Source: Desulfobacterales bacterium
GTDB lineage: Bacteria > Desulfobacterota > Desulfobacteria > Desulfobacterales > UBA11574
Reading direction: 5' to 3'
Assembly: GCA_030145345.1 (NCBI GenBank)
Contig: JAQYVT010000008.1
Span: 1-62,816, forward strand
DNA: 62,816 nt
In this document: positions 1 through 62,816 of the stretch, one piece after another
Layout of the letters: every line of letters begins with the position of its first letter
How positions within the stretch are numbered: position 1 is the first letter of the stretch
Position numbers and translations under genes: made by a program
Notes under the pieces: generated by a model
Databases searched by the model: none
Seen by the model: only the letters and a program-made list of their open reading frames with translations
Told to the model about the DNA's origin: nothing

Positions 1-14
1 TTAAAAAACTTTTT

Positions 15-980
15 CTATTTGTATGTTTTTGCCATCTTTTGGATCTCTTGCTGCACCTCTTGGCGCAGATCCTCCGGCGCAATCACCTCGACATCGGCGC
101 CGAACTGGAGGATTTTTAATTTGATTTCCCGAAAATCGGCCACCGGAAACGACAGCTCCAAACCGCCGCCGTCCAGACGGGTGATGGTCTGATCCGGATG
201 CCAGATTTGCTCTTGGATCCACCGGGCGCGAAAGGGGGTAAAGCGCAGCACCACCGGAACGGTTTTTTCGGCCTGGAAAATGCCGAAAGCGCCTTCGAGG
301 AGATGCTGCCACTGATCGGCGGGTTTGGGGTCAAAGGTTTCCGGTTCGACCCTGACATCGGTCATTCGGGCCAGGTAGAGTTTGCGCCAGTCGTTGCGCA
401 GGCGGCACCAGGCAATCAGAACCCAGCTTGCCATGTAATGCTGGAGGTGATGGGGTTCGGCCAGACGATGGGTCGTCTCTCCGGTGGCCGGCGATCGGTA
501 GGTGAACCGAATCGGTTGTCGCTTGAGCAGCGCATCGGCCACCTGCCGAAACAGATCTCCCTGGGCCGGCGCATAACCGTGCCAGGTGGCGGAAAAGGCC
601 TGGTCCATCTGATCTTCGGTCAGGCCGAAATGACCGGTGGCTGCAAACAGTTTTTTGCCGAAACGATTGATGGCCCGGCTGATGAATCCTCCGGCAGAGT
701 AGGACAAAAGGTTCCGGGCCAGCAGGACGGAAAGGATCTCTTCCTGGGTGGCCAAAAAATGGGGAAGTTCATAGGTTTCGTCCAGGTAGTCATACCCTTT
801 TTCCGAAGGGTCATACTCGAGGGGGGCCATGAGACGATCGCGCATGAAGTCGATATTTCGCTGGGCGGTTTTTCGTGACAGCTCAAAGTGATCGGCCAGT
901 TTCCTGGCATTGGGAAACCGTTTTTGGCGCACCTGACGATCAAACCAGACAAAGCGCTCGAAAACCAGAAAGTCTCCCAT
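15..980 (-). CDS. WYL-domain transcriptional regulator (HTH + WYL)
   Basis: A DNA-binding regulator of about 321 residues. The N-terminal part reads as a helix-turn-helix (around residues 20-55, containing KLADHFELSRKTAQRNIDFM), followed by a linker and a WYL domain (RFTYRSPATGETTHR, then SWVLIAWCRLRNDWR). The C-terminal part resembles the WCX extension. WYL proteins sense ligands such as nucleotides and control DNA-damage, defence or metabolic genes; the target here is unknown. I chose the ATG at 980 because AAGGGGGC lies just upstream; an ATG eight codons earlier (1004) has no good ribosome site. The gene ends close to the window edge with no visible partner. Confidence 0.85.
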   Translation of the reverse strand: MGDFLVFERFVWFDRQVRQKRFPNARKLADHFELSRKTAQRNIDFMRDRLMAPLEYDPSEKGYDYLDETYELPHFLATQEEILSVLLARNLLSYSAGGFISRAINRFGKKLFAATGHFGLTEDQMDQAFSATWHGYAPAQGDLFRQVADALLKRQPIRFTYRSPATGETTHRLAEPHHLQHYMASWVLIAWCRLRNDWRKLYLARMTDVRVEPETFDPKPADQWQHLLEGAFGIFQAEKTVPVVLRFTPFRARWIQEQIWHPDQTITRLDGGGLELSFPVADFREIKLKILQFGADVEVIAPEDLRQEVQQEIQKMAKTYK

Positions 981-1265
981 ACTGCCCCCTTGAAGGTTTT
1001 TCATTGAAGCGGCTTTCTTGCCACCGGATCAGAATGGACTGCGGGCCTTGTGGATCGGAAAACGAAAAGCAAACGCCTTGGGAATGTAGGATTCGGTTGA
1101 AATCTGCGGTGGATCTTTTTCAGATCGCTCAAATGGAAGTGACGCCATCGGCGTTAAAAAATTCTATTTGTTTCGAAAAGATGGATATAAGAGCCTAAAA
1201 CTTATGCCAAGGCAAAAAAATCCGGGAAGTCAATTGCGGGCGATTTTAGGAAAGAGATCTGCTGT

Positions 1266-1718
1266 TTAATTTTTTGTTGCCATTTTTTGATAGAGATAAA
1301 CCCCTGCGATGCTGCCGAGGATGTCCGCCAGAACATCCATGGGATCGGCGGTTCTGTATGGAACAAAAGACTGGTGGATTTCATCGCTGATTCCGTAAAG
1401 GGAAGATAGAAGCACGCTGAGGATCAGGACAAGCTTTAGATTGTTTTTTATCGGCGTTGCGTTGAAAGCCCGTAAAAAAAGGGCGCCCAAAAGGGCATAG
1501 CATGCGAAATGGAGTAGCTTGTCCATAAGCGGCCAGTCGGGCAGGTCCTGAGGGGAGGGGTGGGAAGACTGAACGTAAATCAAAAGACAGTAAACGAGAA
1601 TCGGAAACCAATAAACAGTAAATTTGTGTAATTTTTCCAACGTAATTTTGTTTGTTTTGCCGGCAGATCCAACGATAAACGGAGTTTTTATAATCTTCTG
1701 ATCCCTGATCCCTGACAC
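1266..1718 (-). CDS. VanZ-like family membrane protein
   Basis: A small polytopic membrane protein. Hydrophobic segments include FTVYWFPILVYCLLIYVQS, a middle helix (LLHFACYALLGALFLRAF), LVLILSVLLSSLYGISDE and a C-terminal helix near DVLADILGSIAGVYLY. The pattern SDEIHQSFVPYRTADPMDVLAD is typical of VanZ-like proteins, whose biochemical role is generally unknown. The start is uncertain: the first 25-30 codons run through a CCCTGA-rich direct repeat (about 1685-1742) and are probably not translated; the true start may be near 1645, at the LEKLHKF segment. Confidence 0.7.
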   Translation of the reverse strand: MSGIRDQKIIKTPFIVGSAGKTNKITLEKLHKFTVYWFPILVYCLLIYVQSSHPSPQDLPDWPLMDKLLHFACYALLGALFLRAFNATPIKNNLKLVLILSVLLSSLYGISDEIHQSFVPYRTADPMDVLADILGSIAGVYLYQKMATKN

Positions 1719-1742
1719 CTGCTCCCTGACCCCTGACGCCTG
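1685..1742. repeat. CCCTGA-rich short tandem repeat
   Basis: The units TCCCTGA, TCCCTGACACC, TCCCTGACCCC and TGACGCC follow one another between the cysteine-rich small ORF and the VanZ-like gene. It is a simple direct repeat with slightly varying units and no coding appearance; it confuses prediction of the VanZ start. Confidence 0.6.
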
Positions 1743-1744
1743 CT

Positions 1745-1963
1745 TTAAAACCCGGTTGTGGGCCGTCTTTTCCCGAACAACACTTCACAGGGGGCGTTTT
1801 TGGTGACATGTTTTTTAAGATTCTTGCACCAGAGTGACTGAAAGGTGCGGCAGGACCCGTCCAAGGCGTCGAGTTTTGCAAAATCGGCCTCTTCACAGCG
1901 CAGGTCGCACCATTTGATTTTGTGGGATGTAACTCCCGCATTCATGTTACCGGAATCTTTCAT
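1745..1963 (-). CDS. Small cysteine-rich protein of unknown function
   Basis: A 72-residue reading frame starting MKDSGNMNAG, with six cysteines arranged in CDLRC, SCRTF, WCK and APCEV contexts, spaced as in a small metal-binding or disulfide fold. The chain is polar and compositionally protein-like, unlike the overlapping frames. I do not recognise a named family. It lies upstream of the VanZ-like gene on the same strand, separated by the CCCTGA repeat. The ribosome site is weak. It could be a chance ORF, but the regular Cys spacing argues for a real gene. Confidence 0.45.
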   Translation of the reverse strand: MKDSGNMNAGVTSHKIKWCDLRCEEADFAKLDALDGSCRTFQSLWCKNLKKHVTKNAPCEVLFGKRRPTTGF

Positions 1964-1964
1964 G

Positions 1965-2159
1965 TCAAATTTTGATGGCGTCGTAAAAAGTTCCATCTAC
2001 TACGCCTTGGATATGAACCTTTTTACTTAGCCATCTATTGTTGAGTTCGTGACCTTTTACGAGATCATCAATTTCAAAAGGTAAAAAAGTTTTAAGTTTC
2101 CCTTGGATACGCGTGATTTCGTGGCCGTCCTGTACCTGGGGCAGCCTCGACGCTTGCAA
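1965..2159 (-). CDS. Possible small ORF downstream of thrS (uncertain)
   Basis: A 64-codon frame beginning with TTG, containing LKTFLPFEIDDLVKGHELNN and ending FYDAIKI. Composition is protein-like and it is codirectional with thrS, 23 bases after the thrS stop. No domain is recognised and the start is doubtful. It may be a gene remnant or a dispersed repeat. Confidence 0.25.
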   Translation of the reverse strand: MQASRLPQVQDGHEITRIQGKLKTFLPFEIDDLVKGHELNNRWLSKKVHIQGVVDGTFYDAIKI

Positions 2160-2182
2160 CCGTCAGGGGTTCACCGTACCGG

Positions 2183-4093
2183 TCAGAAGATTTCAAGATC
2201 GAGTTTTCTTTGGCCGATGTGGGAAAGGACCTTGTCCAAGAACGCTGGGTGGGTCACCCCGAACCGGACGTTGCCGTCCAGGGTTCTGACGGAAAGGTTT
2301 CGGGATTCTTTTTCTTTTTTGCCCACCGTCAGGATCAGCGGAATTTGGTCCAGTTGTGCATCTCGAACTTTTTTGTTGAGGCTTTCGGTTCGGCTGTCCA
2401 CTTCTGTGCGAACCCCGGCGGTTTCAAATGTTATTCTTAGATCGTCTGCATAGGGCGCAAAATCATCGTTAATGGGGAGAACGACGGCCTGGACAGGGGC
2501 CATCCACAGGGGAAATTTCCCGGCAAAATGTTCGATGAGAATGCCAAAGAATCGTTCTATGGATCCGTAGACCGTCCTGTGAATCATTATGGGACGGCGC
2601 TTTTCGTTATCCTTGTCGATATAGAAAAGGTCGAATCTTTCAGGCAACGACATATCCAGTTGAACCGTTCCGCATTGCCACGTTCGGCCCAGGGCATCTT
2701 TGATATGGAAGTCGATCTTGGGTCCGTAGAAAGCGCCGTCGCCTTCATTGATCTTGTATGCTTTGCCGTAAGTGTCAAGGGCTGCTTCGAGACCTTTGGT
2801 GGCCACTTCCCACTGGGCATCGGTGCCGATGGATTTTTCCGGACGTGTGGACAGTTCCAGGTTGAATCCGAGGCCAAAGGTTTTGTAAATACGTTCTTCC
2901 AGCTGCAATACACCCAGAATTTCATCTTGAATCTGCTCGGGCGTCATAAAAATGTGGGCATCGTCCTGGTGAAACGCCCGGACACGGAAAAGTCCGGATA
3001 AAACGCCGGAAAGCTCATGGCGATGGACCAGCCCGATTTCAGATGCCCGGATCGGAAGATCCCTGTAAGAATGCCGTTTTGTTTTATACATCAGCATTCC
3101 GCCCGGGCAGTTCATCGGCTTTATGGCATTGGCATTGTCGTCGATGGTGGTGAAATACATGTTTTCCCGGTAGTTGTCCCAGTGGCCGCTTTTTTCCCAT
3201 AACGACCGCTGAAGTAGAATCGGCGTTTTGGTCTCCACATATCCGGCAGTCCGGTGTTCCGCTCTCCAGTAGTCCAGAAGGGCGTTCCAGACCACCATCC
3301 CCTTGGCATGAAAAAAGGGCATCCCCGGTGCTTCATCGTGAAAACTGAAAAGGTCGAGGGCAATACCGATTTTGCGGTGATTTCTTTTTTTGGCCTCTTC
3401 AAGGAAATGGAGATATTTATTCAGTTCTTTCTTGGTGAAAAATGCCGTGCCGTATATTCTCTGAAGCTGTGCCTTTGTCTGATCGGCACGCCAGTATGCG
3501 CCGGATACTTTCATGAGCTTAACGGCTTTGATAAAACCGGTGTGCGGAAGATGCGGGCCGCGGCATAAATCCGTAAAATCGTCGTGTTCATAAAAGGATA
3601 TGTCCACATCTTCCAGGTCATTAATCATTTCGAGTTTATACGGCTCGTCTTTGTAAAATTCCAGTGCTTCGGATTTTGAGACGACCCGCCGTCGAAAGGG
3701 GACTTTGGCCTTAATGGTCTTCTTCATTTCAGCTTCGATTTTTGCAAAATCGTCTTCTGAAAGCGGCGGCATGTCGATGTCGTAATAAAATCCGTTTTCA
3801 ACCGACGGGCCGATGGTCAACTTGGCATCTTTGTAAAGATGCAAAATCGCCTGGGCCATGACATGGGCTGCGCTGTGGCGGAGGATTTCCAATGCTTCCG
3901 GGTCTTTGGTCGTGATCAGCCTGACTCGGGAATCTTGGGTGATTGTTGTGTTTAAATCCATAAGCTTTGAATCGAGCTCCAGGGCAACGCAATTTCGCGC
4001 CAGACCTTCCGAGATACTCATGGCCACATCAAACCCCGTGAGATTGTTTTCAAAACCCTTTATATTACCATCAGGAAATGTTATATTGATCAT
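2183..4093 (-). CDS. thrS: Threonyl-tRNA synthetase
   Basis: Class II aminoacyl-tRNA synthetase that charges tRNA-Thr in the cytoplasm. At 636 residues it has the family's full length. An N-terminal TGS domain (residues 1-60) is followed by the editing domain with HSAAHVMAQAI (HxxxH zinc/editing motif). The catalytic core contains PMNCPGGMLMYK and RHELSGVLSGLFRVRAFHQD, and the anticodon-binding domain follows from about residue 535. The ATG at 4093 is preceded by AGGTGA. No infC-rpmI-rplT genes follow, so it appears monocistronic. The 244-base upstream gap shows no convincing leader structure. Confidence 0.97.
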   Translation of the reverse strand: MINITFPDGNIKGFENNLTGFDVAMSISEGLARNCVALELDSKLMDLNTTITQDSRVRLITTKDPEALEILRHSAAHVMAQAILHLYKDAKLTIGPSVENGFYYDIDMPPLSEDDFAKIEAEMKKTIKAKVPFRRRVVSKSEALEFYKDEPYKLEMINDLEDVDISFYEHDDFTDLCRGPHLPHTGFIKAVKLMKVSGAYWRADQTKAQLQRIYGTAFFTKKELNKYLHFLEEAKKRNHRKIGIALDLFSFHDEAPGMPFFHAKGMVVWNALLDYWRAEHRTAGYVETKTPILLQRSLWEKSGHWDNYRENMYFTTIDDNANAIKPMNCPGGMLMYKTKRHSYRDLPIRASEIGLVHRHELSGVLSGLFRVRAFHQDDAHIFMTPEQIQDEILGVLQLEERIYKTFGLGFNLELSTRPEKSIGTDAQWEVATKGLEAALDTYGKAYKINEGDGAFYGPKIDFHIKDALGRTWQCGTVQLDMSLPERFDLFYIDKDNEKRRPIMIHRTVYGSIERFFGILIEHFAGKFPLWMAPVQAVVLPINDDFAPYADDLRITFETAGVRTEVDSRTESLNKKVRDAQLDQIPLILTVGKKEKESRNLSVRTLDGNVRFGVTHPAFLDKVLSHIGQRKLDLEIF

Positions 4094-4337
4094 TACATTA
4101 TCACCTAACCCGGATCATCCGGAAATTCGAAACCATAACTAAATTATAGTATGAAAAATTTTAACTCTTGACAGAATTAGCGGCGTCAAACGCTTTTTTA
4201 TTCTGCTTTGAATTTTACGCATCTGAAAATTCGGTTTTTTTATAAGAGAACTCGAATTTCAGAACCCGGAAACCATTTTTTCACGGAAAAATAAACCAAA
4301 TTAGAAAAAATAACCCTGCGGGTCAAGGGAAAATTGA

Positions 4338-5474
4338 ATGGAAAACAACTATCACATCGTAGATACAGGCGCCGGACTTGAAAAAGCGGTCAGCGCCCTT
4401 GAAAAAGAAAAGGTCATCGCCGTTGATCTGGAAGCAGACTCCATGTACCATTTTAAAGAAAAGGTCTGTTTGATTCAATTGGGTACAGAAAAAATATCGG
4501 TGGTGGTTGATCCGTTACAGATTAAAAATTTCTCTCCCCTTAGGCCCCTTTTTTCCAATCCGGATATAAAAAAGGTTTTTCACGGCGCTGATTATGACGT
4601 TCGAAGCCTTTACCGGGATTTTAAAATTAAGATAAACAATCTTTTTGATACAGAGCTCGCCTGCAGGTTTCTGGGGATCAAAGAGACCGGTTTGAAAGCG
4701 GTATTGAAGATGTTTTTCGAGATAAATATCGATAAAAAATACCAGAAGAAAGACTGGTCCAAAAGGCCGCTGCCCGAGGAAATGATCGCGTATGCTTCAA
4801 AGGACGTGATCCATCTTCTACCCCTTGCCAAGATACTGATCGGTAAGCTTGAAGCCATCGACCGGCTGTCCTGGGTCCTTGAGGAATGTCATAATTTAAG
4901 CAAGGTCCGGCCGATGTTGCCCGATGAAGAACCGCTGTTTTTAAAATTCAAAGGTGCCGGACGGGTCCGATTGAGAAGCCTTGCCGTACTCGAAGCCTTG
5001 TTGCAGTATAGAAAAAGTGTTGCAGAAAAAAAAGACAAGCCGTTGTTCAAAATTATTGGAAACGATTCGATACTGAAGATCGCAACCGCCAAACCGGTAA
5101 CGTTGCGTCGTTTAAAAGGCGTCAACGCATTGAGCGGCAGACAGATTTCCATGTACGGTAACGAGTTGATTCAGGTGGTGGCCGGCGCTTTAAAAATAAC
5201 AGAGGGTGAACTTCCGGTGTATCCTCGAAAAACGGTGTCGGCAATGCCGTCTGGAGTATTGAAACGGATAAAAGTCCTTAAATCCTGGAGAGATTCAAAA
5301 GCCGGGGCATTGGATATGGATCCCGGAATTCTGTGCAATAATGCCCTGATCACTGCAATTGCCGTCAAAAATCCTGAAGATAAAAAATCCATGGGAACCA
5401 TCAAAGAAATGAAAAATTGGCAGAAGACGACCATCGGCAAGGAGATAATAACGGTTTTAAAATCGAAACGTTAG
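4338..5474 (+). CDS. rnd: Ribonuclease D (3'-5' exonuclease with HRDC domain)
   Basis: A DEDDy-type 3'-5' exoribonuclease that would trim tRNA or other stable RNA 3' ends. Exonuclease motifs visible: VDLEADSMYHF (D-x-E), FHGADYDVRSL and YASKDVIHLLP (Tyr and Asp of the DEDDy motif). An HRDC domain follows around residues 212-285 (LAVLEALLQYRKSVAEKKD). At 378 residues it matches bacterial RNase D. It is divergent from thrS; no promoter is clear in the AT-rich gap. Confidence 0.93.
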   Translation: MENNYHIVDTGAGLEKAVSALEKEKVIAVDLEADSMYHFKEKVCLIQLGTEKISVVVDPLQIKNFSPLRPLFSNPDIKKVFHGADYDVRSLYRDFKIKINNLFDTELACRFLGIKETGLKAVLKMFFEINIDKKYQKKDWSKRPLPEEMIAYASKDVIHLLPLAKILIGKLEAIDRLSWVLEECHNLSKVRPMLPDEEPLFLKFKGAGRVRLRSLAVLEALLQYRKSVAEKKDKPLFKIIGNDSILKIATAKPVTLRRLKGVNALSGRQISMYGNELIQVVAGALKITEGELPVYPRKTVSAMPSGVLKRIKVLKSWRDSKAGALDMDPGILCNNALITAIAVKNPEDKKSMGTIKEMKNWQKTTIGKEIITVLKSKR

Positions 5475-5533
5475 ATTTTCATCGTTCAGCGGTACCTATC
5501 GATTCTCAACCATTGAAATAAGACAAACGATTG

Positions 5534-6835
5534 ATGAACGCCATGAATCCCCGGACCATTCACAGAAAACTCGTCGTTCGCATCAGCGTCACCACCTGTA
5601 TTATCGCGCTTCTATTCGGATTCGGTGCCTGGCAGTACGAAAAAAAAGACATCGGAAAAGAGATCTTGTTGCGAGCTGAAAACGGTTTCAAGGTGTTGAA
5701 TAATCAAATCAGAGATTTTTTTGACGATCCAAACGGGTTAAACCCTTCAACGATTCAGCACAAGTTGTTAGAAATGATGAGTGAACGCCGAATTATAACC
5801 CTCGGCATGTTCGTCTGGATCGGTATTTATGACCTTGATGGAAAACGTATCGCACACGTCCGCGACGACACCTATGAACACATTGAATCGGTTGAAAAAT
5901 TGGCCGGGAAACTTCAAGGCCATATTCTGAATCACAACCGTCTGAAGTTTGAAGTCATTGACCTGAAGGGTATTCCGTATGTTCGGATCATCTCGCCGAT
6001 CAAGAACAGTCTGAATGAACTGTCCGCCTATGGAGAAACCGTTTTTGCCGTATCTTCCGACACGTTGGAAAGTCTCCGGAAACGAGCGATTAATTTAGCG
6101 CTACTGGCGATGTTTGTTGTGATCATGACCACGGCGCTGCTTTATCCGGTTATTATCAATCTTCTGAACCGTGTTTCTTTACTTTCGGAAAGGCTTTTTG
6201 AGGCCAATCTTGAAATTCTAAAAGTATTGGGGAGTGCGGTTGCAAAAAGGGATAGCGATACAGACGCTCACAACTACCGCGTGACCATCATATCCGTAAA
6301 GCTCGCAGAAACGTGCGGACTCCCCAACCATGACATCCGGCGGTTGATAAAGGGGGCTTTTCTCCACGATGTGGGGAAGATCGGCATTGAAGATGAGATT
6401 CTGCATAAACCCGGACCCCTGACGCAAGATGAATTTCAACTGATGAAGAAGCACGTGGCCTATGGAATCGATATTGTAAATAAGGCTGAATGGATCAAGG
6501 AAGCCGTCGACGTCGTCGGGTATCACCACGAAAAATATGATGGGAGCGGATACGATAGTGGAATAGAAGGCGGGGTGGTTCCCAAAATAGCAAGGATTTT
6601 TGCAATTGCCGACGTTTTCGACGCGCTGAGTTCCCGCCGGCCGTATAAGGCGCCGTATTCTTATGATGAAACCATGGACATTATCAGGGCCGGACGGGGG
6701 AGCCACTTCGATCCCTCACTCGTTGATGCGTTTGAACCGATGGCAAGATCCATATATGAGGATTATGCAGGAAAAGAAGATGAACAGCTTGTGGAAGCGC
6801 TCAATATGCTGATTGAGAAATATTTTTATGAATAA
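5534..6835 (+). CDS. Membrane-anchored HD-GYP domain protein (putative c-di-GMP phosphodiesterase)
   Basis: A 433-residue signalling protein. A TM helix near residues 17-33 and a second near 195-215 bracket a periplasmic sensor region; the HD-GYP domain occupies the C-terminal half. HDVGKIGIEDEIL carries the HD pair (H279-D280 counting from the TTG at 5531), and HHEKYDGSGYD matches the HHExxDGxGYP signature except that the final Pro is Asp. The family hydrolyses cyclic-di-GMP. The ATG at 5534 is used, although TTG 5531 and ATG 5543 are alternatives and the ribosome site is weak. Confidence 0.88.
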   Translation: MNAMNPRTIHRKLVVRISVTTCIIALLFGFGAWQYEKKDIGKEILLRAENGFKVLNNQIRDFFDDPNGLNPSTIQHKLLEMMSERRIITLGMFVWIGIYDLDGKRIAHVRDDTYEHIESVEKLAGKLQGHILNHNRLKFEVIDLKGIPYVRIISPIKNSLNELSAYGETVFAVSSDTLESLRKRAINLALLAMFVVIMTTALLYPVIINLLNRVSLLSERLFEANLEILKVLGSAVAKRDSDTDAHNYRVTIISVKLAETCGLPNHDIRRLIKGAFLHDVGKIGIEDEILHKPGPLTQDEFQLMKKHVAYGIDIVNKAEWIKEAVDVVGYHHEKYDGSGYDSGIEGGVVPKIARIFAIADVFDALSSRRPYKAPYSYDETMDIIRAGRGSHFDPSLVDAFEPMARSIYEDYAGKEDEQLVEALNMLIEKYFYE

Positions 6836-6984
6836 AAATATTCCGATGGTCCATGTCCGATTCGGAATCAAGGAAGTTTACCCTAACGTTGAATGTAGGG
6901 TCGGATTCTCTGATATTTCATTTCACCAATGGCGGATATTTGTCAAAAAAACCTGCTATTTTTTAGGCTAAAGGATGTAGAAAG

Positions 6985-7809
6985 ATGAAGGTTACGTTCT
7001 ATGGCACCAGAGGAACCATGCCGGTGGCCGATCCGGATTATATCCAATTTGGCGGAAACACCGCGTGCATTCTAATAACTTTTAGCACCGGCAGGGTTGC
7101 TATTCTGGATGCCGGTACGGGTATTCGAAAGTTGGGGAATGATCTATTAAGCCGTTCCCATGAACAATTCGGTAATATCAGTATCATATTATCCCATACC
7201 CATTGGGACCATATACAAGGGTTTCCATATTTCGAGCCGGCGTATGACCCTCGGCGGAACTTCACCATATCCATCTGTGGAAAAGAGCGGATGGGCAAAG
7301 ACCTTGAGAGTCTGTTTTCGACACAAATGCAGAATGATTTCTTTCCGGTCCCTTTGGAAGAGATGGGAGCAAAATTTACCTTCTTGCAGCCGGATATCAC
7401 CACCTATGAGCACCCCAGCGGTATTAAACTTGCAGCGTCCAAGCACAGCCATCGCGGCGATGCATATGGGTATCGTATTGAGGAAGGCGGAAAAATTTTA
7501 GTATATTGTACGGATGTCGAGCATAAGGATGGAATAGATCCCAACGTGGTGGCACTCTCCAAAAATGCCGATCTTCTCATTCATGACGCCCAATATACCC
7601 CGGATGAATTGAAGGTGAAGCGCGGGTGGGGTCACAGCAGCTGGGAGCAAGCCATAGCGGTAGCTGAACGCGCCGGGGTTAAAAAACTGGCGCTTTTTCA
7701 TCACGACCCGGAACATAACGATTCCTTTCTATCGAATATGGAAATAGAATGCCGGAAGTTTTTTGGAGACCTTTTTCTTGCAAGACAAGGGGATGAAATA
7801 CTGCTGTAG
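6985..7809 (+). CDS. Metallo-beta-lactamase-fold hydrolase (phosphodiesterase-like)
   Basis: A soluble 274-residue MBL-fold enzyme. The metal site is visible as LSHTHWDHIQG (HxHxDH), with further ligands in SKHSHRGD and YCTDVEH, and the C-terminal ALFHHDP. The N-terminus MKVTFYGTRGTMPV plus GGNTACILI is characteristic of the subgroup that includes class II cyclic-nucleotide phosphodiesterases and related hydrolases. The substrate is not determinable here. It follows the HD-GYP gene on the same strand after 149 bases containing an ATTCCGA/TCGGAAT hairpin, so it is probably transcribed separately. Confidence 0.85.
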   Translation: MKVTFYGTRGTMPVADPDYIQFGGNTACILITFSTGRVAILDAGTGIRKLGNDLLSRSHEQFGNISIILSHTHWDHIQGFPYFEPAYDPRRNFTISICGKERMGKDLESLFSTQMQNDFFPVPLEEMGAKFTFLQPDITTYEHPSGIKLAASKHSHRGDAYGYRIEEGGKILVYCTDVEHKDGIDPNVVALSKNADLLIHDAQYTPDELKVKRGWGHSSWEQAIAVAERAGVKKLALFHHDPEHNDSFLSNMEIECRKFFGDLFLARQGDEILL

Positions 7810-7991
7810 CACACTTTTTGGCACACATTCTAAACTTTTGCTCAATAAGGCTTAAACGGGACAGCATTCTTTGCTGTCGAAGATTTTCTAGTGCTGCGGA
7901 GCTTCGGGAAGCTTTGAAAAACAACCGTTGAATAAAACCCGATGGTTTTAAGGGATTTTCTCCAATGCATCCGGATTCATGAACCCTAAAA

Positions 7992-8996
7992 TCAACAGGT
8001 TTTGAGTTTCTCCCGGTATGCTTTGATCTTTTCGATAAATACCGGAACAAACTCACGGCAGTCGTCGACAATTCCGTAATCCACCTGTTCAAACACCGGA
8101 GATTTGGCATCGTTGTTGATGGCGACCATGACTTTTGCACCTGAAATGCCGACCATGTGCTGCAATTCCCCGGACAGGCCCACGCCGATATAGAGTTCCG
8201 GACTTACCATTTTTCCGCTCTGTCCGATCATGGTTTCAAGGGCCGCCCAGCCTTCATCGACGGTCGGCCGGGTTGCGCCCAAAGCAGCGTTCAGCACTTG
8301 GGCGAGATCGGCGATTTTACGCCATCCCGCCGGATCACCGGCCCCCGCACCACCGGCAACGACGATCGTTGCCGATTCAAGGTCCATACCTTCGGGTTCT
8401 TCACGAACGACTTTTAGGGTTTGAATCCGCTGCGGAATTTCCTTTGGAACCTCGATGGGGATAATGTCTCCGGTTCTGTTTCCATCCGGTTCGGGGTTCG
8501 GGAAAACCCCTGCCGCGATGGTTGCCATTTGGGGGCGTCTGTCCGGACAGATAATCGAGAGCAGTCCACCGTATGCAGGTATTCTGCTCTCTAAAACGTT
8601 ATTGCCGTCTATCACCAGATCGATGCAGTGAGCCGTCAACCCCGTATCCAGCCTTGCCGCTATGAGCGGCGCCAGTTCTCTTCCCATGGAAGTGGAACCG
8701 ATGAGGATGATTTCAGGCTGTTTTTCTTTGGCAAGTTTCTCGATAATTTCAGCATAAATTTCGGGTTGATAAACGGCCAGCTCCGGATCATTCCCCAGAT
8801 AGACACGGTCTCCGCCGGCCGCAAACAATTGACGGGGGTGTTCTGCCATCTGATGGCCCAAAAGTATGGCTTCCACCGTCGTATCCAGGGCGGCGGCCAA
8901 TTTTCGTCCGTGACCGATGAGTTGAAACGATACCGAAAGAATCCGGCAGTCGATCTGCTCGGCAATCACCCACACGGGGCCGCATGATTTTTCCAT
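7992..8996 (-). CDS. etfA: Electron transfer flavoprotein subunit alpha
   Basis: The FAD-binding alpha subunit of ETF, the redox partner of acyl-CoA dehydrogenases. The C-terminal FAD domain is clear: GQSGKMVSPELYIGVGLSG, HMVGISGAKVMVAINND and the PVFEQVDYGIV segment. The N-terminal domain pairs with EtfB. At 334 residues it is the usual length. AAAGGA precedes the ATG at 8996. It is the last gene of the tetR-acyl-CoA dehydrogenase-etfB-etfA group, 67 bases after etfB, so it probably accepts electrons from that dehydrogenase. Confidence 0.95.
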   Translation of the reverse strand: MEKSCGPVWVIAEQIDCRILSVSFQLIGHGRKLAAALDTTVEAILLGHQMAEHPRQLFAAGGDRVYLGNDPELAVYQPEIYAEIIEKLAKEKQPEIILIGSTSMGRELAPLIAARLDTGLTAHCIDLVIDGNNVLESRIPAYGGLLSIICPDRRPQMATIAAGVFPNPEPDGNRTGDIIPIEVPKEIPQRIQTLKVVREEPEGMDLESATIVVAGGAGAGDPAGWRKIADLAQVLNAALGATRPTVDEGWAALETMIGQSGKMVSPELYIGVGLSGELQHMVGISGAKVMVAINNDAKSPVFEQVDYGIVDDCREFVPVFIEKIKAYREKLKTC

Positions 8997-9063
8997 TGTG
9001 CGTATCGATCCTTTCTTTATCTTTTTTTAAACACCGGCCCTGTTGTTTATGCAAGGTTAGGAT

Positions 9064-9861
9064 TTAGAGTACACCGGCATTAGCCAGTCTCTGGACCAGT
9101 TGTTCGGCTTTTTCTTCCCGTTTACCCTCGAGGATTTCAACCTTCCGCCGGCTGTCCATGGTTGCAATTGTCGACACAATGCTCGGGGAACCTTTCAACC
9201 CCACCGATGCTTCAGAGACACCCAGTTGTTGAATTCCCCACTGGGTAATTTCCTTTTTCCTGGCTTTAATAATTCCTGAAAAGCTGAGTCTTCGGGGCGT
9301 GTTCAACGCTCGGGTCACCGTAAAAACCGCCGGAATTTGTACCCGCACCAGACGGTAACCGTTTTCAAGTTCGGCCTTTACCGTCCACCATTGACCATTG
9401 TATTCCACAATCTCTGTTATCCGTGTAACCACGGGTATTTTCAAGAAGGTGGCAATTTCCGGTCCGACCCATTCCGTGCTGCCGTCGCTGCTGGCCATTC
9501 CACAAAACACCACGTCAAACGGGCCGATTTTTTCAATACCTTTGGCCAGGGTGTAGGCCGTGGCAAAGGCATCGGCACCGGCAAAAGCCCGGTCGGAAAG
9601 CAAAAAACCTTGATCGGCACCCAAGGCCAGACATTCCTTTACGATGTTGCCTGCCTCGGGCGGTCCCATGCTGAGCACAGAAATATGGGCATCAAACTGC
9701 TCTTTGAATTGAAGGGCCGCCTCCAGTGCATATTTGTCCAACGGATTCAATACCATCGGAACATCACACCGCATGAGCGTCTTGGTGACCGGATCGATTT
9801 TTATGTTGCACGCCTCTTTTGGGTCCGGTACCGCTTTGACACAAACAACGATTTTGAACAT
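9064..9861 (-). CDS. etfB: Electron transfer flavoprotein subunit beta
   Basis: ETF beta subunit, 265 residues. It starts MFKIVVCVKAVPDP and contains NPLDKYALEAALQFKE and GMASSDGSTEWVGPEIA, which fit the beta-subunit nucleotide-binding fold. The ATG at 9861 is preferred to an in-frame codon three residues upstream because GGGGTG sits at good distance. With EtfA it would take electrons from the upstream acyl-CoA dehydrogenase. I cannot tell from sequence alone whether this pair is bifurcating; no bcd-type partner cluster is seen. Confidence 0.95.
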   Translation of the reverse strand: MFKIVVCVKAVPDPKEACNIKIDPVTKTLMRCDVPMVLNPLDKYALEAALQFKEQFDAHISVLSMGPPEAGNIVKECLALGADQGFLLSDRAFAGADAFATAYTLAKGIEKIGPFDVVFCGMASSDGSTEWVGPEIATFLKIPVVTRITEIVEYNGQWWTVKAELENGYRLVRVQIPAVFTVTRALNTPRRLSFSGIIKARKKEITQWGIQQLGVSEASVGLKGSPSIVSTIATMDSRRKVEILEGKREEKAEQLVQRLANAGVL

Positions 9862-9931
9862 TGTATACACCCCATACGGAATCCTATAATTAAGGGATTT
9901 TTGGAAACATCGCTCTCAATTCCGGAGAGTT

Positions 9932-11068
9932 TTATGAAAGGGTCCAACGGGCGATAATGACTTTCATAATGTCGGATGTGCCTGCCGAGGGGCCCAAAAC
10001 AAAGGAATCGCGCATATAGCGGGACACCGCATACTCTTCCATGCATCCATAACCGCCGTGTATATCACTGGCCATTTTGGCCGCCCTTTGAGCGGCCTCG
10101 GTGGAGAAATACTTGGCCACCGCAAATTCGTTGCTGGATCGTTCGCCCTTGTCCTGCATGGAAGCGGCTCGATACCCCAGCAGGCGGCCGGCTTCCAAAT
10201 CGATTTTCATGTCCGCCAGTTTATTTTGGATCGTCTGTAATCTGCTGATGGGTTTTCCATACAGAATCCGTTCGTTGGCAAACTTGACGGAAACGTCGAG
10301 ACATGCAGCCTGCAGACCCAGCGCACAGCCGACCATGCCGCCCCTGCCGACGTCCCCGATGGCCGCCAGGGCAACCCCCAACCCCTTTCCTTCAACGCCC
10401 ACCAGATTTTCTTTGGGAACCCGGCAATTTTCATAGGCCAACTCGCCGGTATTGCATCCGCGCATGCCGACCTTGTTCTCTTCATGGGTGGCTTTGAATC
10501 CGTCCATCCCCTTTTCCATGATGAAGGTCGAGAAGGCTTTGGGATTTTCGTCGTCTTTTGCGAGAACGGTAATCGTGTCGGCAATATGGGCGTTGGTTAT
10601 AAAGCATTTTCGACCGTTGAGAATGTAGTCCTCGCCGTCTTTTTTATAGGTCGAGCGTATGCCGGTGGGGTCTGAACCGCCGGTGGCCTCCGTGACAGCA
10701 GTGGATGCCAACCGTTCTCCCGTTGCCAGGCCCGGTAAAAATTTCTTTTTCTGCGCATCGGTTCCGTATTTCAATATGGGTTCGATGCCCAATGCAAAAA
10801 CTTGAAGCATCATTCCCGCGGCCACCGAAACCTTGCTGATTTCTTCGAGGGCGATAAGCCGGGCGGTGTATCCCAGGCCCAGGCCCCCGTATTCTTCGGG
10901 AATGGTCAATGCCATCATTTCCGCTTCGGCCATGGCTTTGACAAGCTCCAGACTGACCTTGCCGGTTTCTTCCATTTCAGGAACTTTGGGGGCAACCTGT
11001 GTTTCCGCAAATTCTTGAGCCGCTTTTCTGAACATTTCCTGTTCTTCTGTCAATGTAAAATCGATCAT
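9932..11068 (-). CDS. Acyl-CoA dehydrogenase with atypical catalytic position
   Basis: A flavin acyl-CoA dehydrogenase of 378 residues with the three-domain layout: alpha domain, beta domain (TAVTEATGGSDPTGIRSTY, CFITNAHIADTI) and C-terminal helical domain (IHGGYGCMEEYAVSRYMRDS). It would oxidise an acyl-CoA and pass electrons to the neighbouring ETF. The catalytic Glu normally found as YEGTS is replaced: here the segment reads PSAGTSDIMK with Ala at 362. An unusual acidic residue, E96 in GIEPILKYG, lies in the region where some cyclohexane-type dehydrogenases are reported to carry their base. The substrate is therefore open. AAAGGAGG precedes the ATG, 16 bases after tetR. Confidence 0.92.
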   Translation of the reverse strand: MIDFTLTEEQEMFRKAAQEFAETQVAPKVPEMEETGKVSLELVKAMAEAEMMALTIPEEYGGLGLGYTARLIALEEISKVSVAAGMMLQVFALGIEPILKYGTDAQKKKFLPGLATGERLASTAVTEATGGSDPTGIRSTYKKDGEDYILNGRKCFITNAHIADTITVLAKDDENPKAFSTFIMEKGMDGFKATHEENKVGMRGCNTGELAYENCRVPKENLVGVEGKGLGVALAAIGDVGRGGMVGCALGLQAACLDVSVKFANERILYGKPISRLQTIQNKLADMKIDLEAGRLLGYRAASMQDKGERSSNEFAVAKYFSTEAAQRAAKMASDIHGGYGCMEEYAVSRYMRDSFVLGPSAGTSDIMKVIIARWTLS

Positions 11069-11084
11069 TTTAACTTACCTCCTT

Positions 11085-11672
11085 TTATGGCTTCATTCTT
11101 TCAAGGTAGTCGATGAGGGTGTTGATAGATCTATCCAAGTTGGCATCCGACTTATCCACACCGTACATAACCGTAGCGCCCAACATCCCTGCAAACAGCA
11201 TTTCGGTGATGGCCCGGGTATCCACATCGTCACTCAATCCACCTGATGCCTTGGCCTCATCCAGAAGCCGCTTGAGCAAGTGTTTAAGGCCGATAAACCC
11301 TTTATTCACTTCTCTGGATAAATGGGGGCGCAGGTCGTTCAGTTCAACGGAAAATGTAATGAAGATACACCCTCCGGGGAAATTCTCGGCATCTTTAAGA
11401 TACCGGTCTCTGAAGTTTTCAAGGAATCTTTTAATTTTTTCAATGGGATTTTCAATCTCATCCAGGCCGGAAAGATTTTTTTCACGCCAAATGTTACGCG
11501 CTTCATCCAGGACCTGGAAGAAGAGTTCCTCTTTGCTGCTAAAATGATTATAAAAACCGCCCTTTGATGTGCCTGCGGCTTCTAATATATGGCTCATTGA
11601 AGTGCTCAGGAAGCCTTTCAAGGAAAACAACTTTAACGATTCGTGTATGATTTTTTTCTTAAGATCATTCAT
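11085..11672 (-). CDS. TetR/AcrR-family transcriptional regulator
   Basis: A 195-residue repressor. The N-terminal HTH reads ESLKLFSLKGFLSTSMSHIL then GTSKGGFYNHFSSKEELF, the classic TetR recognition helix. The C-terminal ligand domain is less conserved and resembles AcrR-type (TetR_C) members. It is the first gene of the acyl-CoA dehydrogenase/etf operon and lies immediately downstream of a long palindrome, so it probably represses its own operon until an acyl-CoA or related ligand binds (inference). AAGGAA precedes the ATG. Confidence 0.92.
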   Translation of the reverse strand: MNDLKKKIIHESLKLFSLKGFLSTSMSHILEAAGTSKGGFYNHFSSKEELFFQVLDEARNIWREKNLSGLDEIENPIEKIKRFLENFRDRYLKDAENFPGGCIFITFSVELNDLRPHLSREVNKGFIGLKHLLKRLLDEAKASGGLSDDVDTRAITEMLFAGMLGATVMYGVDKSDANLDRSINTLIDYLERMKP

Positions 11673-11688
11673 GACGGGGATTCCTTTT

Positions 11689-11724
11689 CGAACAATAAGA
11701 CCGACCAGTCGGTCTTATTGTTCG
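11689..11724. promoter_or_regulatory. 36-bp palindrome, probable TetR operator
   Basis: Two perfect 17-base arms (CGAACAATAAGACCGAC and its complement) separated by two bases. The centre AAGACCGAC..GTCGGTCTT resembles operators of TetR/NemR-type repressors. It lies 16 bases upstream of the tetR ATG, where it would block transcription of the operon. Confidence 0.75.
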
Positions 11725-11754
11725 ACCATATTTGAGTGCCGCTGTCAAGTCAAC

Positions 11755-11890
11755 ATTTTATTTTTGCCAAAAACCGGGTGCTTTGCACCCGGCAGCAAAT
11801 GCAACGATTAAAGCACTCACGTGCTTTTGCCTTTTCAGCCGATGGCCGAAAACTCAAGCCACCCGTTTTACGGGTGGTCGTTGACTCAAC
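11755..11890 (+). mobile_element. Hairpin-bounded element resembling a non-autonomous IS200/IS605-type remnant
   Basis: Three stem-loops lie within about 105 bases: CCGGGTGC-TTT-GCACCCGG (11774-11792), AAAGCAC-TCAC-GTGCTTT (11810-11827) and CCACCCGT-TTT-ACGGGTGG (11859-11877), the last flanked by AACTCAAG and GTCGTTGACT. Subterminal hairpins with TTT loops and a short structured interior are what remains of IS200/IS605 elements after loss of tnpA/tnpB, or of small palindrome-associated elements, whose right end also encodes the TnpB guide RNA. No transposase fragment is present. The rest of the 11725-12093 gap holds a CCCTAGATGAGCG tag at 11890-11902. Confidence 0.5.
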
Positions 11891-12093
11891 CCTAGATGAG
11901 CGTAAACAAACCGGGAAGATGGAAGGCCAAAATATTTGTCATTTACACACACGACCTTTCAATGATATTTTACCGGAACAGACCATCTGTTAACACCCGA
12001 AGCATTCAATTAAACGCCTTGCAAAATATGGTTGAGCTTCCGGTTGCTCAGCCGATTTGCCGGCATTCATTTTTAGAATAGGAGGATTTGTCA

Positions 12094-12843
12094 ATGAGAT
12101 ATCATGGGGAAATGGTATGTTTATTCACTTTCTTCTTTACGATGCTTTTTCCGATGGTTTTAACCGCCCAAGAAAGGTTTGAGACCGATGTCATCAAAAC
12201 GTCCGCCGGCGACCTGGAAATCACGTTTATCGGTCATGGGACACTGATGCTCAACCTTGGCGGTAAAATCATCCATATCGATCCTTGGACCCGGCTGGCC
12301 GATTATTCCAAAGTGCCCAAAGCCGATCTTATTCTGTTAACCCATGAGCACCGGGACCATCTCGATCTGAAAGCCATAGAGATTCTTCGGGCCGAAAAAA
12401 CCGATGTCGTGTTAACCCAGACCTGCTCAAGCCAGGTCAACGATGGGATTGTTATGAACAATGGCGATGTTAGGGTCGTAAAAGGTTTAACACTAGAAGC
12501 GGTGCCGGCATACAATATCGTCCATATGCGGAGTAAAGGGGTTCCTTTTCACCCAAAGGGCGCGGGGAACGGGTATGTCATCACACTCGGAGATAAACGG
12601 GTTTATGTGGCGGGGGATACGGAAAACACTCCGGAAATGACCCTGTTAACCGATATCGATATCGCCTTTTTGCCCATGAACCTGCCGTATACGATGACGC
12701 CGGAAATGGTTGCATCGGCAACCAAAGCGTTTAAGCCTAAAATACTCTATCCGTATCACTATGGCGAAACAGATACGTCGATAATCGAAGAATTGCTCAA
12801 GGATCTGGAGCAGACCGAGGTGCGTATTCGGAAGATGAAGTAA
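12094..12843 (+). CDS. Exported metallo-beta-lactamase-fold hydrolase (UPF0173/YtkL-like)
   Basis: A 249-residue MBL-fold protein with an N-terminal hydrophobic export signal (CLFTFFFTMLFPMVLTAQ), so probably periplasmic. The metal site LLTHEHRDHLD is complete, and VYVAGDTENTPEM and PYHYGETD provide later ligands. It resembles the UPF0173 group, often annotated metal-dependent hydrolase; the substrate is unknown. AGGAGG eight bases before the ATG at 12094 fixes the start, two codons inside a possible TTG start. The rhomboid gene begins two bases after its stop, so the two are probably cotranscribed. Confidence 0.85.
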   Translation: MRYHGEMVCLFTFFFTMLFPMVLTAQERFETDVIKTSAGDLEITFIGHGTLMLNLGGKIIHIDPWTRLADYSKVPKADLILLTHEHRDHLDLKAIEILRAEKTDVVLTQTCSSQVNDGIVMNNGDVRVVKGLTLEAVPAYNIVHMRSKGVPFHPKGAGNGYVITLGDKRVYVAGDTENTPEMTLLTDIDIAFLPMNLPYTMTPEMVASATKAFKPKILYPYHYGETDTSIIEELLKDLEQTEVRIRKMK

Positions 12844-12845
12844 TC

Positions 12846-13802
12846 ATGACCGGAATCCGGCGCCGGTCCCCACACAGGGTGCTTGAAATCGCCGGGCCGT
12901 CATCTAACGCTTTGGTTGCCTGGATGCAGGATATGATGGAAATATTATGCGAAAGTCTCACTCAAGACCAGGCGAATACCTATGGGTTGGTACTGGCCTC
13001 GGGCGGCCTGCCGTATTCCATGGTAAGATCCGGCAGCGGCTGGGAAATTTGGGTGGATGAGACGATCCACGCCAGAGCCCTGGACCTTGTGGCAGAATAC
13101 GATGCCGAGAATTCCCAACAGCCGCCGCTGGATGCCCAGACGGCCCAAGAACACAATAAAACGTATACGGGTATATGGGTTTCCTTGTTTTTACTGGCAT
13201 GCAATATGGCCGTCAATATGTTCGGTGGAATCGGAAAAATTGCCGGGCAATACGGCGCGTCTGCCTTTGATATTTTAAACGGAGACGTATACCGGACCGT
13301 TACGTCCCTGATGCTCCACGCAGACACCCCGCATCTGGTCGGCAATATGGCCGGGATTGCCATATTCGGGACCTGGGTTTGTAACATTACCGGTGCGGGT
13401 GTCGGCTGGCTGGTGATACTTTTAACCGGAATTTTGGGAAATCTGGCCAATGCAGCCCTGTTTCAATACGGTCATAATTCAATCGGCGCATCGACGGCCG
13501 TATTTGGCGCTGTCGGCTTTCTGGCCGCATATCAGCTAGATCGGAAGATCAAAGTTGTTGACCAGCGTAAGAAGGCCTGGCTTCCCCTGGCCGGCGGTTT
13601 GGCGCTGCTGGCATTTCTGGGTACAGGGATTCACTCGGATCTCACGGCACACTTGTTCGGTTTTCTGGCGGGCATCTTTCTGGGACTTGTTTACGCCATG
13701 GTTCTGCATCGCCTTTTGAAAAAGAAACATCAAACCTACTGTATGGCCGCCACCATCGGTATCGTTATTTTCTCGTGGCTGTGGGCGTCTGATATTCTCT
13801 GA
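12846..13802 (+). CDS. Rhomboid-family intramembrane serine protease
   Basis: A 318-residue membrane protein with a soluble N-terminal domain of about 100 residues and six or more TM segments. The catalytic serine is in IGASTAVFGAVG (GxSx), and the histidine partner in LTAHLFGFLAGIFLG. HADTPHLVGNMAGIAIFG matches the conserved HxxxN region of TM2. Rhomboids cleave TM segments of client proteins. It is two bases downstream of the exported MBL-fold gene. Confidence 0.92.
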   Translation: MTGIRRRSPHRVLEIAGPSSNALVAWMQDMMEILCESLTQDQANTYGLVLASGGLPYSMVRSGSGWEIWVDETIHARALDLVAEYDAENSQQPPLDAQTAQEHNKTYTGIWVSLFLLACNMAVNMFGGIGKIAGQYGASAFDILNGDVYRTVTSLMLHADTPHLVGNMAGIAIFGTWVCNITGAGVGWLVILLTGILGNLANAALFQYGHNSIGASTAVFGAVGFLAAYQLDRKIKVVDQRKKAWLPLAGGLALLAFLGTGIHSDLTAHLFGFLAGIFLGLVYAMVLHRLLKKKHQTYCMAATIGIVIFSWLWASDIL

Positions 13803-13851
13803 ATTCGAACCCCTTTGTTGAAAAAATTACACGAATCATGGAGAAAAGACC

Positions 13852-15132
13852 TTGAGAGTTCTTTTGATATCCGCCAACACCGAAACCGTTAACATGCCGG
13901 TTTTGCCATTGGGATTGGGATGTGTGGCCACATCGGTACAGCATGCAGGGTACCCGGTCCGGGTGTTGAATTTACAGGATCAAACTGAACCCCTGGCGGC
14001 CGTCCAAGAAATCGTCGAAGAATTCCCACCGGAGGTCATCGGAATCTCCGTCAGAAATATCGATGACCAGAACAGGGAACGCCCCATGTTTTATCTGGAC
14101 TCCGTAAAAAAAATCGTATCGATTTGCCGCAATACGACCCGTGCCGTCATTGTTTTAGGGGGTGCGGGGTATAGTATTTTCCCGCAATCCGCCCTGGATT
14201 ACCTTGAAGCCGACCTGGGGATTCAGGGGGAGGGGGAAGCGGCGTTTCTTGAACTTCTCTACCGGCTCCGAAATAAAATGGAACTCTCCGGAATTCCCGG
14301 TCTTTATTTTCTCCGCCACGGGACGCCAAACCCACCCAAGCGTATCGACAATCTGGCCGCCTATCCGCTGCCGCTGCCCGATACCCATATCCGGATTCCG
14401 GCCATGCTCGAACAAGAAGAGATTTGGTTTCCGGTTCAAACCCGCCGGGGATGTCCCATGGATTGTAATTATTGTTCAACCGCCAGTATTGAAGGACGAA
14501 CCATTCGAAAATATCCGCCGGAAAAAGTTGTCCAGATGATTTCGCGATATGTCGATGCCGGGTTTGATCGCTTTTTTTTCGTCGACAATACCTTTAATTT
14601 TCCGCCGTCCTATGCCAAAACGCTGTGTGACCGATTGATATCGGCAGATTTGAAGATCATCTGGCGGTGTATCTTGTATCCCTGGAAGGTTGATGCGGCG
14701 CTGGCGGAAAAAATGGCGCTGGCCGGCTGCAGAGAGGTCAGTTTTGGTTTTGAAAGCGGTTCAATAAAGATACTTGGAAACATGAACAAAAGATATGGTC
14801 CGGATGATGTACGGAAGATTTCAGAACGACTGAAGGCGGTTGGCATCCATCGCATGGGATTTTTGCTGCTGGGTGGACCCGGTGAGGACAGAAAGACCGT
14901 TCTGGAAAGTCTCACTTTTGCCGACTCCTTGGCGCTGGAAGTTGTGAAAGTTACCACCGGCATTCGGATTTATCCGCATACCTTGCTGGCCCGAGCCGCC
15001 CGTGAAGCGGGATTGATTGAATCGGACGCGGATCTTCTTTTCCCGAAATTTTATATGGAGAAGGCGGTGGCCGGCTGGCTGGAACAGACGGTGGATGCCT
15101 GGGTGGCGGGCCGCCCCAACTGGATCCAATGA
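13852..15132 (+). CDS. B12-binding-domain radical SAM protein
   Basis: A 426-residue protein with an N-terminal B12-binding-like domain (residues 1-140, ending around LEADLGIQGEGEAAFLELL) and a radical SAM domain whose cluster motif is GCPMDCNYCSTA (CxxxCxxC). It resembles uncharacterised methyltransferase or Fe-S oxidoreductase proteins of the B12-radical SAM group; the substrate is unknown. The start is a TTG at 13852 with GGAGA upstream. It converges on the MEMO1-family gene. Confidence 0.88.
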   Translation: MRVLLISANTETVNMPVLPLGLGCVATSVQHAGYPVRVLNLQDQTEPLAAVQEIVEEFPPEVIGISVRNIDDQNRERPMFYLDSVKKIVSICRNTTRAVIVLGGAGYSIFPQSALDYLEADLGIQGEGEAAFLELLYRLRNKMELSGIPGLYFLRHGTPNPPKRIDNLAAYPLPLPDTHIRIPAMLEQEEIWFPVQTRRGCPMDCNYCSTASIEGRTIRKYPPEKVVQMISRYVDAGFDRFFFVDNTFNFPPSYAKTLCDRLISADLKIIWRCILYPWKVDAALAEKMALAGCREVSFGFESGSIKILGNMNKRYGPDDVRKISERLKAVGIHRMGFLLLGGPGEDRKTVLESLTFADSLALEVVKVTTGIRIYPHTLLARAAREAGLIESDADLLFPKFYMEKAVAGWLEQTVDAWVAGRPNWIQ

Positions 15133-15147
15133 AGCCCGGGCAGGTTT

Positions 15148-15172
15148 GGACTCGACAATCGCTCAAATTAGG
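15148..15172 (-). repeat. Copy of the CCTAATTTGAGCG-tagged repeat
   Basis: ACTCGACAATCGCTCAAATT followed by AGGT recurs almost identically at 16602-16627. It sits in the 46-base gap between two convergent genes. See the larger repeat region at 16097-16627. Confidence 0.6.
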
Positions 15173-15178
15173 TATGAT

Positions 15179-16030
15179 TTAAAACACAATCCCCACATAT
15201 CCCACAAAACTGGCGCCGGGACTTTTATCATAGCTGGTGGCATATGCTATGGTTTCTCCGTGTTGTGCCCCGAGCTGTTTTGCAGCTGCTATGGCGGTTG
15301 CGGCCGCGCCGCTGCAGCAGGCATTCTGGTGGGTCATGCCTTCTTTAATAACCTTTTCAGGGTCCATGGCCAGCATGGCATCAATAACCCTTCGGTCATT
15401 TTTATTTCGGACCCAGTCCACCGCTGAAGGTCCCGTGCCCTGGGACATAAAGCCGTAATTCGGACCGTAATGGGTCAGGTCCGTGGAACCGATAATTTTG
15501 ACCTGGAGCCCCATCCGGGTTGACATGTCGGCGACAGCGTTTCCGATTTCAAGAGATTTTTTCGTCGGCGGCGCACCGATGGGAACGATTTTAGTGTCTT
15601 TAAAAAAGTATTTTATAAAAGGGAGCTGAAGTTCGATGGTATTGTCCTGGGTAAAGCGATCCGCGGTTTCGATTTCAAATGTAAATTTTTCGGCCAGTTC
15701 ACCCGCAAGTTGTGTTTCTATTTGTATGGCACCAAAAGGGGTCTCCCATGCCCCGTCGGTCATAATATAGGCCGGGGAACCGCTATGGAGATGCATGCCG
15801 AAAATTACAACCACATCCGGAGGATTTTCATCTTGAAGACAGTGTATTACATTGCATGCGATGCTGCCTGAAAAAAACCATCCGGCATGGGGCACGATGC
15901 CGCCGGTTAAGGTTTTTTCCGAAATGGTTTCTGTGCCGTATTCTTTTAGAAAACCTTTGATCTCTTTCTCGCACGCCGAAGCACTGCCCGGGTACCAGCT
16001 TCCTGAAAAAACAGATTTTCTCACATTCAT
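15179..16030 (-). CDS. AmmeMemoRadiSam system protein B (MEMO1 family)
   Basis: A 283-residue MEMO1-family protein. It starts NVRKSVFSGSWYPGSA and contains GGIVPHAGWFFSGSIACNV, VVIFGMHLHSG, STDLTHYGPNYG and a C-terminal CCSGAAATAIAAAK segment, matching the family's dioxygenase-like fold with His residues in the pocket. Its partners in the AmmeMemoRadiSam system (an AMMECR1-like protein and a radical SAM enzyme) are not adjacent, though a B12-type radical SAM gene converges on it. The ATG at 16030 is chosen because AAAGGAGG lies eight bases upstream. The function of the system is unproven. Confidence 0.9.
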   Translation of the reverse strand: MNVRKSVFSGSWYPGSASACEKEIKGFLKEYGTETISEKTLTGGIVPHAGWFFSGSIACNVIHCLQDENPPDVVVIFGMHLHSGSPAYIMTDGAWETPFGAIQIETQLAGELAEKFTFEIETADRFTQDNTIELQLPFIKYFFKDTKIVPIGAPPTKKSLEIGNAVADMSTRMGLQVKIIGSTDLTHYGPNYGFMSQGTGPSAVDWVRNKNDRRVIDAMLAMDPEKVIKEGMTHQNACCSGAAATAIAAAKQLGAQHGETIAYATSYDKSPGASFVGYVGIVF

Positions 16031-16096
16031 ACCGGCCACCTCCTTTCTAAGCTATCAATTTGCCACATGGGGCTGAATAAGTCCAATATATTTTTA

Positions 16097-16627
16097 CCTA
16101 AACTATCGTTTCAAATCGTGACAGAAATTTAAAATTTTAATAATTACAAATAAATATACATTGCTAAAATTGCCAATAGGTCTCATTCTATCGGTGAATG
16201 TATTTATGCAAAAAAATGTCACCGTTTGAAACGCTCAATTTAGGTTTTGAAAAAGGGAATCGAGGTTGATGGCAAGCCCGGTGGGGTTAATTTGCCCTTC
16301 CTGTTTGATGTTTTTCGTGGGAAATTCGGGTTAGACCTTGACATGACAGGGGTATGATCACTATTTTTAACCTAAATTGAGCGTTTCAAATAGTGACGGA
16401 GTAGAATAAAATCAATTGTTTTCGGCCGTTAAATAGCAATTAAAGCCTTATAGTTTCTCACCTGTTGGGTCGTTTTTCATTTGTTAAAAAAGTCAGGATT
16501 TGAAACCCTCCGGGATTGCCGATTTTACCGAATCTGCTGCGTTATGAGACAGTTGCAGTCGCATACTACGGCTGCATGTCTCATGCCTTGCATCTTCGGC
16601 AAACTCGACAATCGCTCAAATTAGGTT
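16097..16627. repeat. Repeat-filled intergenic region with inverted and tagged repeats
   Basis: This 16031-16659 gap has no gene. It carries a 29-base inverted repeat (16218-16246 against 16369-16397, 27 of 29 matching, core CGCTCAATTTAGGTT), a third related copy at 16097-16123 (CCTAAACTATCGTTTCAAAT), and a hairpin unit at 16541-16627. In that unit TGAGACAGTTGCAG pairs with CTGCATGTCTCA, and it ends in ACTCGACAATCGCTCAAATT. The last unit is related in layout to 54826-54930. The family looks like a small dispersed, possibly mobile, structured repeat. Confidence 0.65.
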
Positions 16628-16659
16628 TAACCAAAATTTATCCGGTTTGGGGGTTTTGA

Positions 16660-17073
16660 ATGCCATCAAATAAAATATTTTCCACCGACATAGACGTCAG
16701 GTTCCGTGACCTTGATGCCCTGGGACATGTTAATAATGCAGTTTTTTTTACATATTTTGAAGAAGGGCGAAAAAATTTTTCCAAAAAAATCTTTAAGGTT
16801 TCGGACCCTTCGGACTTTACCTTTATCCTGGCCCATATCCGCTGTGATTATCTGAAGCCGATTAAATTTAATGGCAATATTACCCTTAAAATGTGGGTCA
16901 AACACATCGGGAACCGAAGTTTTTCTTTTGGATATAAACTCATGGACGCTAAAGACGAATCGATGGTTTATGCCACCGGTGAATCGGTCCAGGTCTGTTA
17001 TGATTACACAGCGGATACATCGATGGCGGTTACGGATACGATGAGAGAGGCGTTGGCTCAATATTTGATTTAA
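16660..17073 (+). CDS. Acyl-CoA thioesterase, 4HBT/YbgC-FadM hotdog family
   Basis: A 137-residue hotdog-fold protein. FSTDIDVRFRDLDALGHVNN contains the RxxDxDxxGHVNN signature in which the Asp is catalytic, and FFTYFEEGRKNF follows as in 4-hydroxybenzoyl-CoA thioesterase-like enzymes. It probably hydrolyses an acyl-CoA; the chain is not predictable. The FmdB-like gene follows 24 bases later on the same strand. Confidence 0.88.
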   Translation: MPSNKIFSTDIDVRFRDLDALGHVNNAVFFTYFEEGRKNFSKKIFKVSDPSDFTFILAHIRCDYLKPIKFNGNITLKMWVKHIGNRSFSFGYKLMDAKDESMVYATGESVQVCYDYTADTSMAVTDTMREALAQYLI

Positions 17074-17097
17074 AAAAACGAGATTAGGAGGTTTTTC

Positions 17098-17292
17098 ATG
17101 CCCATATATGAATATCAATGTGAAAAGTGTCACCATTGTTTTGAGGTGCTTGTTTTCAGCAGCGATGATGAAACGGCAACCTGCCCTGAATGTTCTCACC
17201 GCCGGGTAAAGCGGCTTTTAAGCTCCACGTGTTTTATCGGCAGTTCCGGCGGCAGCGGTTGCAGCAAAAGTGCGCCCAAAGGTTTCTCATGA
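17098..17292 (+). CDS. FmdB-family zinc ribbon protein
   Basis: A 64-residue protein starting MPIYEYQCEKCHHCFE with a second CxxC in TCPECSHRRVKRLL, the standard four-cysteine zinc ribbon of the FmdB putative regulatory family. It ends in a Gly/Ser-rich tail with a late Cys. AGGAGG precedes the ATG. A 7-bp hairpin CAGCGGC/GCCGCTG (17306-17324) follows the stop but lacks a T-tract. Confidence 0.88.
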   Translation: MPIYEYQCEKCHHCFEVLVFSSDDETATCPECSHRRVKRLLSSTCFIGSSGGSGCSKSAPKGFS

Positions 17293-17381
17293 GCCGGCTA
17301 GTTCCCAGCGGCGGTCGGCCGCTGAAGAGATGAGACATCCCTGGACCAGGATTTAGATCTGGGTTCAAACAGCCATTTTTC

Positions 17382-17409
17382 TTGACAGGTCAAAAAAGAG
17401 GTGTTAACA
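17382..17409 (+). promoter_or_regulatory. Probable sigma-70 promoter of tRNA-Val
   Basis: A perfect -35 TTGACA (17382-17387) is followed, after 16 bases, by TTAACA (17404-17409) as -10. Transcription would start near 17416, nine bases before the mature tRNA. Confidence 0.55.
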
Positions 17410-17424
17410 AATTTTTAAACATAC

Positions 17425-17499
17425 AGGCACGTAGCTCAGGGGGAGAGCGCTACCTTGACACGGTAGAGGTCGTTGGTTCAAATCCAATCGTGCCTACCA
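17425..17499 (+). tRNA. tRNA-Val (anticodon GAC)
   Basis: A full cloverleaf: acceptor stem AGGCACG pairs with CGTGCCT, D-arm GCTC/GAGC, anticodon stem CTACC/GGTAG with loop TTGACAC (anticodon GAC at 17457-17459), T-arm GTTGG/CCAAT with loop TTCAAAT. The CCA end is encoded (17497-17499). It decodes GUC and GUU valine codons. A weak GGGC/GCCC stem followed by TTTTTT (17517-17543) may terminate transcription. Confidence 0.95.
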
Positions 17500-17972
17500 T
17501 TTTGAACAAGATGTTGGGGCTGAATATCATTTGGCCCTTTTTTATTTGTTTTGGGGAAAATTTTAAAATTCTTGTCTGATCCAATACGTCATTGGACTGC
17601 AACAGCGAAGGAATCTTAGGGGCATATTTTAACGCGTTTTTTGAATCAATATTACAATGACCCCCACCAGCGTCACTGAAACTATCCCGAGTGCATAAAA
17701 AACCGTTTCAATTCCAGAATTCGTGTCAATTGTTTTAATCATTTTCACCGCCAAAGCCCCAACGGTCGGCAATCACCCCCAAGGAAACACTGGATCCCCA
17801 AATGATCAGGTATGGCTCACAAAAGACTTTTTACGAGTTTGTCAATATTAAAAACATTTAAAAAATAGACAGTTAAAACACATTGATTGTTTTTCGAGCA
17901 TCCAAAAGGGCCGCCCAAGCGCCCGCCTGTTTTCCGCAATATCCACACCATACCCCAAATATGTAAAATATA
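17500..17972. other. Gene-poor gap between tRNA-Val and mraZ
   Basis: Apart from the weak tRNA terminator and the small possible membrane ORF at 17629-17742, I see no gene. The right part, leading to the MraZ boxes, becomes strongly AT-rich from about 17950. Confidence 0.5.
17629..17742 (-). CDS. Possible 37-residue single-pass membrane peptide
   Basis: The frame reads MIKTIDTNSGIETVFYALG then SVTLVGVIVILIQKTR, a polar head, one TM helix and a basic tail. GGCGGTG precedes the ATG. It lies alone between tRNA-Val and mraZ on the opposite strand. Its short length makes chance a serious alternative. Confidence 0.3.
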   Translation of the reverse strand: MIKTIDTNSGIETVFYALGIVSVTLVGVIVILIQKTR

Positions 17973-17991
17973 TCCACTTTACTCCACTTTA
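17973..17991 (-). promoter_or_regulatory. Upstream inverted pair of MraZ-like boxes
   Basis: TCCACTTTACTCCACTTTA is, on the minus strand, two copies of AAAGTGGA with a 10-base repeat, the same unit as the pair at 18101-18116. It lies 110-130 bases upstream of that pair, on the far side of an AT-rich tract. Confidence 0.5.
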
Positions 17992-18063
17992 TATTTAATG
18001 TAATATTTTCCTTTAACATTTATAAATTATTATAAAAAAATATAATATATTTATTTATTTTTC

Positions 18064-18093
18064 TTGACATTTATCGAAAAATGTACTTTTAAA
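18064..18093 (+). promoter_or_regulatory. Probable dcw-cluster promoter
   Basis: TTGACA at 18064-18069 is a perfect -35. A TTTTAA/TTTAAA -10 lies 17-18 bases later (18087-18093). The predicted start is close to 18100, directly at the MraZ-like boxes, so MraZ binding would block it. Confidence 0.5.
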
Positions 18094-18100
18094 CAAAAAA

Positions 18101-18116
18101 AGTGGATTAAAGTGGA
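18101..18116 (+). promoter_or_regulatory. Tandem MraZ boxes in the mraZ leader
   Basis: AGTGGATTAAAGTGGATAAC holds two AGTGGAT units spaced 10 bases, one helical turn. MraZ is known to bind direct GTGG-type repeats just before its own gene and repress the dcw cluster. Confidence 0.65.
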
Positions 18117-18131
18117 TAACTCTGGAGAAAT

Positions 18132-18578
18132 ATGTTTCGAGGAAGCTCATTTCATACCATCGATACCAAAGGACGCATCATCGTTCCTGCCAGATTCCGT
18201 GACATGATTAAAGCAGACGGATCCTATGGCGTCATGCTTTCCAGGATGGATTCGGGGCTTGTGGCCTATACCTATGACGGGTGGCGAAAAATCGAGAACC
18301 GCATATTGTCCCTTGCCGAGAAAAGCGAGAGTATGCGGCGATTCAGAAGAGTCTTTATCGGCGGATCTTTTGAATGTCCCTGCGACAAACAGGATCGTGT
18401 TTTGATACCGCAGAATTTGAGAGAATATGCGGGGTTAGACAGAGAAATCGTACTGGTCGGCGTTCTCGATCATTTTGAAGTATGGTCACGGGAAAATTGG
18501 GACCAAGAGAATATGCATCTGGAAAAGGATATGAAAAAGGAGGACGTAAGAAACGAAATCGCAAAATTAGGGCTCTAA
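18132..18578 (+). CDS. mraZ: Transcriptional regulator MraZ
   Basis: A 148-residue double-AbrB-fold protein: MFRGSSFHTIDTKGRIIVPARFRD starts the first SpoVT/AbrB half, and FECPCDKQDRVLIPQNLREYAG the second. MraZ forms ring-shaped oligomers that bind direct repeats in front of the dcw cluster and repress it. First gene of the cluster, five bases before rsmH. Confidence 0.97.
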   Translation: MFRGSSFHTIDTKGRIIVPARFRDMIKADGSYGVMLSRMDSGLVAYTYDGWRKIENRILSLAEKSESMRRFRRVFIGGSFECPCDKQDRVLIPQNLREYAGLDREIVLVGVLDHFEVWSRENWDQENMHLEKDMKKEDVRNEIAKLGL

Positions 18579-18582
18579 TTGT

Positions 18583-19521
18583 ATGTCGTTCAAACATACC
18601 CCTGTAATGCTTCATGAAGTGCTCCGCTATCTGAACTGCAGACCCGGGAAAATCTATGTCGATTGTACCCTTGGAGGCTCGGGACATGCCAGGGCAATAT
18701 GCAAAAAAATCATACCCGGTGGCGTCTTTATCGGCATCGATCAAGATATAGATGCCGTCCAACACGCAAAAAAAATGTTAGAACCATTGGACTTAAGGGT
18801 CCACATCTTTCACGAAAACTTTATATATCTTCCTGATTTTCTCGAACAGTTAAAGATAAGATCGGTGGACGGCATTCTCCTTGATCTTGGGATTTCACTT
18901 GATCAGATCGAATCAAGCGGCCGTGGTTTCAGTTTTAAAAGGGATGAACCGCTGGATATGCGGATGAGCACAGCGGCGAACACAACAGCGGAAGATTTGG
19001 TCAACCGGACGGCGGAACATCGCCTCAGGAAAATATTTCAGGAATACGGAGAGGAACGCTGGTCAGCACAAATCGCAAGAAAAATAGTTCAGCAGCGGAA
19101 GGGCAACCCCATAAGGTCCAGCAAACATCTGGCCCGGATTGTGTGCGATGCGATTCCAAAGCCTGCACTGTTTGATCAAAAAATTCATCCGGCAACACGG
19201 GTTTTCATGGCGCTTAGAATTGCTGTAAACAGGGAGCTTGAAATGCTCGATTTATTCATGAAAAACGTTGCGGATCTCCTCACTCCCAAAGGTCGTCTCT
19301 GTATTCTATCTTTCCACTCCCTTGAAGACCGAATTGTAAAACATCGATTAAAAGCTTTGGAAAAATCGTGTGTGTGCCCACCTGATTTTCCCAAATGTGT
19401 CTGTGATCAAAGATCGGTCATTCGCTTACTGACCAAAAAGATCGTTCGTCCCACAAAAGACGAGATTGCAAGAAATCCCATGGCAAGAAGTACAAAATTG
19501 AGAGCAGCGGAAAAGATATAA
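18583..19521 (+). CDS. rsmH: 16S rRNA (cytosine1402-N4)-methyltransferase RsmH
   Basis: SAM-dependent methyltransferase modifying C1402 of 16S rRNA, at the usual 312 residues. HTPVMLHEVLRYL, YVDCTLGGSGHARAI (SAM motif I), DGILLDLGISLDQIE and ILSFHSLEDRIVKH are diagnostic. It overlaps ftsL by one base. Confidence 0.97.
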   Translation: MSFKHTPVMLHEVLRYLNCRPGKIYVDCTLGGSGHARAICKKIIPGGVFIGIDQDIDAVQHAKKMLEPLDLRVHIFHENFIYLPDFLEQLKIRSVDGILLDLGISLDQIESSGRGFSFKRDEPLDMRMSTAANTTAEDLVNRTAEHRLRKIFQEYGEERWSAQIARKIVQQRKGNPIRSSKHLARIVCDAIPKPALFDQKIHPATRVFMALRIAVNRELEMLDLFMKNVADLLTPKGRLCILSFHSLEDRIVKHRLKALEKSCVCPPDFPKCVCDQRSVIRLLTKKIVRPTKDEIARNPMARSTKLRAAEKI

Positions 19522-19817
19522 TGGCCCGGAAAACACGAAGAAAAACAGGGGATATGAAAATAACGGGAATCTGGATTCTTTTCATGACCGTATTTATTGC
19601 AGAGCTTTTCTTGTATACGTGGTCCCGTGTCAACTGTATCGGGGTCGGCTACGAAATTTCAAAAGAGACCCAAAGACGGCATGAACTTGTGGCCTTGGAG
19701 ACCAACTTGAAGATTGAGCTGGCAAGCTTAAAATCACCGGAACGAATCTCAAAAATTGCAAAAGACCAACTTGGCCTGGTAACGCCCACTCGAAAACAGA
19801 CGATGGTTATTCCATGA
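19521..19817 (+). CDS. ftsL: Cell division protein FtsL
   Basis: A 98-residue bitopic protein: basic N-terminus, TM helix GIWILFMTVFIAELFLYTW (about residues 15-33), then a periplasmic coiled coil (YEISKETQRRHELVALETNL) ending in SPERISKIAKDQLGLVTP, the FtsL/DivIC-type C-terminus. It bridges FtsQ/FtsB to the FtsWI synthase. Identification rests on position and architecture. Confidence 0.88.
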   Translation: MARKTRRKTGDMKITGIWILFMTVFIAELFLYTWSRVNCIGVGYEISKETQRRHELVALETNLKIELASLKSPERISKIAKDQLGLVTPTRKQTMVIP

Positions 19818-19883
19818 TACCCAAAAACCATATCATACTAATTCTTTGGTGTATGAATTCGCGATACACGACACGATGTTAAT

Positions 19884-21623
19884 ATGAAACAGATAAAATT
19901 TCGCGTGATCATCGTTGGGATTGTCTTTACACTCTTTTTTACCATTATTGGCGCCAAAGCGATGTATCTTCAGATCTTTTGCCGTTCCTGGCTGTCCGAG
20001 AAAGCCGCAAACCAGTATGAAGTGTCTTTAAAATCTTCTGGAAAACGCGGAACAATCTACGATAGAAACCTCAGGGAAATGGCCGTCAGTATTGATGTTA
20101 CCTCTATTGCTGCACACCCGCCACAAATAAAAAACCCGAAGGCAGCAGCCAAATCACTTGCCAAGGCGCTGAAAATTAACCGTAATGTGCTTGCCAAAAG
20201 ACTTACTTCTGAAAAAAAGTTTGTATGGATTAAAAGAAAAGTAACCCCCAAGGAGGCCGAAACCGTCCGGAATCTTAACATCGACGGCCTCGATTTTTTA
20301 CGCGAACACAAGCGTTTTTATCCCAACAAAACACTCGCCTCCCAACTCATTGGATTTACCGATATTGACGATAACGGCCTGGAAGGGATCGAATTTTATT
20401 GCAACGATGATCTCAAGGGGGCTGTTTCCCGATATACGGTTTTAAGGGATGCGCACGGTCGTGGATTTGAGGCTGAAAACATAACCGATTCAGATTCCAG
20501 GGGGAAAAATCTTGTTCTCACCATTGACAGCAACATCCAATACATTGCGGAAAAAACCCTTGCCGAAACTGTGACAAAATTTTCGGCAAAATCCGGAATG
20601 GCCGTTGTGATGGCCACCGGCACCGGCGCCGTATTGGCGCTGGCACACTTCCCTTTTTTAAATCCCAATGCCTTAAATGAATTCGACCAAGAGCTTTGGC
20701 GGAACCGGGTGATCACCGATCCCTTTGAACCGGGATCAACCATGAAAATTTTTAGTGCCGCAGCGGCCATAGAGTCCGGCAGCTGCTCGCCGAACAGTAT
20801 TTTTTATTGCGAAAACGGTGCGTATCGGGTGGGCAGACACGTTGTTCACGACACCCACGAGTATGGATGGCTTTCTCTGCAACAGATTATCAAATATTCG
20901 AGCAATATCGGCGCCATCAAATTCAGCACCAAAACAGGGTCTGAATCTCTATTCAGAACACTGCATAATTTCGGTTTCGGAACAAAAACCGGAATAGACT
21001 GTCCCGGAGAAACCGCCGGCAGTCTGGCATCTTTCAAAAAGTGGACAAAAATCGACGCCGGCACCATATCCTTCGGACAGGGGGTATCGGTTTCAGCATT
21101 GCAGCTCGTTGCCGCGACGTCTGCCATTGCGAACAAAGGGATTTTCATGAAGCCCTATGTTGTTCAGGCCATTACCGATCACAATGGACGCCTCATAAAA
21201 AGCTTTGCCCCAAGTAAAGGGCGGCGGGTAATTTCAGAAAAAACCGCCAGGACCTTAACCCGGATCATGCAGACCGTCACCACCGAAGGGGGCACCGGTG
21301 TCAATGCTGCACTCGAGGGGTATTCCGTTTGCGGCAAAACAGGAACAGCACAGAAAATCGGTAAAAACGGCGGGTATGCGAACGGGAAATATGTATCATC
21401 TTTTGTCGGCTTTGTACCTTCGGAACACCCGAAGGTTGCAATTTTGGTGGTCATTGACGAGCCCAAAGGACAGCATTACGGGGGTACCGTCGCGGCGCCG
21501 GCATTTAAAAATATCGCTCAGAAAACTCTGGCCTATATGAATATATCACCCAAAAGCAAAACAGACGGTTTAATCGTCTCTCTGGGGAGCAAGGCAAAAG
21601 CGTGCAGCTTTCGAATTTATTAA
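19884..21623 (+). CDS. ftsI: Peptidoglycan transpeptidase FtsI (class B penicillin-binding protein)
   Basis: The septal transpeptidase of the divisome, 579 residues. N-terminal TM helix (about 7-27), class B dimerisation domain (GKRGTIYDRNLREMAVS), then the transpeptidase: active-site Ser in GSTMK (S285, K288), SxN in YSSNIG, KTG in VCGKTGTAQ. No PASTA repeats follow. The 3' end overlaps the start of the murEF fusion by 22 bases. Confidence 0.96.
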   Translation: MKQIKFRVIIVGIVFTLFFTIIGAKAMYLQIFCRSWLSEKAANQYEVSLKSSGKRGTIYDRNLREMAVSIDVTSIAAHPPQIKNPKAAAKSLAKALKINRNVLAKRLTSEKKFVWIKRKVTPKEAETVRNLNIDGLDFLREHKRFYPNKTLASQLIGFTDIDDNGLEGIEFYCNDDLKGAVSRYTVLRDAHGRGFEAENITDSDSRGKNLVLTIDSNIQYIAEKTLAETVTKFSAKSGMAVVMATGTGAVLALAHFPFLNPNALNEFDQELWRNRVITDPFEPGSTMKIFSAAAAIESGSCSPNSIFYCENGAYRVGRHVVHDTHEYGWLSLQQIIKYSSNIGAIKFSTKTGSESLFRTLHNFGFGTKTGIDCPGETAGSLASFKKWTKIDAGTISFGQGVSVSALQLVAATSAIANKGIFMKPYVVQAITDHNGRLIKSFAPSKGRRVISEKTARTLTRIMQTVTTEGGTGVNAALEGYSVCGKTGTAQKIGKNGGYANGKYVSSFVGFVPSEHPKVAILVVIDEPKGQHYGGTVAAPAFKNIAQKTLAYMNISPKSKTDGLIVSLGSKAKACSFRIY

Positions 21624-24600
21624 AAACAATCCATCCGGTAAAATTTCACGGAATACGGGCGAAATCCAGCGAAGCCAATACGGATACCCGGAACGCTGAA
21701 CCCCATGACCCGGATACGGCAAGCCTTTCGCTTTCACCGGACCCTGAAATAGGTTCCATTCATTTCCGGTCACAGGATGTTGAGCCGGGGGGACTGTTTG
21801 TTGCCATAAAAGGTCTCGTTGCAGATGGACATGACTTTGTCGATGACGCACTGTCCAGAGGCGCAACCGCAATCGTTGCCCAGAAACCCGTGAACAGAGA
21901 ATCCCTAATTATAGAGGTCGAAAATGCCCGAAGGGCCCTTGCAACCCTATCCGGCAGGTTTTATTCGAATCCCTCGGAAAAACTTTTTTTGATCGGTATC
22001 ACCGGTACCAACGGCAAAACAACCACGGCATTTTTAATTGAGCAGATTCTTTCCCAAGCCGGTATCCATGCGGGGGTCATCGGAACCCTAAATTACCGTT
22101 ATTCGGGAAAGACTTTTCAAAATCCCATAACAACGCCCGAATCATTGGATCTTCAGAAGATACTGGCACAAATGCTCGAGGAAGGAATTACCCATGTTGT
22201 CATGGAGGTCTCTTCACATGCACTGGATCTGGACCGGGTTTACAATTGTAAATTCGACTTGGGGGTCTTTACCAATCTGACCCAGGACCACCTTGATTAT
22301 CACAAAGATATGGCGTCCTACTGGTCTTGTAAAAAAAGACTTTTTACAGAAATCCTTGGGCCCAAATCGGGCAATGACCGGGCCCTGGCCGTAATCAATC
22401 AGAATGATGAACGGGGAAAACAGCTGATCCATATGCTCGAAGCAAGATCGGGTGAAATCTCTGTTCTTTCCACAGGTTTTTCGGACAAAACCAGTATATG
22501 GGCCGAGAGATTCGACCACGACCTCACCGGAATTTCGGGCAGAATTTCTACGCCTGAAGGATTTTTTGAGTTCAAATCCAGCCTGGTGGGACAACATAAT
22601 TTGGAAAACATTCTCTGCGCTACCGGTGTCGCCATTGCCGTCGGTGTTTCATTGGACATTATCAAAGACGCCATTGAATCGGTAAGCGTCGTACCCGGGC
22701 GTCTTGAAACCATTCCCAATGACGACAACCGGTTTGTATATGTCGATTATGCCCACACACCGGATGCCCTTGAACATGTGCTGTCCGCGTTACGATCATC
22801 GGCTCCGGGTCGACTCATCTGCGTATTTGGCTGCGGCGGCAATCGGGACAGGGCCAAACGGCCCCAGATGGGTGAAATCGCCGCAAGGCTTTCTGATCTT
22901 GTCATTGTTACGTCGGATAATCCAAGATCTGAACGGCCCATGGACATCATCGATGAGATCCTGGCGGGAACAAAAAATCTGCCGTTGCACATCTATACCC
23001 CATTGGATCTGAACAAGGGATTCCAAAAAAAAGGATGCGTTGTGGAGCCCGACCGGAGAAGCGCCATACAGCTGGCAATGATGGCGTCTATGCCCGAAGA
23101 TACGGTTCTGATCGCGGGAAAAGGCAATGAAACCTATCAAATCATCGGGGATCAGACCCTTTCTTTTGATGACAGAGAAGAAGCGGGAAAAGCGCTCTCA
23201 ATGATCGACGGCCCGGGTTCTGACCCCACATCTTGTGGGTGTTCGGAACTTCAAACCGCCACCCCGAAGTCCGCATCCCTCACCCCCATACCGTGGACCG
23301 CTGCTGAGATTCTCGAAGCCACCGGCGGAGAACTTTTTTGCGGTGATTCCAATGCCACGTTTACCGGGGTCTCCATCGATTCGCGCAGGATATCTGTTGA
23401 AGACTTGTTTATCGCCATCAAAGGCGACGTTCATGACGGACACCGTTTTATTGAAGATGTCCTGAAAAAAGGCATCGGCGGACTTCTGGTGGAAAAGAAT
23501 AGAACCCACACACCGCCTGAACTAAGATCGTTAACACCCGGGATTACGTGTATCACGGTCAATGACACCGGCAAAGCATTGGGCGACCTTGGGGCCTTTA
23601 ACAGAAAACGTACCCATGTGTCGGTGATCGCCATAACCGGCTCAAACGGAAAGACCAGCACCCGAAACATGACAACCGGGGTCGTTTCCCGTCGTTTTTG
23701 TACATTGTCGACCCAGGGGAATTTAAACAACGAAATCGGGCTTCCCCTGACCCTGCTGAATCTGAACCGAAACCACCGGTGGGCTGTTTTGGAACTGGGC
23801 ATGAACAGACCCGGAGAAATCGAACGGCTCGCCCAAATCTGTTTGCCGGATTTAGGGGTTATTACCAATATCGGTCCTGCACATCTTGAAGGGTTGGGCT
23901 CTCTGGATGCCGTCATGCACGCCAAAGGTGAACTCCTGGGAAAAATTAAGCCGGGAGGTACGGCGGTTCTCAATGCAGATGATCCCAGACTTTTAAAACT
24001 GGCGGATACAATCTCCGGGAAGGTTTTGTTCTTCGGCGTTTCGGCAGATGCCGCAATCCGGGCCGAGTCTATCCAGAGAAAAACGTCGGGACTTTCTTTT
24101 GTCCTGGTGCTCCCAGGAGAACGGATCCGGGTCGATCTTAAAACTCCGGCTGTTTTCATGGTTTCCAATGCCCTGGCAGCCGCGGCCGTAGGCCATCTTT
24201 TGGGGCTGACTGCCGGTGAAATCAAGGCGGGTCTGGAAGATTTTAAACCGGTTCCGGGGCGGATGAACATCCTTAAAACCGCCAAAGGGGTCCATATCAT
24301 CGACGATACCTACAATGCCAACCCGGGTTCAATGGAGGCCGCCATGGAGACCCTTCGGTCATTAAAGGGTCAGGGCAGGGGAATCCTTATTTTCGGCGAC
24401 ATGCTTGAACTCGGAGAACATGCAGAGTCTCTGCACCGGGAGATGGGTTCCAAAGCAGCCGGGTCCGGTATCGAAAGGATTTATGCAACCGGCGACTATG
24501 CTGAAAATGTCGTAACCGGTGCATTGGAAGAACATATGGATTCCAGGAATATTTTCAAGGGGACCCGGGAAGAAATTATAGAGGACGTCATCGGCCGGCT

Positions 24601-24691
24601 GGAGGCCGGCGATTGGATTCTGGTGAAAGGGTCCAGGGGAATGGCCATGGAAAAGGTTGTCCAGGGGCTGCTTGGCTGGGCCGGCAATTAA
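21602..24691 (+). CDS. murEF: Fused MurE-MurF: UDP-MurNAc-tripeptide synthetase and D-Ala-D-Ala-adding ligase
   Basis: One 1029-residue chain carrying two consecutive Mur ligases. The MurE half (about 1-535) has GITGTNGKTTTAF as ATP loop and TSDNPRSE, the DNPR motif associated with meso-diaminopimelate addition. After a variable linker (about 535-555, TSCGCSELQTATPKS), the MurF half (560-1029) shows AITGSNGKTSTRN and DDTYNANPGSMEAA. Two steps of cytoplasmic UDP-MurNAc-pentapeptide synthesis are thus covalently joined. There is no stop or frameshift at the junction. The GTG start at 21602 lies inside ftsI. Confidence 0.95.
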   Translation: MQLSNLLKTIHPVKFHGIRAKSSEANTDTRNAEPHDPDTASLSLSPDPEIGSIHFRSQDVEPGGLFVAIKGLVADGHDFVDDALSRGATAIVAQKPVNRESLIIEVENARRALATLSGRFYSNPSEKLFLIGITGTNGKTTTAFLIEQILSQAGIHAGVIGTLNYRYSGKTFQNPITTPESLDLQKILAQMLEEGITHVVMEVSSHALDLDRVYNCKFDLGVFTNLTQDHLDYHKDMASYWSCKKRLFTEILGPKSGNDRALAVINQNDERGKQLIHMLEARSGEISVLSTGFSDKTSIWAERFDHDLTGISGRISTPEGFFEFKSSLVGQHNLENILCATGVAIAVGVSLDIIKDAIESVSVVPGRLETIPNDDNRFVYVDYAHTPDALEHVLSALRSSAPGRLICVFGCGGNRDRAKRPQMGEIAARLSDLVIVTSDNPRSERPMDIIDEILAGTKNLPLHIYTPLDLNKGFQKKGCVVEPDRRSAIQLAMMASMPEDTVLIAGKGNETYQIIGDQTLSFDDREEAGKALSMIDGPGSDPTSCGCSELQTATPKSASLTPIPWTAAEILEATGGELFCGDSNATFTGVSIDSRRISVEDLFIAIKGDVHDGHRFIEDVLKKGIGGLLVEKNRTHTPPELRSLTPGITCITVNDTGKALGDLGAFNRKRTHVSVIAITGSNGKTSTRNMTTGVVSRRFCTLSTQGNLNNEIGLPLTLLNLNRNHRWAVLELGMNRPGEIERLAQICLPDLGVITNIGPAHLEGLGSLDAVMHAKGELLGKIKPGGTAVLNADDPRLLKLADTISGKVLFFGVSADAAIRAESIQRKTSGLSFVLVLPGERIRVDLKTPAVFMVSNALAAAAVGHLLGLTAGEIKAGLEDFKPVPGRMNILKTAKGVHIIDDTYNANPGSMEAAMETLRSLKGQGRGILIFGDMLELGEHAESLHREMGSKAAGSGIERIYATGDYAENVVTGALEEHMDSRNIFKGTREEIIEDVIGRLEAGDWILVKGSRGMAMEKVVQGLLGWAGN

Positions 24692-24747
24692 AATGAATGT
24701 AATATTTTACTTTTTCAAAACATTATCGCTTCAGGCATAATTAAAGA

Positions 24748-25827
24748 ATGATATATCATCTACTATTTCCGCTTCATAAAACCATATCGGTTTTTAATGT
24801 ATTCCGGTACATTACGTTCCGGACGATCTATGCCAGTTTGACGGCGTTTTTAATCTGCTTTTTGCTGGGGCCTTGGGTGATTCGAAAACTGAGCTATATG
24901 CAGATCGGGCAGTATATCCGGGATGACGGTCCGGAAACACACCATAAAAAGGCCGGGACGCCCACCATGGGCGGGACGCTGATCATTTTTTCAATCATTG
25001 TTTCCACCCTGTTATGGACCAATTTAACCAATTATTTTGTTTGGATCGTCCTCCTGGTGACGGCGGGTTATGGGGCCATCGGTTTTATTGATGACTACCT
25101 CATGCAGATCAAGAAGCAGAGCAAGGGGTTAAATGTTCGAAACAAATTTCTGTTACAGACGATTCTGGCAATCCTTACGGGGATTCTGGTCTACACGGTT
25201 CCGGACTTTTCCACCCGGGTGACCGTTCCCTTTTTTAAAAATATATCACCCGATCTCGGGTGGGGATATATATTGTTTGCTGCATTTGTCATCATCGGCA
25301 CCTCCAATGCAGTCAACATCACCGACGGGCTGGATGGTCTTGCCATCGGACCTCTTATCATCGCTTCGGCGGCATATATGGTGTTTGCCTATGTGGCAGG
25401 GCACTTCAAGATCGCCAATTATCTGCAGATCAATTACGTTGCCGGGAGTGGAGAGATTGCCGTCTTCTGCGGAGCGATGGCCGGATCAGGCCTGGGTTTT
25501 TTGTGGTTCAATTCGTATCCCGCACAAATTTTCATGGGTGATGTGGGTTCGCTGGCCCTGGGTGCAGCCATCGGTACCGTGGCGGTTATCACCAAACAGG
25601 AGATACTGCTGGCCCTGGTGGGCGGGCTCTTTGTCATTGAAACCCTGTCCGTGATTTTTCAGGTCGGTTTTTTCAAAATGACCAACGGCCGCCGGATTTT
25701 TCGAATGGCGCCGCTCCACCACCATTTTGAACTCAAAGGATGGGCGGAACCCAAGGTCATTGTTCGATTCTGGATCATCGCAATTGCACTGGCGCTGATT
25801 TCCATGAGTACGCTGAAACTGAGATAA
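24748..25827 (+). CDS. mraY: Phospho-N-acetylmuramoyl-pentapeptide transferase MraY
   Basis: Integral membrane enzyme forming lipid I from UDP-MurNAc-pentapeptide and undecaprenyl phosphate; 359 residues, about ten TM helices. [29 protein letters not shown] (catalytic Asp pair), [10 protein letters not shown] and [14 protein letters not shown] are the family signatures. It follows murEF by 56 bases. Confidence 0.97.
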
Positions 25828-25840
25828 AGATGAAGATAAT

Positions 25841-25867
25841 AGGGTGTCGGTCATTATGGACACCCCT
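25841..25867 (+). terminator. Hairpin between mraY and murD (possible attenuator)
   Basis: AGGGTGTC and GACACCCCT form a 7-8 bp stem with a 10-base loop just after mraY, followed by TTAATTT rather than a strong T-run. As the downstream genes must be transcribed, it is more likely a processing or attenuation structure than a full terminator. Confidence 0.35.
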
Positions 25868-25897
25868 TAATTTATAACTTATAACCTGCTAAATTTC

Positions 25898-27304
25898 ATG
25901 GATCTTGCAAATAAAAATATTCTTGTCGTCGGTCTGGGCATCTCGGGTGTGGCGGCGGCGCGGTTTGCCAAAAACAGGGGTGCGTCGGTTACCGTTACCG
26001 ACATTGCCGAAGAAAAAACCCTGGGATCCAATCTTGCTGAAGTGCAAAAAATGGGCGTTAAACTGGAACTGGGCCGGCATACCATCGAAACCTTCGAACA
26101 GGCTGATTTCATTGTTGTAAGCCCGGGGGTTCCCCATACCATCTTGCCCATAGAACGGGCCAAGGAAAACGGCGTTCCGGTATTGGGAGAGCTCGAGCTG
26201 GCGTCACGATTCATCCGGGAGCCTGTTATCGCCATATCCGGTACCAACGGGAAGACCACCACAACACGGCTTTTGGGGCGCATGCTCGAAAACTCAGGAT
26301 TTAAAGTTTTTGTGGGGGGAAATATCGGCAATCCTTTGATCGAGTATGCGGACACGGGGGAAACCGCCGACGTGGTTGTCGCGGAAGTCAGCAGTTTTCA
26401 GCTCGATACCATCAATACATTCAGGCCTCGGGTGAGTGTTCTGCTGAATATCCGTGACGATCATCTCGACCGGTATCCGGATTTCGAGTCTTATGCCCGG
26501 TCCAAAGGCCGGATTTTTGAAAACCAGCAAGAAGGCGATACCGCAGTGCTAAACGGCTCTGATCCGGTGGTTTGTTCGATCGGCAAAACACTTCGGGCCC
26601 GGAAACTGCCCTTTTATCATCAGGGCAATTCTCATGCACACAACCGGGAATATGCAATTATCGCCCGAATCAATGGGCAAAATGCGCGTTCAATCAAAAT
26701 ATGCACCCAAGGGAACCCGGACGCCGTTCTTGACCTTTCAAAGGTAAATCTCATGGGCCGGCACAATATGGAAAACGTTGCGGCGGCATCGTTGGCAGCC
26801 CTGGCTGTCGGCGGTACTTTAGAAGGGATCCAATCCGGGTTAAACGATTTTAAAGGCCTTTCCCATCGACTGGAATATATAAAAACCATCCATGACATCC
26901 GGTTTTATGATGATTCAAAAGGTACGAACATCGACGCAGTGGCCAGAGCGCTGGAAGTCTTCGGGAACCCGGTGGTCCTCATTATGGGCGGGCGTGATAA
27001 AGGCGGAGACTTTAAACAATTGCGGGGACTGGTGCAGGAGTGTGTAAAAAAACTGATCGTCATGGGCGAGGCGGGGGCTGAGATAAAATCGGTTCTTGAA
27101 GATACGTGCAAGGCGGGGGTGGAAACGGCATCCACAATGGAAGCAGCGGTGGGTTTTGCATTTCTATCTGCGGTGCCCGGGGATGTGGTGTTGTTATCTC
27201 CCGGTTGTTCGAGCTTTGACATGTACAACAGTTATGCGGAGCGGGGAGAAGCCTTCTGTTCGGCTGTGGAAAACCTTACTCGGACAAGCCGGGAACAAAA
27301 ATAA
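25898..27304 (+). CDS. murD: UDP-N-acetylmuramoyl-L-alanine--D-glutamate ligase MurD
   Basis: Cytoplasmic Mur ligase adding D-Glu, 468 residues. VVGLGISGVAAARFA is the N-terminal UDP-binding loop, AISGTNGKTTTTR the P-loop, EVSSFQLDTI and YDDSKGTNIDAV later motifs, and LLSPGCSSFDMYNSYAERG the C-terminal signature. Its stop overlaps the ftsW ATG by one base. Confidence 0.97.
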   Translation: MDLANKNILVVGLGISGVAAARFAKNRGASVTVTDIAEEKTLGSNLAEVQKMGVKLELGRHTIETFEQADFIVVSPGVPHTILPIERAKENGVPVLGELELASRFIREPVIAISGTNGKTTTTRLLGRMLENSGFKVFVGGNIGNPLIEYADTGETADVVVAEVSSFQLDTINTFRPRVSVLLNIRDDHLDRYPDFESYARSKGRIFENQQEGDTAVLNGSDPVVCSIGKTLRARKLPFYHQGNSHAHNREYAIIARINGQNARSIKICTQGNPDAVLDLSKVNLMGRHNMENVAAASLAALAVGGTLEGIQSGLNDFKGLSHRLEYIKTIHDIRFYDDSKGTNIDAVARALEVFGNPVVLIMGGRDKGGDFKQLRGLVQECVKKLIVMGEAGAEIKSVLEDTCKAGVETASTMEAAVGFAFLSAVPGDVVLLSPGCSSFDMYNSYAERGEAFCSAVENLTRTSREQK

Positions 27305-28488
27305 TGGCAGCAACGGCAGAAAAAGGAACCCAGAAAAAAAGCATGACCCGTGACAAGCAGGACATCCAGAAAGTTCGCAAACCGTCGCTCCAATATGATA
27401 TCGCGCTGTTGTTTCCGGTCCTGTTCCTGGTGGGCATCGGAATTGTCATGGTCTACAGCGCAAGCTCGGCCCTGGCGCTGAAAAAGTTCGGCACGAGCTA
27501 TTATTTTTTAAAAAAACAGTCGATTTTTGCGCTGTTGGGTATTGTTGCACTGGTGGTCAGCTATCATATACCCTACCGGGTTTTTCGTTCTTTGACATAT
27601 CCGTTGCTTGTCCTGGCCTTTATATTCCTTATAGCGATTCTGGTTTCCGGGTTCGGATATTCGGCAGGCGGTGCAACGCGATGGTTTCGTGTGGAAAAAA
27701 TTACGTTTCAGCCTTCTGAATTCGCCCGTTTTGCACTGGTGATCTATCTGGCATATTCAATGAATAAAAAAAAGGATAGAATCAAGGAGTTCAAGGTCGG
27801 TTTTCTACCCCACATTTTGCTCCTTGGCATGTTTGCGATTCTGATCATTTTACAGCCGGATTTCGGCTCGGTGGTAATTCTGGGTGCGATTACATGGATA
27901 ATGCTTTTTATCGGGGGGGTTCGAATTTCACATTTGCTGGGATCATTGGCCGTGGCAACCCCCATCGTCTATTTTTTAATGGTCAGTGCGGATTATCGAA
28001 TTGAGCGTCTCATATCTTTCCTGAATCCTTGGCAGTATTCAGCCGATAAAGGTTACCAGATTGTTCATTCCCTCTTGGCTTTCGGTACCGGGGGGATCTG
28101 GGGTACAGGCATCGGCGGCGGCTATCAGAAGCTGTTTTACCTTCCTGAACCCCACACCGATTTCATCTTTTCGGTCATCGGAGAGGAACTCGGTCTTTTG
28201 GGCGTTTTGATTATCCTTGGGTTCTATACCCTAATTTTATGGCGGGGGGTATCGATCGCCAGAAACAGCAAGGATGTTTTCGGATCATTGGTGGCCATCG
28301 GCCTCACAACGGCAATGGGCCTGCAGGTGTGCATCAACATGGGCGTTGCCCTTGGACTCCTGCCCACCAAGGGGCTTACGCTGCCGTTTTTGAGCTATGG
28401 CGGCACATCCCTTTTGATCAACATGGTATCCATCGGACTGCTGATGAATATCGGGGCCTCTAAAAAAATGGCCAAAACTAAAAGTTAA
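27304..28488 (+). CDS. ftsW: Lipid II polymerase FtsW (SEDS family)
   Basis: Septal glycosyltransferase of the SEDS family, 394 residues with ten predicted TM helices. MVYSASSALALKKFG, QPSEFARFALVIYLAY, QPDFGSVVILGAITW and GLTLPFLSYGGTSLL are characteristic. It acts with FtsI to build septal peptidoglycan. The cytoplasmic N-terminus (about 35 residues) is Lys-rich. Confidence 0.96.
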   Translation: MAATAEKGTQKKSMTRDKQDIQKVRKPSLQYDIALLFPVLFLVGIGIVMVYSASSALALKKFGTSYYFLKKQSIFALLGIVALVVSYHIPYRVFRSLTYPLLVLAFIFLIAILVSGFGYSAGGATRWFRVEKITFQPSEFARFALVIYLAYSMNKKKDRIKEFKVGFLPHILLLGMFAILIILQPDFGSVVILGAITWIMLFIGGVRISHLLGSLAVATPIVYFLMVSADYRIERLISFLNPWQYSADKGYQIVHSLLAFGTGGIWGTGIGGGYQKLFYLPEPHTDFIFSVIGEELGLLGVLIILGFYTLILWRGVSIARNSKDVFGSLVAIGLTTAMGLQVCINMGVALGLLPTKGLTLPFLSYGGTSLLINMVSIGLLMNIGASKKMAKTKS

Positions 28489-28626
28489 GATGACGTATTA
28501 TTTTAGGCGGTTGAAGAAATTTGTCGCATTCAGACCATCCGGTTTTTAACGGATCATCTGAATTCTGGGTGGACGCGCTGCACTTTCAAAAGACGCGTGA
28601 CGTGTCACAAAAAGCAAACGGCAGTT

Positions 28627-29790
28627 ATGGTTCAAGACGATAAGAAGGCAAAGAAAAGAAGAAACTTCGGCGCGTTTGGAAATGCTTCAAGGGCGTTGCG
28701 CATCGTTATCGCCGGTGGCGGGACCGGGGGGCATCTCTTCCCGGGGATTGCCATTGCTCAGGAATTTTTGGCCAGAAACCCGGAAAACAGTGTCTTATTC
28801 GTGGGTACCGAACGCCCTTTTGAAATTTCGATTTTGTCGGAAACAGGGTTTAAACATCAATCGATTACCGCTGAAGGCTTCAAGGGGCGGGGATTTTGGA
28901 ATCAGATCGTGTCGGTCTCGAAAATACCCAAAGGCATCATTGAATCTATCCTGATTCTCAAACGCTTCAAGGCCGATTTGGTGGTGGGTGTGGGCGGCTA
29001 TTCCGCCGGACCCCTTGTGACGGGGGCATGGCTTTTGGGGATTAACATTGTCCTGCATGAACAGAATATTCTGCCCGGAATTACCAACCGGATTCTATCG
29101 CGTTTTGCGGACCGGATATATGTCTCGTTCAACGAAACAAAAACCGGCTTGAACCCTAAAAAAACACGGGTTACGGGAAACCCTGTGCGCAAAGAAATTC
29201 TCCAATTGGCAAGGGGGCAGGCAGCTGTCCACACGCCGGATTCAGGGCAGCCCCGGCAGTTCACGATCCTGATACTCGGCGGGAGCCAGGGGGCTCACCG
29301 TATAAACATGGCGGTTTTGGAAGCCATTGAATGCATCGATGATAAAGAAGCTTACTTGTTCGTGCATCAGACCGGCCCACGCGATGAAATCCGGGTAAAA
29401 CGTGTTTACGAAGAACAGGGCGTTCCCGGTAAAGTCCAGGCCTTTTTCAACGATATAAGCAGGCAGTATGAAAAAGCCGATCTGATCATATGCCGGGCAG
29501 GGGCGACCACGGTGGCAGAAGTCAAAACCATTGGAAAGGGGGTCATTTTTATACCGTTTCCGTTTGCTGCGGATGACCATCAGGTGCTCAATGCACGTTC
29601 TTTGGTCGATGCCGGGGCTGCCGAAATGATCCTTGAAAAGGATCTCAGCGGCAACGCCCTTGCAGAGCGAATTGATTTTTATGCCGCCAACCCGGATGAC
29701 CTTCACGGGATGGCATCCCGGGCCGGGGATCTTGGCCGGGTCGACGCGGCAGCGGCGATTGTCGATGACTGTTACGCGTTGATTTCTTGA
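28627..29790 (+). CDS. murG: UDP-GlcNAc:lipid I N-acetylglucosaminyltransferase MurG
   Basis: Membrane-associated GT28 enzyme making lipid II. RIVIAGGGTGGHLFPGIAIA is the first glycine-rich loop; GVGGYSAGPLVTG, LHEQNILPG, GGSQGAHRIN and ICRAGATTVAE are also present. The annotated frame carries about 23 residues before the usual start (VQDDKKAKKRRNFG). GTG 28597 and TTG 28696 are alternatives; no ribosome site is decisive. Confidence 0.95.
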   Translation: MVQDDKKAKKRRNFGAFGNASRALRIVIAGGGTGGHLFPGIAIAQEFLARNPENSVLFVGTERPFEISILSETGFKHQSITAEGFKGRGFWNQIVSVSKIPKGIIESILILKRFKADLVVGVGGYSAGPLVTGAWLLGINIVLHEQNILPGITNRILSRFADRIYVSFNETKTGLNPKKTRVTGNPVRKEILQLARGQAAVHTPDSGQPRQFTILILGGSQGAHRINMAVLEAIECIDDKEAYLFVHQTGPRDEIRVKRVYEEQGVPGKVQAFFNDISRQYEKADLIICRAGATTVAEVKTIGKGVIFIPFPFAADDHQVLNARSLVDAGAAEMILEKDLSGNALAERIDFYAANPDDLHGMASRAGDLGRVDAAAAIVDDCYALIS

Positions 29791-29864
29791 TGATGAATTT
29801 TGCTATTTTTCCGGCGTGTCCGGATGGGCTTGGTAAAACCAATAAAACCAATTGAACTAAACGC

Positions 29865-31232
29865 ATGTTTCTTAAAAAATATCATATCCACTTTGTCGGA
29901 ATCGGCGGTATCGGAATGAGCGGAATTGCCGAGCTCCTTCTCAATCTCGGCTACAAGGTGTCTGGATCTGACATCAGTTCTTCGGACATTACCCGGCGTC
30001 TGGAACGCCTCGGAGGCACTATATTTAAAGGTCATTCTGCAGAACAGGTCCGGGGAGCCGATGTTGTGGTCACTTCGTCGGCGGTGGGGCCGGACAACCC
30101 TGAAGTTGTTGCCGCAGGACGCGGGTCGATTCCGGTCATCCCCCGGGCGGAAATGCTGGCAGAACTGATGCGCTTGAAGTACAGCGTGGCGGTTGCCGGC
30201 GCCCACGGTAAAACATCCACCACATCCATTGTCGCCGCTGTTCTGGGTAAAGGGGGGCTTGACCCTACGGTGGTTATCGGCGGGAAACTAAAAAGTATCG
30301 ATTCCAATGCCCTCCTCGGCGAGGGGGATTATATTGTGGCCGAAGCCGATGAAAGTGACGGCTCTTTTCTTAAGATGTCTCCCACCATCGCGGTGGTGAC
30401 GAATATCGATCGAGAGCATCTCGATTATTATCGAGACTTGGATCACATCAAAGACGTCTTTATGAGCTTTATTGACAAAATACCTTTTTACGGTCTGGCG
30501 GTTCTTTGCCTGGACGATGAGTCGATCCAGGGGCTTATTCCGAACATTCATAAACGGTTTACGACCTATGGAATGAGCACCCAGGCCGATTTCCAAGCCA
30601 AAGATGTTGCGTTTGAAGGACTACAAAGCAGGTTCAAGGTGTATCATCTTGGAACGTTACTCGGAGAGATCCTGCTGAACCTCCCGGGCCTTCATAATGT
30701 TTACAATTCCTTGGCAAGTATCGCGGTGGGCATTGAACTCGATATCGCCTTTGAGGTTATAAAATCGGCCCTTCAAACCGCGGAGGGTGTTCAACGGCGG
30801 CTGGAAATCAAGGGTGAAAAAAAAGGGGTTACGGTGATCGACGATTACGGGCATCATCCTACGGAGATCAAGACCACCCTGCATGCCGCAAGGGAATGCT
30901 GGCCGGGGAGGCGGATTGTGGTGGTGTTCCAACCCCATCGGTACAGCAGAACCGAGGCGCTTTTTGATGACTTCACCCGTTCATTCTACCAGTCGGACCT
31001 GCTGGTGGTGCTTCCCATCTATGCCGCCGGAGAAGAGAAGATAAAAGGGGTCGAAGGGTATGCGCTGTTTGAAGGAATCCAGCGCCACGGCCACAGGGAC
31101 GTCGTTTATATGCAAAATTTTGAAACGGCGGTTACGCATCTGAAAAACGTTTTAGCCCCGAACGATATTATGATCACTCTGGGTGCCGGAGATGTTTGGA
31201 AAGTCGGGGAAATGGTGCTGGATGAATTGTAA
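29865..31232 (+). CDS. murC: UDP-N-acetylmuramate--L-alanine ligase MurC
   Basis: First Mur ligase of the pathway, 455 residues. [20 protein letters not shown] is the N-terminal UDP-binding loop, [12 protein letters not shown] the P-loop, [10 protein letters not shown] the conserved acidic motif, and [14 protein letters not shown] and [12 protein letters not shown] lie in the C-terminal domain. Confidence 0.97.
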
Positions 31233-31290
31233 AAATAGAGGTGTTGCAACACCGTCAATATTTGGAATGCCGGCAGAGGACATACCATTT

Positions 31291-32241
31291 ATGACCCTTG
31301 ATTCTGATCGCATACAATGGCTTGAAAACCGGTTCGGAGACACCGTCAAGTTTTGCGAACCCATGTCCAGACATACATCATTGCGTGTCGGGGGGCCGGC
31401 AGAAGCCTTGGTGACGCCTGAAAATCTTGAAGATCTTAAAGCGCTGGTGGAATGGTCATGGAATAACGGACTCTCCTATCTGATCATCGGCGAAGGCACC
31501 AATCTTCTGGTCAAGGACGGCGGCATCAAGGGAATCGTTATCGTGTTGACAAAATGTCTGAAGACCATCGTTCAGACAGGTATGGAATCCGATGGCCTTA
31601 TCGTGAGCGCCTCGGCAAGTGTTCGCATGCGATCCCTTTGCGCGTATGCACTGAAACAGGGCCTTGAAGGAATGAATTTTGCCTTGGGCATTCCAGGGAC
31701 GGTCGGCGGAGGGATTATGATGAATGCCGGGACCGCCCATGGCGCCATGGAAAACGTCCTTAGATCCATCACCGTATTGCTGCCGACGGGTCGGACCCGA
31801 AGAATTCCGCGGGAACAGCTCGATTTTTCTTACAGAACGCTTTCATGGAACAGTGCGCTAACAGATGGTCATCGTGGACAAACGGTTATATTGGACGGCT
31901 GCTTCTGTCTGCGTCCTTCGGATTCAGAAAAACTCAAAAAAGAGGCGCGAACAATTTTAAAAACACGCTGGAAAAAACAGCCCATGGGCTGGCCGAGTGC
32001 AGGATGTTTTTTTAAAAATCCCTCGTCCGGGAAAACAGCGGGCCAACTTATTGAGATGGCCGGCCTAAAAGGAAAATCCATCGGCGGGGCAGAAATTTCA
32101 TCCAAGCATGCCAATTTTTTTATAAACCGGCACAACGCATCGGGCGCAGACTTTCTGGCATTGATGGAACTGGCTGAAGAGACCGTATCAAACAAGTTCA
32201 ACATTGATCTTAAAAGAGAGGTTAAGATTGTTGGGACGTAA
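31291..32241 (+). CDS. murB: UDP-N-acetylenolpyruvoylglucosamine reductase MurB
   Basis: FAD/NADPH enzyme completing UDP-MurNAc, 316 residues. EPMSRHTSLRVGGPAEALV is the FAD-domain start; GEGTNLLVKDGGIKG, GIPGTVGGGIMMNAG and SAGCFFKNPSSGKTAGQLIE (catalytic Ser/Glu region) are typical of short type II MurB. I chose the ATG at 31291, which has AGAGGA upstream; the frame is open further back (31183), overlapping murC. The 3' end overlaps ftsQ by 14 bases. Confidence 0.95.
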   Translation: MTLDSDRIQWLENRFGDTVKFCEPMSRHTSLRVGGPAEALVTPENLEDLKALVEWSWNNGLSYLIIGEGTNLLVKDGGIKGIVIVLTKCLKTIVQTGMESDGLIVSASASVRMRSLCAYALKQGLEGMNFALGIPGTVGGGIMMNAGTAHGAMENVLRSITVLLPTGRTRRIPREQLDFSYRTLSWNSALTDGHRGQTVILDGCFCLRPSDSEKLKKEARTILKTRWKKQPMGWPSAGCFFKNPSSGKTAGQLIEMAGLKGKSIGGAEISSKHANFFINRHNASGADFLALMELAEETVSNKFNIDLKREVKIVGT

Positions 32242-33082
32242 ACACATCCGGAAAAATTATTACAAAAACAGTTCTGCCAGAAAGCGCAATAAAATTATAA
32301 CGCGCGTTATTTTCAGCATAAAAACAGCGACTGTCGGGACATTTTTGCTGCTGGTCAGCTTTCTTTTTATTTTTACCTACGACGTTATAACCCAGTGCGA
32401 TTATTTCAAGGCTGAAAGTCTGACGGTAACCGGCGCTTATCGGCTTACGGCGGAACAGGTTTTGCAGCAGAGCCAGATAACTAAAGGTATAAACATTCTT
32501 TCAGTAAATCTTTCAAGGGTTAGAAAGCGGCTCCTGGCACATTCATGGATCGAGGAGGCTGAAGTCAGCCGGGAACTTCCCACAGGAATCAGTATCAGAA
32601 TAAAAGAGCAGCAGCCCCTCGCCACTTTAGACCTGGGTCGAAAATTTATCATCAATATCCATGGAGAGGTTTTCAAAGAAATGGATGCCTCGGACCATTG
32701 CCGCCTGCCGGTGATTCGTGGGCTTGAATTTTCAGACATCAATGTGCGGGGTGAATCCCGGAGCGTTCCTTTTAATGCGGTGATGACCATCTTGGCGCTG
32801 GGGAAAAAACCTGAAAGTGTTCTTCCCTGCAGGTTAATAAAAATAATCCGTGTGGATCGAGAAATGGGTCTCACAATTTACGCGTTTGACCACATCAAAG
32901 CCATAAAAATCGGGTACGATGATTATCCGAATAAATATGAAATGCTCAAAAATGTGCTTTTTTATCTAAAAAACAATGGAAGTTTTTCACACCTCGAATC
33001 CATTGATCTCAACAATTTAAATCGTATCGTAGTTAATCCTGCGAAAATAGAATCTGCTGCCGGAGGCCATAAGGAGGTTTAG
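32228..33082 (+). CDS. ftsQ: Cell division protein FtsQ
   Basis: Bitopic divisome protein of about 284 residues: basic cytoplasmic tail (KHIRKNYYKNSSARKRNK), TM helix (TVGTFLLLVSFLFIFTYDV), then a POTRA domain (KAESLTVTGAYRLTAEQVLQ) and FtsQ beta domain. The start is a TTG at 32228 or 32231, six to nine bases after GAGAGG, inside the end of murB. A GAGG-like site and AAGGAGG lead into ftsA. Confidence 0.92.
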   Translation: MLGRKHIRKNYYKNSSARKRNKIITRVIFSIKTATVGTFLLLVSFLFIFTYDVITQCDYFKAESLTVTGAYRLTAEQVLQQSQITKGINILSVNLSRVRKRLLAHSWIEEAEVSRELPTGISIRIKEQQPLATLDLGRKFIINIHGEVFKEMDASDHCRLPVIRGLEFSDINVRGESRSVPFNAVMTILALGKKPESVLPCRLIKIIRVDREMGLTIYAFDHIKAIKIGYDDYPNKYEMLKNVLFYLKNNGSFSHLESIDLNNLNRIVVNPAKIESAAGGHKEV

Positions 33083-33083
33083 A

Positions 33084-34310
33084 ATGCAGGGACAGGAAAA
33101 TATTATCGTCGGTCTTGATATTGGAACGACTAAAATTTGTGCCGTGGTCGGTGAAAAGACAGGAGATAAAATAAACGTCATCGGTATCGGAACACATCCT
33201 TCCATCGGGCTTCGGAAAGGCGTAGTGGTCAATATTGAATCCACCGTAGAATCGATACAAAAGGCGGTTGAAGAGGCGGAACTTATGGCAGGCTGTGAAA
33301 TATCATCGGTATACGCCGGAATCGCAGGCGGTCATATCACAGGGTTTAACAGTCGCGGAATTGTCGCCATTAAAGGGTCGGAAGTTACCCAGCAAGACGT
33401 GGACCGTGTTATCGATGCCGCACGTGCCGTCGCAATCCCCATGGATCGTGAAGTCATCCACGTGATCCCTCAGGAATTTATCATCGACGAGCAGGGCGGG
33501 ATCCAGAATCCTGTGGGCATGTCCGGCGTAAGGCTGGAAGCTAAGATCCATATCGTGACCGGCGCTGTAACGTCTGCCCATAATATTGTGAAATGTGCAA
33601 ACCGCTCGGGTCTTGATGTCTGTGATATTGTCTTGGAGCCGCTGGCTTCCGGTGAAGCCGTGCTCACCAACGAGGAGAAAGATGTGGGAACGGCACTTTT
33701 AGACCTCGGCGGCGGAACGAGTGATCTTGCAATTTTTTCAGGGAAAAACATCAAGCACACCTTTGTTCTGGCCCTCGGTGGCAGCAATCTGACCAACGAT
33801 ATCAGCATCGGCCTGCGTGCATCCATGGCTGAAGCCGAAAAGATCAAGAAAAAATATGGCACCTGTGTCGCCCGGAGCATCAGTTCCGAAGAAACCATCG
33901 AAGTTCCCGGTATGGGCGGACGCAAACCCAGGAAGCTGCCAAGGCAGATCCTCGGTGAGATACTGGAACCTCGTGTGGAAGAGATTTTCACGCTGGTAAA
34001 ACGGGAAATCTTTCTTGCCGGAATGGATAAAGTTGTTACTTCCGGTGTGGTTTTAACCGGCGGGTCATCTCTACTGGAAGGGGTAACGGATATCGCAGAG
34101 ACGGTTTTCGATCTCCCCAGTCGGCTGGGCACGCCCAGGGGGATCAGCGGCCTTACGGATGTCGTCAATAATCCCATGTATGCCACCGGCGTCGGGCTCG
34201 TACTGTACGGTGCCAGAATTCAGCCCAAAAAGAAATTCAGGATTCGCGATTCCAATATTTTCAACCTTATCATGATCCGGATGAAACGGTGGTTCAAGGA
34301 GGTCATCTGA
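33084..34310 (+). CDS. ftsA: Cell division protein FtsA
   Basis: Actin-like membrane tether for FtsZ, 408 residues. IIVGLDIGTTKICAVVGE is the phosphate-1 motif, TALLDLGGGTSDLAIFSG phosphate-2, and VVLTGGSSLLEGV the adenosine motif; an inserted 1C domain (AGIAGGHITGFNSRG) is present. The C-terminal amphipathic membrane helix is IFNLIMIRMKRWFKEVI. AAGGAGG precedes the ATG. Confidence 0.97.
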   Translation: MQGQENIIVGLDIGTTKICAVVGEKTGDKINVIGIGTHPSIGLRKGVVVNIESTVESIQKAVEEAELMAGCEISSVYAGIAGGHITGFNSRGIVAIKGSEVTQQDVDRVIDAARAVAIPMDREVIHVIPQEFIIDEQGGIQNPVGMSGVRLEAKIHIVTGAVTSAHNIVKCANRSGLDVCDIVLEPLASGEAVLTNEEKDVGTALLDLGGGTSDLAIFSGKNIKHTFVLALGGSNLTNDISIGLRASMAEAEKIKKKYGTCVARSISSEETIEVPGMGGRKPRKLPRQILGEILEPRVEEIFTLVKREIFLAGMDKVVTSGVVLTGGSSLLEGVTDIAETVFDLPSRLGTPRGISGLTDVVNNPMYATGVGLVLYGARIQPKKKFRIRDSNIFNLIMIRMKRWFKEVI

Positions 34311-34380
34311 ACGGCCCTTTTAACGTATGTTTATCAAGGATAAAGGATAAAACCAATTACTGTAACAGGAGGTGGGGGAA

Positions 34381-35562
34381 ATGACGTTTACGTTAGTAGA
34401 AAACGACAATTATGCAAAAATCAAAGTTATCGGAGTTGGGGGAGCCGGCGGGAACGCGATCAACAACATGATCGATTCCGAGCTCCAGGGGGTAAAATTT
34501 ATTGTCGCCAACACAGATTCCCAAGCCCTTGAAATCTCAAAGGCATCCATCAAAATTCAAATCGGTGAGCAGCTGACCCAGGGGCTCGGGGCCGGCGCCA
34601 ATCCTCAAGTCGGGAGGGAAGCGGCGCTGGAAAATTCGGACGCCATAAAAAGTGCCCTGGAAGGCAGCCATATGGTGTTCATCACTGCAGGATTCGGCGG
34701 TGGAACCGGAACCGGCGCTGCGCCGGTGATTGCTGAAATCTGCAAAGAAGTTGATGTGCTGACGGTTGCTGTGGTGACAAAGCCTTTTTCATTTGAAGGC
34801 GGCAAAAGAGCCAAACAGGCCGAAGAAGGGATCAATATTCTCAAAAAAGTTGCAGATACCGTCATCACGATACCCAATGACAGACTGAGGGGCCTTGCCT
34901 CCAAAAATGCCAGAATGATCGATATGTTTAAGAAAGCCGATGAGGTTCTGCTCCATTCTGTCAAAGGCATTACCGATCTTATCATGATGCCGGGACTGAT
35001 CAATCTCGACTTTGCCGATGTTAAAACCATCATGTCCAAAGCCGGAATGGCCATTATGGGCATTGGTATCGCTAGAGGTGATAACCGCGCTATGGAGGCC
35101 GCCGAGCGTGCCATATCCCATCCGCTGCTTGAAGATATCTCCATTTCCGGAGCCAAGGGCGTTTTGATGAACATCACCAGTAACAGCGATTTGACCATGG
35201 AAGAAATGACCGAGGCTTCCGATCGGATATATCATGAAGTCGGGAAAGATGCCGATATTATCTGGGGAACCGCCGTTGAAGACAGCATCGGTGATGAGAT
35301 GCGTGTTACGGTCATTGCAACCGGAATCAATTCGGGTCCCGAAACCGGGATTAAAAATGAGCTCAGAGGCAAGGTCAGAGATATTACGGTGGACGATTTG
35401 AACGATGCCGTAGATTATGATGAACCGACGTTCATCCGGCGTAAACACGCGGTGGGCGAGTCGAGCGGCGGGACCTACAGAGGATACAAGGGAATTGTCA
35501 TCGACAATACGGATCTCAGTGATCTTGATGTGCCGACATTTTTACGTAAAAAGGCGGACTAG
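34381..35562 (+). CDS. ftsZ: Cell division GTPase FtsZ
   Basis: Tubulin homologue forming the Z-ring, 393 residues from the ATG at 34381 (AGGAGG eight bases upstream; GTG 34372 is inside that site). GVGGAGGNAINNMI, GGGTGTGAAPVIAE (tubulin GTPase signature) and NLDFADVKTIMSKAGMAIMG (synergy loop T7) are intact. The linker is about 50 residues and the conserved tail is DLDVPTFLRKK. Last gene of the cluster. Confidence 0.98.
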   Translation: MTFTLVENDNYAKIKVIGVGGAGGNAINNMIDSELQGVKFIVANTDSQALEISKASIKIQIGEQLTQGLGAGANPQVGREAALENSDAIKSALEGSHMVFITAGFGGGTGTGAAPVIAEICKEVDVLTVAVVTKPFSFEGGKRAKQAEEGINILKKVADTVITIPNDRLRGLASKNARMIDMFKKADEVLLHSVKGITDLIMMPGLINLDFADVKTIMSKAGMAIMGIGIARGDNRAMEAAERAISHPLLEDISISGAKGVLMNITSNSDLTMEEMTEASDRIYHEVGKDADIIWGTAVEDSIGDEMRVTVIATGINSGPETGIKNELRGKVRDITVDDLNDAVDYDEPTFIRRKHAVGESSGGTYRGYKGIVIDNTDLSDLDVPTFLRKKAD

Positions 35563-35637
35563 CGAACGAGAACGGGTGCATGATAAAAACTGTCGTATGC
35601 CGATGAACGATAAAAATCCAGAAACGTCTGATAGCCA

Positions 35638-37386
35638 ATGGCAGGGAAAACCGAAAGATTTCAAAAAAAAGTTGCCCACCCGGAAATCGGTGCAATCCGC
35701 AAGCGATGGGAAGGCCGCATCAAAGTTGCGTTGGTATATCCCAACACGTATCATGTGGGGATGTCCAATCTCGGTTTTCAGGCGGTATACGAATTAATCA
35801 ACACGGTTGAGCACGTCGTATGCGAACGGTCTTTCTTGCCGAAAACACCCGGAAAAAAAGCAGATCGCATACTCACCGTGGAGTCCGGGAATCCAATTTC
35901 AAAATTCGATATCATTGCTTTTTCGGTCTCATTTGAAAATGACTATCCCAACCTCCTTACAATTCTCGATAAAGCAGGCCTCCCCCTGCTGTCTGATGAC
36001 AGAGGAACCCCCCACCCCCTGGTGATTGCAGGGGGAGTTGCTTTATTATTAAATCCGGAGCCTTTGGCCCCGTTTATCGATTGTTTTCTGATGGGTGAAG
36101 CCGAAGCCGTTCTGCCCGGGTTTTTTGACACGGTTTCACCGGATGTTCTGGCTCAAAATAGGAGATCGTGTTTAAAAACCCTCGCCGGCGAAGTCCCCGG
36201 CGTCTATGTTCCGACATTTTACAGAGCATCTTACCATTCGGACGGGACGCTTCGTGCATTTGAACCGGAATCCGACGTTCCGGCTAAAGTTGAACGCCAA
36301 TATGTGGAAGATATCTCCCAGATTCCTATCTGCAGTAAAATCGTAACCCCGGACACCATCTTTGACAGTACATTTCTCATTGAAGTCAGCAGAGGATGTC
36401 CCCATGGCTGCAGATTCTGCAGCGCCGGATTTGTTTACAGACCTCCGCGATTCAGACCCTTTTCACTTCTGGAGAAATGCATGGAAAAGGGGGCGTCGAT
36501 CACCCACAAAATTGGACTGGTGGGCGCTGCGGTTTCGGATCTTCCCGATTTAGACAAGCTTTGCCGCCAGAGCCTTGAAAAGGATATCCGAATATCCTTC
36601 AGTTCCCTGAGAGCCGATGCTTTTACACCTGAACTCCTTTCAGTCCTAAGGAAAAGCAGCGTCAAAACCGCAACCATCGCTCCGGAAACCGGAACAGAGC
36701 GTCTGCGCAGGGTGATTAATAAGGGTTTCACTGAAATAGATATTCTCGATACCACCGAGGCACTGGTCGCCGGCGGTATTCCCAACCTAAAACTGTATTT
36801 TATGATCGGTCTTCCCACCGAAACCATGGATGACATTGACGCCATTGTTACCCTGTGTAAAAAGATAAAACACAGATTCCTCGAATCGAGCCGGGCCCGG
36901 AAGCGCATGGGGGAGATCACCGTCAGTCTCAGCAGTTTTGTCCCCAAACCGTTCACGCCGTTTCAATGGGTGGTACTGGATGATATCCGTTTGCTAAAAG
37001 AAAAGATAAAAAAGATAAAGGGCGGCCTTAAGCGCGTGGCGAACATCCGCCTACACGCGGATATTCCGCGTTGGGCTTACATTCAGGCGCTGTTGTCCCG
37101 GGGAGACCGAAACACTGCACAAATATTGCGGCTTGCGAATAAAAATCAAGGGAACTGGCCCAAGACACTCAAATCCTCTCCGGTAAATCCTGATTTTTAT
37201 GTTCACAGGGAACGTCCTTTAGATGAATTGTTTCCCTGGGACTTTATCGATCACGGCATCCGCAAGTCTTTTCTCAAAAAGGAATACAAAAGAGCCTTGC
37301 AAGAGAAAACTTCCCCCCCATGTCCTATGGAATCCTGTGATATCTGTGGGGTGTGTAAAGAGACGGGCAGTTCGAGCTGCGCTTAA
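35638..37386 (+). CDS. B12-binding radical SAM protein (TIGR03960-like)
   Basis: A 582-residue protein with a B12-binding-like N-terminal domain (KVALVYPNTYHVGMSNLGFQ, IAFSVSFENDYPNLLTILD) and a radical SAM core with cluster motif GCPHGCRFCSAGF. It ends in a Cys-rich tail (CPMESCDICGVC, then SSSC). It resembles the TIGR03960 family, often with a TIGR03936 partner domain in other taxa; substrate unknown. It lies 76 bases after ftsZ, so some readthrough from the dcw cluster is possible. The frame is closed upstream of 35638. Confidence 0.88.
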   Translation: MAGKTERFQKKVAHPEIGAIRKRWEGRIKVALVYPNTYHVGMSNLGFQAVYELINTVEHVVCERSFLPKTPGKKADRILTVESGNPISKFDIIAFSVSFENDYPNLLTILDKAGLPLLSDDRGTPHPLVIAGGVALLLNPEPLAPFIDCFLMGEAEAVLPGFFDTVSPDVLAQNRRSCLKTLAGEVPGVYVPTFYRASYHSDGTLRAFEPESDVPAKVERQYVEDISQIPICSKIVTPDTIFDSTFLIEVSRGCPHGCRFCSAGFVYRPPRFRPFSLLEKCMEKGASITHKIGLVGAAVSDLPDLDKLCRQSLEKDIRISFSSLRADAFTPELLSVLRKSSVKTATIAPETGTERLRRVINKGFTEIDILDTTEALVAGGIPNLKLYFMIGLPTETMDDIDAIVTLCKKIKHRFLESSRARKRMGEITVSLSSFVPKPFTPFQWVVLDDIRLLKEKIKKIKGGLKRVANIRLHADIPRWAYIQALLSRGDRNTAQILRLANKNQGNWPKTLKSSPVNPDFYVHRERPLDELFPWDFIDHGIRKSFLKKEYKRALQEKTSPPCPMESCDICGVCKETGSSSCA

Positions 37387-37591
37387 AGGCGCACGCATCC
37401 TCCCGACATGGGCCTCTCTGAAAGGAACCGGGAATCCGTGTTGATCCCCCTGGGCGTCTGTGAATGGTCCTTTTTCGGATTTTGGGCAGTCTCGGCGGGT
37501 ATCACCGGACCCGGATGACCTTCTGGCAAGAACATGTTGAAAAATTAAAGATGATGACTCACTGCCCCGGGAAGTTTGAGGATGCTTTAAG

Positions 37592-37725
37592 TTATGGTGT
37601 CATATAAAATCCGAGATCCTTATCGGTTCCTTTCGGTTCACTGTACATGACACCGACCGCAGGATCCCTGACCCATATGACCCTGCCTGTCTTGTGGATT
37701 TCTGATGCGGTGGGGAGTTCATTTA
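37592..37725 (-). pseudogene. Remnant of a PilZ-like C-terminus
   Basis: A 44-codon open stretch reads VNELPTASEIHKTGRVIWVR then DPAVGVMYSEPKG to a stop at 37592. The pattern is like the end of a PilZ domain (gkVvWv..GVeF). It directly follows the intact PilZ gene in a shifted frame and has no start of its own, suggesting a decayed duplicate. The remaining 37387-37591 gap shows nothing. Confidence 0.4.
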
Positions 37726-38057
37726 CTAAAAGTTTTAACCAAGTTTAATACAAATGATAGGATTCTTTCCTTGGTTTCAAGGAACTGAATTCCAGTTCGA
37801 AACATTTTTGAATCATCCGGCAGGCTGTAGACGATATTGCCTTTAACTTGGATTAATTCATCTTCTGTGCCGATAACCATCAGAAGAATATATTTCGATT
37901 CCATCGGTTTATGCGTTTCTAATAGAATCCCCCCTTGACTTATATTGAGACTTCTTCCAATCCCTTGTGTCGTTTCGTTGCCGCGATGGTCTATACAAAC
38001 ATAAGATATGAGGCTGCTTGTATTGACTCTCGAATGCTTTCTTCTATCTGTTATCAT
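37719..38057 (-). CDS. PilZ domain protein (putative c-di-GMP receptor)
   Basis: A 112-residue single-domain PilZ protein. DRRKHSRVNTSSLISYV gives the RxxxR c-di-GMP motif and RSLNISQGGILLET the [D/N]xSxxG motif. It overlaps the end of the hybrid kinase gene by 14 bases, so the two are cotranscribed, linking kinase output and c-di-GMP reading. Confidence 0.85.
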   Translation of the reverse strand: MITDRRKHSRVNTSSLISYVCIDHRGNETTQGIGRSLNISQGGILLETHKPMESKYILLMVIGTEDELIQVKGNIVYSLPDDSKMFRTGIQFLETKERILSFVLNLVKTFSK

Positions 38058-39876
38058 CGCTCAAAATTTCTCGTATCTTTTGTGAAAGGGTTCTCATGTT
38101 AAAAGGTTTCTGAATAAAACCATTACAACCTCGGTCCAATATCTCACTTGCCTGGCCACTGAGACTATAACCACTTGAAAGAAGTACTTTCACTTCAGAA
38201 TCAATTTTCTTTAGGGTGTCATACGTCTCGCCGCCCCCTATATCGGGCATAATCATATCCAGGATAACCAAATCTATTTTATCTTTATTCGCTTTATAAA
38301 CCTCAATGGCCTCGTAGCCTTTCATGGCTTCGAGTACGGTGTAGCCAAATTTTTTTAGCAGCTCAACACCCACATCAATGACCATTTCTTCATCGTCGAC
38401 GAGAAGGATGGTTTCCTTTCCCGATAAAATCCGTTCAGAAATCTCCATGGTTTGATGGATCGGTTCATCTGACGCAGGCAGATAAATGCTGAAATTGGTT
38501 CCCTGCGCTTCCTTGGAATCAACATCAATATATCCGCCATGTCCTTTGATAATTCCATATGCAGAAGCCAAACCAAGCCCTGTGCCCTGGCCCACCGCCT
38601 TGGTTGTAAAAAACGGCTCAAAAATGCGCTCGGCGGTTTTTTCATCCATGCCCGCCCCATTATCGATAACATTCAATAAAATATATTGGCCGGGTTTGGG
38701 ATTATAGGGTTTATCCTTCATTCCTTCGTGGGTAACATTCATGGTCTTTAAAAAAAGATCTCCACCATCCGGCATGGCATCCGCAGCATTGATATAAAGA
38801 TTCATCAGAACCTGCTCGATCTGAGATTCGTCCACTTTTATGGAAAAGAGGTCTTCGGAAAGCTTCCTGTGAATCGTGATATCCTTTCTTGTCCTGCCAA
38901 AAGTCATGGCGGAGCTTTGTACAACTTGATTTAGATTTGTCGGTGTGATCTCATATCTCCCTTTTCTTGCGAATCCAAGAAGCTGACGGGTCAGGTAGGA
39001 GCCACTTTCAATGAGTTTTTCAATATTTTTCAGCTTTTCATGATGTGGATGCGTGGGGTCGATCTCATATAAAAGCAGAGAAATATTCCCCAGCATACCC
39101 ATCATTAGATTGTTAAAGTCATGGGCAATGCCGCCCGCCAGCGTTCCAATGGTCCCCATCCTTTCAATAAATTTTAGCTGGGATTCAAGTTTTTTCTTTT
39201 CTGAAATATTTCGAAGAATGAAAAGGTTGCCGGCCGGCCGACCGACATGGTCGTTATACCGTGAAGCACTGATGCTGACATCTATTAAATGTCCGTCTCT
39301 GGTGTAACGGGTGGTTTCCAAACCGTGGCAGGATGTCCCTTTTTCTGCAAGATCCCTGATCACGACCCGGGTGGATTCCCGCTCAGATTCCGGGATAAAA
39401 GGAATCTCTTTTCCTCTCACGTCCTCCAGGGTCCAGCCAAATATCCGGGAGAACGCAGGGCTTATATACCGGACGCTTCCTTTCATGTCATAGATAACGA
39501 TGGCATCAGCAGATGAATGCAGAATAGAACGATACACTTCTTTTGATCTTTTTGATTCCGCATAAAGCTCCCGGTAAGCTTCTTCGCTTTCCATCAAGGC
39601 TTTTTCCATCCGCTTGCGTTCTGCCAGTTCTTTTTGAAGGTCCCTATTGGCGGATGAAAGGATCGTTGCCTCCATTTTTTCTGAAAAATACATCGAACAA
39701 AGGGCTAAAAACCCGACAAAGAAAAATATAAGATGAAGATACTCTGGATAATCGAGGGGGTTCGCATTTATTCTGTTAATACTTGCAATGGTCTCCCACT
39801 CAATAAAAGCTCCCAAAACAAAAAATATGGCCGCAACAGTAAAAAGATATATATTCGAAAATCTTATCTTTTTCAT
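38044..39876 (-). CDS. Membrane hybrid sensor histidine kinase (PAS-HisKA-HATPase-REC)
   Basis: About 610 residues. Two N-terminal TM helices (IYLFTVAAIFFVLGAFIEW; LHLIFFFVGFLALCSMYF), a coiled segment, a PAS domain (ADAIVIYDMKGSVRYISPAF), then the kinase: phospho-acceptor His in GGIAHDFNNLMMGM, N-box INAADAMPDGG, G1 DNGAGMD, G2 GTGLGLASAYGI. A C-terminal receiver has the acceptor Asp in DLVILDMIMPDIGGG. The ATG at 39876 is preferred; the frame is open 86 codons further, but that part does not look like protein. A receiver gene lies upstream. Confidence 0.88.
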   Translation of the reverse strand: MKKIRFSNIYLFTVAAIFFVLGAFIEWETIASINRINANPLDYPEYLHLIFFFVGFLALCSMYFSEKMEATILSSANRDLQKELAERKRMEKALMESEEAYRELYAESKRSKEVYRSILHSSADAIVIYDMKGSVRYISPAFSRIFGWTLEDVRGKEIPFIPESERESTRVVIRDLAEKGTSCHGLETTRYTRDGHLIDVSISASRYNDHVGRPAGNLFILRNISEKKKLESQLKFIERMGTIGTLAGGIAHDFNNLMMGMLGNISLLLYEIDPTHPHHEKLKNIEKLIESGSYLTRQLLGFARKGRYEITPTNLNQVVQSSAMTFGRTRKDITIHRKLSEDLFSIKVDESQIEQVLMNLYINAADAMPDGGDLFLKTMNVTHEGMKDKPYNPKPGQYILLNVIDNGAGMDEKTAERIFEPFFTTKAVGQGTGLGLASAYGIIKGHGGYIDVDSKEAQGTNFSIYLPASDEPIHQTMEISERILSGKETILLVDDEEMVIDVGVELLKKFGYTVLEAMKGYEAIEVYKANKDKIDLVILDMIMPDIGGGETYDTLKKIDSEVKVLLSSGYSLSGQASEILDRGCNGFIQKPFNMRTLSQKIREILSDDNR

Positions 39877-40154
39877 CCACGCTACCTTTAATTGTTTTCT
39901 TTTAAAAACCATATTGAACGCCCGATGAAGATTATTTGTAATTTGTTTTTTTGGAAGCGTCATTTTTTTGATCGCCGTCCCTATGCCTGCATTCAGGCCA
40001 TGGGGCCAGTATCCATTCCATGCCGTTGTTAGAAAACCAATCATCAGTGTTATGGGGTTTTGGATTGGATTGGCGGTGGCCTTAAAGGGCTGAATGTGTC
40101 CCGGACTTTTTAATATTTTTTGACGTGCCAACATTTGTTTTCTTTTTCTGAGAT

Positions 40155-40649
40155 TTAATATTTTTGTTCAGCGAGGCTGTCAGCCTGCACACATATCCGC
40201 TGATTTTTCTGATTGACCTCCACCAGTTGAACCAGTATATGGATCAGCTGTTTGACCGAGAATGGTTTCGGGATAAACGCATGGACTCCGACCCGCGATA
40301 ATTCAGAACTCAGCTCTCTGTCACCATACGTCGAAATAAGTATTTTTAAAATATTCGCCGGACGGTTGCCCACCAACTTGAAGAATTCCAGGCCGTTCAT
40401 ATCCGAAAGCCTGAAAGCACAAATGATGATGTCAAAACGTTCCTCTTTGAGGGCTTGGAGCCCTTGTTCGGCATTTTTACAAACCCGCAAACAACAATCC
40501 TTGTTTTTAAAGAGCATGCTCAGAGCGTTTCGGATCATGGCATCATCCTCAACGAGCAAGGTTTTCACGTCTTTTAATTGGGTGAAGGATTTCATATTGT
40601 CCCGTTCATTTTTTTCCAGTACTCTGTTCATCTGCTTATGCTGTTCCAT
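40155..40649 (-). CDS. Receiver-domain protein lacking the phosphoacceptor Asp
   Basis: A 164-residue stand-alone receiver. The acidic pair is present (LLVEDDAMIRNAL), as are the conserved Ser/Thr (ILISTYGDR) and Lys (FIPKPFSVKQL). At the phosphorylation site, however, the sequence reads FDIIICAFRLSDMNG: the Asp of the usual CDYRLPDMNG is Ala, so normal phosphotransfer looks impossible. It probably works with the neighbouring hybrid kinase as a pseudo-receiver (inference). The start may be the second ATG, at MKSFTQLKD (18 codons in). Confidence 0.8.
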   Translation of the reverse strand: MEQHKQMNRVLEKNERDNMKSFTQLKDVKTLLVEDDAMIRNALSMLFKNKDCCLRVCKNAEQGLQALKEERFDIIICAFRLSDMNGLEFFKLVGNRPANILKILISTYGDRELSSELSRVGVHAFIPKPFSVKQLIHILVQLVEVNQKNQRICVQADSLAEQKY

Positions 40650-40816
40650 TCAAAGCGTTCCCACCGACCCCTTGCGGACGCTTATCCAAACTAATTTCTA
40701 AAAAAAATATGGGTCTTCTTTTAGGATTTCATGCGCGCAAGTTGGCAATAAGTTTATATAATTATATAACAAATGCCAGACAAGTAAATAGTGAAATATG
40801 GGGGGTATAATGGTTG

Positions 40817-42478
40817 TTAGTTATAACCATTATCCAGGGATAAAAGGTGGGTTCTCAGATTCGATTTTTTGTCTTTCAAATTGAGTTTCTTTCTCATACT
40901 TTTCCTGTGGCCGGAGACCGTCTCAGGGGAAGAGTTTAATAGATCAGCGATCTCTTTTGTGCGAAAGCCCTGTTTTACAAGGTCCGCCACTTGAAGCTCC
41001 GTAGGGGTAAAATTCAGATACTTGTGGGACAGCTTGTGTGCAAATGGTGAAAGAATATCTTCTATGTTTGACTGAATGATTTCTACAAAAATCTCCTGTC
41101 TATCATTAAGCGTTGTCTTTTCAAGTTTTGAAATATACGGTATAATTAAATTTTGAATATTCATCAGAACTTTCTCTTCAAGCACCTTCTTGTCTTCATC
41201 TCTTTTTTCCAGTAAAATCTTTAAAGCCGAGTTCAATTCCTCAAGACGCAGGTTTTTTCTTGCTAATTCTATTTCTCCTTCTTTGAGTGCCTTCTCAACT
41301 TTTTTCTCGTTGGTAACATCCCGTCCGCATCCCACTGTTCCAATCATTTCGCTATTTTCATCGAGAAACGGCGCCTTATGGACATCCAACACAAGATATT
41401 TATTCCTGACAAATCCCTCCTGGAGAATACGGCAGGCAACTTTCCTTTCTTGGATAATGGCGTCGGAATTAACACATATTTCGCCAAAGAAGTTTTCATA
41501 TCCGGCATTCCGTTCCTGTTCGGCAATGAACATATCTGTCATGCCAATGGCCCTATCCGGACCATCACACATGATCAGTTTGTCGCACATGGCTTGGTTG
41601 ACGAACATATATCTCCCATCCATATCTTTCGCCCATATCAGATCCGGCATATTATCTGCCATGAGCCGCATTAGCTTGTACAGACGATGGTATTTTTCCT
41701 CGCTATCCCGCACCGCCTGTTCAGCTCGCTTACGCTTGCTGTTGTCATGAATAATCGAATATAGAAGTTCTCTGCCATGTGCCTTGATGGGTCCGCTGAA
41801 CACCTCGACATCACGGATTTCGCCGTTGGCCAGACGGTGCTGAAAATAAAATACTTGGCGCTGTTCCGTCTTGGCTTTTCCCATTTCCTGAAACACTTGT
41901 TCGTCTGAAAGCGTATTGATATCTGTAATTTTTTTGCCGGTAAGCGCTTCTAAACTCCAGCCATAGAAGGAGACGGCTGCCGGGTTGGCGTCGACGATAT
42001 CGGCGCTTTCCGGGTCTATGAGGAGCATCACGGAGTGGTTGTTTTTGAAAAGGCTCCGGTACCGTTCTTCACTCTCTCTGAGCGCTTTTTCAGCTTTTTT
42101 GCGGCCGGTGATATCCATGATCATTCCGGATATGGTATCTCCTTCAAGAACCGCACTTACGAGTAAATTTTTTGTTTCACCGGATTTTGCAAGCGCTTCA
42201 AATTCGAAGTCCTTAAGGCTGCCCGATTCATTCAGAGATTGTATCAAAACCTTTCTGTCTTCGGGGTGCTTATATCGAACAATGGCGCTTTCTAACAGCA
42301 TCTCTTCCGGAGACTCAAACCCAAAGATCGTTGCCGTCGCTTGGTTTACATAGAAGATATCGCCGTTGATACTGCTCTGATAAATCCCCACAAGAGAGGT
42401 ATTGAGAAGATTTCGGTATTTATTATCCGATTCTTTAACCTGTTGCTCCAAATCTTTATAGGTCGGTTTGTGGGCCAT
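40817..42478 (-). CDS. Multi-PAS sensor with C-terminal LuxR-type HTH
   Basis: A 553-residue soluble regulator. Three PAS domains can be read: LVGIYQSSINGDIFYVNQAT, SVMLLIDPESADIVDANPAA and MPDLIWAKDMDGRYMFVNQA, followed by a coiled coil (ELARKNLRLEELNSALKILL) and a LuxR/GerE HTH (FTPTELQVADLVKQGFRTKE, SPETVSGHRKSMRKKLNL). No kinase domain is present. The ATG at 42478, with AAGGAA upstream, is preferred to an earlier frame opening at 42622. Confidence 0.85.
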   Translation of the reverse strand: MAHKPTYKDLEQQVKESDNKYRNLLNTSLVGIYQSSINGDIFYVNQATATIFGFESPEEMLLESAIVRYKHPEDRKVLIQSLNESGSLKDFEFEALAKSGETKNLLVSAVLEGDTISGMIMDITGRKKAEKALRESEERYRSLFKNNHSVMLLIDPESADIVDANPAAVSFYGWSLEALTGKKITDINTLSDEQVFQEMGKAKTEQRQVFYFQHRLANGEIRDVEVFSGPIKAHGRELLYSIIHDNSKRKRAEQAVRDSEEKYHRLYKLMRLMADNMPDLIWAKDMDGRYMFVNQAMCDKLIMCDGPDRAIGMTDMFIAEQERNAGYENFFGEICVNSDAIIQERKVACRILQEGFVRNKYLVLDVHKAPFLDENSEMIGTVGCGRDVTNEKKVEKALKEGEIELARKNLRLEELNSALKILLEKRDEDKKVLEEKVLMNIQNLIIPYISKLEKTTLNDRQEIFVEIIQSNIEDILSPFAHKLSHKYLNFTPTELQVADLVKQGFRTKEIADLLNSSPETVSGHRKSMRKKLNLKDKKSNLRTHLLSLDNGYN

Positions 42479-43042
42479 TAAAAATTCCTTCGGTTGGCAA
42501 TTTGACGGGCTTTTGCCCGAATCACTTTTCAATGGGCACTCAAAGAGATTGTTGTTTGGGCAACAGTTCGTCAAGTTTGCTTCAAGTAGACGACACCCTT
42601 CCGGGGTGAAATCAGATGCCAACCCTCTGGGTCAGGATTCTTTATTCGTTGTGGTGTCGACAAGAATAATTGAGCTTAAAATTCAATATGTTGCGTGTCC
42701 TTTAAGCTCTAAAAAAGTCTATAATACCTGCTATATACCCTAATAGCTCCAATTTCAACAATTCATTTATTGAACTAAACGAGTTGGGGGCGGGGTGAAC
42801 TGCAACAGTTCGGCCAGCTGAATTTCGGGGATTCAACAGGGAAATGCGAACGAATATTAAAATGGATAAAATTTCTTACCGTCGCTGGGAAGCACTGCCG
42901 GAAGGCAAAACATACTCTGCAGCGTGTTGGAGCGCAGGGGAAATCCCGCCTTGTGGGCCTGCAGGGAGCTTCAATTTGAAGATGTCATGTCTGAAGCTTC
43001 ATTGAGCTTCATATATTTTTATTGCAATAAAATCATAAATCT
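42479..43042. other. Intergenic region with dispersed repeat
   Basis: No gene is seen. It holds one copy of the AATATTAAAATGGATAAAAT repeat (42853-42895), a palindromic GAGCTTCAATTTGAAG region near 42968 and a possible promoter (TATAATACCTGC near 42719). Confidence 0.5.
42853..42895 (+). repeat. 43-bp direct repeat, copy 1
   Basis: AATATTAAAATGGATAAAAT then TTCTTACCGTCGCTGGGAAG is shared with 44281-44323 with one mismatch over 43 bases. The two copies flank the PilZ gene. Confidence 0.75.
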
Positions 43043-43570
43043 TCACTTGAGAGTGTAGTTCTGGAGAAAAAAATCCAACTGGGATATCTGGTGTGGGGTC
43101 AATTCGTCAAACTTCAAACCTTGTTGCTTACTTTTTAAGAGACTTGATGAGGGCTTCCTGACTGCCTGGGAAACCCAAACAGTATTAGCAGGGACCTTCT
43201 TCAAATAAAAACCATCTTGAACAAATAATATATCCAAATCAAACAATTTGTTATATTCGTCTTCGCCATCAATATAACAACAAACAAGCCCACCTTTGCT
43301 GATGTTAATGATTTGACCCATTTGGATGGTCGCAATGGAACCCTCATTCATGGCCATATCCAAAGCCGGTTCCTCCTTTTCAGACGATGTTTTGATCATT
43401 GCAGCAACTGCACCGCATTTAACTTTGAATCGAGGGTGCTTCCTGCGCTCAATGAATTCTTTTCTGTTGTCCATAGCAGAATATTCTGATGTTGAAAAAA
43501 CATCATTGGGCAATCTCATGGTATTTGATAGAAGGTTTGGGGAACCATCCATAAATTTTATATTTTCCAT
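43043..43570 (-). CDS. PilZ domain protein
   Basis: A 175-residue protein with a PilZ domain after a 40-residue leader: ERRKHPRFKVKCGAVAAMI (RxxxR) and INISKGGLVCCYIDGED (NxSxxG), so it probably binds c-di-GMP. GGAGA is nine bases before the ATG. It stands alone between the two copies of the 43-bp repeat. Confidence 0.8.
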   Translation of the reverse strand: MENIKFMDGSPNLLSNTMRLPNDVFSTSEYSAMDNRKEFIERRKHPRFKVKCGAVAAMIKTSSEKEEPALDMAMNEGSIATIQMGQIINISKGGLVCCYIDGEDEYNKLFDLDILFVQDGFYLKKVPANTVWVSQAVRKPSSSLLKSKQQGLKFDELTPHQISQLDFFLQNYTLK

Positions 43571-43942
43571 CAGGGTACAGTCTCCTGGATGTCATTACTG
43601 TAAATTAATACATTGGACCAACAAGTTATCTCCAGTTCATATCCCTGTCAGCGCTTTTTGGCAAAATACTCAAAAATCGCTCAGCGGGAAGTTTTGAATA
43701 AAAACTACAATACAATTTTCATGCCAGATGCAGTATTTTTTGGTTCGATTCTCTGAAATGCGTTACTGCTTGATTTTACAGGGAATTATACAACATTATT
43801 GAATGGACGCGGAATGTTATCGGGAAGACGGGGAATGACAATGCACAGAAAAATGTGCATTGTGCACAGTTTTCAGGGCATAGGGGTTCGGATGCATCGG
43901 TTATGGTATAAGGGAGCCCTGCGAAACACCGTGCATTTCACC

Positions 43943-44010
43943 AGCCCTCCAGAGGCGGATAAATATATCGCCTTTCAGAAAACACATTCCGATAATCCTT
44001 CACTGCTAAC
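43943..44010 (+). repeat. Dispersed repeat, copy 1
   Basis: The segment from AGCCCTCCAGAGGCGGATAA to CCTTCACTGCTAA matches 62546-62620 (opposite strand) at most positions. Confidence 0.6.
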
Positions 44011-44280
44011 ATCAGATAAAAGCATCTTCATATGATGAGCTGACGCAAAATTATGGGTGCCCGCCAAAGGAAGGAATTTGTTCAATGTCGGATAATCAAT
44101 GAAATCATTAGGATAAGCTGAAGCTCCATGAGAGTTGCAGCATTGGGGTAAACTTCGATTTCAACCCGTGTGGAATTGTCTTCGTCCATTGGCAAATGAA
44201 TAAAACAATGATAATAGGTAGTCGTATTTGAACGGCGGCAGCGAGTGCCTCCCCGCAGCTTGATGCGGGAAAGACAAGCA

Positions 44281-44323
44281 AATATTAAAATGGATAAAAT
44301 TTCTTACCGTCGCTGCGAAGCAC
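44281..44323 (+). repeat. 43-bp direct repeat, copy 2
   Basis: Same sequence as 42853-42895 with one difference (CGAAGCAC for GGAAGCAC). It is preceded by a GCGAGTGC-TCCCCGC hairpin stretch that recurs in degenerate form at 60950-60975. Confidence 0.75.
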
Positions 44324-44387
44324 GGCCAAGCGGGGACCGTGGATTAATTCTCGAAAATATGTTGCGAGCTGAACACCTTAAAAAAAT

Positions 44388-45026
44388 ATGAATGCGTATC
44401 AGAAAGAACAGGCAGAAACACTGGATATGGTATGTCGCCATCTTGGGACGATTTCCGATCAGGAGCGGTTGGCCCTACTGTCACAAATTTCTGATTATCT
44501 GATGTTCCGGGACGCGGTGGACGAATTTCTTCGTGATCACTTTGAAAACACATGCACCCAAAAGTGTTATCAGAGCAAGGTCAGTGCCTGTTGTTCGCGT
44601 GAAGGCATCATTACATTTTTCGGAGATGTCGTGATCAACGTACTGGTATCTGGCGAAGCGGAGATCAAAGGGTTGGCGACGGTGCTCCAAACACCCAACA
44701 CCGGATTTAAATGCATCTACCTGAGCGATCAAGGCTGTATGTGGCGGATCAAGCCGATGGTTTGCGAGATGTTTCTCTGCGAGCAGGCAAAGAAAGAAGT
44801 GTTCGGATTAAAACCTTGGGTCGATAAATTATGGCAGGAATTGAAGCGGCGGGAGAAACTGTATCGATGGCCTGACCGGCCGGTCCTTTTTGATGATCTT
44901 GAAGGTTATTTTATGGACACGGGATATTCCTCTCCCCTTATGTACCTGCATAACAGCCCGGGGCTGTTGCGAGTAAAACAACAACAAAAAGATAAAAGTA
45001 AATTTTCAAAAAAAACAAAAAGATAG
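44388..45026 (+). CDS. Cysteine-cluster protein (YkgJ-like), function unknown
   Basis: A 212-residue protein with Cys in CTQKCYQSKVSACCSREG and CIYLSDQGCMWRIKPMVCEM then FLCEQ, the spacing of proteins with a Zn- or Fe-S-binding YkgJ/CxxCxxCC-type domain. The C-terminal tail is Lys-rich. No enzymatic role is known. The start ATG at 44388 has no strong ribosome site; it stands alone between the repeat and the sigma-54 regulator. Confidence 0.65.
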   Translation: MNAYQKEQAETLDMVCRHLGTISDQERLALLSQISDYLMFRDAVDEFLRDHFENTCTQKCYQSKVSACCSREGIITFFGDVVINVLVSGEAEIKGLATVLQTPNTGFKCIYLSDQGCMWRIKPMVCEMFLCEQAKKEVFGLKPWVDKLWQELKRREKLYRWPDRPVLFDDLEGYFMDTGYSSPLMYLHNSPGLLRVKQQQKDKSKFSKKTKR

Positions 45027-45217
45027 GATTTATTTTTCAGGATTTAATACGTGAAGTAACGACAGTGAAAAAGCTGTAAATAAAGAGCTGTTTTCTACAA
45101 TTTGATGACGAATAAGGTCAAATCCATTTCACGGGGTTTGCTTTTTTACTTTTTGCTGGAAATTGTGCGATATGTTTATTTTTATGGCGGCTCAAAAATA
45201 CTTTCGACATTTGAAAA

Positions 45218-46651
45218 TCATATCGCCGGGCGGTCTTTTGTCCTAAAGTTTTCTTTCTGCAACCCCAGCCGTTTCATCTTGTTATAAAACGACCGGGTAT
45301 GGATCCCGGCAATCTTGGCTGCCTGGCCCACCCGCCCCCTTGTTTCCCCCAGCACCATTTCAAGGTACAAACGCTCGGTCTGATCCACCACCTCTTGGCA
45401 AACCTCCGGAAGTGTCTTATTCTTCCAAGATTCCATCACCATTTCATCAGGATTAACCAGCCCCTTTGATAAGTGAGCGGGTTCATGAAAAATATAAGGT
45501 AAATCTTTCAGTGAAATTTTTTCGGTCTGGCACAAAAGCATGGCCCGCTCGATCACGTTCATCAGTTCCCGGACATTACCGGGCCAATCATACTGGCATA
45601 GGGCTTTCATCGCTGCTTCTGTCACCGCTATGACATCCTTACCGATCTTTTGCTGGTAAAGTTCAATGAACCGATGGGTCATGGCGGGAATATCTTCTTT
45701 ATGCTTCCGAAGCGGGGGAAGGGTAAGCATAATCACGCTGAGGCGGTAATAAAGATCTTTACGAAAGTTTCCGTTTTCTACAAGATCTTCCAGGTTCTGA
45801 TTGGTCGCTGCAATAACACGTATATCAACCCAGAGGGGACGCTCGCTTCCCAGGGGTTGCACTTCATAATCTTGGAGAACGCGCAACAGTTTGGCTTGAA
45901 GGTGAAGGGGCATTTCGCCGATTTCGTCCAAAAAAATGGTGCCGCCATGGGCCATTTCAAAAGCCCCCCGTCGGGATCGGATAGCGCCGGTAAACGCTCC
46001 CTGCTCATGTCCGAAAAGCTCACTTTCCAGAAGATGTTCGGACAACGCTGCCGTGTTTACGGCGACAAACGGCCCGGCGGATCGGGGACTTTCGGAATGA
46101 ATGGCCTTGGCCAGGTGCTCTTTGCCGACGCCGGTTTCTCCCAAGAGCAGCAGCGGAGAATGGCTGGGAATGATTTTCCAGACCTCTTCCATAAAGATCT
46201 GCATGGACTTGCTTTCTGAAGTAAAATCAATGATTCTTGGAGATGTATGGCCTCTTGCATTCAAGCGGTTTTTCTGGATGAACTGGCGTCGGGATTCCAC
46301 GGTGGATTCGATAGCCTCAATCAAGCTCTTTCTGGATATGCCGCTATACAGCACCACATCCGCGCCGGCGGCCACCAGTTTGGCGTGCTCCTCGGATGAA
46401 TCACTGTCATGAAGAACAACCGCGGTGGGCGTTTCGGGGAGTTCATTGAGCATTGAAATGCTGTATTCGGTTTTGGGCGGAATGAGTGATTCACTGATGA
46501 CAATGATATCACCGCAGCTACGGATCACATTCTGCCATGAAGTCTTCACATGGCTGCAGCTTTCTATTCTAATTTCGGCCCCTTGAAAACGCTCTTCCAC
46601 GTATTTTTGCAGGCTTTTGTTCTTGATCGCCAAAACCAACCGTATCAGCAT
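45218..46651 (-). CDS. Sigma-54-dependent transcriptional activator (NtrC family) with degenerate receiver
   Basis: A 477-residue enhancer-binding protein. The N-terminal 130 residues fold like a receiver but lack the acceptor Asp (DIIVISESLIPP). The AAA+ core has Walker A GETGVGKEHLAKAIH, the sigma-54 loop ELFGHEQGAFTGA and Walker B GGTIFLDEIGEM; a Fis-type HTH ends the chain (VGQAAKIAGIHTRSFYNKMK). It is divergent from the SpeD-like operon, which has a -24/-12 promoter and two upstream repeats, so it very likely activates that operon. AGGAG precedes the ATG. Confidence 0.93.
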   Translation of the reverse strand: MLIRLVLAIKNKSLQKYVEERFQGAEIRIESCSHVKTSWQNVIRSCGDIIVISESLIPPKTEYSISMLNELPETPTAVVLHDSDSSEEHAKLVAAGADVVLYSGISRKSLIEAIESTVESRRQFIQKNRLNARGHTSPRIIDFTSESKSMQIFMEEVWKIIPSHSPLLLLGETGVGKEHLAKAIHSESPRSAGPFVAVNTAALSEHLLESELFGHEQGAFTGAIRSRRGAFEMAHGGTIFLDEIGEMPLHLQAKLLRVLQDYEVQPLGSERPLWVDIRVIAATNQNLEDLVENGNFRKDLYYRLSVIMLTLPPLRKHKEDIPAMTHRFIELYQQKIGKDVIAVTEAAMKALCQYDWPGNVRELMNVIERAMLLCQTEKISLKDLPYIFHEPAHLSKGLVNPDEMVMESWKNKTLPEVCQEVVDQTERLYLEMVLGETRGRVGQAAKIAGIHTRSFYNKMKRLGLQKENFRTKDRPAI

Positions 46652-46862
46652 GGGGTCGATCTCCTAATAAAAGAATTCAAATACCGATTTTTAATCCTTC
46701 ATATGATATGGGCTCACGGTTTTCAAGTATATTCTTTAATAATTTAATTTATTAATAATACCTATGATTTGTGGCTAATTTTCAGCACGTCAAAAGACAT
46801 TTTTTGGGCAAACAGGCATCAACGAAGAATGATTTAAGACAATTTTGCCGGCCAATATTTCA

Positions 46863-46874
46863 GCATATTAATGC
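46863..46874. promoter_or_regulatory. Candidate enhancer site 1
   Basis: GCATATTAATGC, a near-palindrome, repeats exactly at 46921-46932, 58 bases on. Centre about -176 from the predicted start. Confidence 0.55.
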
Positions 46875-46920
46875 ACATTATTGTTTTTGGGAATAAATTT
46901 GCTCATTTTTATTAAAATCG

Positions 46921-46932
46921 GCATATTAATGC
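46921..46932. promoter_or_regulatory. Candidate enhancer site 2
   Basis: Second exact GCATATTAATGC, about -118 from the predicted start, in range for an NtrC-type activator. An AT-rich stretch (AATCAATAATTAC, 46980-46992) between it and the promoter resembles an IHF site with one mismatch. Confidence 0.55.
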
Positions 46933-47016
46933 CTAATTTTATGGACCGTTTAAGGTTTCTGCTGAAAAACTTATAAATTAATCAATAATTACTATCTGTT
47001 ATCCGCATTTGTGGTG

Positions 47017-47034
47017 TTGGCATAAAATATGCTT
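47017..47034 (+). promoter_or_regulatory. Sigma-54 (-24/-12) promoter of the SpeD-like operon
   Basis: TTGGCATAAAATATGCTT has GG and GC exactly ten bases apart, matching the TGGCAC-N5-TTGCW layout. It faces the operon and leaves a leader of about 90 bases. Confidence 0.8.
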
Positions 47035-47133
47035 AAGCGTTATCGATTTTGATATCGAAAAAAATCTTCGTTTAGGTCGATTACGAACTTAACACGGTCA
47101 GAAAAAAATTAGAATATAAGGAGAAAACTTTTA

Positions 47134-47559
47134 ATGAATCAAGTTGCGATGATACAAAATCCTTCAGAATCAGAGTCCATTGAGCAGATGTTGGCGCCGG
47201 ATCTTCAGCCGTTCTGGGGGATCGCCGCGGCCATCGATATTTACAACTGCGACCCGGATAAAATCCGGGACCATAAAACCATTCGCAGGTTCGTGGTCGA
47301 GTTGTGTGATTTCATCGAAATGAAACGCTTCGGGGAGACCCAGATCGTCCACTTCGGTGAAGACGAACGCGTAGCAGGCTATTCGATGGTCCAGCTGATC
47401 GAGACTTCTCTAATTTCGGCCCATTTTGCCAATCTCACCCATACAACCTATCTGGATGTATTCAGCTGTAAGCCTTATGATCCGGAAAAGGTCCGGAATT
47501 TTGCCCAGAACTTTTTCGGCGGAAGCCACAGCATTCTAAACGTAACTTTGAGGCGTTAA
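47134..47559 (+). CDS. SpeD-like pyruvoyl decarboxylase (divergent S-adenosylmethionine decarboxylase family)
   Basis: A 141-residue proenzyme. The residues forming and using the pyruvoyl group are present at family spacing: S92, H97 (five on) and C112 (fifteen on), in ETSLISAHF and YLDVFSC. The residue before the cleavage serine is Thr rather than Glu, and the usual HTWPE after the histidine reads HFANL, so the Glu expected to contact the SAM ribose is missing. The substrate may therefore be SAM or another amino acid such as arginine or ornithine. No spermidine synthase is in the window. First gene of the operon, AAGGAG upstream, one base before the next gene. Confidence 0.8.
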   Translation: MNQVAMIQNPSESESIEQMLAPDLQPFWGIAAAIDIYNCDPDKIRDHKTIRRFVVELCDFIEMKRFGETQIVHFGEDERVAGYSMVQLIETSLISAHFANLTHTTYLDVFSCKPYDPEKVRNFAQNFFGGSHSILNVTLRR

Positions 47560-47560
47560 T

Positions 47561-48529
47561 ATGGATTCGGTGCGCGTATTTCAAGATCCTGATGTTTGTC
47601 AAGAGCTATGGGAACGATTTTGGCCAAAGGCGTGTATTTTCGATCTGTGGCCGGTTAGAGCCTGTTTTATGAAACACTACCAGCGCCCGCCGTATTTTAT
47701 TTTGGTGGACGGAGGTTACCGGGAATCTCGTCTTTTGGCCCTTTCCTGGATCGAAGAGGAAGGGGTCTTCGGCCACTTCCCGGGAGAAACATGGCAGGGA
47801 AAGACCTGGCTCGAGCAGAATAAAATCACTGGAACCGGAAGACAATCCCTTCAAAAACTGATGGACAACTTGCCGGAAAAGTGTTTCATTCGTTATATTG
47901 ACGGGGATTTTCTTCCCTCTTGGGGACGACCGGTTTCCATAGATGAGATCGGCTATCTCTTTTTTCCGAAACAGTATAACTTTTCATTTGAAAATTACAA
48001 AAGCGAGTTTTCAAGAAAATCCCGCAAGAAGATAGAGCGGGAAATAAATCAACTTCATGCGCAAAAAGTCGAATTTCGTCACAACCACATGGCCGATATA
48101 AGCCGGATGTTTGAGATGAACCTTTCGGCGTTCGGAGATATGTCATATTTTTATGACCGCCGGTTTTTCAATGCTTTTGTCGATCTTGTCACCTTGCTCG
48201 ATCAAAAGAATCTTCTTCGGGTGACGTCGGTAACCATCGGCGGCCGGTTGGCTGCCGTGGATGTGGGCGCCCTATGGAAAAACACCTATACGGTCATGGC
48301 CGGCGGGACAGATCCCGACTTTCCCGGCGTTGCCAAACTGATTAATTTTCATCATATCGAATGGGCATGTCGCCAGGGCCTGGCAGCCGTAGATTTTCTC
48401 TGCGGCGATTTCAACTGGAAGACGAAATTCCGTTTGCACCCGCGTCCCTTATATAAAATATGCTCACCGGAAGTTGATGCCCCAGTCGAATTTCATACCA
48501 AAGAGAGGATGCTGGGCTGTGCGGTCTGA
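47561..48529 (+). CDS. GNAT/FemAB-like acyltransferase (CelD/BcsL-like)
   Basis: A 322-residue protein of the Acetyltransf_6 type. The acyl-CoA binding half runs from about residue 140: FENYKSEFSRKSRKKIEREI, FFNAFVDLVTLLDQKNLLRV, RLAAVDVGALWKNTYTVMAG and FLCGDFNWKTKFRLHPRPLY. Proteins of this type N-acylate amines or amino-compounds; FemAB relatives use aminoacyl-tRNA. In this operon an amine product of the decarboxylases is a plausible acceptor. It is one base after the SpeD-like gene and overlaps the ATP-grasp gene by 11 bases. Confidence 0.75.
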   Translation: MDSVRVFQDPDVCQELWERFWPKACIFDLWPVRACFMKHYQRPPYFILVDGGYRESRLLALSWIEEEGVFGHFPGETWQGKTWLEQNKITGTGRQSLQKLMDNLPEKCFIRYIDGDFLPSWGRPVSIDEIGYLFFPKQYNFSFENYKSEFSRKSRKKIEREINQLHAQKVEFRHNHMADISRMFEMNLSAFGDMSYFYDRRFFNAFVDLVTLLDQKNLLRVTSVTIGGRLAAVDVGALWKNTYTVMAGGTDPDFPGVAKLINFHHIEWACRQGLAAVDFLCGDFNWKTKFRLHPRPLYKICSPEVDAPVEFHTKERMLGCAV

Positions 48530-49790
48530 GACGCGTGTGATCGTGGTGGGTACGACCCCTGATTATATTGACTGGATCCGGCGGACGTGTCCCGAAAGAG
48601 CCCTTTTCATCACCGATCCAATTGCTCGATCCAATGCAAGGGAGCCGGTCCCCGCACCCCATGAAGAGGTCCAGTGCCAACTGGCCGATGGCGAACACGT
48701 CCGGACGGCGGTGGTACGCCACTTGAAACGTTGGGGCATCCGGGTGAACGGCGTCGCCTGCTTTGACTGCGAATCAATGGCCTTGGCAGCGTTGCTCGCT
48801 CAGGATTTTTCGGCAGATTTTCCGTCTTCATCCGCCGTCAACAACTGCCGGGACAAGCTCATCTCAAAAATTCTCTGGCAGCAGAACGGAATCTTAAGCC
48901 CTCGAATTGCGCCGGTCCGTCACGTGGAAGACGCAACCGCTTTTTTTTCAGCCCTTGGCGGGGATTGCGTGCTCAAGCCGCTTTCCGGAAGTGGGAGCGA
49001 ACTGGTTTTTCTTTGCAGAACCGAACAAGAATGTCGCCGGGCATTCACCGTGATTCAAGACGGTCTGCAACAGCGAAAAAATCACCGCCTTTACAAGGGC
49101 GTTTCCGGAGATTCGCCCCCAATAATTGCCGAAGCGTTCGTCGATGCACCCGAGTTTAGCTGTGATTTTTTCCTGGACGATGATGTGGTTACCCTTATCC
49201 GCCTGGCGCGCAAAATCCCTTCATCCGACGGACCGTTCGGCACTACCATGGGGTATGAGCTTGTCGACGCCCTGCCCCAAGAAATCGATCTTGGAAGATT
49301 TTGTGGTTATCTGGCCCAGGGAGCCGGTGCCCTTGGAATTAAAAGATCCATCTGTATGGTCGATTTTATGGTTGACAACGGCAAAATTGTTTTCCTTGAA
49401 ATTGCGCCCCGACCGGGAGGTGACTGTCTTCCGGCGCTGATCCGCAGCGCACTTCAATTGGATATCCTCGCCCTGACCCTTGACGTGGCCCAGAAGCGTC
49501 CCCTGCGTATCGGCCCGTTCCGGCCGTCCCAGCCCGTTGTGGGCTTGCGGATCCATGCCTGTCAGGGCGGTATTTTCAGACGCATCAACTGGGCGGCGAT
49601 ACAAGGAAACCCCCGGATCAAAGAAATCAATGTCGTGCGGCACGCCGGTGATATCGTCCGCATGCCCCCCGAAGATTACGAATCTTTCATTCTGGGAAAC
49701 ATCATTTTCATTCCTGAATACGGAACGGATCTCAGGAACGAATGCCGGCGGCTCTTGGACAGCCTCGCCGTGGAGATTGAATCGACATGA
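48519..49790 (+). CDS. ATP-grasp ligase (carboxylate-amine type)
   Basis: About 423 residues with an ATP-grasp fold: NNCRDKLISKILWQQNGI and CVLKPLSGSGSELVF (ATP-binding Lys and loop), FVDAPEFSCDFFLDDD, and the metal-binding VFLEIAPRPGGDCLPALI. The family joins a carboxylate to an amine through an acyl phosphate, so a peptide- or amide-bond step is expected. GTG at 48519 is chosen because AGAGAGGA lies nine bases upstream; an earlier frame opening (48474) would overlap more. It overlaps the next gene by four bases (ATGA). Confidence 0.85.
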   Translation: MRSETRVIVVGTTPDYIDWIRRTCPERALFITDPIARSNAREPVPAPHEEVQCQLADGEHVRTAVVRHLKRWGIRVNGVACFDCESMALAALLAQDFSADFPSSSAVNNCRDKLISKILWQQNGILSPRIAPVRHVEDATAFFSALGGDCVLKPLSGSGSELVFLCRTEQECRRAFTVIQDGLQQRKNHRLYKGVSGDSPPIIAEAFVDAPEFSCDFFLDDDVVTLIRLARKIPSSDGPFGTTMGYELVDALPQEIDLGRFCGYLAQGAGALGIKRSICMVDFMVDNGKIVFLEIAPRPGGDCLPALIRSALQLDILALTLDVAQKRPLRIGPFRPSQPVVGLRIHACQGGIFRRINWAAIQGNPRIKEINVVRHAGDIVRMPPEDYESFILGNIIFIPEYGTDLRNECRRLLDSLAVEIEST

Positions 49791-51085
49791 CTTACGTAAC
49801 CACCCAAAACGATACCACATCCATACATACTGAAGAAATGCCGTTCCTTCCGCCCGAGGAACTGATTCCCTTTGTGGAACACTATTTCCGCCGTCGGGAA
49901 GCCTATCTGCAACAACTTAAAAGCCACCCCTCTTTCTTATACGTCTTGGAGCCAAACGTATTGATTCAGCGGGCCGATCAGTTTCGGACAGCCTTTCGCA
50001 GCGTACTGTCCGACTCGGCCTTCTATTATGCCGTCAAAAGCAACAATCATCCCGAAGTCGCTCGAACCCTTTTGAAATCAGGTTTCGGGCTGGATGTGTC
50101 CAGCGGTTTGGAGTTGCAGATGGCCCTCGATTTGAACGCCAAGGAAATTATTTTCAGCGGACCCGGTAAAACGCCCGGGGAGCTGGCGTTGGCTGCACGA
50201 AACAGCAGCCGGGTGACGGTACTTCTGGACAGTTTCAACGAACTGCATCGATTGGAAACGGTTGCCGCATCCACAAAAACAAAGGTGCGCGCCGGTGTGC
50301 GACTGACCACCAATCCCAACGGCTTGTGGCGAAAGTTCGGAATACCCCCGGATCAATTCATCGAATTCTGGCGAACCGCCCGGACATGTTCCCATGTATC
50401 TCTAAAAGGAATTCAGTTTCATAACAGCTGGAATCTAACGGCAACCGCCCAAAAGGATTTCATCGGATTTTTGGGCAAGTTGCTGTTCGGGATGCCGGAT
50501 AATCTCAACGAGAACCTGACATTTATCGACGTTGGCGGCGGGTACTGGCCGAAGCAGGGCGAATGGCTTCACCCTCCAGCAGGGCTACCAGCGATGCTTC
50601 AGAAGATGGGTCAGCGTACCCCCGATGTCCCAACGGCTCACTACCGATGTCCCGCCGAACCCATTGAAGTTTTTGCTCAAAAAATCGGCCAGGCCATACA
50701 ACGCCATATCTTTCCCGTGACGGCGTGCAGAATTTTCTTTGAACCCGGCCGATGGATCTGCAACGATTCAATGCACCTGCTCATGACCGTAATCGACCAA
50801 AAGGGAACGGATCTGGTCATCACGGATGCCGGCACCAACGCCATCGGCTGGGAACGTTTTGAAACCGATTATTTTCCCGTCCTGAATTTGACGCGGCCGG
50901 CCGTGACAGAAAAGCCCTGCTACATCCTCGGTTCTTTGTGCACCCCCCATGACGTATGGGGATACAGCTATTTCGGACAAGACATACGTGTGGGCGACGT
51001 GCTCATGATCCCGACCCAGGGCGCCTATACTTACAGCCTTCGGCAGAATTTCATTAAGCCCATCCCCAAGGTCGTGATCCTGTAG
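49787..51085 (+). CDS. Fold-III PLP-dependent decarboxylase (Orn/DAP/carboxynorspermidine decarboxylase-like)
   Basis: A 432-residue alanine-racemase-fold decarboxylase. PLP lysine K84 in YAVKSNNHPE; GLDVSSGLELQMAL, IQFHNSWN, DVGGGYW, FFEPGRWI (EPGR phosphate motif) and the catalytic Cys in GSLCTPHDVWG are present. The specificity helix does not match a well-known subgroup, so the substrate could be ornithine, diaminopimelate, lysine or a conjugate made by the ATP-grasp enzyme. Last gene of the operon. Confidence 0.85.
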   Translation: MTYVTTQNDTTSIHTEEMPFLPPEELIPFVEHYFRRREAYLQQLKSHPSFLYVLEPNVLIQRADQFRTAFRSVLSDSAFYYAVKSNNHPEVARTLLKSGFGLDVSSGLELQMALDLNAKEIIFSGPGKTPGELALAARNSSRVTVLLDSFNELHRLETVAASTKTKVRAGVRLTTNPNGLWRKFGIPPDQFIEFWRTARTCSHVSLKGIQFHNSWNLTATAQKDFIGFLGKLLFGMPDNLNENLTFIDVGGGYWPKQGEWLHPPAGLPAMLQKMGQRTPDVPTAHYRCPAEPIEVFAQKIGQAIQRHIFPVTACRIFFEPGRWICNDSMHLLMTVIDQKGTDLVITDAGTNAIGWERFETDYFPVLNLTRPAVTEKPCYILGSLCTPHDVWGYSYFGQDIRVGDVLMIPTQGAYTYSLRQNFIKPIPKVVIL

Positions 51086-51119
51086 TCGGCACGCCGGGGG
51101 TTAACACGGAGTGTCCCGA

Positions 51120-52145
51120 CTAAACCCGATAAACCATAAGGTTTTCATTGCGGCCTTTCACCCGGGTTGGGGGGAGGGGGATCAGGCCATAGTCTTGGGT
51201 GAGATGCTGGAAAGTCTGATGGCTGATTAAAATATCGGCATCGTATTTTTTACACAAATCAGCTACCCGGGATGCCACGTTGACGGTGTCACCGACCAGG
51301 CAGTAGGTTTGACGTTCCGTCGACCCGACGACACCGGCCAGGGCGGGGCCCGAGTGTATGCCGATGCCGTGGTGAAACGGGAATTGTTCAAGACTCTGAA
51401 ACCCGGCGTTCAGGTCCGTCAAGGCCCGGCGCATTTCCAAAGCGGCCTGAACAGCCTTGTCCGGATGATGATCATCCTGAAAGGGAGCGCCAAAGACGGC
51501 CTCTATCTCATCCCCCACGTACTGGAGAACCACCCCGCCGAATCGGTGTATTATATCGGTCATGGACGAATAGTACTCATTGATCCGGGCGAAAACCACC
51601 TGGGGGTGATTCTGCTCGGCAAAACCGGTGAAGTTGCGCAGGTCCGAAAAAAGCAAGGTCACATCTTTCATCTCGCCGTCCATCTTGATCCGGTCGCTCA
51701 AGATCAGTTCGGCCACTGACGGGTGAACATGCCGCCCGAAGGCGTCCTCAACCTTCTGACGCATCATCTTCAAGGTCAAGTGGGTTTTGACCCGTGCCTG
51801 GACAATGGGGGGACTGAAAGGCTTGGTGATGTAATCCACGGCCCCGATCTCCAACCCTTTGGTTTCGTCTGATTCATCGGATTTGGCCGTAACGAAGATG
51901 ATGGGAATGTCCCGGGTTTGGGGATCGGCTTTGAGTCGGCGGCAGACCTCGTACCCGTCCATATTCGGCATCATAACATCCAGTAGAATTAGATCGGGAC
52001 GGCGCGTTTTGATATCTTCCAGGGCCGATTCGCCATCCATGGCCACACTGACCTTATAATCGTCCGCGAGTGTTTCCACCAGAATATCGATATTGGCTTC
52101 GGTATCGTCCACTACCATTATCCGCATGTTGGAGAATTGAGTCAT
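51120..52145 (-). CDS. Response regulator with class III adenylate/guanylate cyclase domain
   Basis: A 341-residue two-domain protein. Receiver with phospho-Asp D56 ([14 protein letters not shown]) and a C-terminal cyclase domain whose metal Asp residues are D168 ([12 protein letters not shown]) and D212 ([12 protein letters not shown]), plus catalytic N289 and R293 ([10 protein letters not shown]). The residues that usually select the base are unusual: Q208 where Lys is common and T280 where Asp is common. It would make cAMP or another cyclic nucleotide when phosphorylated. It converges on the SpeD-like operon. Confidence 0.88.
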
Positions 52146-52248
52146 ATTCCGATTCCTAATGTTTTAATTTATCGATGATTTGCGATATCAGTTCTTGGGC
52201 GGTTTTAAATTTGGTTCTTCTCCAATTTAGTTGGAAAAGAGGGTTCGA

Positions 52249-52273
52249 GGATTCAAGGGGTCAAGGGTCCAAG
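52249..52273 (+). repeat. 25-bp terminal inverted repeat, left
   Basis: GGATTCAAGGGGTCAAGGGT-CCAAG; the complement of 52530-52554 with one mismatch (24 of 25). Confidence 0.75.
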
Positions 52274-52512
52274 CGTTTGTTATCCAATGATTTTATCAGC
52301 GCTTTGAGCATCCTTTCAACTTCTTCTGTATCATCCTTGAGAGCCTTTAAATTTTCTTTATTTATATAATTTAAATCACCTGAAAGCAGGACCTGGGTCT
52401 CCAATTCGCAAACAGAACCCTAGGCAATATATAATGACCTCAAGTCGTCTTCAGTTGTCTTCCTGCCATATCCTTCTGCTTTTGCCAAACTTTCAGATCT
52501 CTTTAATTCTTA
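52261..52512 (-). pseudogene. Broken four-helix-bundle protein gene (IVP/avd-like, TIGR02436 family)
   Basis: The minus strand reads AKAEGYGRKTTEDDLRSLYI then A-stop-GSVCELETQVLLSGDLNY and INKENLKALKDDTEEVERML to a stop at 52261. This matches the C-terminal two thirds of the four-helix-bundle family (AEGYGRxT...RSLYIAyGSvcELETQ). A TAG at 52420-52422 replaces the expected Tyr, and the N-terminus is missing. It sits inside the 25-bp inverted repeats. The rest of the 52146-52646 gap shows nothing. Confidence 0.65.
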
Positions 52513-52529
52513 AGCATTTCACTCGAATC

Positions 52530-52554
52530 CTTGGATCCTTGACCCCTTGAATCC
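52530..52554 (-). repeat. 25-bp terminal inverted repeat, right
   Basis: Pairs with 52249-52273; the two enclose the four-helix-bundle pseudogene in a 306-bp unit. Confidence 0.75.
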
Positions 52555-52646
52555 TTTCAAAATCATCCACTCTTTTGGAGATGATTCTTTATATTTAAGG
52601 TGGAAAACAATGAAGCAAAGAAAAGCGGGTTTAAGTTAAAGATCTG

Positions 52647-53543
52647 CTATGGTTGATCGCATGCCGAAGCGGTCTGAAAGAGTTTTTTGGCCTGATAAGA
52701 ACTGCGTACGAACGGACCGCTTGCAACTTCTGTAAAACCCATATCAAGAGCGATTTTACGCCAGTCCGAAAATTCCTCCGGTGGTAAAAAGCGGTCAACG
52801 GACAGGTGCGCTTGGGTGGGTTGAAGGTATTGACCCAGGGTCAGCAATCGGCACCCTGCCTCAAAAAGATCTTCAAGTGTGTTATGGATCTCTTGGGGAA
52901 GTTCTCCAAGGCCGAGCATCAGGCCCGACTTGGTTATGACGTTGGGAGTGTCCGTGACCACCTGTTTTAAAAGGTCGAGGGAACGCCCGTAGATGGCTTC
53001 CGGCCGGACACTATCATAAAGACGCGGGACAGTCTCTATGTTGTGATTCAAAACATCAGGGTGAACCCCAAGGATACTTCTGACAGCATCTTGGTCCCCT
53101 TTAAAATCGGGAATTAACAACTCGATTCGGACATCCGGAACCCGCTGCCGGATCTCATTTACAGTCCGGACAAAAAATGAGGCGCCGCCGTCCGGAAGAT
53201 CGTCCCGGGTCACCGAAGTGATGACCGCATAGTCAATCTGCAGATTTTGAGCGGTTTTGGCAATCCTGGCAGGTTCATCAGGATCCGGAGGGCTGTCCGG
53301 GCCGTGGGCGACTGCGCAGAATCGACACTTGCGCGTGCAGCGATCCCCCATAATCATGAAGGTCGCGGTTTTTCGGGAAAAACACTCCCATATATTGGGG
53401 CATTGCGCCGCCTGACAAACGGTATGAATGTGTTCTTTGTTTAACAGGGCGCTGAACTTTTCGTGAACGGATCCTGGCGGAATCCTCTGTTTGAGCCAGG
53501 GGGGTTTTTTAAGCCGCTTGTTTGATTTTGGGCGCTGAATCAT
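52647..53543 (-). CDS. lipA: Lipoyl synthase
   Basis: Radical SAM sulfur-insertion enzyme making lipoyl groups on octanoylated proteins. Auxiliary cluster cysteines are in CQAAQCPNIWEC, and the SAM cluster in CTRKCRFCAVAHG (CxxxCxxC). TSVTRDDLPDGGASFFV and MLGLGELPQEI are also typical. The ATG at 53543 overlaps the lipB stop by one base (TGATG); a frame opening upstream extends into lipB. Confidence 0.97.
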   Translation of the reverse strand: MIQRPKSNKRLKKPPWLKQRIPPGSVHEKFSALLNKEHIHTVCQAAQCPNIWECFSRKTATFMIMGDRCTRKCRFCAVAHGPDSPPDPDEPARIAKTAQNLQIDYAVITSVTRDDLPDGGASFFVRTVNEIRQRVPDVRIELLIPDFKGDQDAVRSILGVHPDVLNHNIETVPRLYDSVRPEAIYGRSLDLLKQVVTDTPNVITKSGLMLGLGELPQEIHNTLEDLFEAGCRLLTLGQYLQPTQAHLSVDRFLPPEEFSDWRKIALDMGFTEVASGPFVRSSYQAKKLFQTASACDQP

Positions 53544-54283
53544 CACAACCTCGACAGCGGCAAACAAAGAGGATCTGTTTTCCTAAATTTTAGAAGGTGA
53601 TCCAGTTCCGACAGATCTGTGATCACAAGATCCAATCCGAAAAAGGATTCAAAATGATGCCGAACGGCCTTGCGCACTTTAGGCATGGATATTTTTTGTG
53701 AGAGTTCCTGCTCCATGGACGTGACGCCGACATCCTGAAGGCCGCAGGGATGTATCCAATCAAAAGGTTTCAGCGACAGGTTGACGTTCAAGGCAAAACC
53801 GTGAAAGCAGACGGCCCGTCGAACAGATATGCCGACGCTTCCGAGTTTATTGTTTGAAACCCAAATTCCTCGGTTGACAGATTTTCTTTGGGCCTTTATT
53901 CCCCAGTCTGAGGCCACCCGGATCATGATATCTTCAAGACCTTCTACGTACTCTATAACTTTCAATCCGGCGCTGTTCAGGTCGATGATGGGGTATACCA
54001 CAAGCTGGCCCGGCCCGTGAAACGTGATGTCGCCGCCCCGTTCCACCCGGATCACCGGAATTTTCATTTTTTCAAGAAAGGCCTTGGGCACCTTCAAGTT
54101 CTCGATGGCACCTTTTCGACCCAAAGAAAAAACAGGCGGATGCTCAAGGATTAGTACAACGTCACTTTCAATGACGTTGTTGTGCCTGGCGCACACAAGA
54201 TCCCGCTGCAGATCCAGCGCTTTTCTGTATTCCAAGTGTGGCAGATCCACACAGAGACACCGTCGATCTCTAATGCCGGGCAT
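53543..54283 (-). CDS. lipB: Octanoyl-(acyl carrier protein):protein octanoyltransferase LipB
   Basis: Transfers octanoyl groups from ACP to lipoyl domains, the step before LipA; 246 residues. RGGDITFHGPGQLVVYPI, NNKLGSVGISVRRAV (catalytic Lys) and HPCGLQDVGVTSM (catalytic Cys) are intact. Overlaps lipA. Confidence 0.96.
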   Translation of the reverse strand: MPGIRDRRCLCVDLPHLEYRKALDLQRDLVCARHNNVIESDVVLILEHPPVFSLGRKGAIENLKVPKAFLEKMKIPVIRVERGGDITFHGPGQLVVYPIIDLNSAGLKVIEYVEGLEDIMIRVASDWGIKAQRKSVNRGIWVSNNKLGSVGISVRRAVCFHGFALNVNLSLKPFDWIHPCGLQDVGVTSMEQELSQKISMPKVRKAVRHHFESFFGLDLVITDLSELDHLLKFRKTDPLCLPLSRL

Positions 54284-54310
54284 TAATGATCTTCCTTGAT
54301 CCGGGTTTAA

Positions 54311-54333
54311 CCCTAAATGAGCGAAGGTCAGGG
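54311..54333 (+). repeat. Short copy of the CCCTAAATGAGCGA-tagged repeat
   Basis: CCCTAAATGAGCGAAGGTCA flanked by TTTAA and GGGTTTAA; related tags lie at 11890 and 54826. Confidence 0.5.
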
Positions 54334-54334
54334 T

Positions 54335-54607
54335 TTAAATTATTTTGGTCGGGGGGTCATCCTTTGCCATGAGCACAATATCCCTTGGATTGCAGAGCTG
54401 CTTGGGCAGCTCTGCCACCCGTCCGCAGGATATGCAAACAAAGTTAATATGTTGCAGCTTTGGTTTGCATATGTGCCTGGGGTCTTTGTCAGCTTGGCCG
54501 CAGTGCCCGCAAACATACGCTTCCGTCAATTCCATTGGATCACACAGATGACCGGAATCCTTCTTTACCGTTCCACAACTTTTACATATATGAATATCAT
54601 TTCCCAT
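54335..54607 (-). CDS. Small protein with three zinc-ribbon-like repeats
   Basis: A 90-residue protein built of three similar units: CKSCGTVKKDSGHLCDP, CGHCGQADKDPRHICKP and CISCGRVAELPKQLCNP. Each has CxxCG and a later C-x-P, with a His in the first two, suggesting one metal per unit. No named family is recognised. AAAGGAA precedes the ATG at 54607. Confidence 0.65.
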   Translation of the reverse strand: MGNDIHICKSCGTVKKDSGHLCDPMELTEAYVCGHCGQADKDPRHICKPKLQHINFVCISCGRVAELPKQLCNPRDIVLMAKDDPPTKII

Positions 54608-55081
54608 GATAGATTTCCTTTCTAAAAAAAAACATATTGAGCAACTCTTGAAGGTTGCCATGCTAATACACAGATCAAAATTTATGCCAACTGCAGAAGG
54701 TATTTGATTGGGAAAAAAATATTATTATATATCAGCAAGTTATGGTCTATGCGTGGATTTATTAAGCGACAGATGTCTGGTCATAAGATTTTTGTGATAC
54801 AGTTTTATGATACAATTCTGTTTCACCCTAAATGAGCGAAAGTCGAGGATGCCCCAGATCTTCGGCATCAAGGGTGAAGCCGTAGTCGTCTACTGCGAGC
54901 CCTTGATAACAAAGGAGATGGGGTATCATCGGCTTTCCAAAAGGGTAAACAAAATGGGATTTTTTCTAAATTACATATTTCATTTATATAAGCGTTATAA
55001 AAATACATTTGAACTTTCAAAATAGTTGATAAATTAAGCACATATAATATTTTTCCATTTTGTTTACGATCATTTAGGGTT
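54608..55081. other. Intergenic region with hairpin repeat
   Basis: No gene is seen apart from the repeat at 54826-54930. AT-rich on both sides. Confidence 0.5.
54826..54930 (+). repeat. CCCTAAATGAGCG-tagged hairpin repeat
   Basis: The tag CCCTAAATGAGCGAAAGTCG is followed by a long imperfect hairpin: GATGCCCCAGATCTTCGGCA and onward (54848-54874) pairs with CCCTTGATAACAAAGGAGAT and onward (54900-54927). The loop GAAGCCGTAGTCGTCTACTG matches the loop GCCGTAGTATGCGACTGC on the minus strand near 16575. Confidence 0.6.
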
Positions 55082-56437
55082 TCAAAATTTAGATAATATC
55101 CCCTTTTTCCGGCGATACAGCCGGGCAACGGTGTCCGGTGGGATTCCCAGGTAATAGGCGATGACAATGAGTTGGTTGATCAGGGTCGTTTTCAGGATTC
55201 CGAAGTTTTGCCATCGCCGGGACGATGTTAAAACCGGTGCGGATACCGTGATGATTTCTCCTTCTTTTCGCAATCGCCGGATCAGCTCAAAATCTTCCAT
55301 GATGGGAAGATCGGAAAATCCTCCGGCCGCATGAAAAACCTTGGACAGCATAAAAATCCCTTGATCACCGTACGGTGTTCTAAGGCATCGGGAGCGCCAG
55401 TTTGCAATGCGCTCGATAAGCCGAAGCGCCGGGGTCGAGGCGTCGATGCACAGCGAAAAGGCTCCGGCGGCGATGCCGGGTCGGGCACAACTGCCGAGGA
55501 CGGGCCGGTCAAAATTTTTCGGCAGCCGTGAATCTGCATGGAGAAACAGCAGCACATCACCGGTGGCTTCCGCGGCACCTTGGTTCATTTGTTTAGACCG
55601 CGGGGGCAAAACGTTGATCACTTTTGCTCCGAGTGATTGGGCGATCGACACGGTATTGTCTTGACTTCCGCCATCTGCGACAATGACCTGTATGTTGTTT
55701 CCGTGGCCGATACTCAAAAGGGTTTCAGCGATGTTGTCGGCTTCGTTGAGGGCGGGTATGATCACCGAAATGTTTTTGGGCATGGAATCATGATGGTTCG
55801 GAATTTGGGAACGTTTCCAGACGGGCAGATCTTCGGGCTGATCCACATCTTCCAGTTCATCGAGCAGTGAAAAGCTCAATCCAAGGCCTTTTGCAAGGTC
55901 TATGGTTTTTCGCAGAACATCACCTTTTCCCCAGGTTATTCCGGAAAATAGAGTGTCCATGGCCGATGACAGCGAAGCGCTTTGTAAACCGATTAAATAA
56001 TATCCCCCGTCTTTGGCCGGACCGATCACCATGTTTTTTTGTTCGAGGGTGTCAAAGGCTGTTTGAATGAGAGTGTCTGTTATATCCGGGATATCCGTGC
56101 CGATAAGAACCGCTGCGTCTGCCCCGGATCCAAAGGCATTCTCAAAAGAACGTTTCATGCGGAGCCCCAGATCACCGCTAACCTGAGCTTGATATTCTAA
56201 ATCCGGGCCGAGCCAGTTTATCATTGATTTTTCATCACCGCCGCCATAACAGATCTCGATGGTTAACCCATTTGAGGTTGATAATCGCTTTAATTTCGCC
56301 AGGGTGTGTTCGGTCATTTTGCGATGGAGATCGGCAGCACCTTTTGCTCCGAGCAGTGGAATGAGACGGGTCTTGGTTGTTCCCGTTTCCGGATAACGGG
56401 TGAAGACAATCAGCTTTTTTTTGTCTGGTATCGGCAT
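55082..56437 (-). CDS. Fused DUF2064 (TIGR04282) and family 2 glycosyltransferase (TIGR04283)
   Basis: A 451-residue two-domain protein. The N-terminal half (1-215) is a DUF2064/TIGR04282 transferase-like module (FTRYPETGTTKTRLIPLLG, AAVLIGTDIPDIT, KDGGYYLIGL). The C-terminal half (from about 222, SVIIPALNEADNIAETLLSI) is a GT2 domain with DxD-like HADS in LLFLHADSRLPKNFD and a hydrophobic C-terminal helix. The two families are usually neighbours; here they are joined. Substrate unknown. Confidence 0.88.
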   Translation of the reverse strand: MPIPDKKKLIVFTRYPETGTTKTRLIPLLGAKGAADLHRKMTEHTLAKLKRLSTSNGLTIEICYGGGDEKSMINWLGPDLEYQAQVSGDLGLRMKRSFENAFGSGADAAVLIGTDIPDITDTLIQTAFDTLEQKNMVIGPAKDGGYYLIGLQSASLSSAMDTLFSGITWGKGDVLRKTIDLAKGLGLSFSLLDELEDVDQPEDLPVWKRSQIPNHHDSMPKNISVIIPALNEADNIAETLLSIGHGNNIQVIVADGGSQDNTVSIAQSLGAKVINVLPPRSKQMNQGAAEATGDVLLFLHADSRLPKNFDRPVLGSCARPGIAAGAFSLCIDASTPALRLIERIANWRSRCLRTPYGDQGIFMLSKVFHAAGGFSDLPIMEDFELIRRLRKEGEIITVSAPVLTSSRRWQNFGILKTTLINQLIVIAYYLGIPPDTVARLYRRKKGILSKF

Positions 56438-56552
56438 ATTTTTAAAGATGGGATCCCTCGTTTATCTGCGATTGAAGCTCCCTGAAGCTTATTGCCTGAA
56501 AGCTTAGGATGAAAGAGATTTTATTCATTTTTATCTTCGATTTTTTCTTTTT

Positions 56553-57638
56553 TTAAAGGTCCCTCGGCTTTCCGGTGGTATTCGGCGATCGGGAATGAAT
56601 GTGGATGTCTTGCCGTGGGAACGGGATCCGGATATCTCGGTTGTTGAATTCCGAGTAGATTGACCGGTTCAACTCATGAATCACGCGTCCTCTGTCTGCA
56701 GGGGTTTTCGCCCAGCAGAGCAACTCATAGCTAAGGGATGAATCTCCGAAACTTCGGAATCGAACCCGAGGTTCCGGCTCACGGGCAATACTCTGATTGG
56801 ACCGTGCGACATCCAGCAGTGTTTCTTCAACGTTATCCAGGTCGGAGTCATACGCAACATTCAATTTTATCCGTATGCGAAAACGCGGTTCGGGAACGCT
56901 TTCATTAATGATTTTGGTGTTGGCGACAATGGAATTGGGAACCGAAATCTGTTCATCGTCCCGGGTCCGAATCCGTGTACTCCGCACGCCGATGTCGACC
57001 ACCTCTCCCCGCTCACCGGTTTCCAGAACAATATAATCACCCCTGGAAAAAGGTTTATCCACGAACAGATTGATTCCGCCAAAGAAGTTGGCAATGGTGT
57101 CTTTGGCGGCCAAGGCGATGGCAATTCCGGCAATTCCGGCTGACGCCAAAAATGGGGTCACGTTTATTTTCCAGAAGGTAAGGAGAAGACCCACTCCGAT
57201 GATTAAAAGGAGGACCCGTCCGATGTTTTCTGAAAAATGGATAATTTCAACCCACTGGGGTCGAAGGGAACACCATCTTTGGCAGATGCCCTTCATCAAC
57301 TTGTTCAGGGTTAACCCAATTACAATGACAAGCAGGCTTTTTAGCGTGGCGGTCAAGGTAAAAGTAAAGCGTGAGTAAAGATGAACCCATTTTACGGCGC
57401 TCAAACCGCCAATCAGCAGAATACTGATCCATACGGGTCGGTGTATGATTCCGATAAAGGTGTCGTCGATCTCTATTTTGGATTTCACAGAGACGAACTT
57501 AATGATGCGGTGGATAAATAAATCCACGAGTTTGGCCAGGAGGGCAAAGAGCAGTAGGATAATTATGGCGCCAAGTATGCGGGATTCCGCTATGAAAATG
57601 ATACCGTCGGAAAAGAAATTTTGAAATAATTCTGTCAT
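56553..57638 (-). CDS. Small-conductance mechanosensitive channel (MscS family)
   Basis: A 361-residue membrane protein. Four N-terminal TM helices, then the pore region TPFLASAGIAGIAIALAAKD, and the MscS beta domain (RGDYIVLETGERGEVVDIGV, RSTRIRTRDDEQISVPNSIV). Opens on membrane tension to release solutes. The ATG at 57638 is used; AAGGAGG lies 14 bases before it. It follows pgl on the same strand. Confidence 0.9.
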   Translation of the reverse strand: MTELFQNFFSDGIIFIAESRILGAIIILLLFALLAKLVDLFIHRIIKFVSVKSKIEIDDTFIGIIHRPVWISILLIGGLSAVKWVHLYSRFTFTLTATLKSLLVIVIGLTLNKLMKGICQRWCSLRPQWVEIIHFSENIGRVLLLIIGVGLLLTFWKINVTPFLASAGIAGIAIALAAKDTIANFFGGINLFVDKPFSRGDYIVLETGERGEVVDIGVRSTRIRTRDDEQISVPNSIVANTKIINESVPEPRFRIRIKLNVAYDSDLDNVEETLLDVARSNQSIAREPEPRVRFRSFGDSSLSYELLCWAKTPADRGRVIHELNRSIYSEFNNRDIRIPFPRQDIHIHSRSPNTTGKPRDL

Positions 57639-57785
57639 GGTCTTTTTGAAAACCTCCTTGTGTCCGTCTTTGAAGCAAGCCGATATCAAAGGCGCTTTTT
57701 AATTCCATATGGAAGATACTCGGGTTCGTTTTGGTTCCACCGATATCCCCCGCCAACACCATTTTTTGTCAACATCGGCCATCGG

Positions 57786-58541
57786 TTACTCCTCGGAGGC
57801 GGTTTCAGACAGCAAGGAAGCGGCTTCCCGGTCAAGGAGCCACGTCAATTTTCCGTGTATCGGCTTGATTCTTCCGGCAGGGATATGAACTTGACGGTTT
57901 TCAAAGACGGTTTTAATAACCGGGGCTTTTTCCTTGCCGGAAACCAGAAAGCAGATGTGTCTGGCATTATTTAAAACAGAATAGGTTAAAGTGAGACGAA
58001 CCACGTCCGGGTCTCCGCCTTGAACCGCGATCACCCAGGATTGCCCTGGATACGTTGAAGGGTGGTTTGGGAACAGCGAGGCGGTATGCCCGTCTTTGCC
58101 TACGCCAAGAAATATGAGATCAAATATCGGCGGGTCGTCATCTACCCTTTGAAAAAAGGTCTTGAGCCTCATCTTATAAAATGCGGCGCCTTGGTCAGGC
58201 TGTGTAATGGTCGGCATGGGATAAACCTGATCCGAGGGGATGGGAATCTTATCTAAAAAATCTTTCTGGGCCGTGCCGAAGTTGCTGTCCGGATGATCAT
58301 CGGCCACCATGCGGTCATCCACCCAGAAGATATGTGTTTTTTGCCAGGCAATATCGGAAAGATACGGTTCCTGGGACAGGAGCCTGTGCATGGCTCTGGG
58401 TGTGGACCCACCGGAAATGGCCACGGTAAACCGGTCTTGCTGTGCAAGGGTCTCTTTTGCTGTTCTGTAAAAGATTTCCGCGCCCTTTCGAGCCAAAAGA
58501 TCCGCATCGGCGACCATGATTATTTGGCGGTGTTGTTTCAA
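57786..58541 (-). CDS. pgl: 6-phosphogluconolactonase
   Basis: Hydrolyses 6-phosphogluconolactone, the second step of the oxidative pentose phosphate pathway; 251 residues. VAISGGSTPRAMHRLL, KTHIFWVDDRMVADDHPDSN and FLGVGKDGHTASLFPNHP (GxxxDGHTASLFP) are diagnostic. It lies with gnd and zwf on one strand. Confidence 0.94.
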   Translation of the reverse strand: MKQHRQIIMVADADLLARKGAEIFYRTAKETLAQQDRFTVAISGGSTPRAMHRLLSQEPYLSDIAWQKTHIFWVDDRMVADDHPDSNFGTAQKDFLDKIPIPSDQVYPMPTITQPDQGAAFYKMRLKTFFQRVDDDPPIFDLIFLGVGKDGHTASLFPNHPSTYPGQSWVIAVQGGDPDVVRLTLTYSVLNNARHICFLVSGKEKAPVIKTVFENRQVHIPAGRIKPIHGKLTWLLDREAASLLSETASEE

Positions 58542-58542
58542 A

Positions 58543-59262
58543 TTATTCTCCCTTGATCTTTTTTATGATCTTGGGAATGAAAAACGAGAAGATAAAGAGC
58601 CCGATTGAGAAGAAAACCTTAAAGGAAATCAGCTCTCCCCAGTTGCCGGAGGCCCATACATCTTTTAATGTCCCGATAAAAAAGGTGAAGATAAACGTGC
58701 CGACGATAATACCCAGACCGGTTCCTGAAATATAGTCCCGGAATCGGACCTTGGTCAGCCCCATGCCGAAGTTCATGGGGGTAAACGGGAAATAAACGAG
58801 GCGAAGATACAAGACGGTGGCAAATCCGTTACGCTCGATGGCATCGTCATATTTTTTCAGTTTGTCGCCGATCAGTGTTGCGGCAAATTCTCTTCCCAGA
58901 GTCCGTCCGATAAAGAAGGCGGCGCTTGAACCCATCATGGCGCCGATCCATACATATAAAAATCCCCAGTAGGCGCCGAATATGGCGGCCCCCAGGCCTG
59001 TCAACAAGGTGCCGGGGAGAAAAAGGCAGACCCCCACAGCATAGATCGCCATGTATACCACCGGCGCCCATAACCCGGCGGTTTCAAGAAAAAGCCCCAG
59101 CGCTTCGGCCGTAAGATAATTCTTGACCGGTGTAAAACGGATCAAGGAAATGGCGCCGGCAATAAAGGCCCCGAAAATAATCGCCTTGAACATTGCTTTG
59201 GATGGTTTTTTTGTCGGCTGTTGTGTGGTCTCTTCCATTAAATACGATCCATGATATGACAT
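58543..59262 (-). CDS. TVP38/TMEM64 (DedA-like) membrane protein
   Basis: A 239-residue polytopic protein. GTLLTGLGAAIFGAYWGFLY and SSAAFFIGRTLGREFAATLI with the re-entrant GxxxG helix, and LRLVYFPFTPMNFGMGLTKV, fit the SNARE-associated/TVP38 family (lipid scramblase or transporter, proposed). Its stop is one base before pgl. The start may be ATG 59238 instead. Confidence 0.88.
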   Translation of the reverse strand: MSYHGSYLMEETTQQPTKKPSKAMFKAIIFGAFIAGAISLIRFTPVKNYLTAEALGLFLETAGLWAPVVYMAIYAVGVCLFLPGTLLTGLGAAIFGAYWGFLYVWIGAMMGSSAAFFIGRTLGREFAATLIGDKLKKYDDAIERNGFATVLYLRLVYFPFTPMNFGMGLTKVRFRDYISGTGLGIIVGTFIFTFFIGTLKDVWASGNWGELISFKVFFSIGLFIFSFFIPKIIKKIKGE

Positions 59263-59357
59263 CTATTGAACGTGTCGTCCTTAAACACACGCCGTTTTCA
59301 AAGGCGCTTCAAGTATGATTAAATTTAATACTTGAAGCGATACGATTTTCAAAAAGC

Positions 59358-60908
59358 TTAAATGTTAAGAGGTCCCCAACTTCCGGATTCATAAAAATGA
59401 AGCATTTCCGATCTGTTACCACAGGTTTCGCACTCATTCAATATGGGTGTCAAAAAGGACCAGCATTGCTCGATACTTTCCTGACGCCAGAAAAGCATAT
59501 GATCACCCAGCATGCAGTCGATGAGCACTTTTTCATAGGCATTCAGAATAGGCCCGGAATAATTTTGATGATAAGAAAAATCCATGGTTACCGAACGTAA
59601 ACACACCCGTGCACCTGGATTTTTTGTCTGAAACGTAAGGGTGACTTTTTCATCCGGATAAACACCCAGCGTTAATCGATTGGCTGCGATGCCCTTATCC
59701 AGGGTGTGCCGAAACATGGCGTGGGGGACTTCTTTAAACTGAATTGCGACTTCTGTTATCTTTTGGGCCAACCGCTTGCCGGATGTAAGAAAAAAAGGAA
59801 CACCCTGCCACCGCCAGTTGTCGATATAAATTTTCATTTTGGCAAAGGTCGGCGTTAGTGAGTCAGAACTTACACCCGGCTCTGCTCGATACGCCGGAAC
59901 CGGTTTCCCATTAATTTTCCCCGGGCCATACTGTCCGAGGATAATGTGCTCGTGGAGGTTTTCAACCGGAAACGGCTTTAAGGATCTAAAAACCTTTACT
60001 TTCTCATCACTAACACGGTCAGGTTCAAATTGGGGCGGCGTTTCCATGGCCGTAAGGGCCAGTAGCTGCATCATATGGTTTTGAAACATGTCCCTAATTA
60101 CGCCTGCCTGTTCATAATAGCCCGCCCGATGTTCGACGCCCAAAGTCTCTGAGGCAAGAATGTTAACGTGATCAATATATCTTCTATTCCAGATGGGTTC
60201 AAAAATGGCATTGGCAAACCGAAACATCAGTATGTTCTGGACGGTTTCTTTTGCCAGGTAATGATCTATCCGGAATATCTGGTGTTCTTTAAAATATTCC
60301 TGAATACTCTGATTCAGTTCAACGGCAGTCTTAAGATTTCGGCCAAAGGGCTTCTCAATAACCAGCCGTGACCAGCCGTGACCGTTTTCTCTTTCTGTGT
60401 TAAGACCTGCCTGCCCCAACAGTTGAGCGACCGGCTTATAAAGTGTCGGCAGGAGGGCAAGATAAAAAATTCTGTTTCCCCGAGTGTTGTGCTTTTGATC
60501 GATATCTTTTAGAAAAGCAGAGAGTTTTAAAAAAGAGGTTAAGTGTTCATAATCGATGGATCGGTATTGCAGCGCATCGGCAAAGGAGGGCCATTTGGCG
60601 TGGTTTATAATATTTATGGCCCCCAAAGCCTTCTTCATCCGGTCCCTGAATTGCCGGTCGCTCATTTTGGTTCGGCCGCATCCCACAATCTGAAAGGGGT
60701 TTGGCAGCCCATCATTTAAGTATAGATTGAAAAGGGTCGGAACCAGTTTCCTGGCAGTCAAATCACCTGTGGCGCCAAGAATGACGATGGTGCAAGGCGC
60801 ACTATGCTGGAGGCCCAAACATTTCCTGGCGCTCATCTCCAGGTCGGGAGCGTCGGCTTCAACGGTTACACCCCGAGCATTGCCATGGTTTTTTAAACGA
60901 TGATTCAT
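59358..60908 (-). CDS. zwf: Glucose-6-phosphate 1-dehydrogenase
   Basis: First enzyme of the oxidative pentose phosphate pathway; 516 residues from ATG 60908. TIVILGATGDLTARKLVPTL is the NADP loop, VIEKPFGRNL and FRIDHYLAKETVQNIL (active-site His-Asp) are intact. A longer frame opens at 60959; AAGG lies before ATG 60908. It precedes the TVP38 and pgl genes. Confidence 0.95.
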   Translation of the reverse strand: MNHRLKNHGNARGVTVEADAPDLEMSARKCLGLQHSAPCTIVILGATGDLTARKLVPTLFNLYLNDGLPNPFQIVGCGRTKMSDRQFRDRMKKALGAINIINHAKWPSFADALQYRSIDYEHLTSFLKLSAFLKDIDQKHNTRGNRIFYLALLPTLYKPVAQLLGQAGLNTERENGHGWSRLVIEKPFGRNLKTAVELNQSIQEYFKEHQIFRIDHYLAKETVQNILMFRFANAIFEPIWNRRYIDHVNILASETLGVEHRAGYYEQAGVIRDMFQNHMMQLLALTAMETPPQFEPDRVSDEKVKVFRSLKPFPVENLHEHIILGQYGPGKINGKPVPAYRAEPGVSSDSLTPTFAKMKIYIDNWRWQGVPFFLTSGKRLAQKITEVAIQFKEVPHAMFRHTLDKGIAANRLTLGVYPDEKVTLTFQTKNPGARVCLRSVTMDFSYHQNYSGPILNAYEKVLIDCMLGDHMLFWRQESIEQCWSFLTPILNECETCGNRSEMLHFYESGSWGPLNI

Positions 60909-60939
60909 CGAATTGCCTTTTTTCCTCCGTTTAAATTTG

Positions 60940-61060
60940 AACTGCAACCGCGAGTGCATTCCCCGCTGCTTGTCGAAGCAACGCCAAGGTCCCGGCCTTC
61001 AGGGCTGCAGGGATAGGAATTTCAACCTTTCGCCGGCGAAGCGACGTCGTCGCGTACTCA
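60940..61060. repeat. Degenerate hairpin-rich gap between gnd and zwf
   Basis: GAACTGCAACCGCGAGTGCA and TTCCCCGCTGCTT resemble the GCGAGTGC-TCCCCGC stretch at 44240-44260. The following part contains GCCGGCGAAGC and TCAAATATTATCC, like the 43-bp repeat. A decayed copy is possible. Confidence 0.35.
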
Positions 61061-61064
61061 AATA

Positions 61065-61979
61065 TTATCCCTTTTTCTTTGCGGAAACCACAGCATGTCC
61101 GCCAAACTCCCTGCGAAGGGCTGCAAGAACTCTGTCTGTAAAAGGATCTTTTTGCCTGGAACGAAACCGCCGTAACAGGGAAAGGGTTATGATTTCTGCC
61201 GGCACACCGGTTTCCAGGGCCTGCTGGATGGTCCATCGACCTTCTCCTGAATCTTCTACGTATCCTTCGATGTTTTCCAGCTTTTTGTTTTTTCTAAATG
61301 CATTTTCAGCAAGTTCAAGTAGCCATGAGCGAACCACGCTCCCCTGATTCCAAAGATGGGCGATATCGGCATAGTTGAAAGACTCCGAATAATCGGATGC
61401 TTCCAGAATTTCAAATCCTTCCCCGTAGGCCTGCATCATTCCGTATTCAATACCGTTATGGACCATTTTAACAAAATGACCGGCACCCGTTGCTCCGCAA
61501 TGAAGGTATCCCTCTTCCGGGGCCAGGGTTTTAAACACCGGCTTCAGATACAAGAATGTCTCTTTATGGCCGCCGATCATCAGACAGTAGCCGATCTGAA
61601 GACCCCAAACCCCTCCGCTGACACCGACATCCATATACCGGATATTTTTTTCAACAAGGCGTTCGGCTCTGCGAACGTCGTCTTTGTAGAATGTATTGCC
61701 GCCATCGATAATGATGTCGCCCGGAGAAAGGAGGTCTGTGAACTGATGAATATGATCATCCACCGTCTGACCGGCTGGAAGCATTATCCAAACAATGCGC
61801 GGTTGAGAGAGCTTTTCAACGACTTCTGATGGAGAATAGGCTCCGACGGCGCCGTCTTTAACCAACCGGTGTGTTTTTTCCGGCGAGCGGTTATACGCAA
61901 CCACCTCATGGCCTCCCTTTAAAAGCCGTTTGGCCATATTCATTCCCATTCGACCCAGACCGATCATCGCAAGTTTCAT
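61065..61979 (-). CDS. gnd: 6-phosphogluconate dehydrogenase, decarboxylating (YqeC type)
   Basis: Third enzyme of the pathway, in the short 304-residue form. MKLAMIGLGRMGMNMAKRL is the NAD(P) loop; DIIIDGGNTFYKDD, GVSGGVWGLQIGYCLMIGG and HFVKMVHNGIEYGMMQAYGE (catalytic Lys/His) are typical. Short forms often prefer NAD. AAGGAGG precedes the ATG. Confidence 0.94.
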   Translation of the reverse strand: MKLAMIGLGRMGMNMAKRLLKGGHEVVAYNRSPEKTHRLVKDGAVGAYSPSEVVEKLSQPRIVWIMLPAGQTVDDHIHQFTDLLSPGDIIIDGGNTFYKDDVRRAERLVEKNIRYMDVGVSGGVWGLQIGYCLMIGGHKETFLYLKPVFKTLAPEEGYLHCGATGAGHFVKMVHNGIEYGMMQAYGEGFEILEASDYSESFNYADIAHLWNQGSVVRSWLLELAENAFRKNKKLENIEGYVEDSGEGRWTIQQALETGVPAEIITLSLLRRFRSRQKDPFTDRVLAALRREFGGHAVVSAKKKG

Positions 61980-62056
61980 TTGAAGACCTCCTTAATCCCC
62001 AACCCGTATAAGGCGGGAACGTGTTTTAATCCTTGGATCTATTTCCCATCAATGCG
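61980..62056. other. Short upstream gap of gnd
   Basis: Contains the gnd ribosome site (AAGGAGG) only; I see no clear promoter. Confidence 0.4.
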
Positions 62057-62428
62057 TCAAATTTTCTTCTCCCAGGGTCTTTTTATAATGCTCCCAAGTT
62101 CTTTAATCGATTGGATGCCCGGATAAGCGATTAAAATCCATTTGAAGGTCCATGCATTACAGGCATTAATGTAGAAAGCAAACGGTTCGTTGCGGGACAG
62201 ACTCTTTGGATCGACGCCCTGGAGAACTTTGAGATACTGATCCAGGTGCGCTTCTTCTGTTTAAAAACCCCGGTAATCTATTCTGTCTTGATGAACAAAT
62301 TTCTTTCGCAGATCTGAATAGATGCTGTGATCCACAGCGGTTTAAGACCAGCCTCGTGATATCCGGAGGGCAGGACCGAAAAACAATATCGATGATAATG
62401 CAGCCGTTACAGAGTATTTGGTTTTCAT
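62057..62428 (-). pseudogene. Truncated, frameshifted DUF547-domain gene
   Basis: The minus strand starts MKTKYSVTAALSSILFFGPA (signal-like) and later reads VDHSIYSDLRKKFVHQDRID, YRGF-stop-TEEAHLDQYLKV, then LSRNEPFAFYINACNAWTFK and AYPGIQSIKELGSIIKRPWE. This is the DUF547 N-terminal half (FAFYINAYNAWT). One frameshift lies before VDHS, one TAA interrupts after YRGF, and the C-terminal half is gone. Confidence 0.7.
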
Positions 62429-62816
62429 TTCGGTTTCCTGTTTGAAAAAATTTCTTTTTTTCTTTTTGTCGTCTTCATCCTGGAATCCTTACATAAAGTT
62501 ATCCCATTGACAAATGAAAAAAAACCAACTCGATTTTCGAATCCCCTGTTTTAGCAGTGAAGGTGTTTTGCGATGGTGTTTTCTGGAAGACGATATGTTT
62601 ATCCGCCTCTGGCGGGCTTGAGAAAAGCACGCTGCGACGTTAAGGTTCATATCATTTTGAAAAAAAATAATGGCGATGGGCCATTTTTATAGAAATTCAT
62701 TTAAAATAAATCTACCCAAGGGATATTATCTAAAAAGAATCTTGACACCCAAAATGCCGTAAGTCTACAAAAAGGAATATCCGATCTCAGAGCCCGGATT
62801 AATTTGTCAAGGACGT
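62429..62816. other. Window end: intergenic, one dispersed repeat
   Basis: No gene is seen. It contains the minus-strand repeat copy at 62546-62620. A TTGACA at about 62742 could be a promoter of a gene outside the window. Confidence 0.4.
62546..62620 (-). repeat. Dispersed repeat, copy 2
   Basis: On the minus strand, AGCCCGCCAGAGGCGGATAA then CATATCGTCTTCCAGAAAAC, to CCTTCACTGCTAA, matching 43943-44010 at most positions. Confidence 0.6.

Follow-up and report, generated by a model that had tools for sequence, protein, structure and literature searches.

The window, as we call the whole stretch of 62,816 nucleotides of Desulfobacterales DNA analysed here, contains at positions 52213-52587 a 375-bp miniature transposable element (MITE) of ISL3 type that carries a four-helix-bundle gene cassette, the gene reading on the minus strand and the extent of the element being given by the ends common to its copies. 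The element lies outside 23S rRNA, between two protein genes that we take to be a response-regulator gene on one side and lipA on the other. Its sole gene content is a remnant of a TIGR02436 gene, and it has no transposase gene of its own. One transposon end, GGTTCTTCTCCAATTTAGTTGGA (52213-52235, plus strand, 0 mismatches), is followed inward by a short palindrome, a predicted hairpin; the other reads GAATCATCTCC on the minus strand (52577-52587; consensus GGATCATCTCC). Further inward lie two arrays of 8-nt units that together form an inverted repeat of 26 nt, with 25 positions paired (96% complementary) and 256 nt between the arms. The left arm (52248-52273, plus strand, units of the AAGGRNYC type) is the 3' arm of the gene and contains its stop codon, TGA at 52263-52261 of the minus strand; the right arm (52530-52555, minus strand) is the 5' arm and is part of a tandem repeat of period 8 at 52525-52556. 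Between them, on the minus strand, 52285-52479 encode the C-terminal portion of a TIGR02436 protein (profile positions 43-108 of 109, with one TAG; the match scores 58.8 bits, the cut-off being 24), and 52480-52517 are a remnant of the gene start. Comparison with the fuller copy on contig C22 shows that this remnant retains an ATG (52517-52515), with a TAA four codons on, and has lost profile positions 1-42. The first-pass annotation of this DNA had described a 25-nt inverted repeat at 52249-52554 enclosing a four-helix-bundle pseudogene and overlapping its stop; the repeat proves to be real at the slightly greater length given above, and both the enclosed pseudogene and the overlap with the stop are confirmed.

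When the window is aligned by BLAST with the sister genome G002 (locus L378, contig C102), homology ends at 52213 and resumes at 52596, and the sequence between these breakpoints measures about 6.0 kb in G002 as against 382 bp in the window. From its open reading frames, we take the stretch in G002 to consist of a hybrid histidine kinase gene and two binding-protein genes. Genomes G001 and G009 likewise run on into the kinase at the left side, and the lineage of the window therefore seems to have lost this stretch beside the element. A plain insertion at the site was considered as well and is ruled out by the same comparisons. The 8 bp flanking the element on the left (TTAAATTT, 52205-52212) are native sequence in G002 and differ at 3 places from those flanking it on the right (TTTATATT, 52588-52595), such that the window copy has no exact 8-bp target duplication. 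The target duplications that the first-pass annotation had suggested looking for are found in exact form at other copies, described below, and not at this one. With profile positions 1-42 gone, stops in the reading frame, no exact duplication and an adjoining deletion of some 6 kb, the window copy is dead.

Copies, ends and carriers of the element

A BLAST search of the own genome with the element returned 65 matching pieces, and a profile search of the genome gave 52 matches to TIGR02436, many of which are partial; since inverted repeat and gene both recur across the genome, their pairing is more than chance. At least ten contigs (C21, C47, C72, C78, C94, C109, C121, C125, C139 and C179) have a copy within their first ~400 bases, as if the repeat had broken the assembly, and the true copy number may accordingly be higher. 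Comparison of ten copies showed that their common sequence extends past both arms, reaching GGTTCTTCTCCAA... (52213 in the window) at one end and GGATCATCTCC... (52587) at the other; the arms are therefore subterminal and not the terminal repeats of the transposon, as had been supposed from the window alone. Four of the ten copies (L018, L022, L025 and L026) share a nested palindromic insert, CCTGTTAAATA...TATTTAACAGG, at profile position 42/43, and copies with a broken gene thus seem to have spread.

The ends that recur beside target duplications are GGTTCTTCTCC (from 52213 in the window) and GGAGATGATTC (to 52587). With up to 3 mismatches allowed, the genome contains 57 instances of the first of these and none of its backward control. 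Partner ends were sought within 100-1400 bp, the duplication playing no part in the choice, and 33 of the 57 ends could be paired, the other 24 having no recognisable partner. Exact 8-bp duplications were found at 14 of the 33 paired ends and duplications with at most one mismatch at 16 of 33, compared with 9 of 1056 cross pairs at the latter threshold. The 14 exact ends come from 12 small elements plus, with both of its ends counted, the 1351-bp ISL3 insertion sequence described below. The duplications are 90% A+T. Three gene-less small elements of 117, 120 and 125 bp have duplications with 2, 1 and 1 mismatches, respectively. At up to 2 mismatches the ends are present in 24 of the 60 genomes searched, own genome included, and in genomes of the same genus full-length TIGR02436 genes lie inside elements with ISL3-type ends; an intact copy in one of them (L153) is flanked by the exact duplication TTTTGTTT and encodes a 123-aa protein that scores 133 bits to TIGR02436.

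Members of the ISL3 family begin with GG and generate 8-bp AT-rich target duplications. The elements described here share both traits, and their ends are also those of a 1351-bp element at C186:7139-8489 (L112), which contains a pair of neighbouring PF01610 (ISL3) matches, each in a different frame, and is flanked by the exact duplication TTAAAACT; its left end is similar over ~40 bp to the longer end of one MITE subfamily. This element holds the only clear ISL3 transposase of the genome, the third PF01610 match being a 26-position fragment under the cut-off. Unlike ISL3-family insertion sequences and their known MITEs, the elements are 117-742 bp long, lack a transposase, carry a foreign gene cassette and have two ends that differ from each other (GGTTCTTC and GGATCATC). 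The shared ends and the 8-bp duplications in the family identify them as ISL3-type miniature elements that were presumably moved in trans. The feature at 52213-52587 is thus shown to be a decayed, non-autonomous ISL3-type element that encloses a TIGR02436 gene and whose arms are inner arrays of 8-nt units; the earlier proposal that gene and repeats move as a unit holds as regards a mobile unit and fails as regards the repeats, mobility residing in the ISL3-type ends with their 8-bp duplications rather than in the 26-nt arms.

The transposase of the 1351-bp element may act in trans on the shared ends and so spread the MITE, an activity that has to be assumed because the protein is read in two frames. 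The same arrangement of two overlapping frames is found in G015 (L361) and G047 (L334), and the run of eight A at the junction in all three genomes suggests a possible programmed frameshift rather than decay. The transposase family was found in 8 of 40 genomes, own genome included.

TIGR02436 genes also occur in a second kind of small element, 483 bp long on contig C158 of the own genome (L144, 1409-1892) and 453 bp long in G002 (L183, 467-920). Both have GTAACTACTCAGG ends and exact 8-bp duplications, TTAAATTC and TATTTTAA respectively, and here the gene comes with an array of the CTTCAGC type. The GTAACTACTCAGG ends are reminiscent of those of IS66. Two or more kinds of DNA element thus serve as carriers of the cassette. 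The arms of 8-nt units accompany the gene and not the transposon, and gene and arrays would form a separate cassette that has been taken up by no fewer than two types of miniature transposon, those with ISL3-type and those with GTAACTACTCAGG ends. The element in the window illustrates an added route of copying within the genome, in which the cassette rides on ISL3-type and other miniature transposons.

Inverted arrays beside TIGR02436 genes

Seven full-length, stop-free TIGR02436 genes of the genome have no ISL3 ends within 250 bp (C86:24063, C115, C38, C144:22149, C184, C147 and C7), and six of the seven have inverted short-repeat arrays of their own, each built of different units. The first-pass annotation had held that intact family members without such repeats in this genome would speak against its reading; as far as ISL3 ends are concerned such members exist in these seven genes, and as far as inverted arms as such are concerned six of them do possess arrays. 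Among the units at genes of the own genome without ISL3 ends are CAGGGAT, GGTGATG, GGAAAGA, TTTAGGCATT and GGAGTACT.

The arrays were assessed by comparing the 250 bp upstream of each gene with the reverse complement of the 250 bp downstream, against 60 dinucleotide shuffles. Eight genes of the own genome without ISL3 ends were tested, seven of them stop-free, and seven of the eight beat all 60 shuffles, the exception being L142 on C147. The test was extended to 77 loci of this order (8 from the own genome, 29 returned and 40 from listed matches, best scores first) and to a broad set made of the best 80 of 142 relatives of one query, whose record titles name Bacteroidota, Chloroflexi, Planctomycetes, Nitrospirae, CPR and others. 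Short flanks or the lack of a recognisable stop led to the removal of 5 of the 80 broad loci and 7 of 30 ParE control loci before counting, and the control with shifted windows covered 67 of the 75 remaining broad loci. Inverted similarity of the flanks exceeded all 60 shuffles at 57/77 loci of the order and 44/75 broad loci (20 and 31 loci, respectively, were not positive), as compared with 0/23 ParE genes of the same genomes and 1/67 shifted windows in the same loci. Direct-repeat similarity did so at 15/77 and 7/75 loci, 2/23 ParE genes and 3/67 shifted windows. Relatedness weakens counts of single loci; when proteins were clustered at 60% identity, a positive member was present in 29 of 35 clusters of the order and in 5 of 11 broad clusters.

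A period of 7 nt predominates in these arrays, being found in 67 of 154 flanks of the order (period 8 in 13, period 9 in 12) and 54 of 150 broad flanks, against 0 of 46 and 3 of 134 control flanks. The arrays adjoin the start and stop codons, at a median of 16-18 nt past the stop, and their units vary among genes of one protein type, even related ones. Among the MITE copies the arms differ in number and order of units, and copies that are broken or have no gene at all retain their arrays. Many TIGR02436 genes, of this order as well as of other phyla, are thereby shown statistically to be flanked by gene-specific inverted arrays of short units, mostly of 7 nt, and this association between the gene family and inverted arrays of heptamers is the larger result of the analysis.

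The arrays have a polarity, in that the upstream (5') arm is richer in G than in C at 49 of the 57 positive loci of the order and at 41 of the 44 positive broad loci. Neighbouring genes were scored with simple, crude open reading frame calls, which left 7 of the 80 broad loci and 16 of the 77 loci of the order without a score. Of the 73 scorable broad loci, 65 have genes of the same orientation on both sides, with median gaps of 54 and 52 bp, and the downstream neighbour is co-oriented at 72; the corresponding setting between same-orientation genes was found at 44 of 61 loci of the order and at 5 of 23 ParE genes, the latter being a weak control in this respect because their short partner genes escape calling. 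Two tests of whether the arms pair as RNA gave null results. No excess of arm mismatches that would form G.U pairs in the sense transcript over A.C mismatches was seen (116 versus 126 and 69 versus 79). Nor, across 22 elements of the MITE family, did the two arms of one copy fit each other better than arms of other copies (mean 17.0 versus 17.4, mean rank 0.545). Predicted folds of the window element (-111.1 kcal/mol, z -5.4) and of the C22 copy (-143.9 kcal/mol, z -4.0) are stronger than those of all 100 shuffles in each case, as the inverted repeat itself entails. Rfam gave no match up to E 1 for L009, L018 and L048.

At six loci in Flavobacteriaceae (L261, L262, L266, L268, L272 and L281), TIGR02436 genes precede one common downstream gene, which we take to be sdhB-like, and at two loci in other Bacteroidota (L267 and L306) the TIGR02436 gene stands before an lpd-like gene; units are similar within these groups and the order of the arrays differs.

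Relation to rRNA intervening sequences and alternative accounts

Intervening sequences of rRNA have been known for decades, their origin and role being unexplained. One report describes the intervening sequence (IVS) in the 23S rRNA of Coxiella burnetii as having an S23p open reading frame, a 28-bp stem of terminal inverted repeats and, upstream of the reading frame, tandem GACAGAT heptamers whose number varies by strain; RNase III cuts this IVS out in vitro (PMC4990558). The cassettes resemble the Coxiella IVS in protein family, in the paired inverted ends beside the reading frame, in the short tandem repeats upstream and in the strong, here predicted, fold of the transcript (PMC4990558). The window element differs from it in lying outside 23S rRNA, in having 8-nt units on both sides and in being placed inside a DNA transposon, and cleavage is reported there for Coxiella in vitro only (PMC4990558). 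Of the features of an S23p-type IVS, a TIGR02436/S23p reading frame (broken in the window, intact in L153) and complementary ends able to form a stem are present, and a site in a 23S rRNA helix is not.

Because the Coxiella IVS has the same anatomy, we read the cassettes as the likely counterparts, outside rRNA, of the S23p-coding intervening sequences. This is the least certain step of the explanation; in it, the transcript of the cassette would fold so that the gene forms the loop of a stem, this stem would be cleaved by RNase III, and such cleavage would let the insert occupy transcribed sites between operon genes at little cost. Taken as a whole, the combination of a decayed ISL3-type element, inverted arrays linked to the gene, mobilisation in trans, a separate cassette and a counterpart of the IVS is the explanation we consider probable. 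The similar arrays beside many genes of the family link the rRNA insert to elements in ordinary operons.

Heptanucleotide repeats are described as an abundant and little-explained class in many bacterial genomes in two papers (PMC4679880, PMC4692102), which report heptameric repeats in Xanthomonas and Nostoc, two Xanthomonas genomes having 70 and 75 pairs in inverted orientation (PMC4692102), and in Beggiatoaceae (PMC4679880). These are, like ours, intergenic arrays of 7-nt units; the terms 'helix bundle' and 'S23' are absent from the first of these accounts (PMC4692102) and 'four helix' from the second (PMC4679880), and neither makes a link to the TIGR02436 family. A literature search turned up no work in which TIGR02436 genes located outside rRNA are tied to inverted arrays of heptamers; it left bioRxiv and most subscription journals uncovered, and such a link may exist in print. 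Tentatively, and with more doubt than confidence, we propose that S23p/TIGR02436 cassettes may be bacteria-wide elements that lie in sense inside operons, are bounded by inverted heptamer arrays and are excised from mRNA by RNase III as IVSs are from 23S rRNA, many of the unexplained heptanucleotide repeats being their arms or footprints. If TIGR02436 genes and inverted heptamer arrays do make up one kind of cassette, both puzzles become testable together, through the target of the ring protein, the cutting of mRNA at the arms and the way in which a unit is alike in the two arms of a gene yet specific to that gene.

The alternative that survives best places the origin of the inverted arrays at the DNA level, through slippage and fold-back copying of the unit between the arms, with no role for RNA and with the cassette as a passive passenger. 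Such an origin agrees with the absence of a G.U preference, with arms that are not matched copy by copy in the MITE family, with units that are unlike even in related genes and with the strain-variable heptamer number reported for Coxiella (PMC4990558). However, a DNA process blind to strand would not predict that the G-rich arm is nearly always the upstream one, nor that the cassettes lie in sense within operons, and we regard a purely DNA-level origin as possible, if on the unlikely side.

Alternatively, the arrays may be sites at which a four-helix-bundle ring binds its own mRNA or DNA, in which case the gene would be an autoregulated operon gene useful to the host rather than a selfish cassette. 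Among solved structures, 2gsc (XCC0516 of Xanthomonas, E 1e-23) is the closest to the L153 protein, and this relative is a ring, described as a homopentamer in the Coxiella report (PMC4990558); the arrays abut start and stop codons, and in several Flavobacteriaceae the same operon genes again have a TIGR02436 gene upstream. Against autoregulation stand the differing units among genes of one protein type and the persistence of arrays in gene-less and broken copies, which together make it improbable in our estimation. Movement by way of a reverse transcriptase, with the protein in the partner role that Avd has in diversity-generating retroelements, is suggested by membership of the same four-helix-bundle fold family and by a weak profile match of the L153 protein; the match lies below the Avd cut-off, however (NF033474, 36.5 bits versus 80), no PF00078 match at E<=0.001 was found in the genome (completeness 97.8%), and terminal inverted repeats with target duplications are of the DNA-transposon type, making this route very improbable. 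That the 26-nt arms are true terminal inverted repeats and the enclosed unit moves by itself, as 25 of 26 paired positions around a gene might suggest, is scarcely credible, given that homology among copies passes the arms to the GG ends, that the exact 8-bp duplications are found beyond these ends, that homology with G002 stops at 52213 and not at 52248, and that unit number and order of the arms vary among copies.

Elsewhere in the window, at 1698-1744, a 7-nt array of CTGACCC/CTGATCC units stands with no TIGR02436 match nearby and may be a solo array or a footprint.
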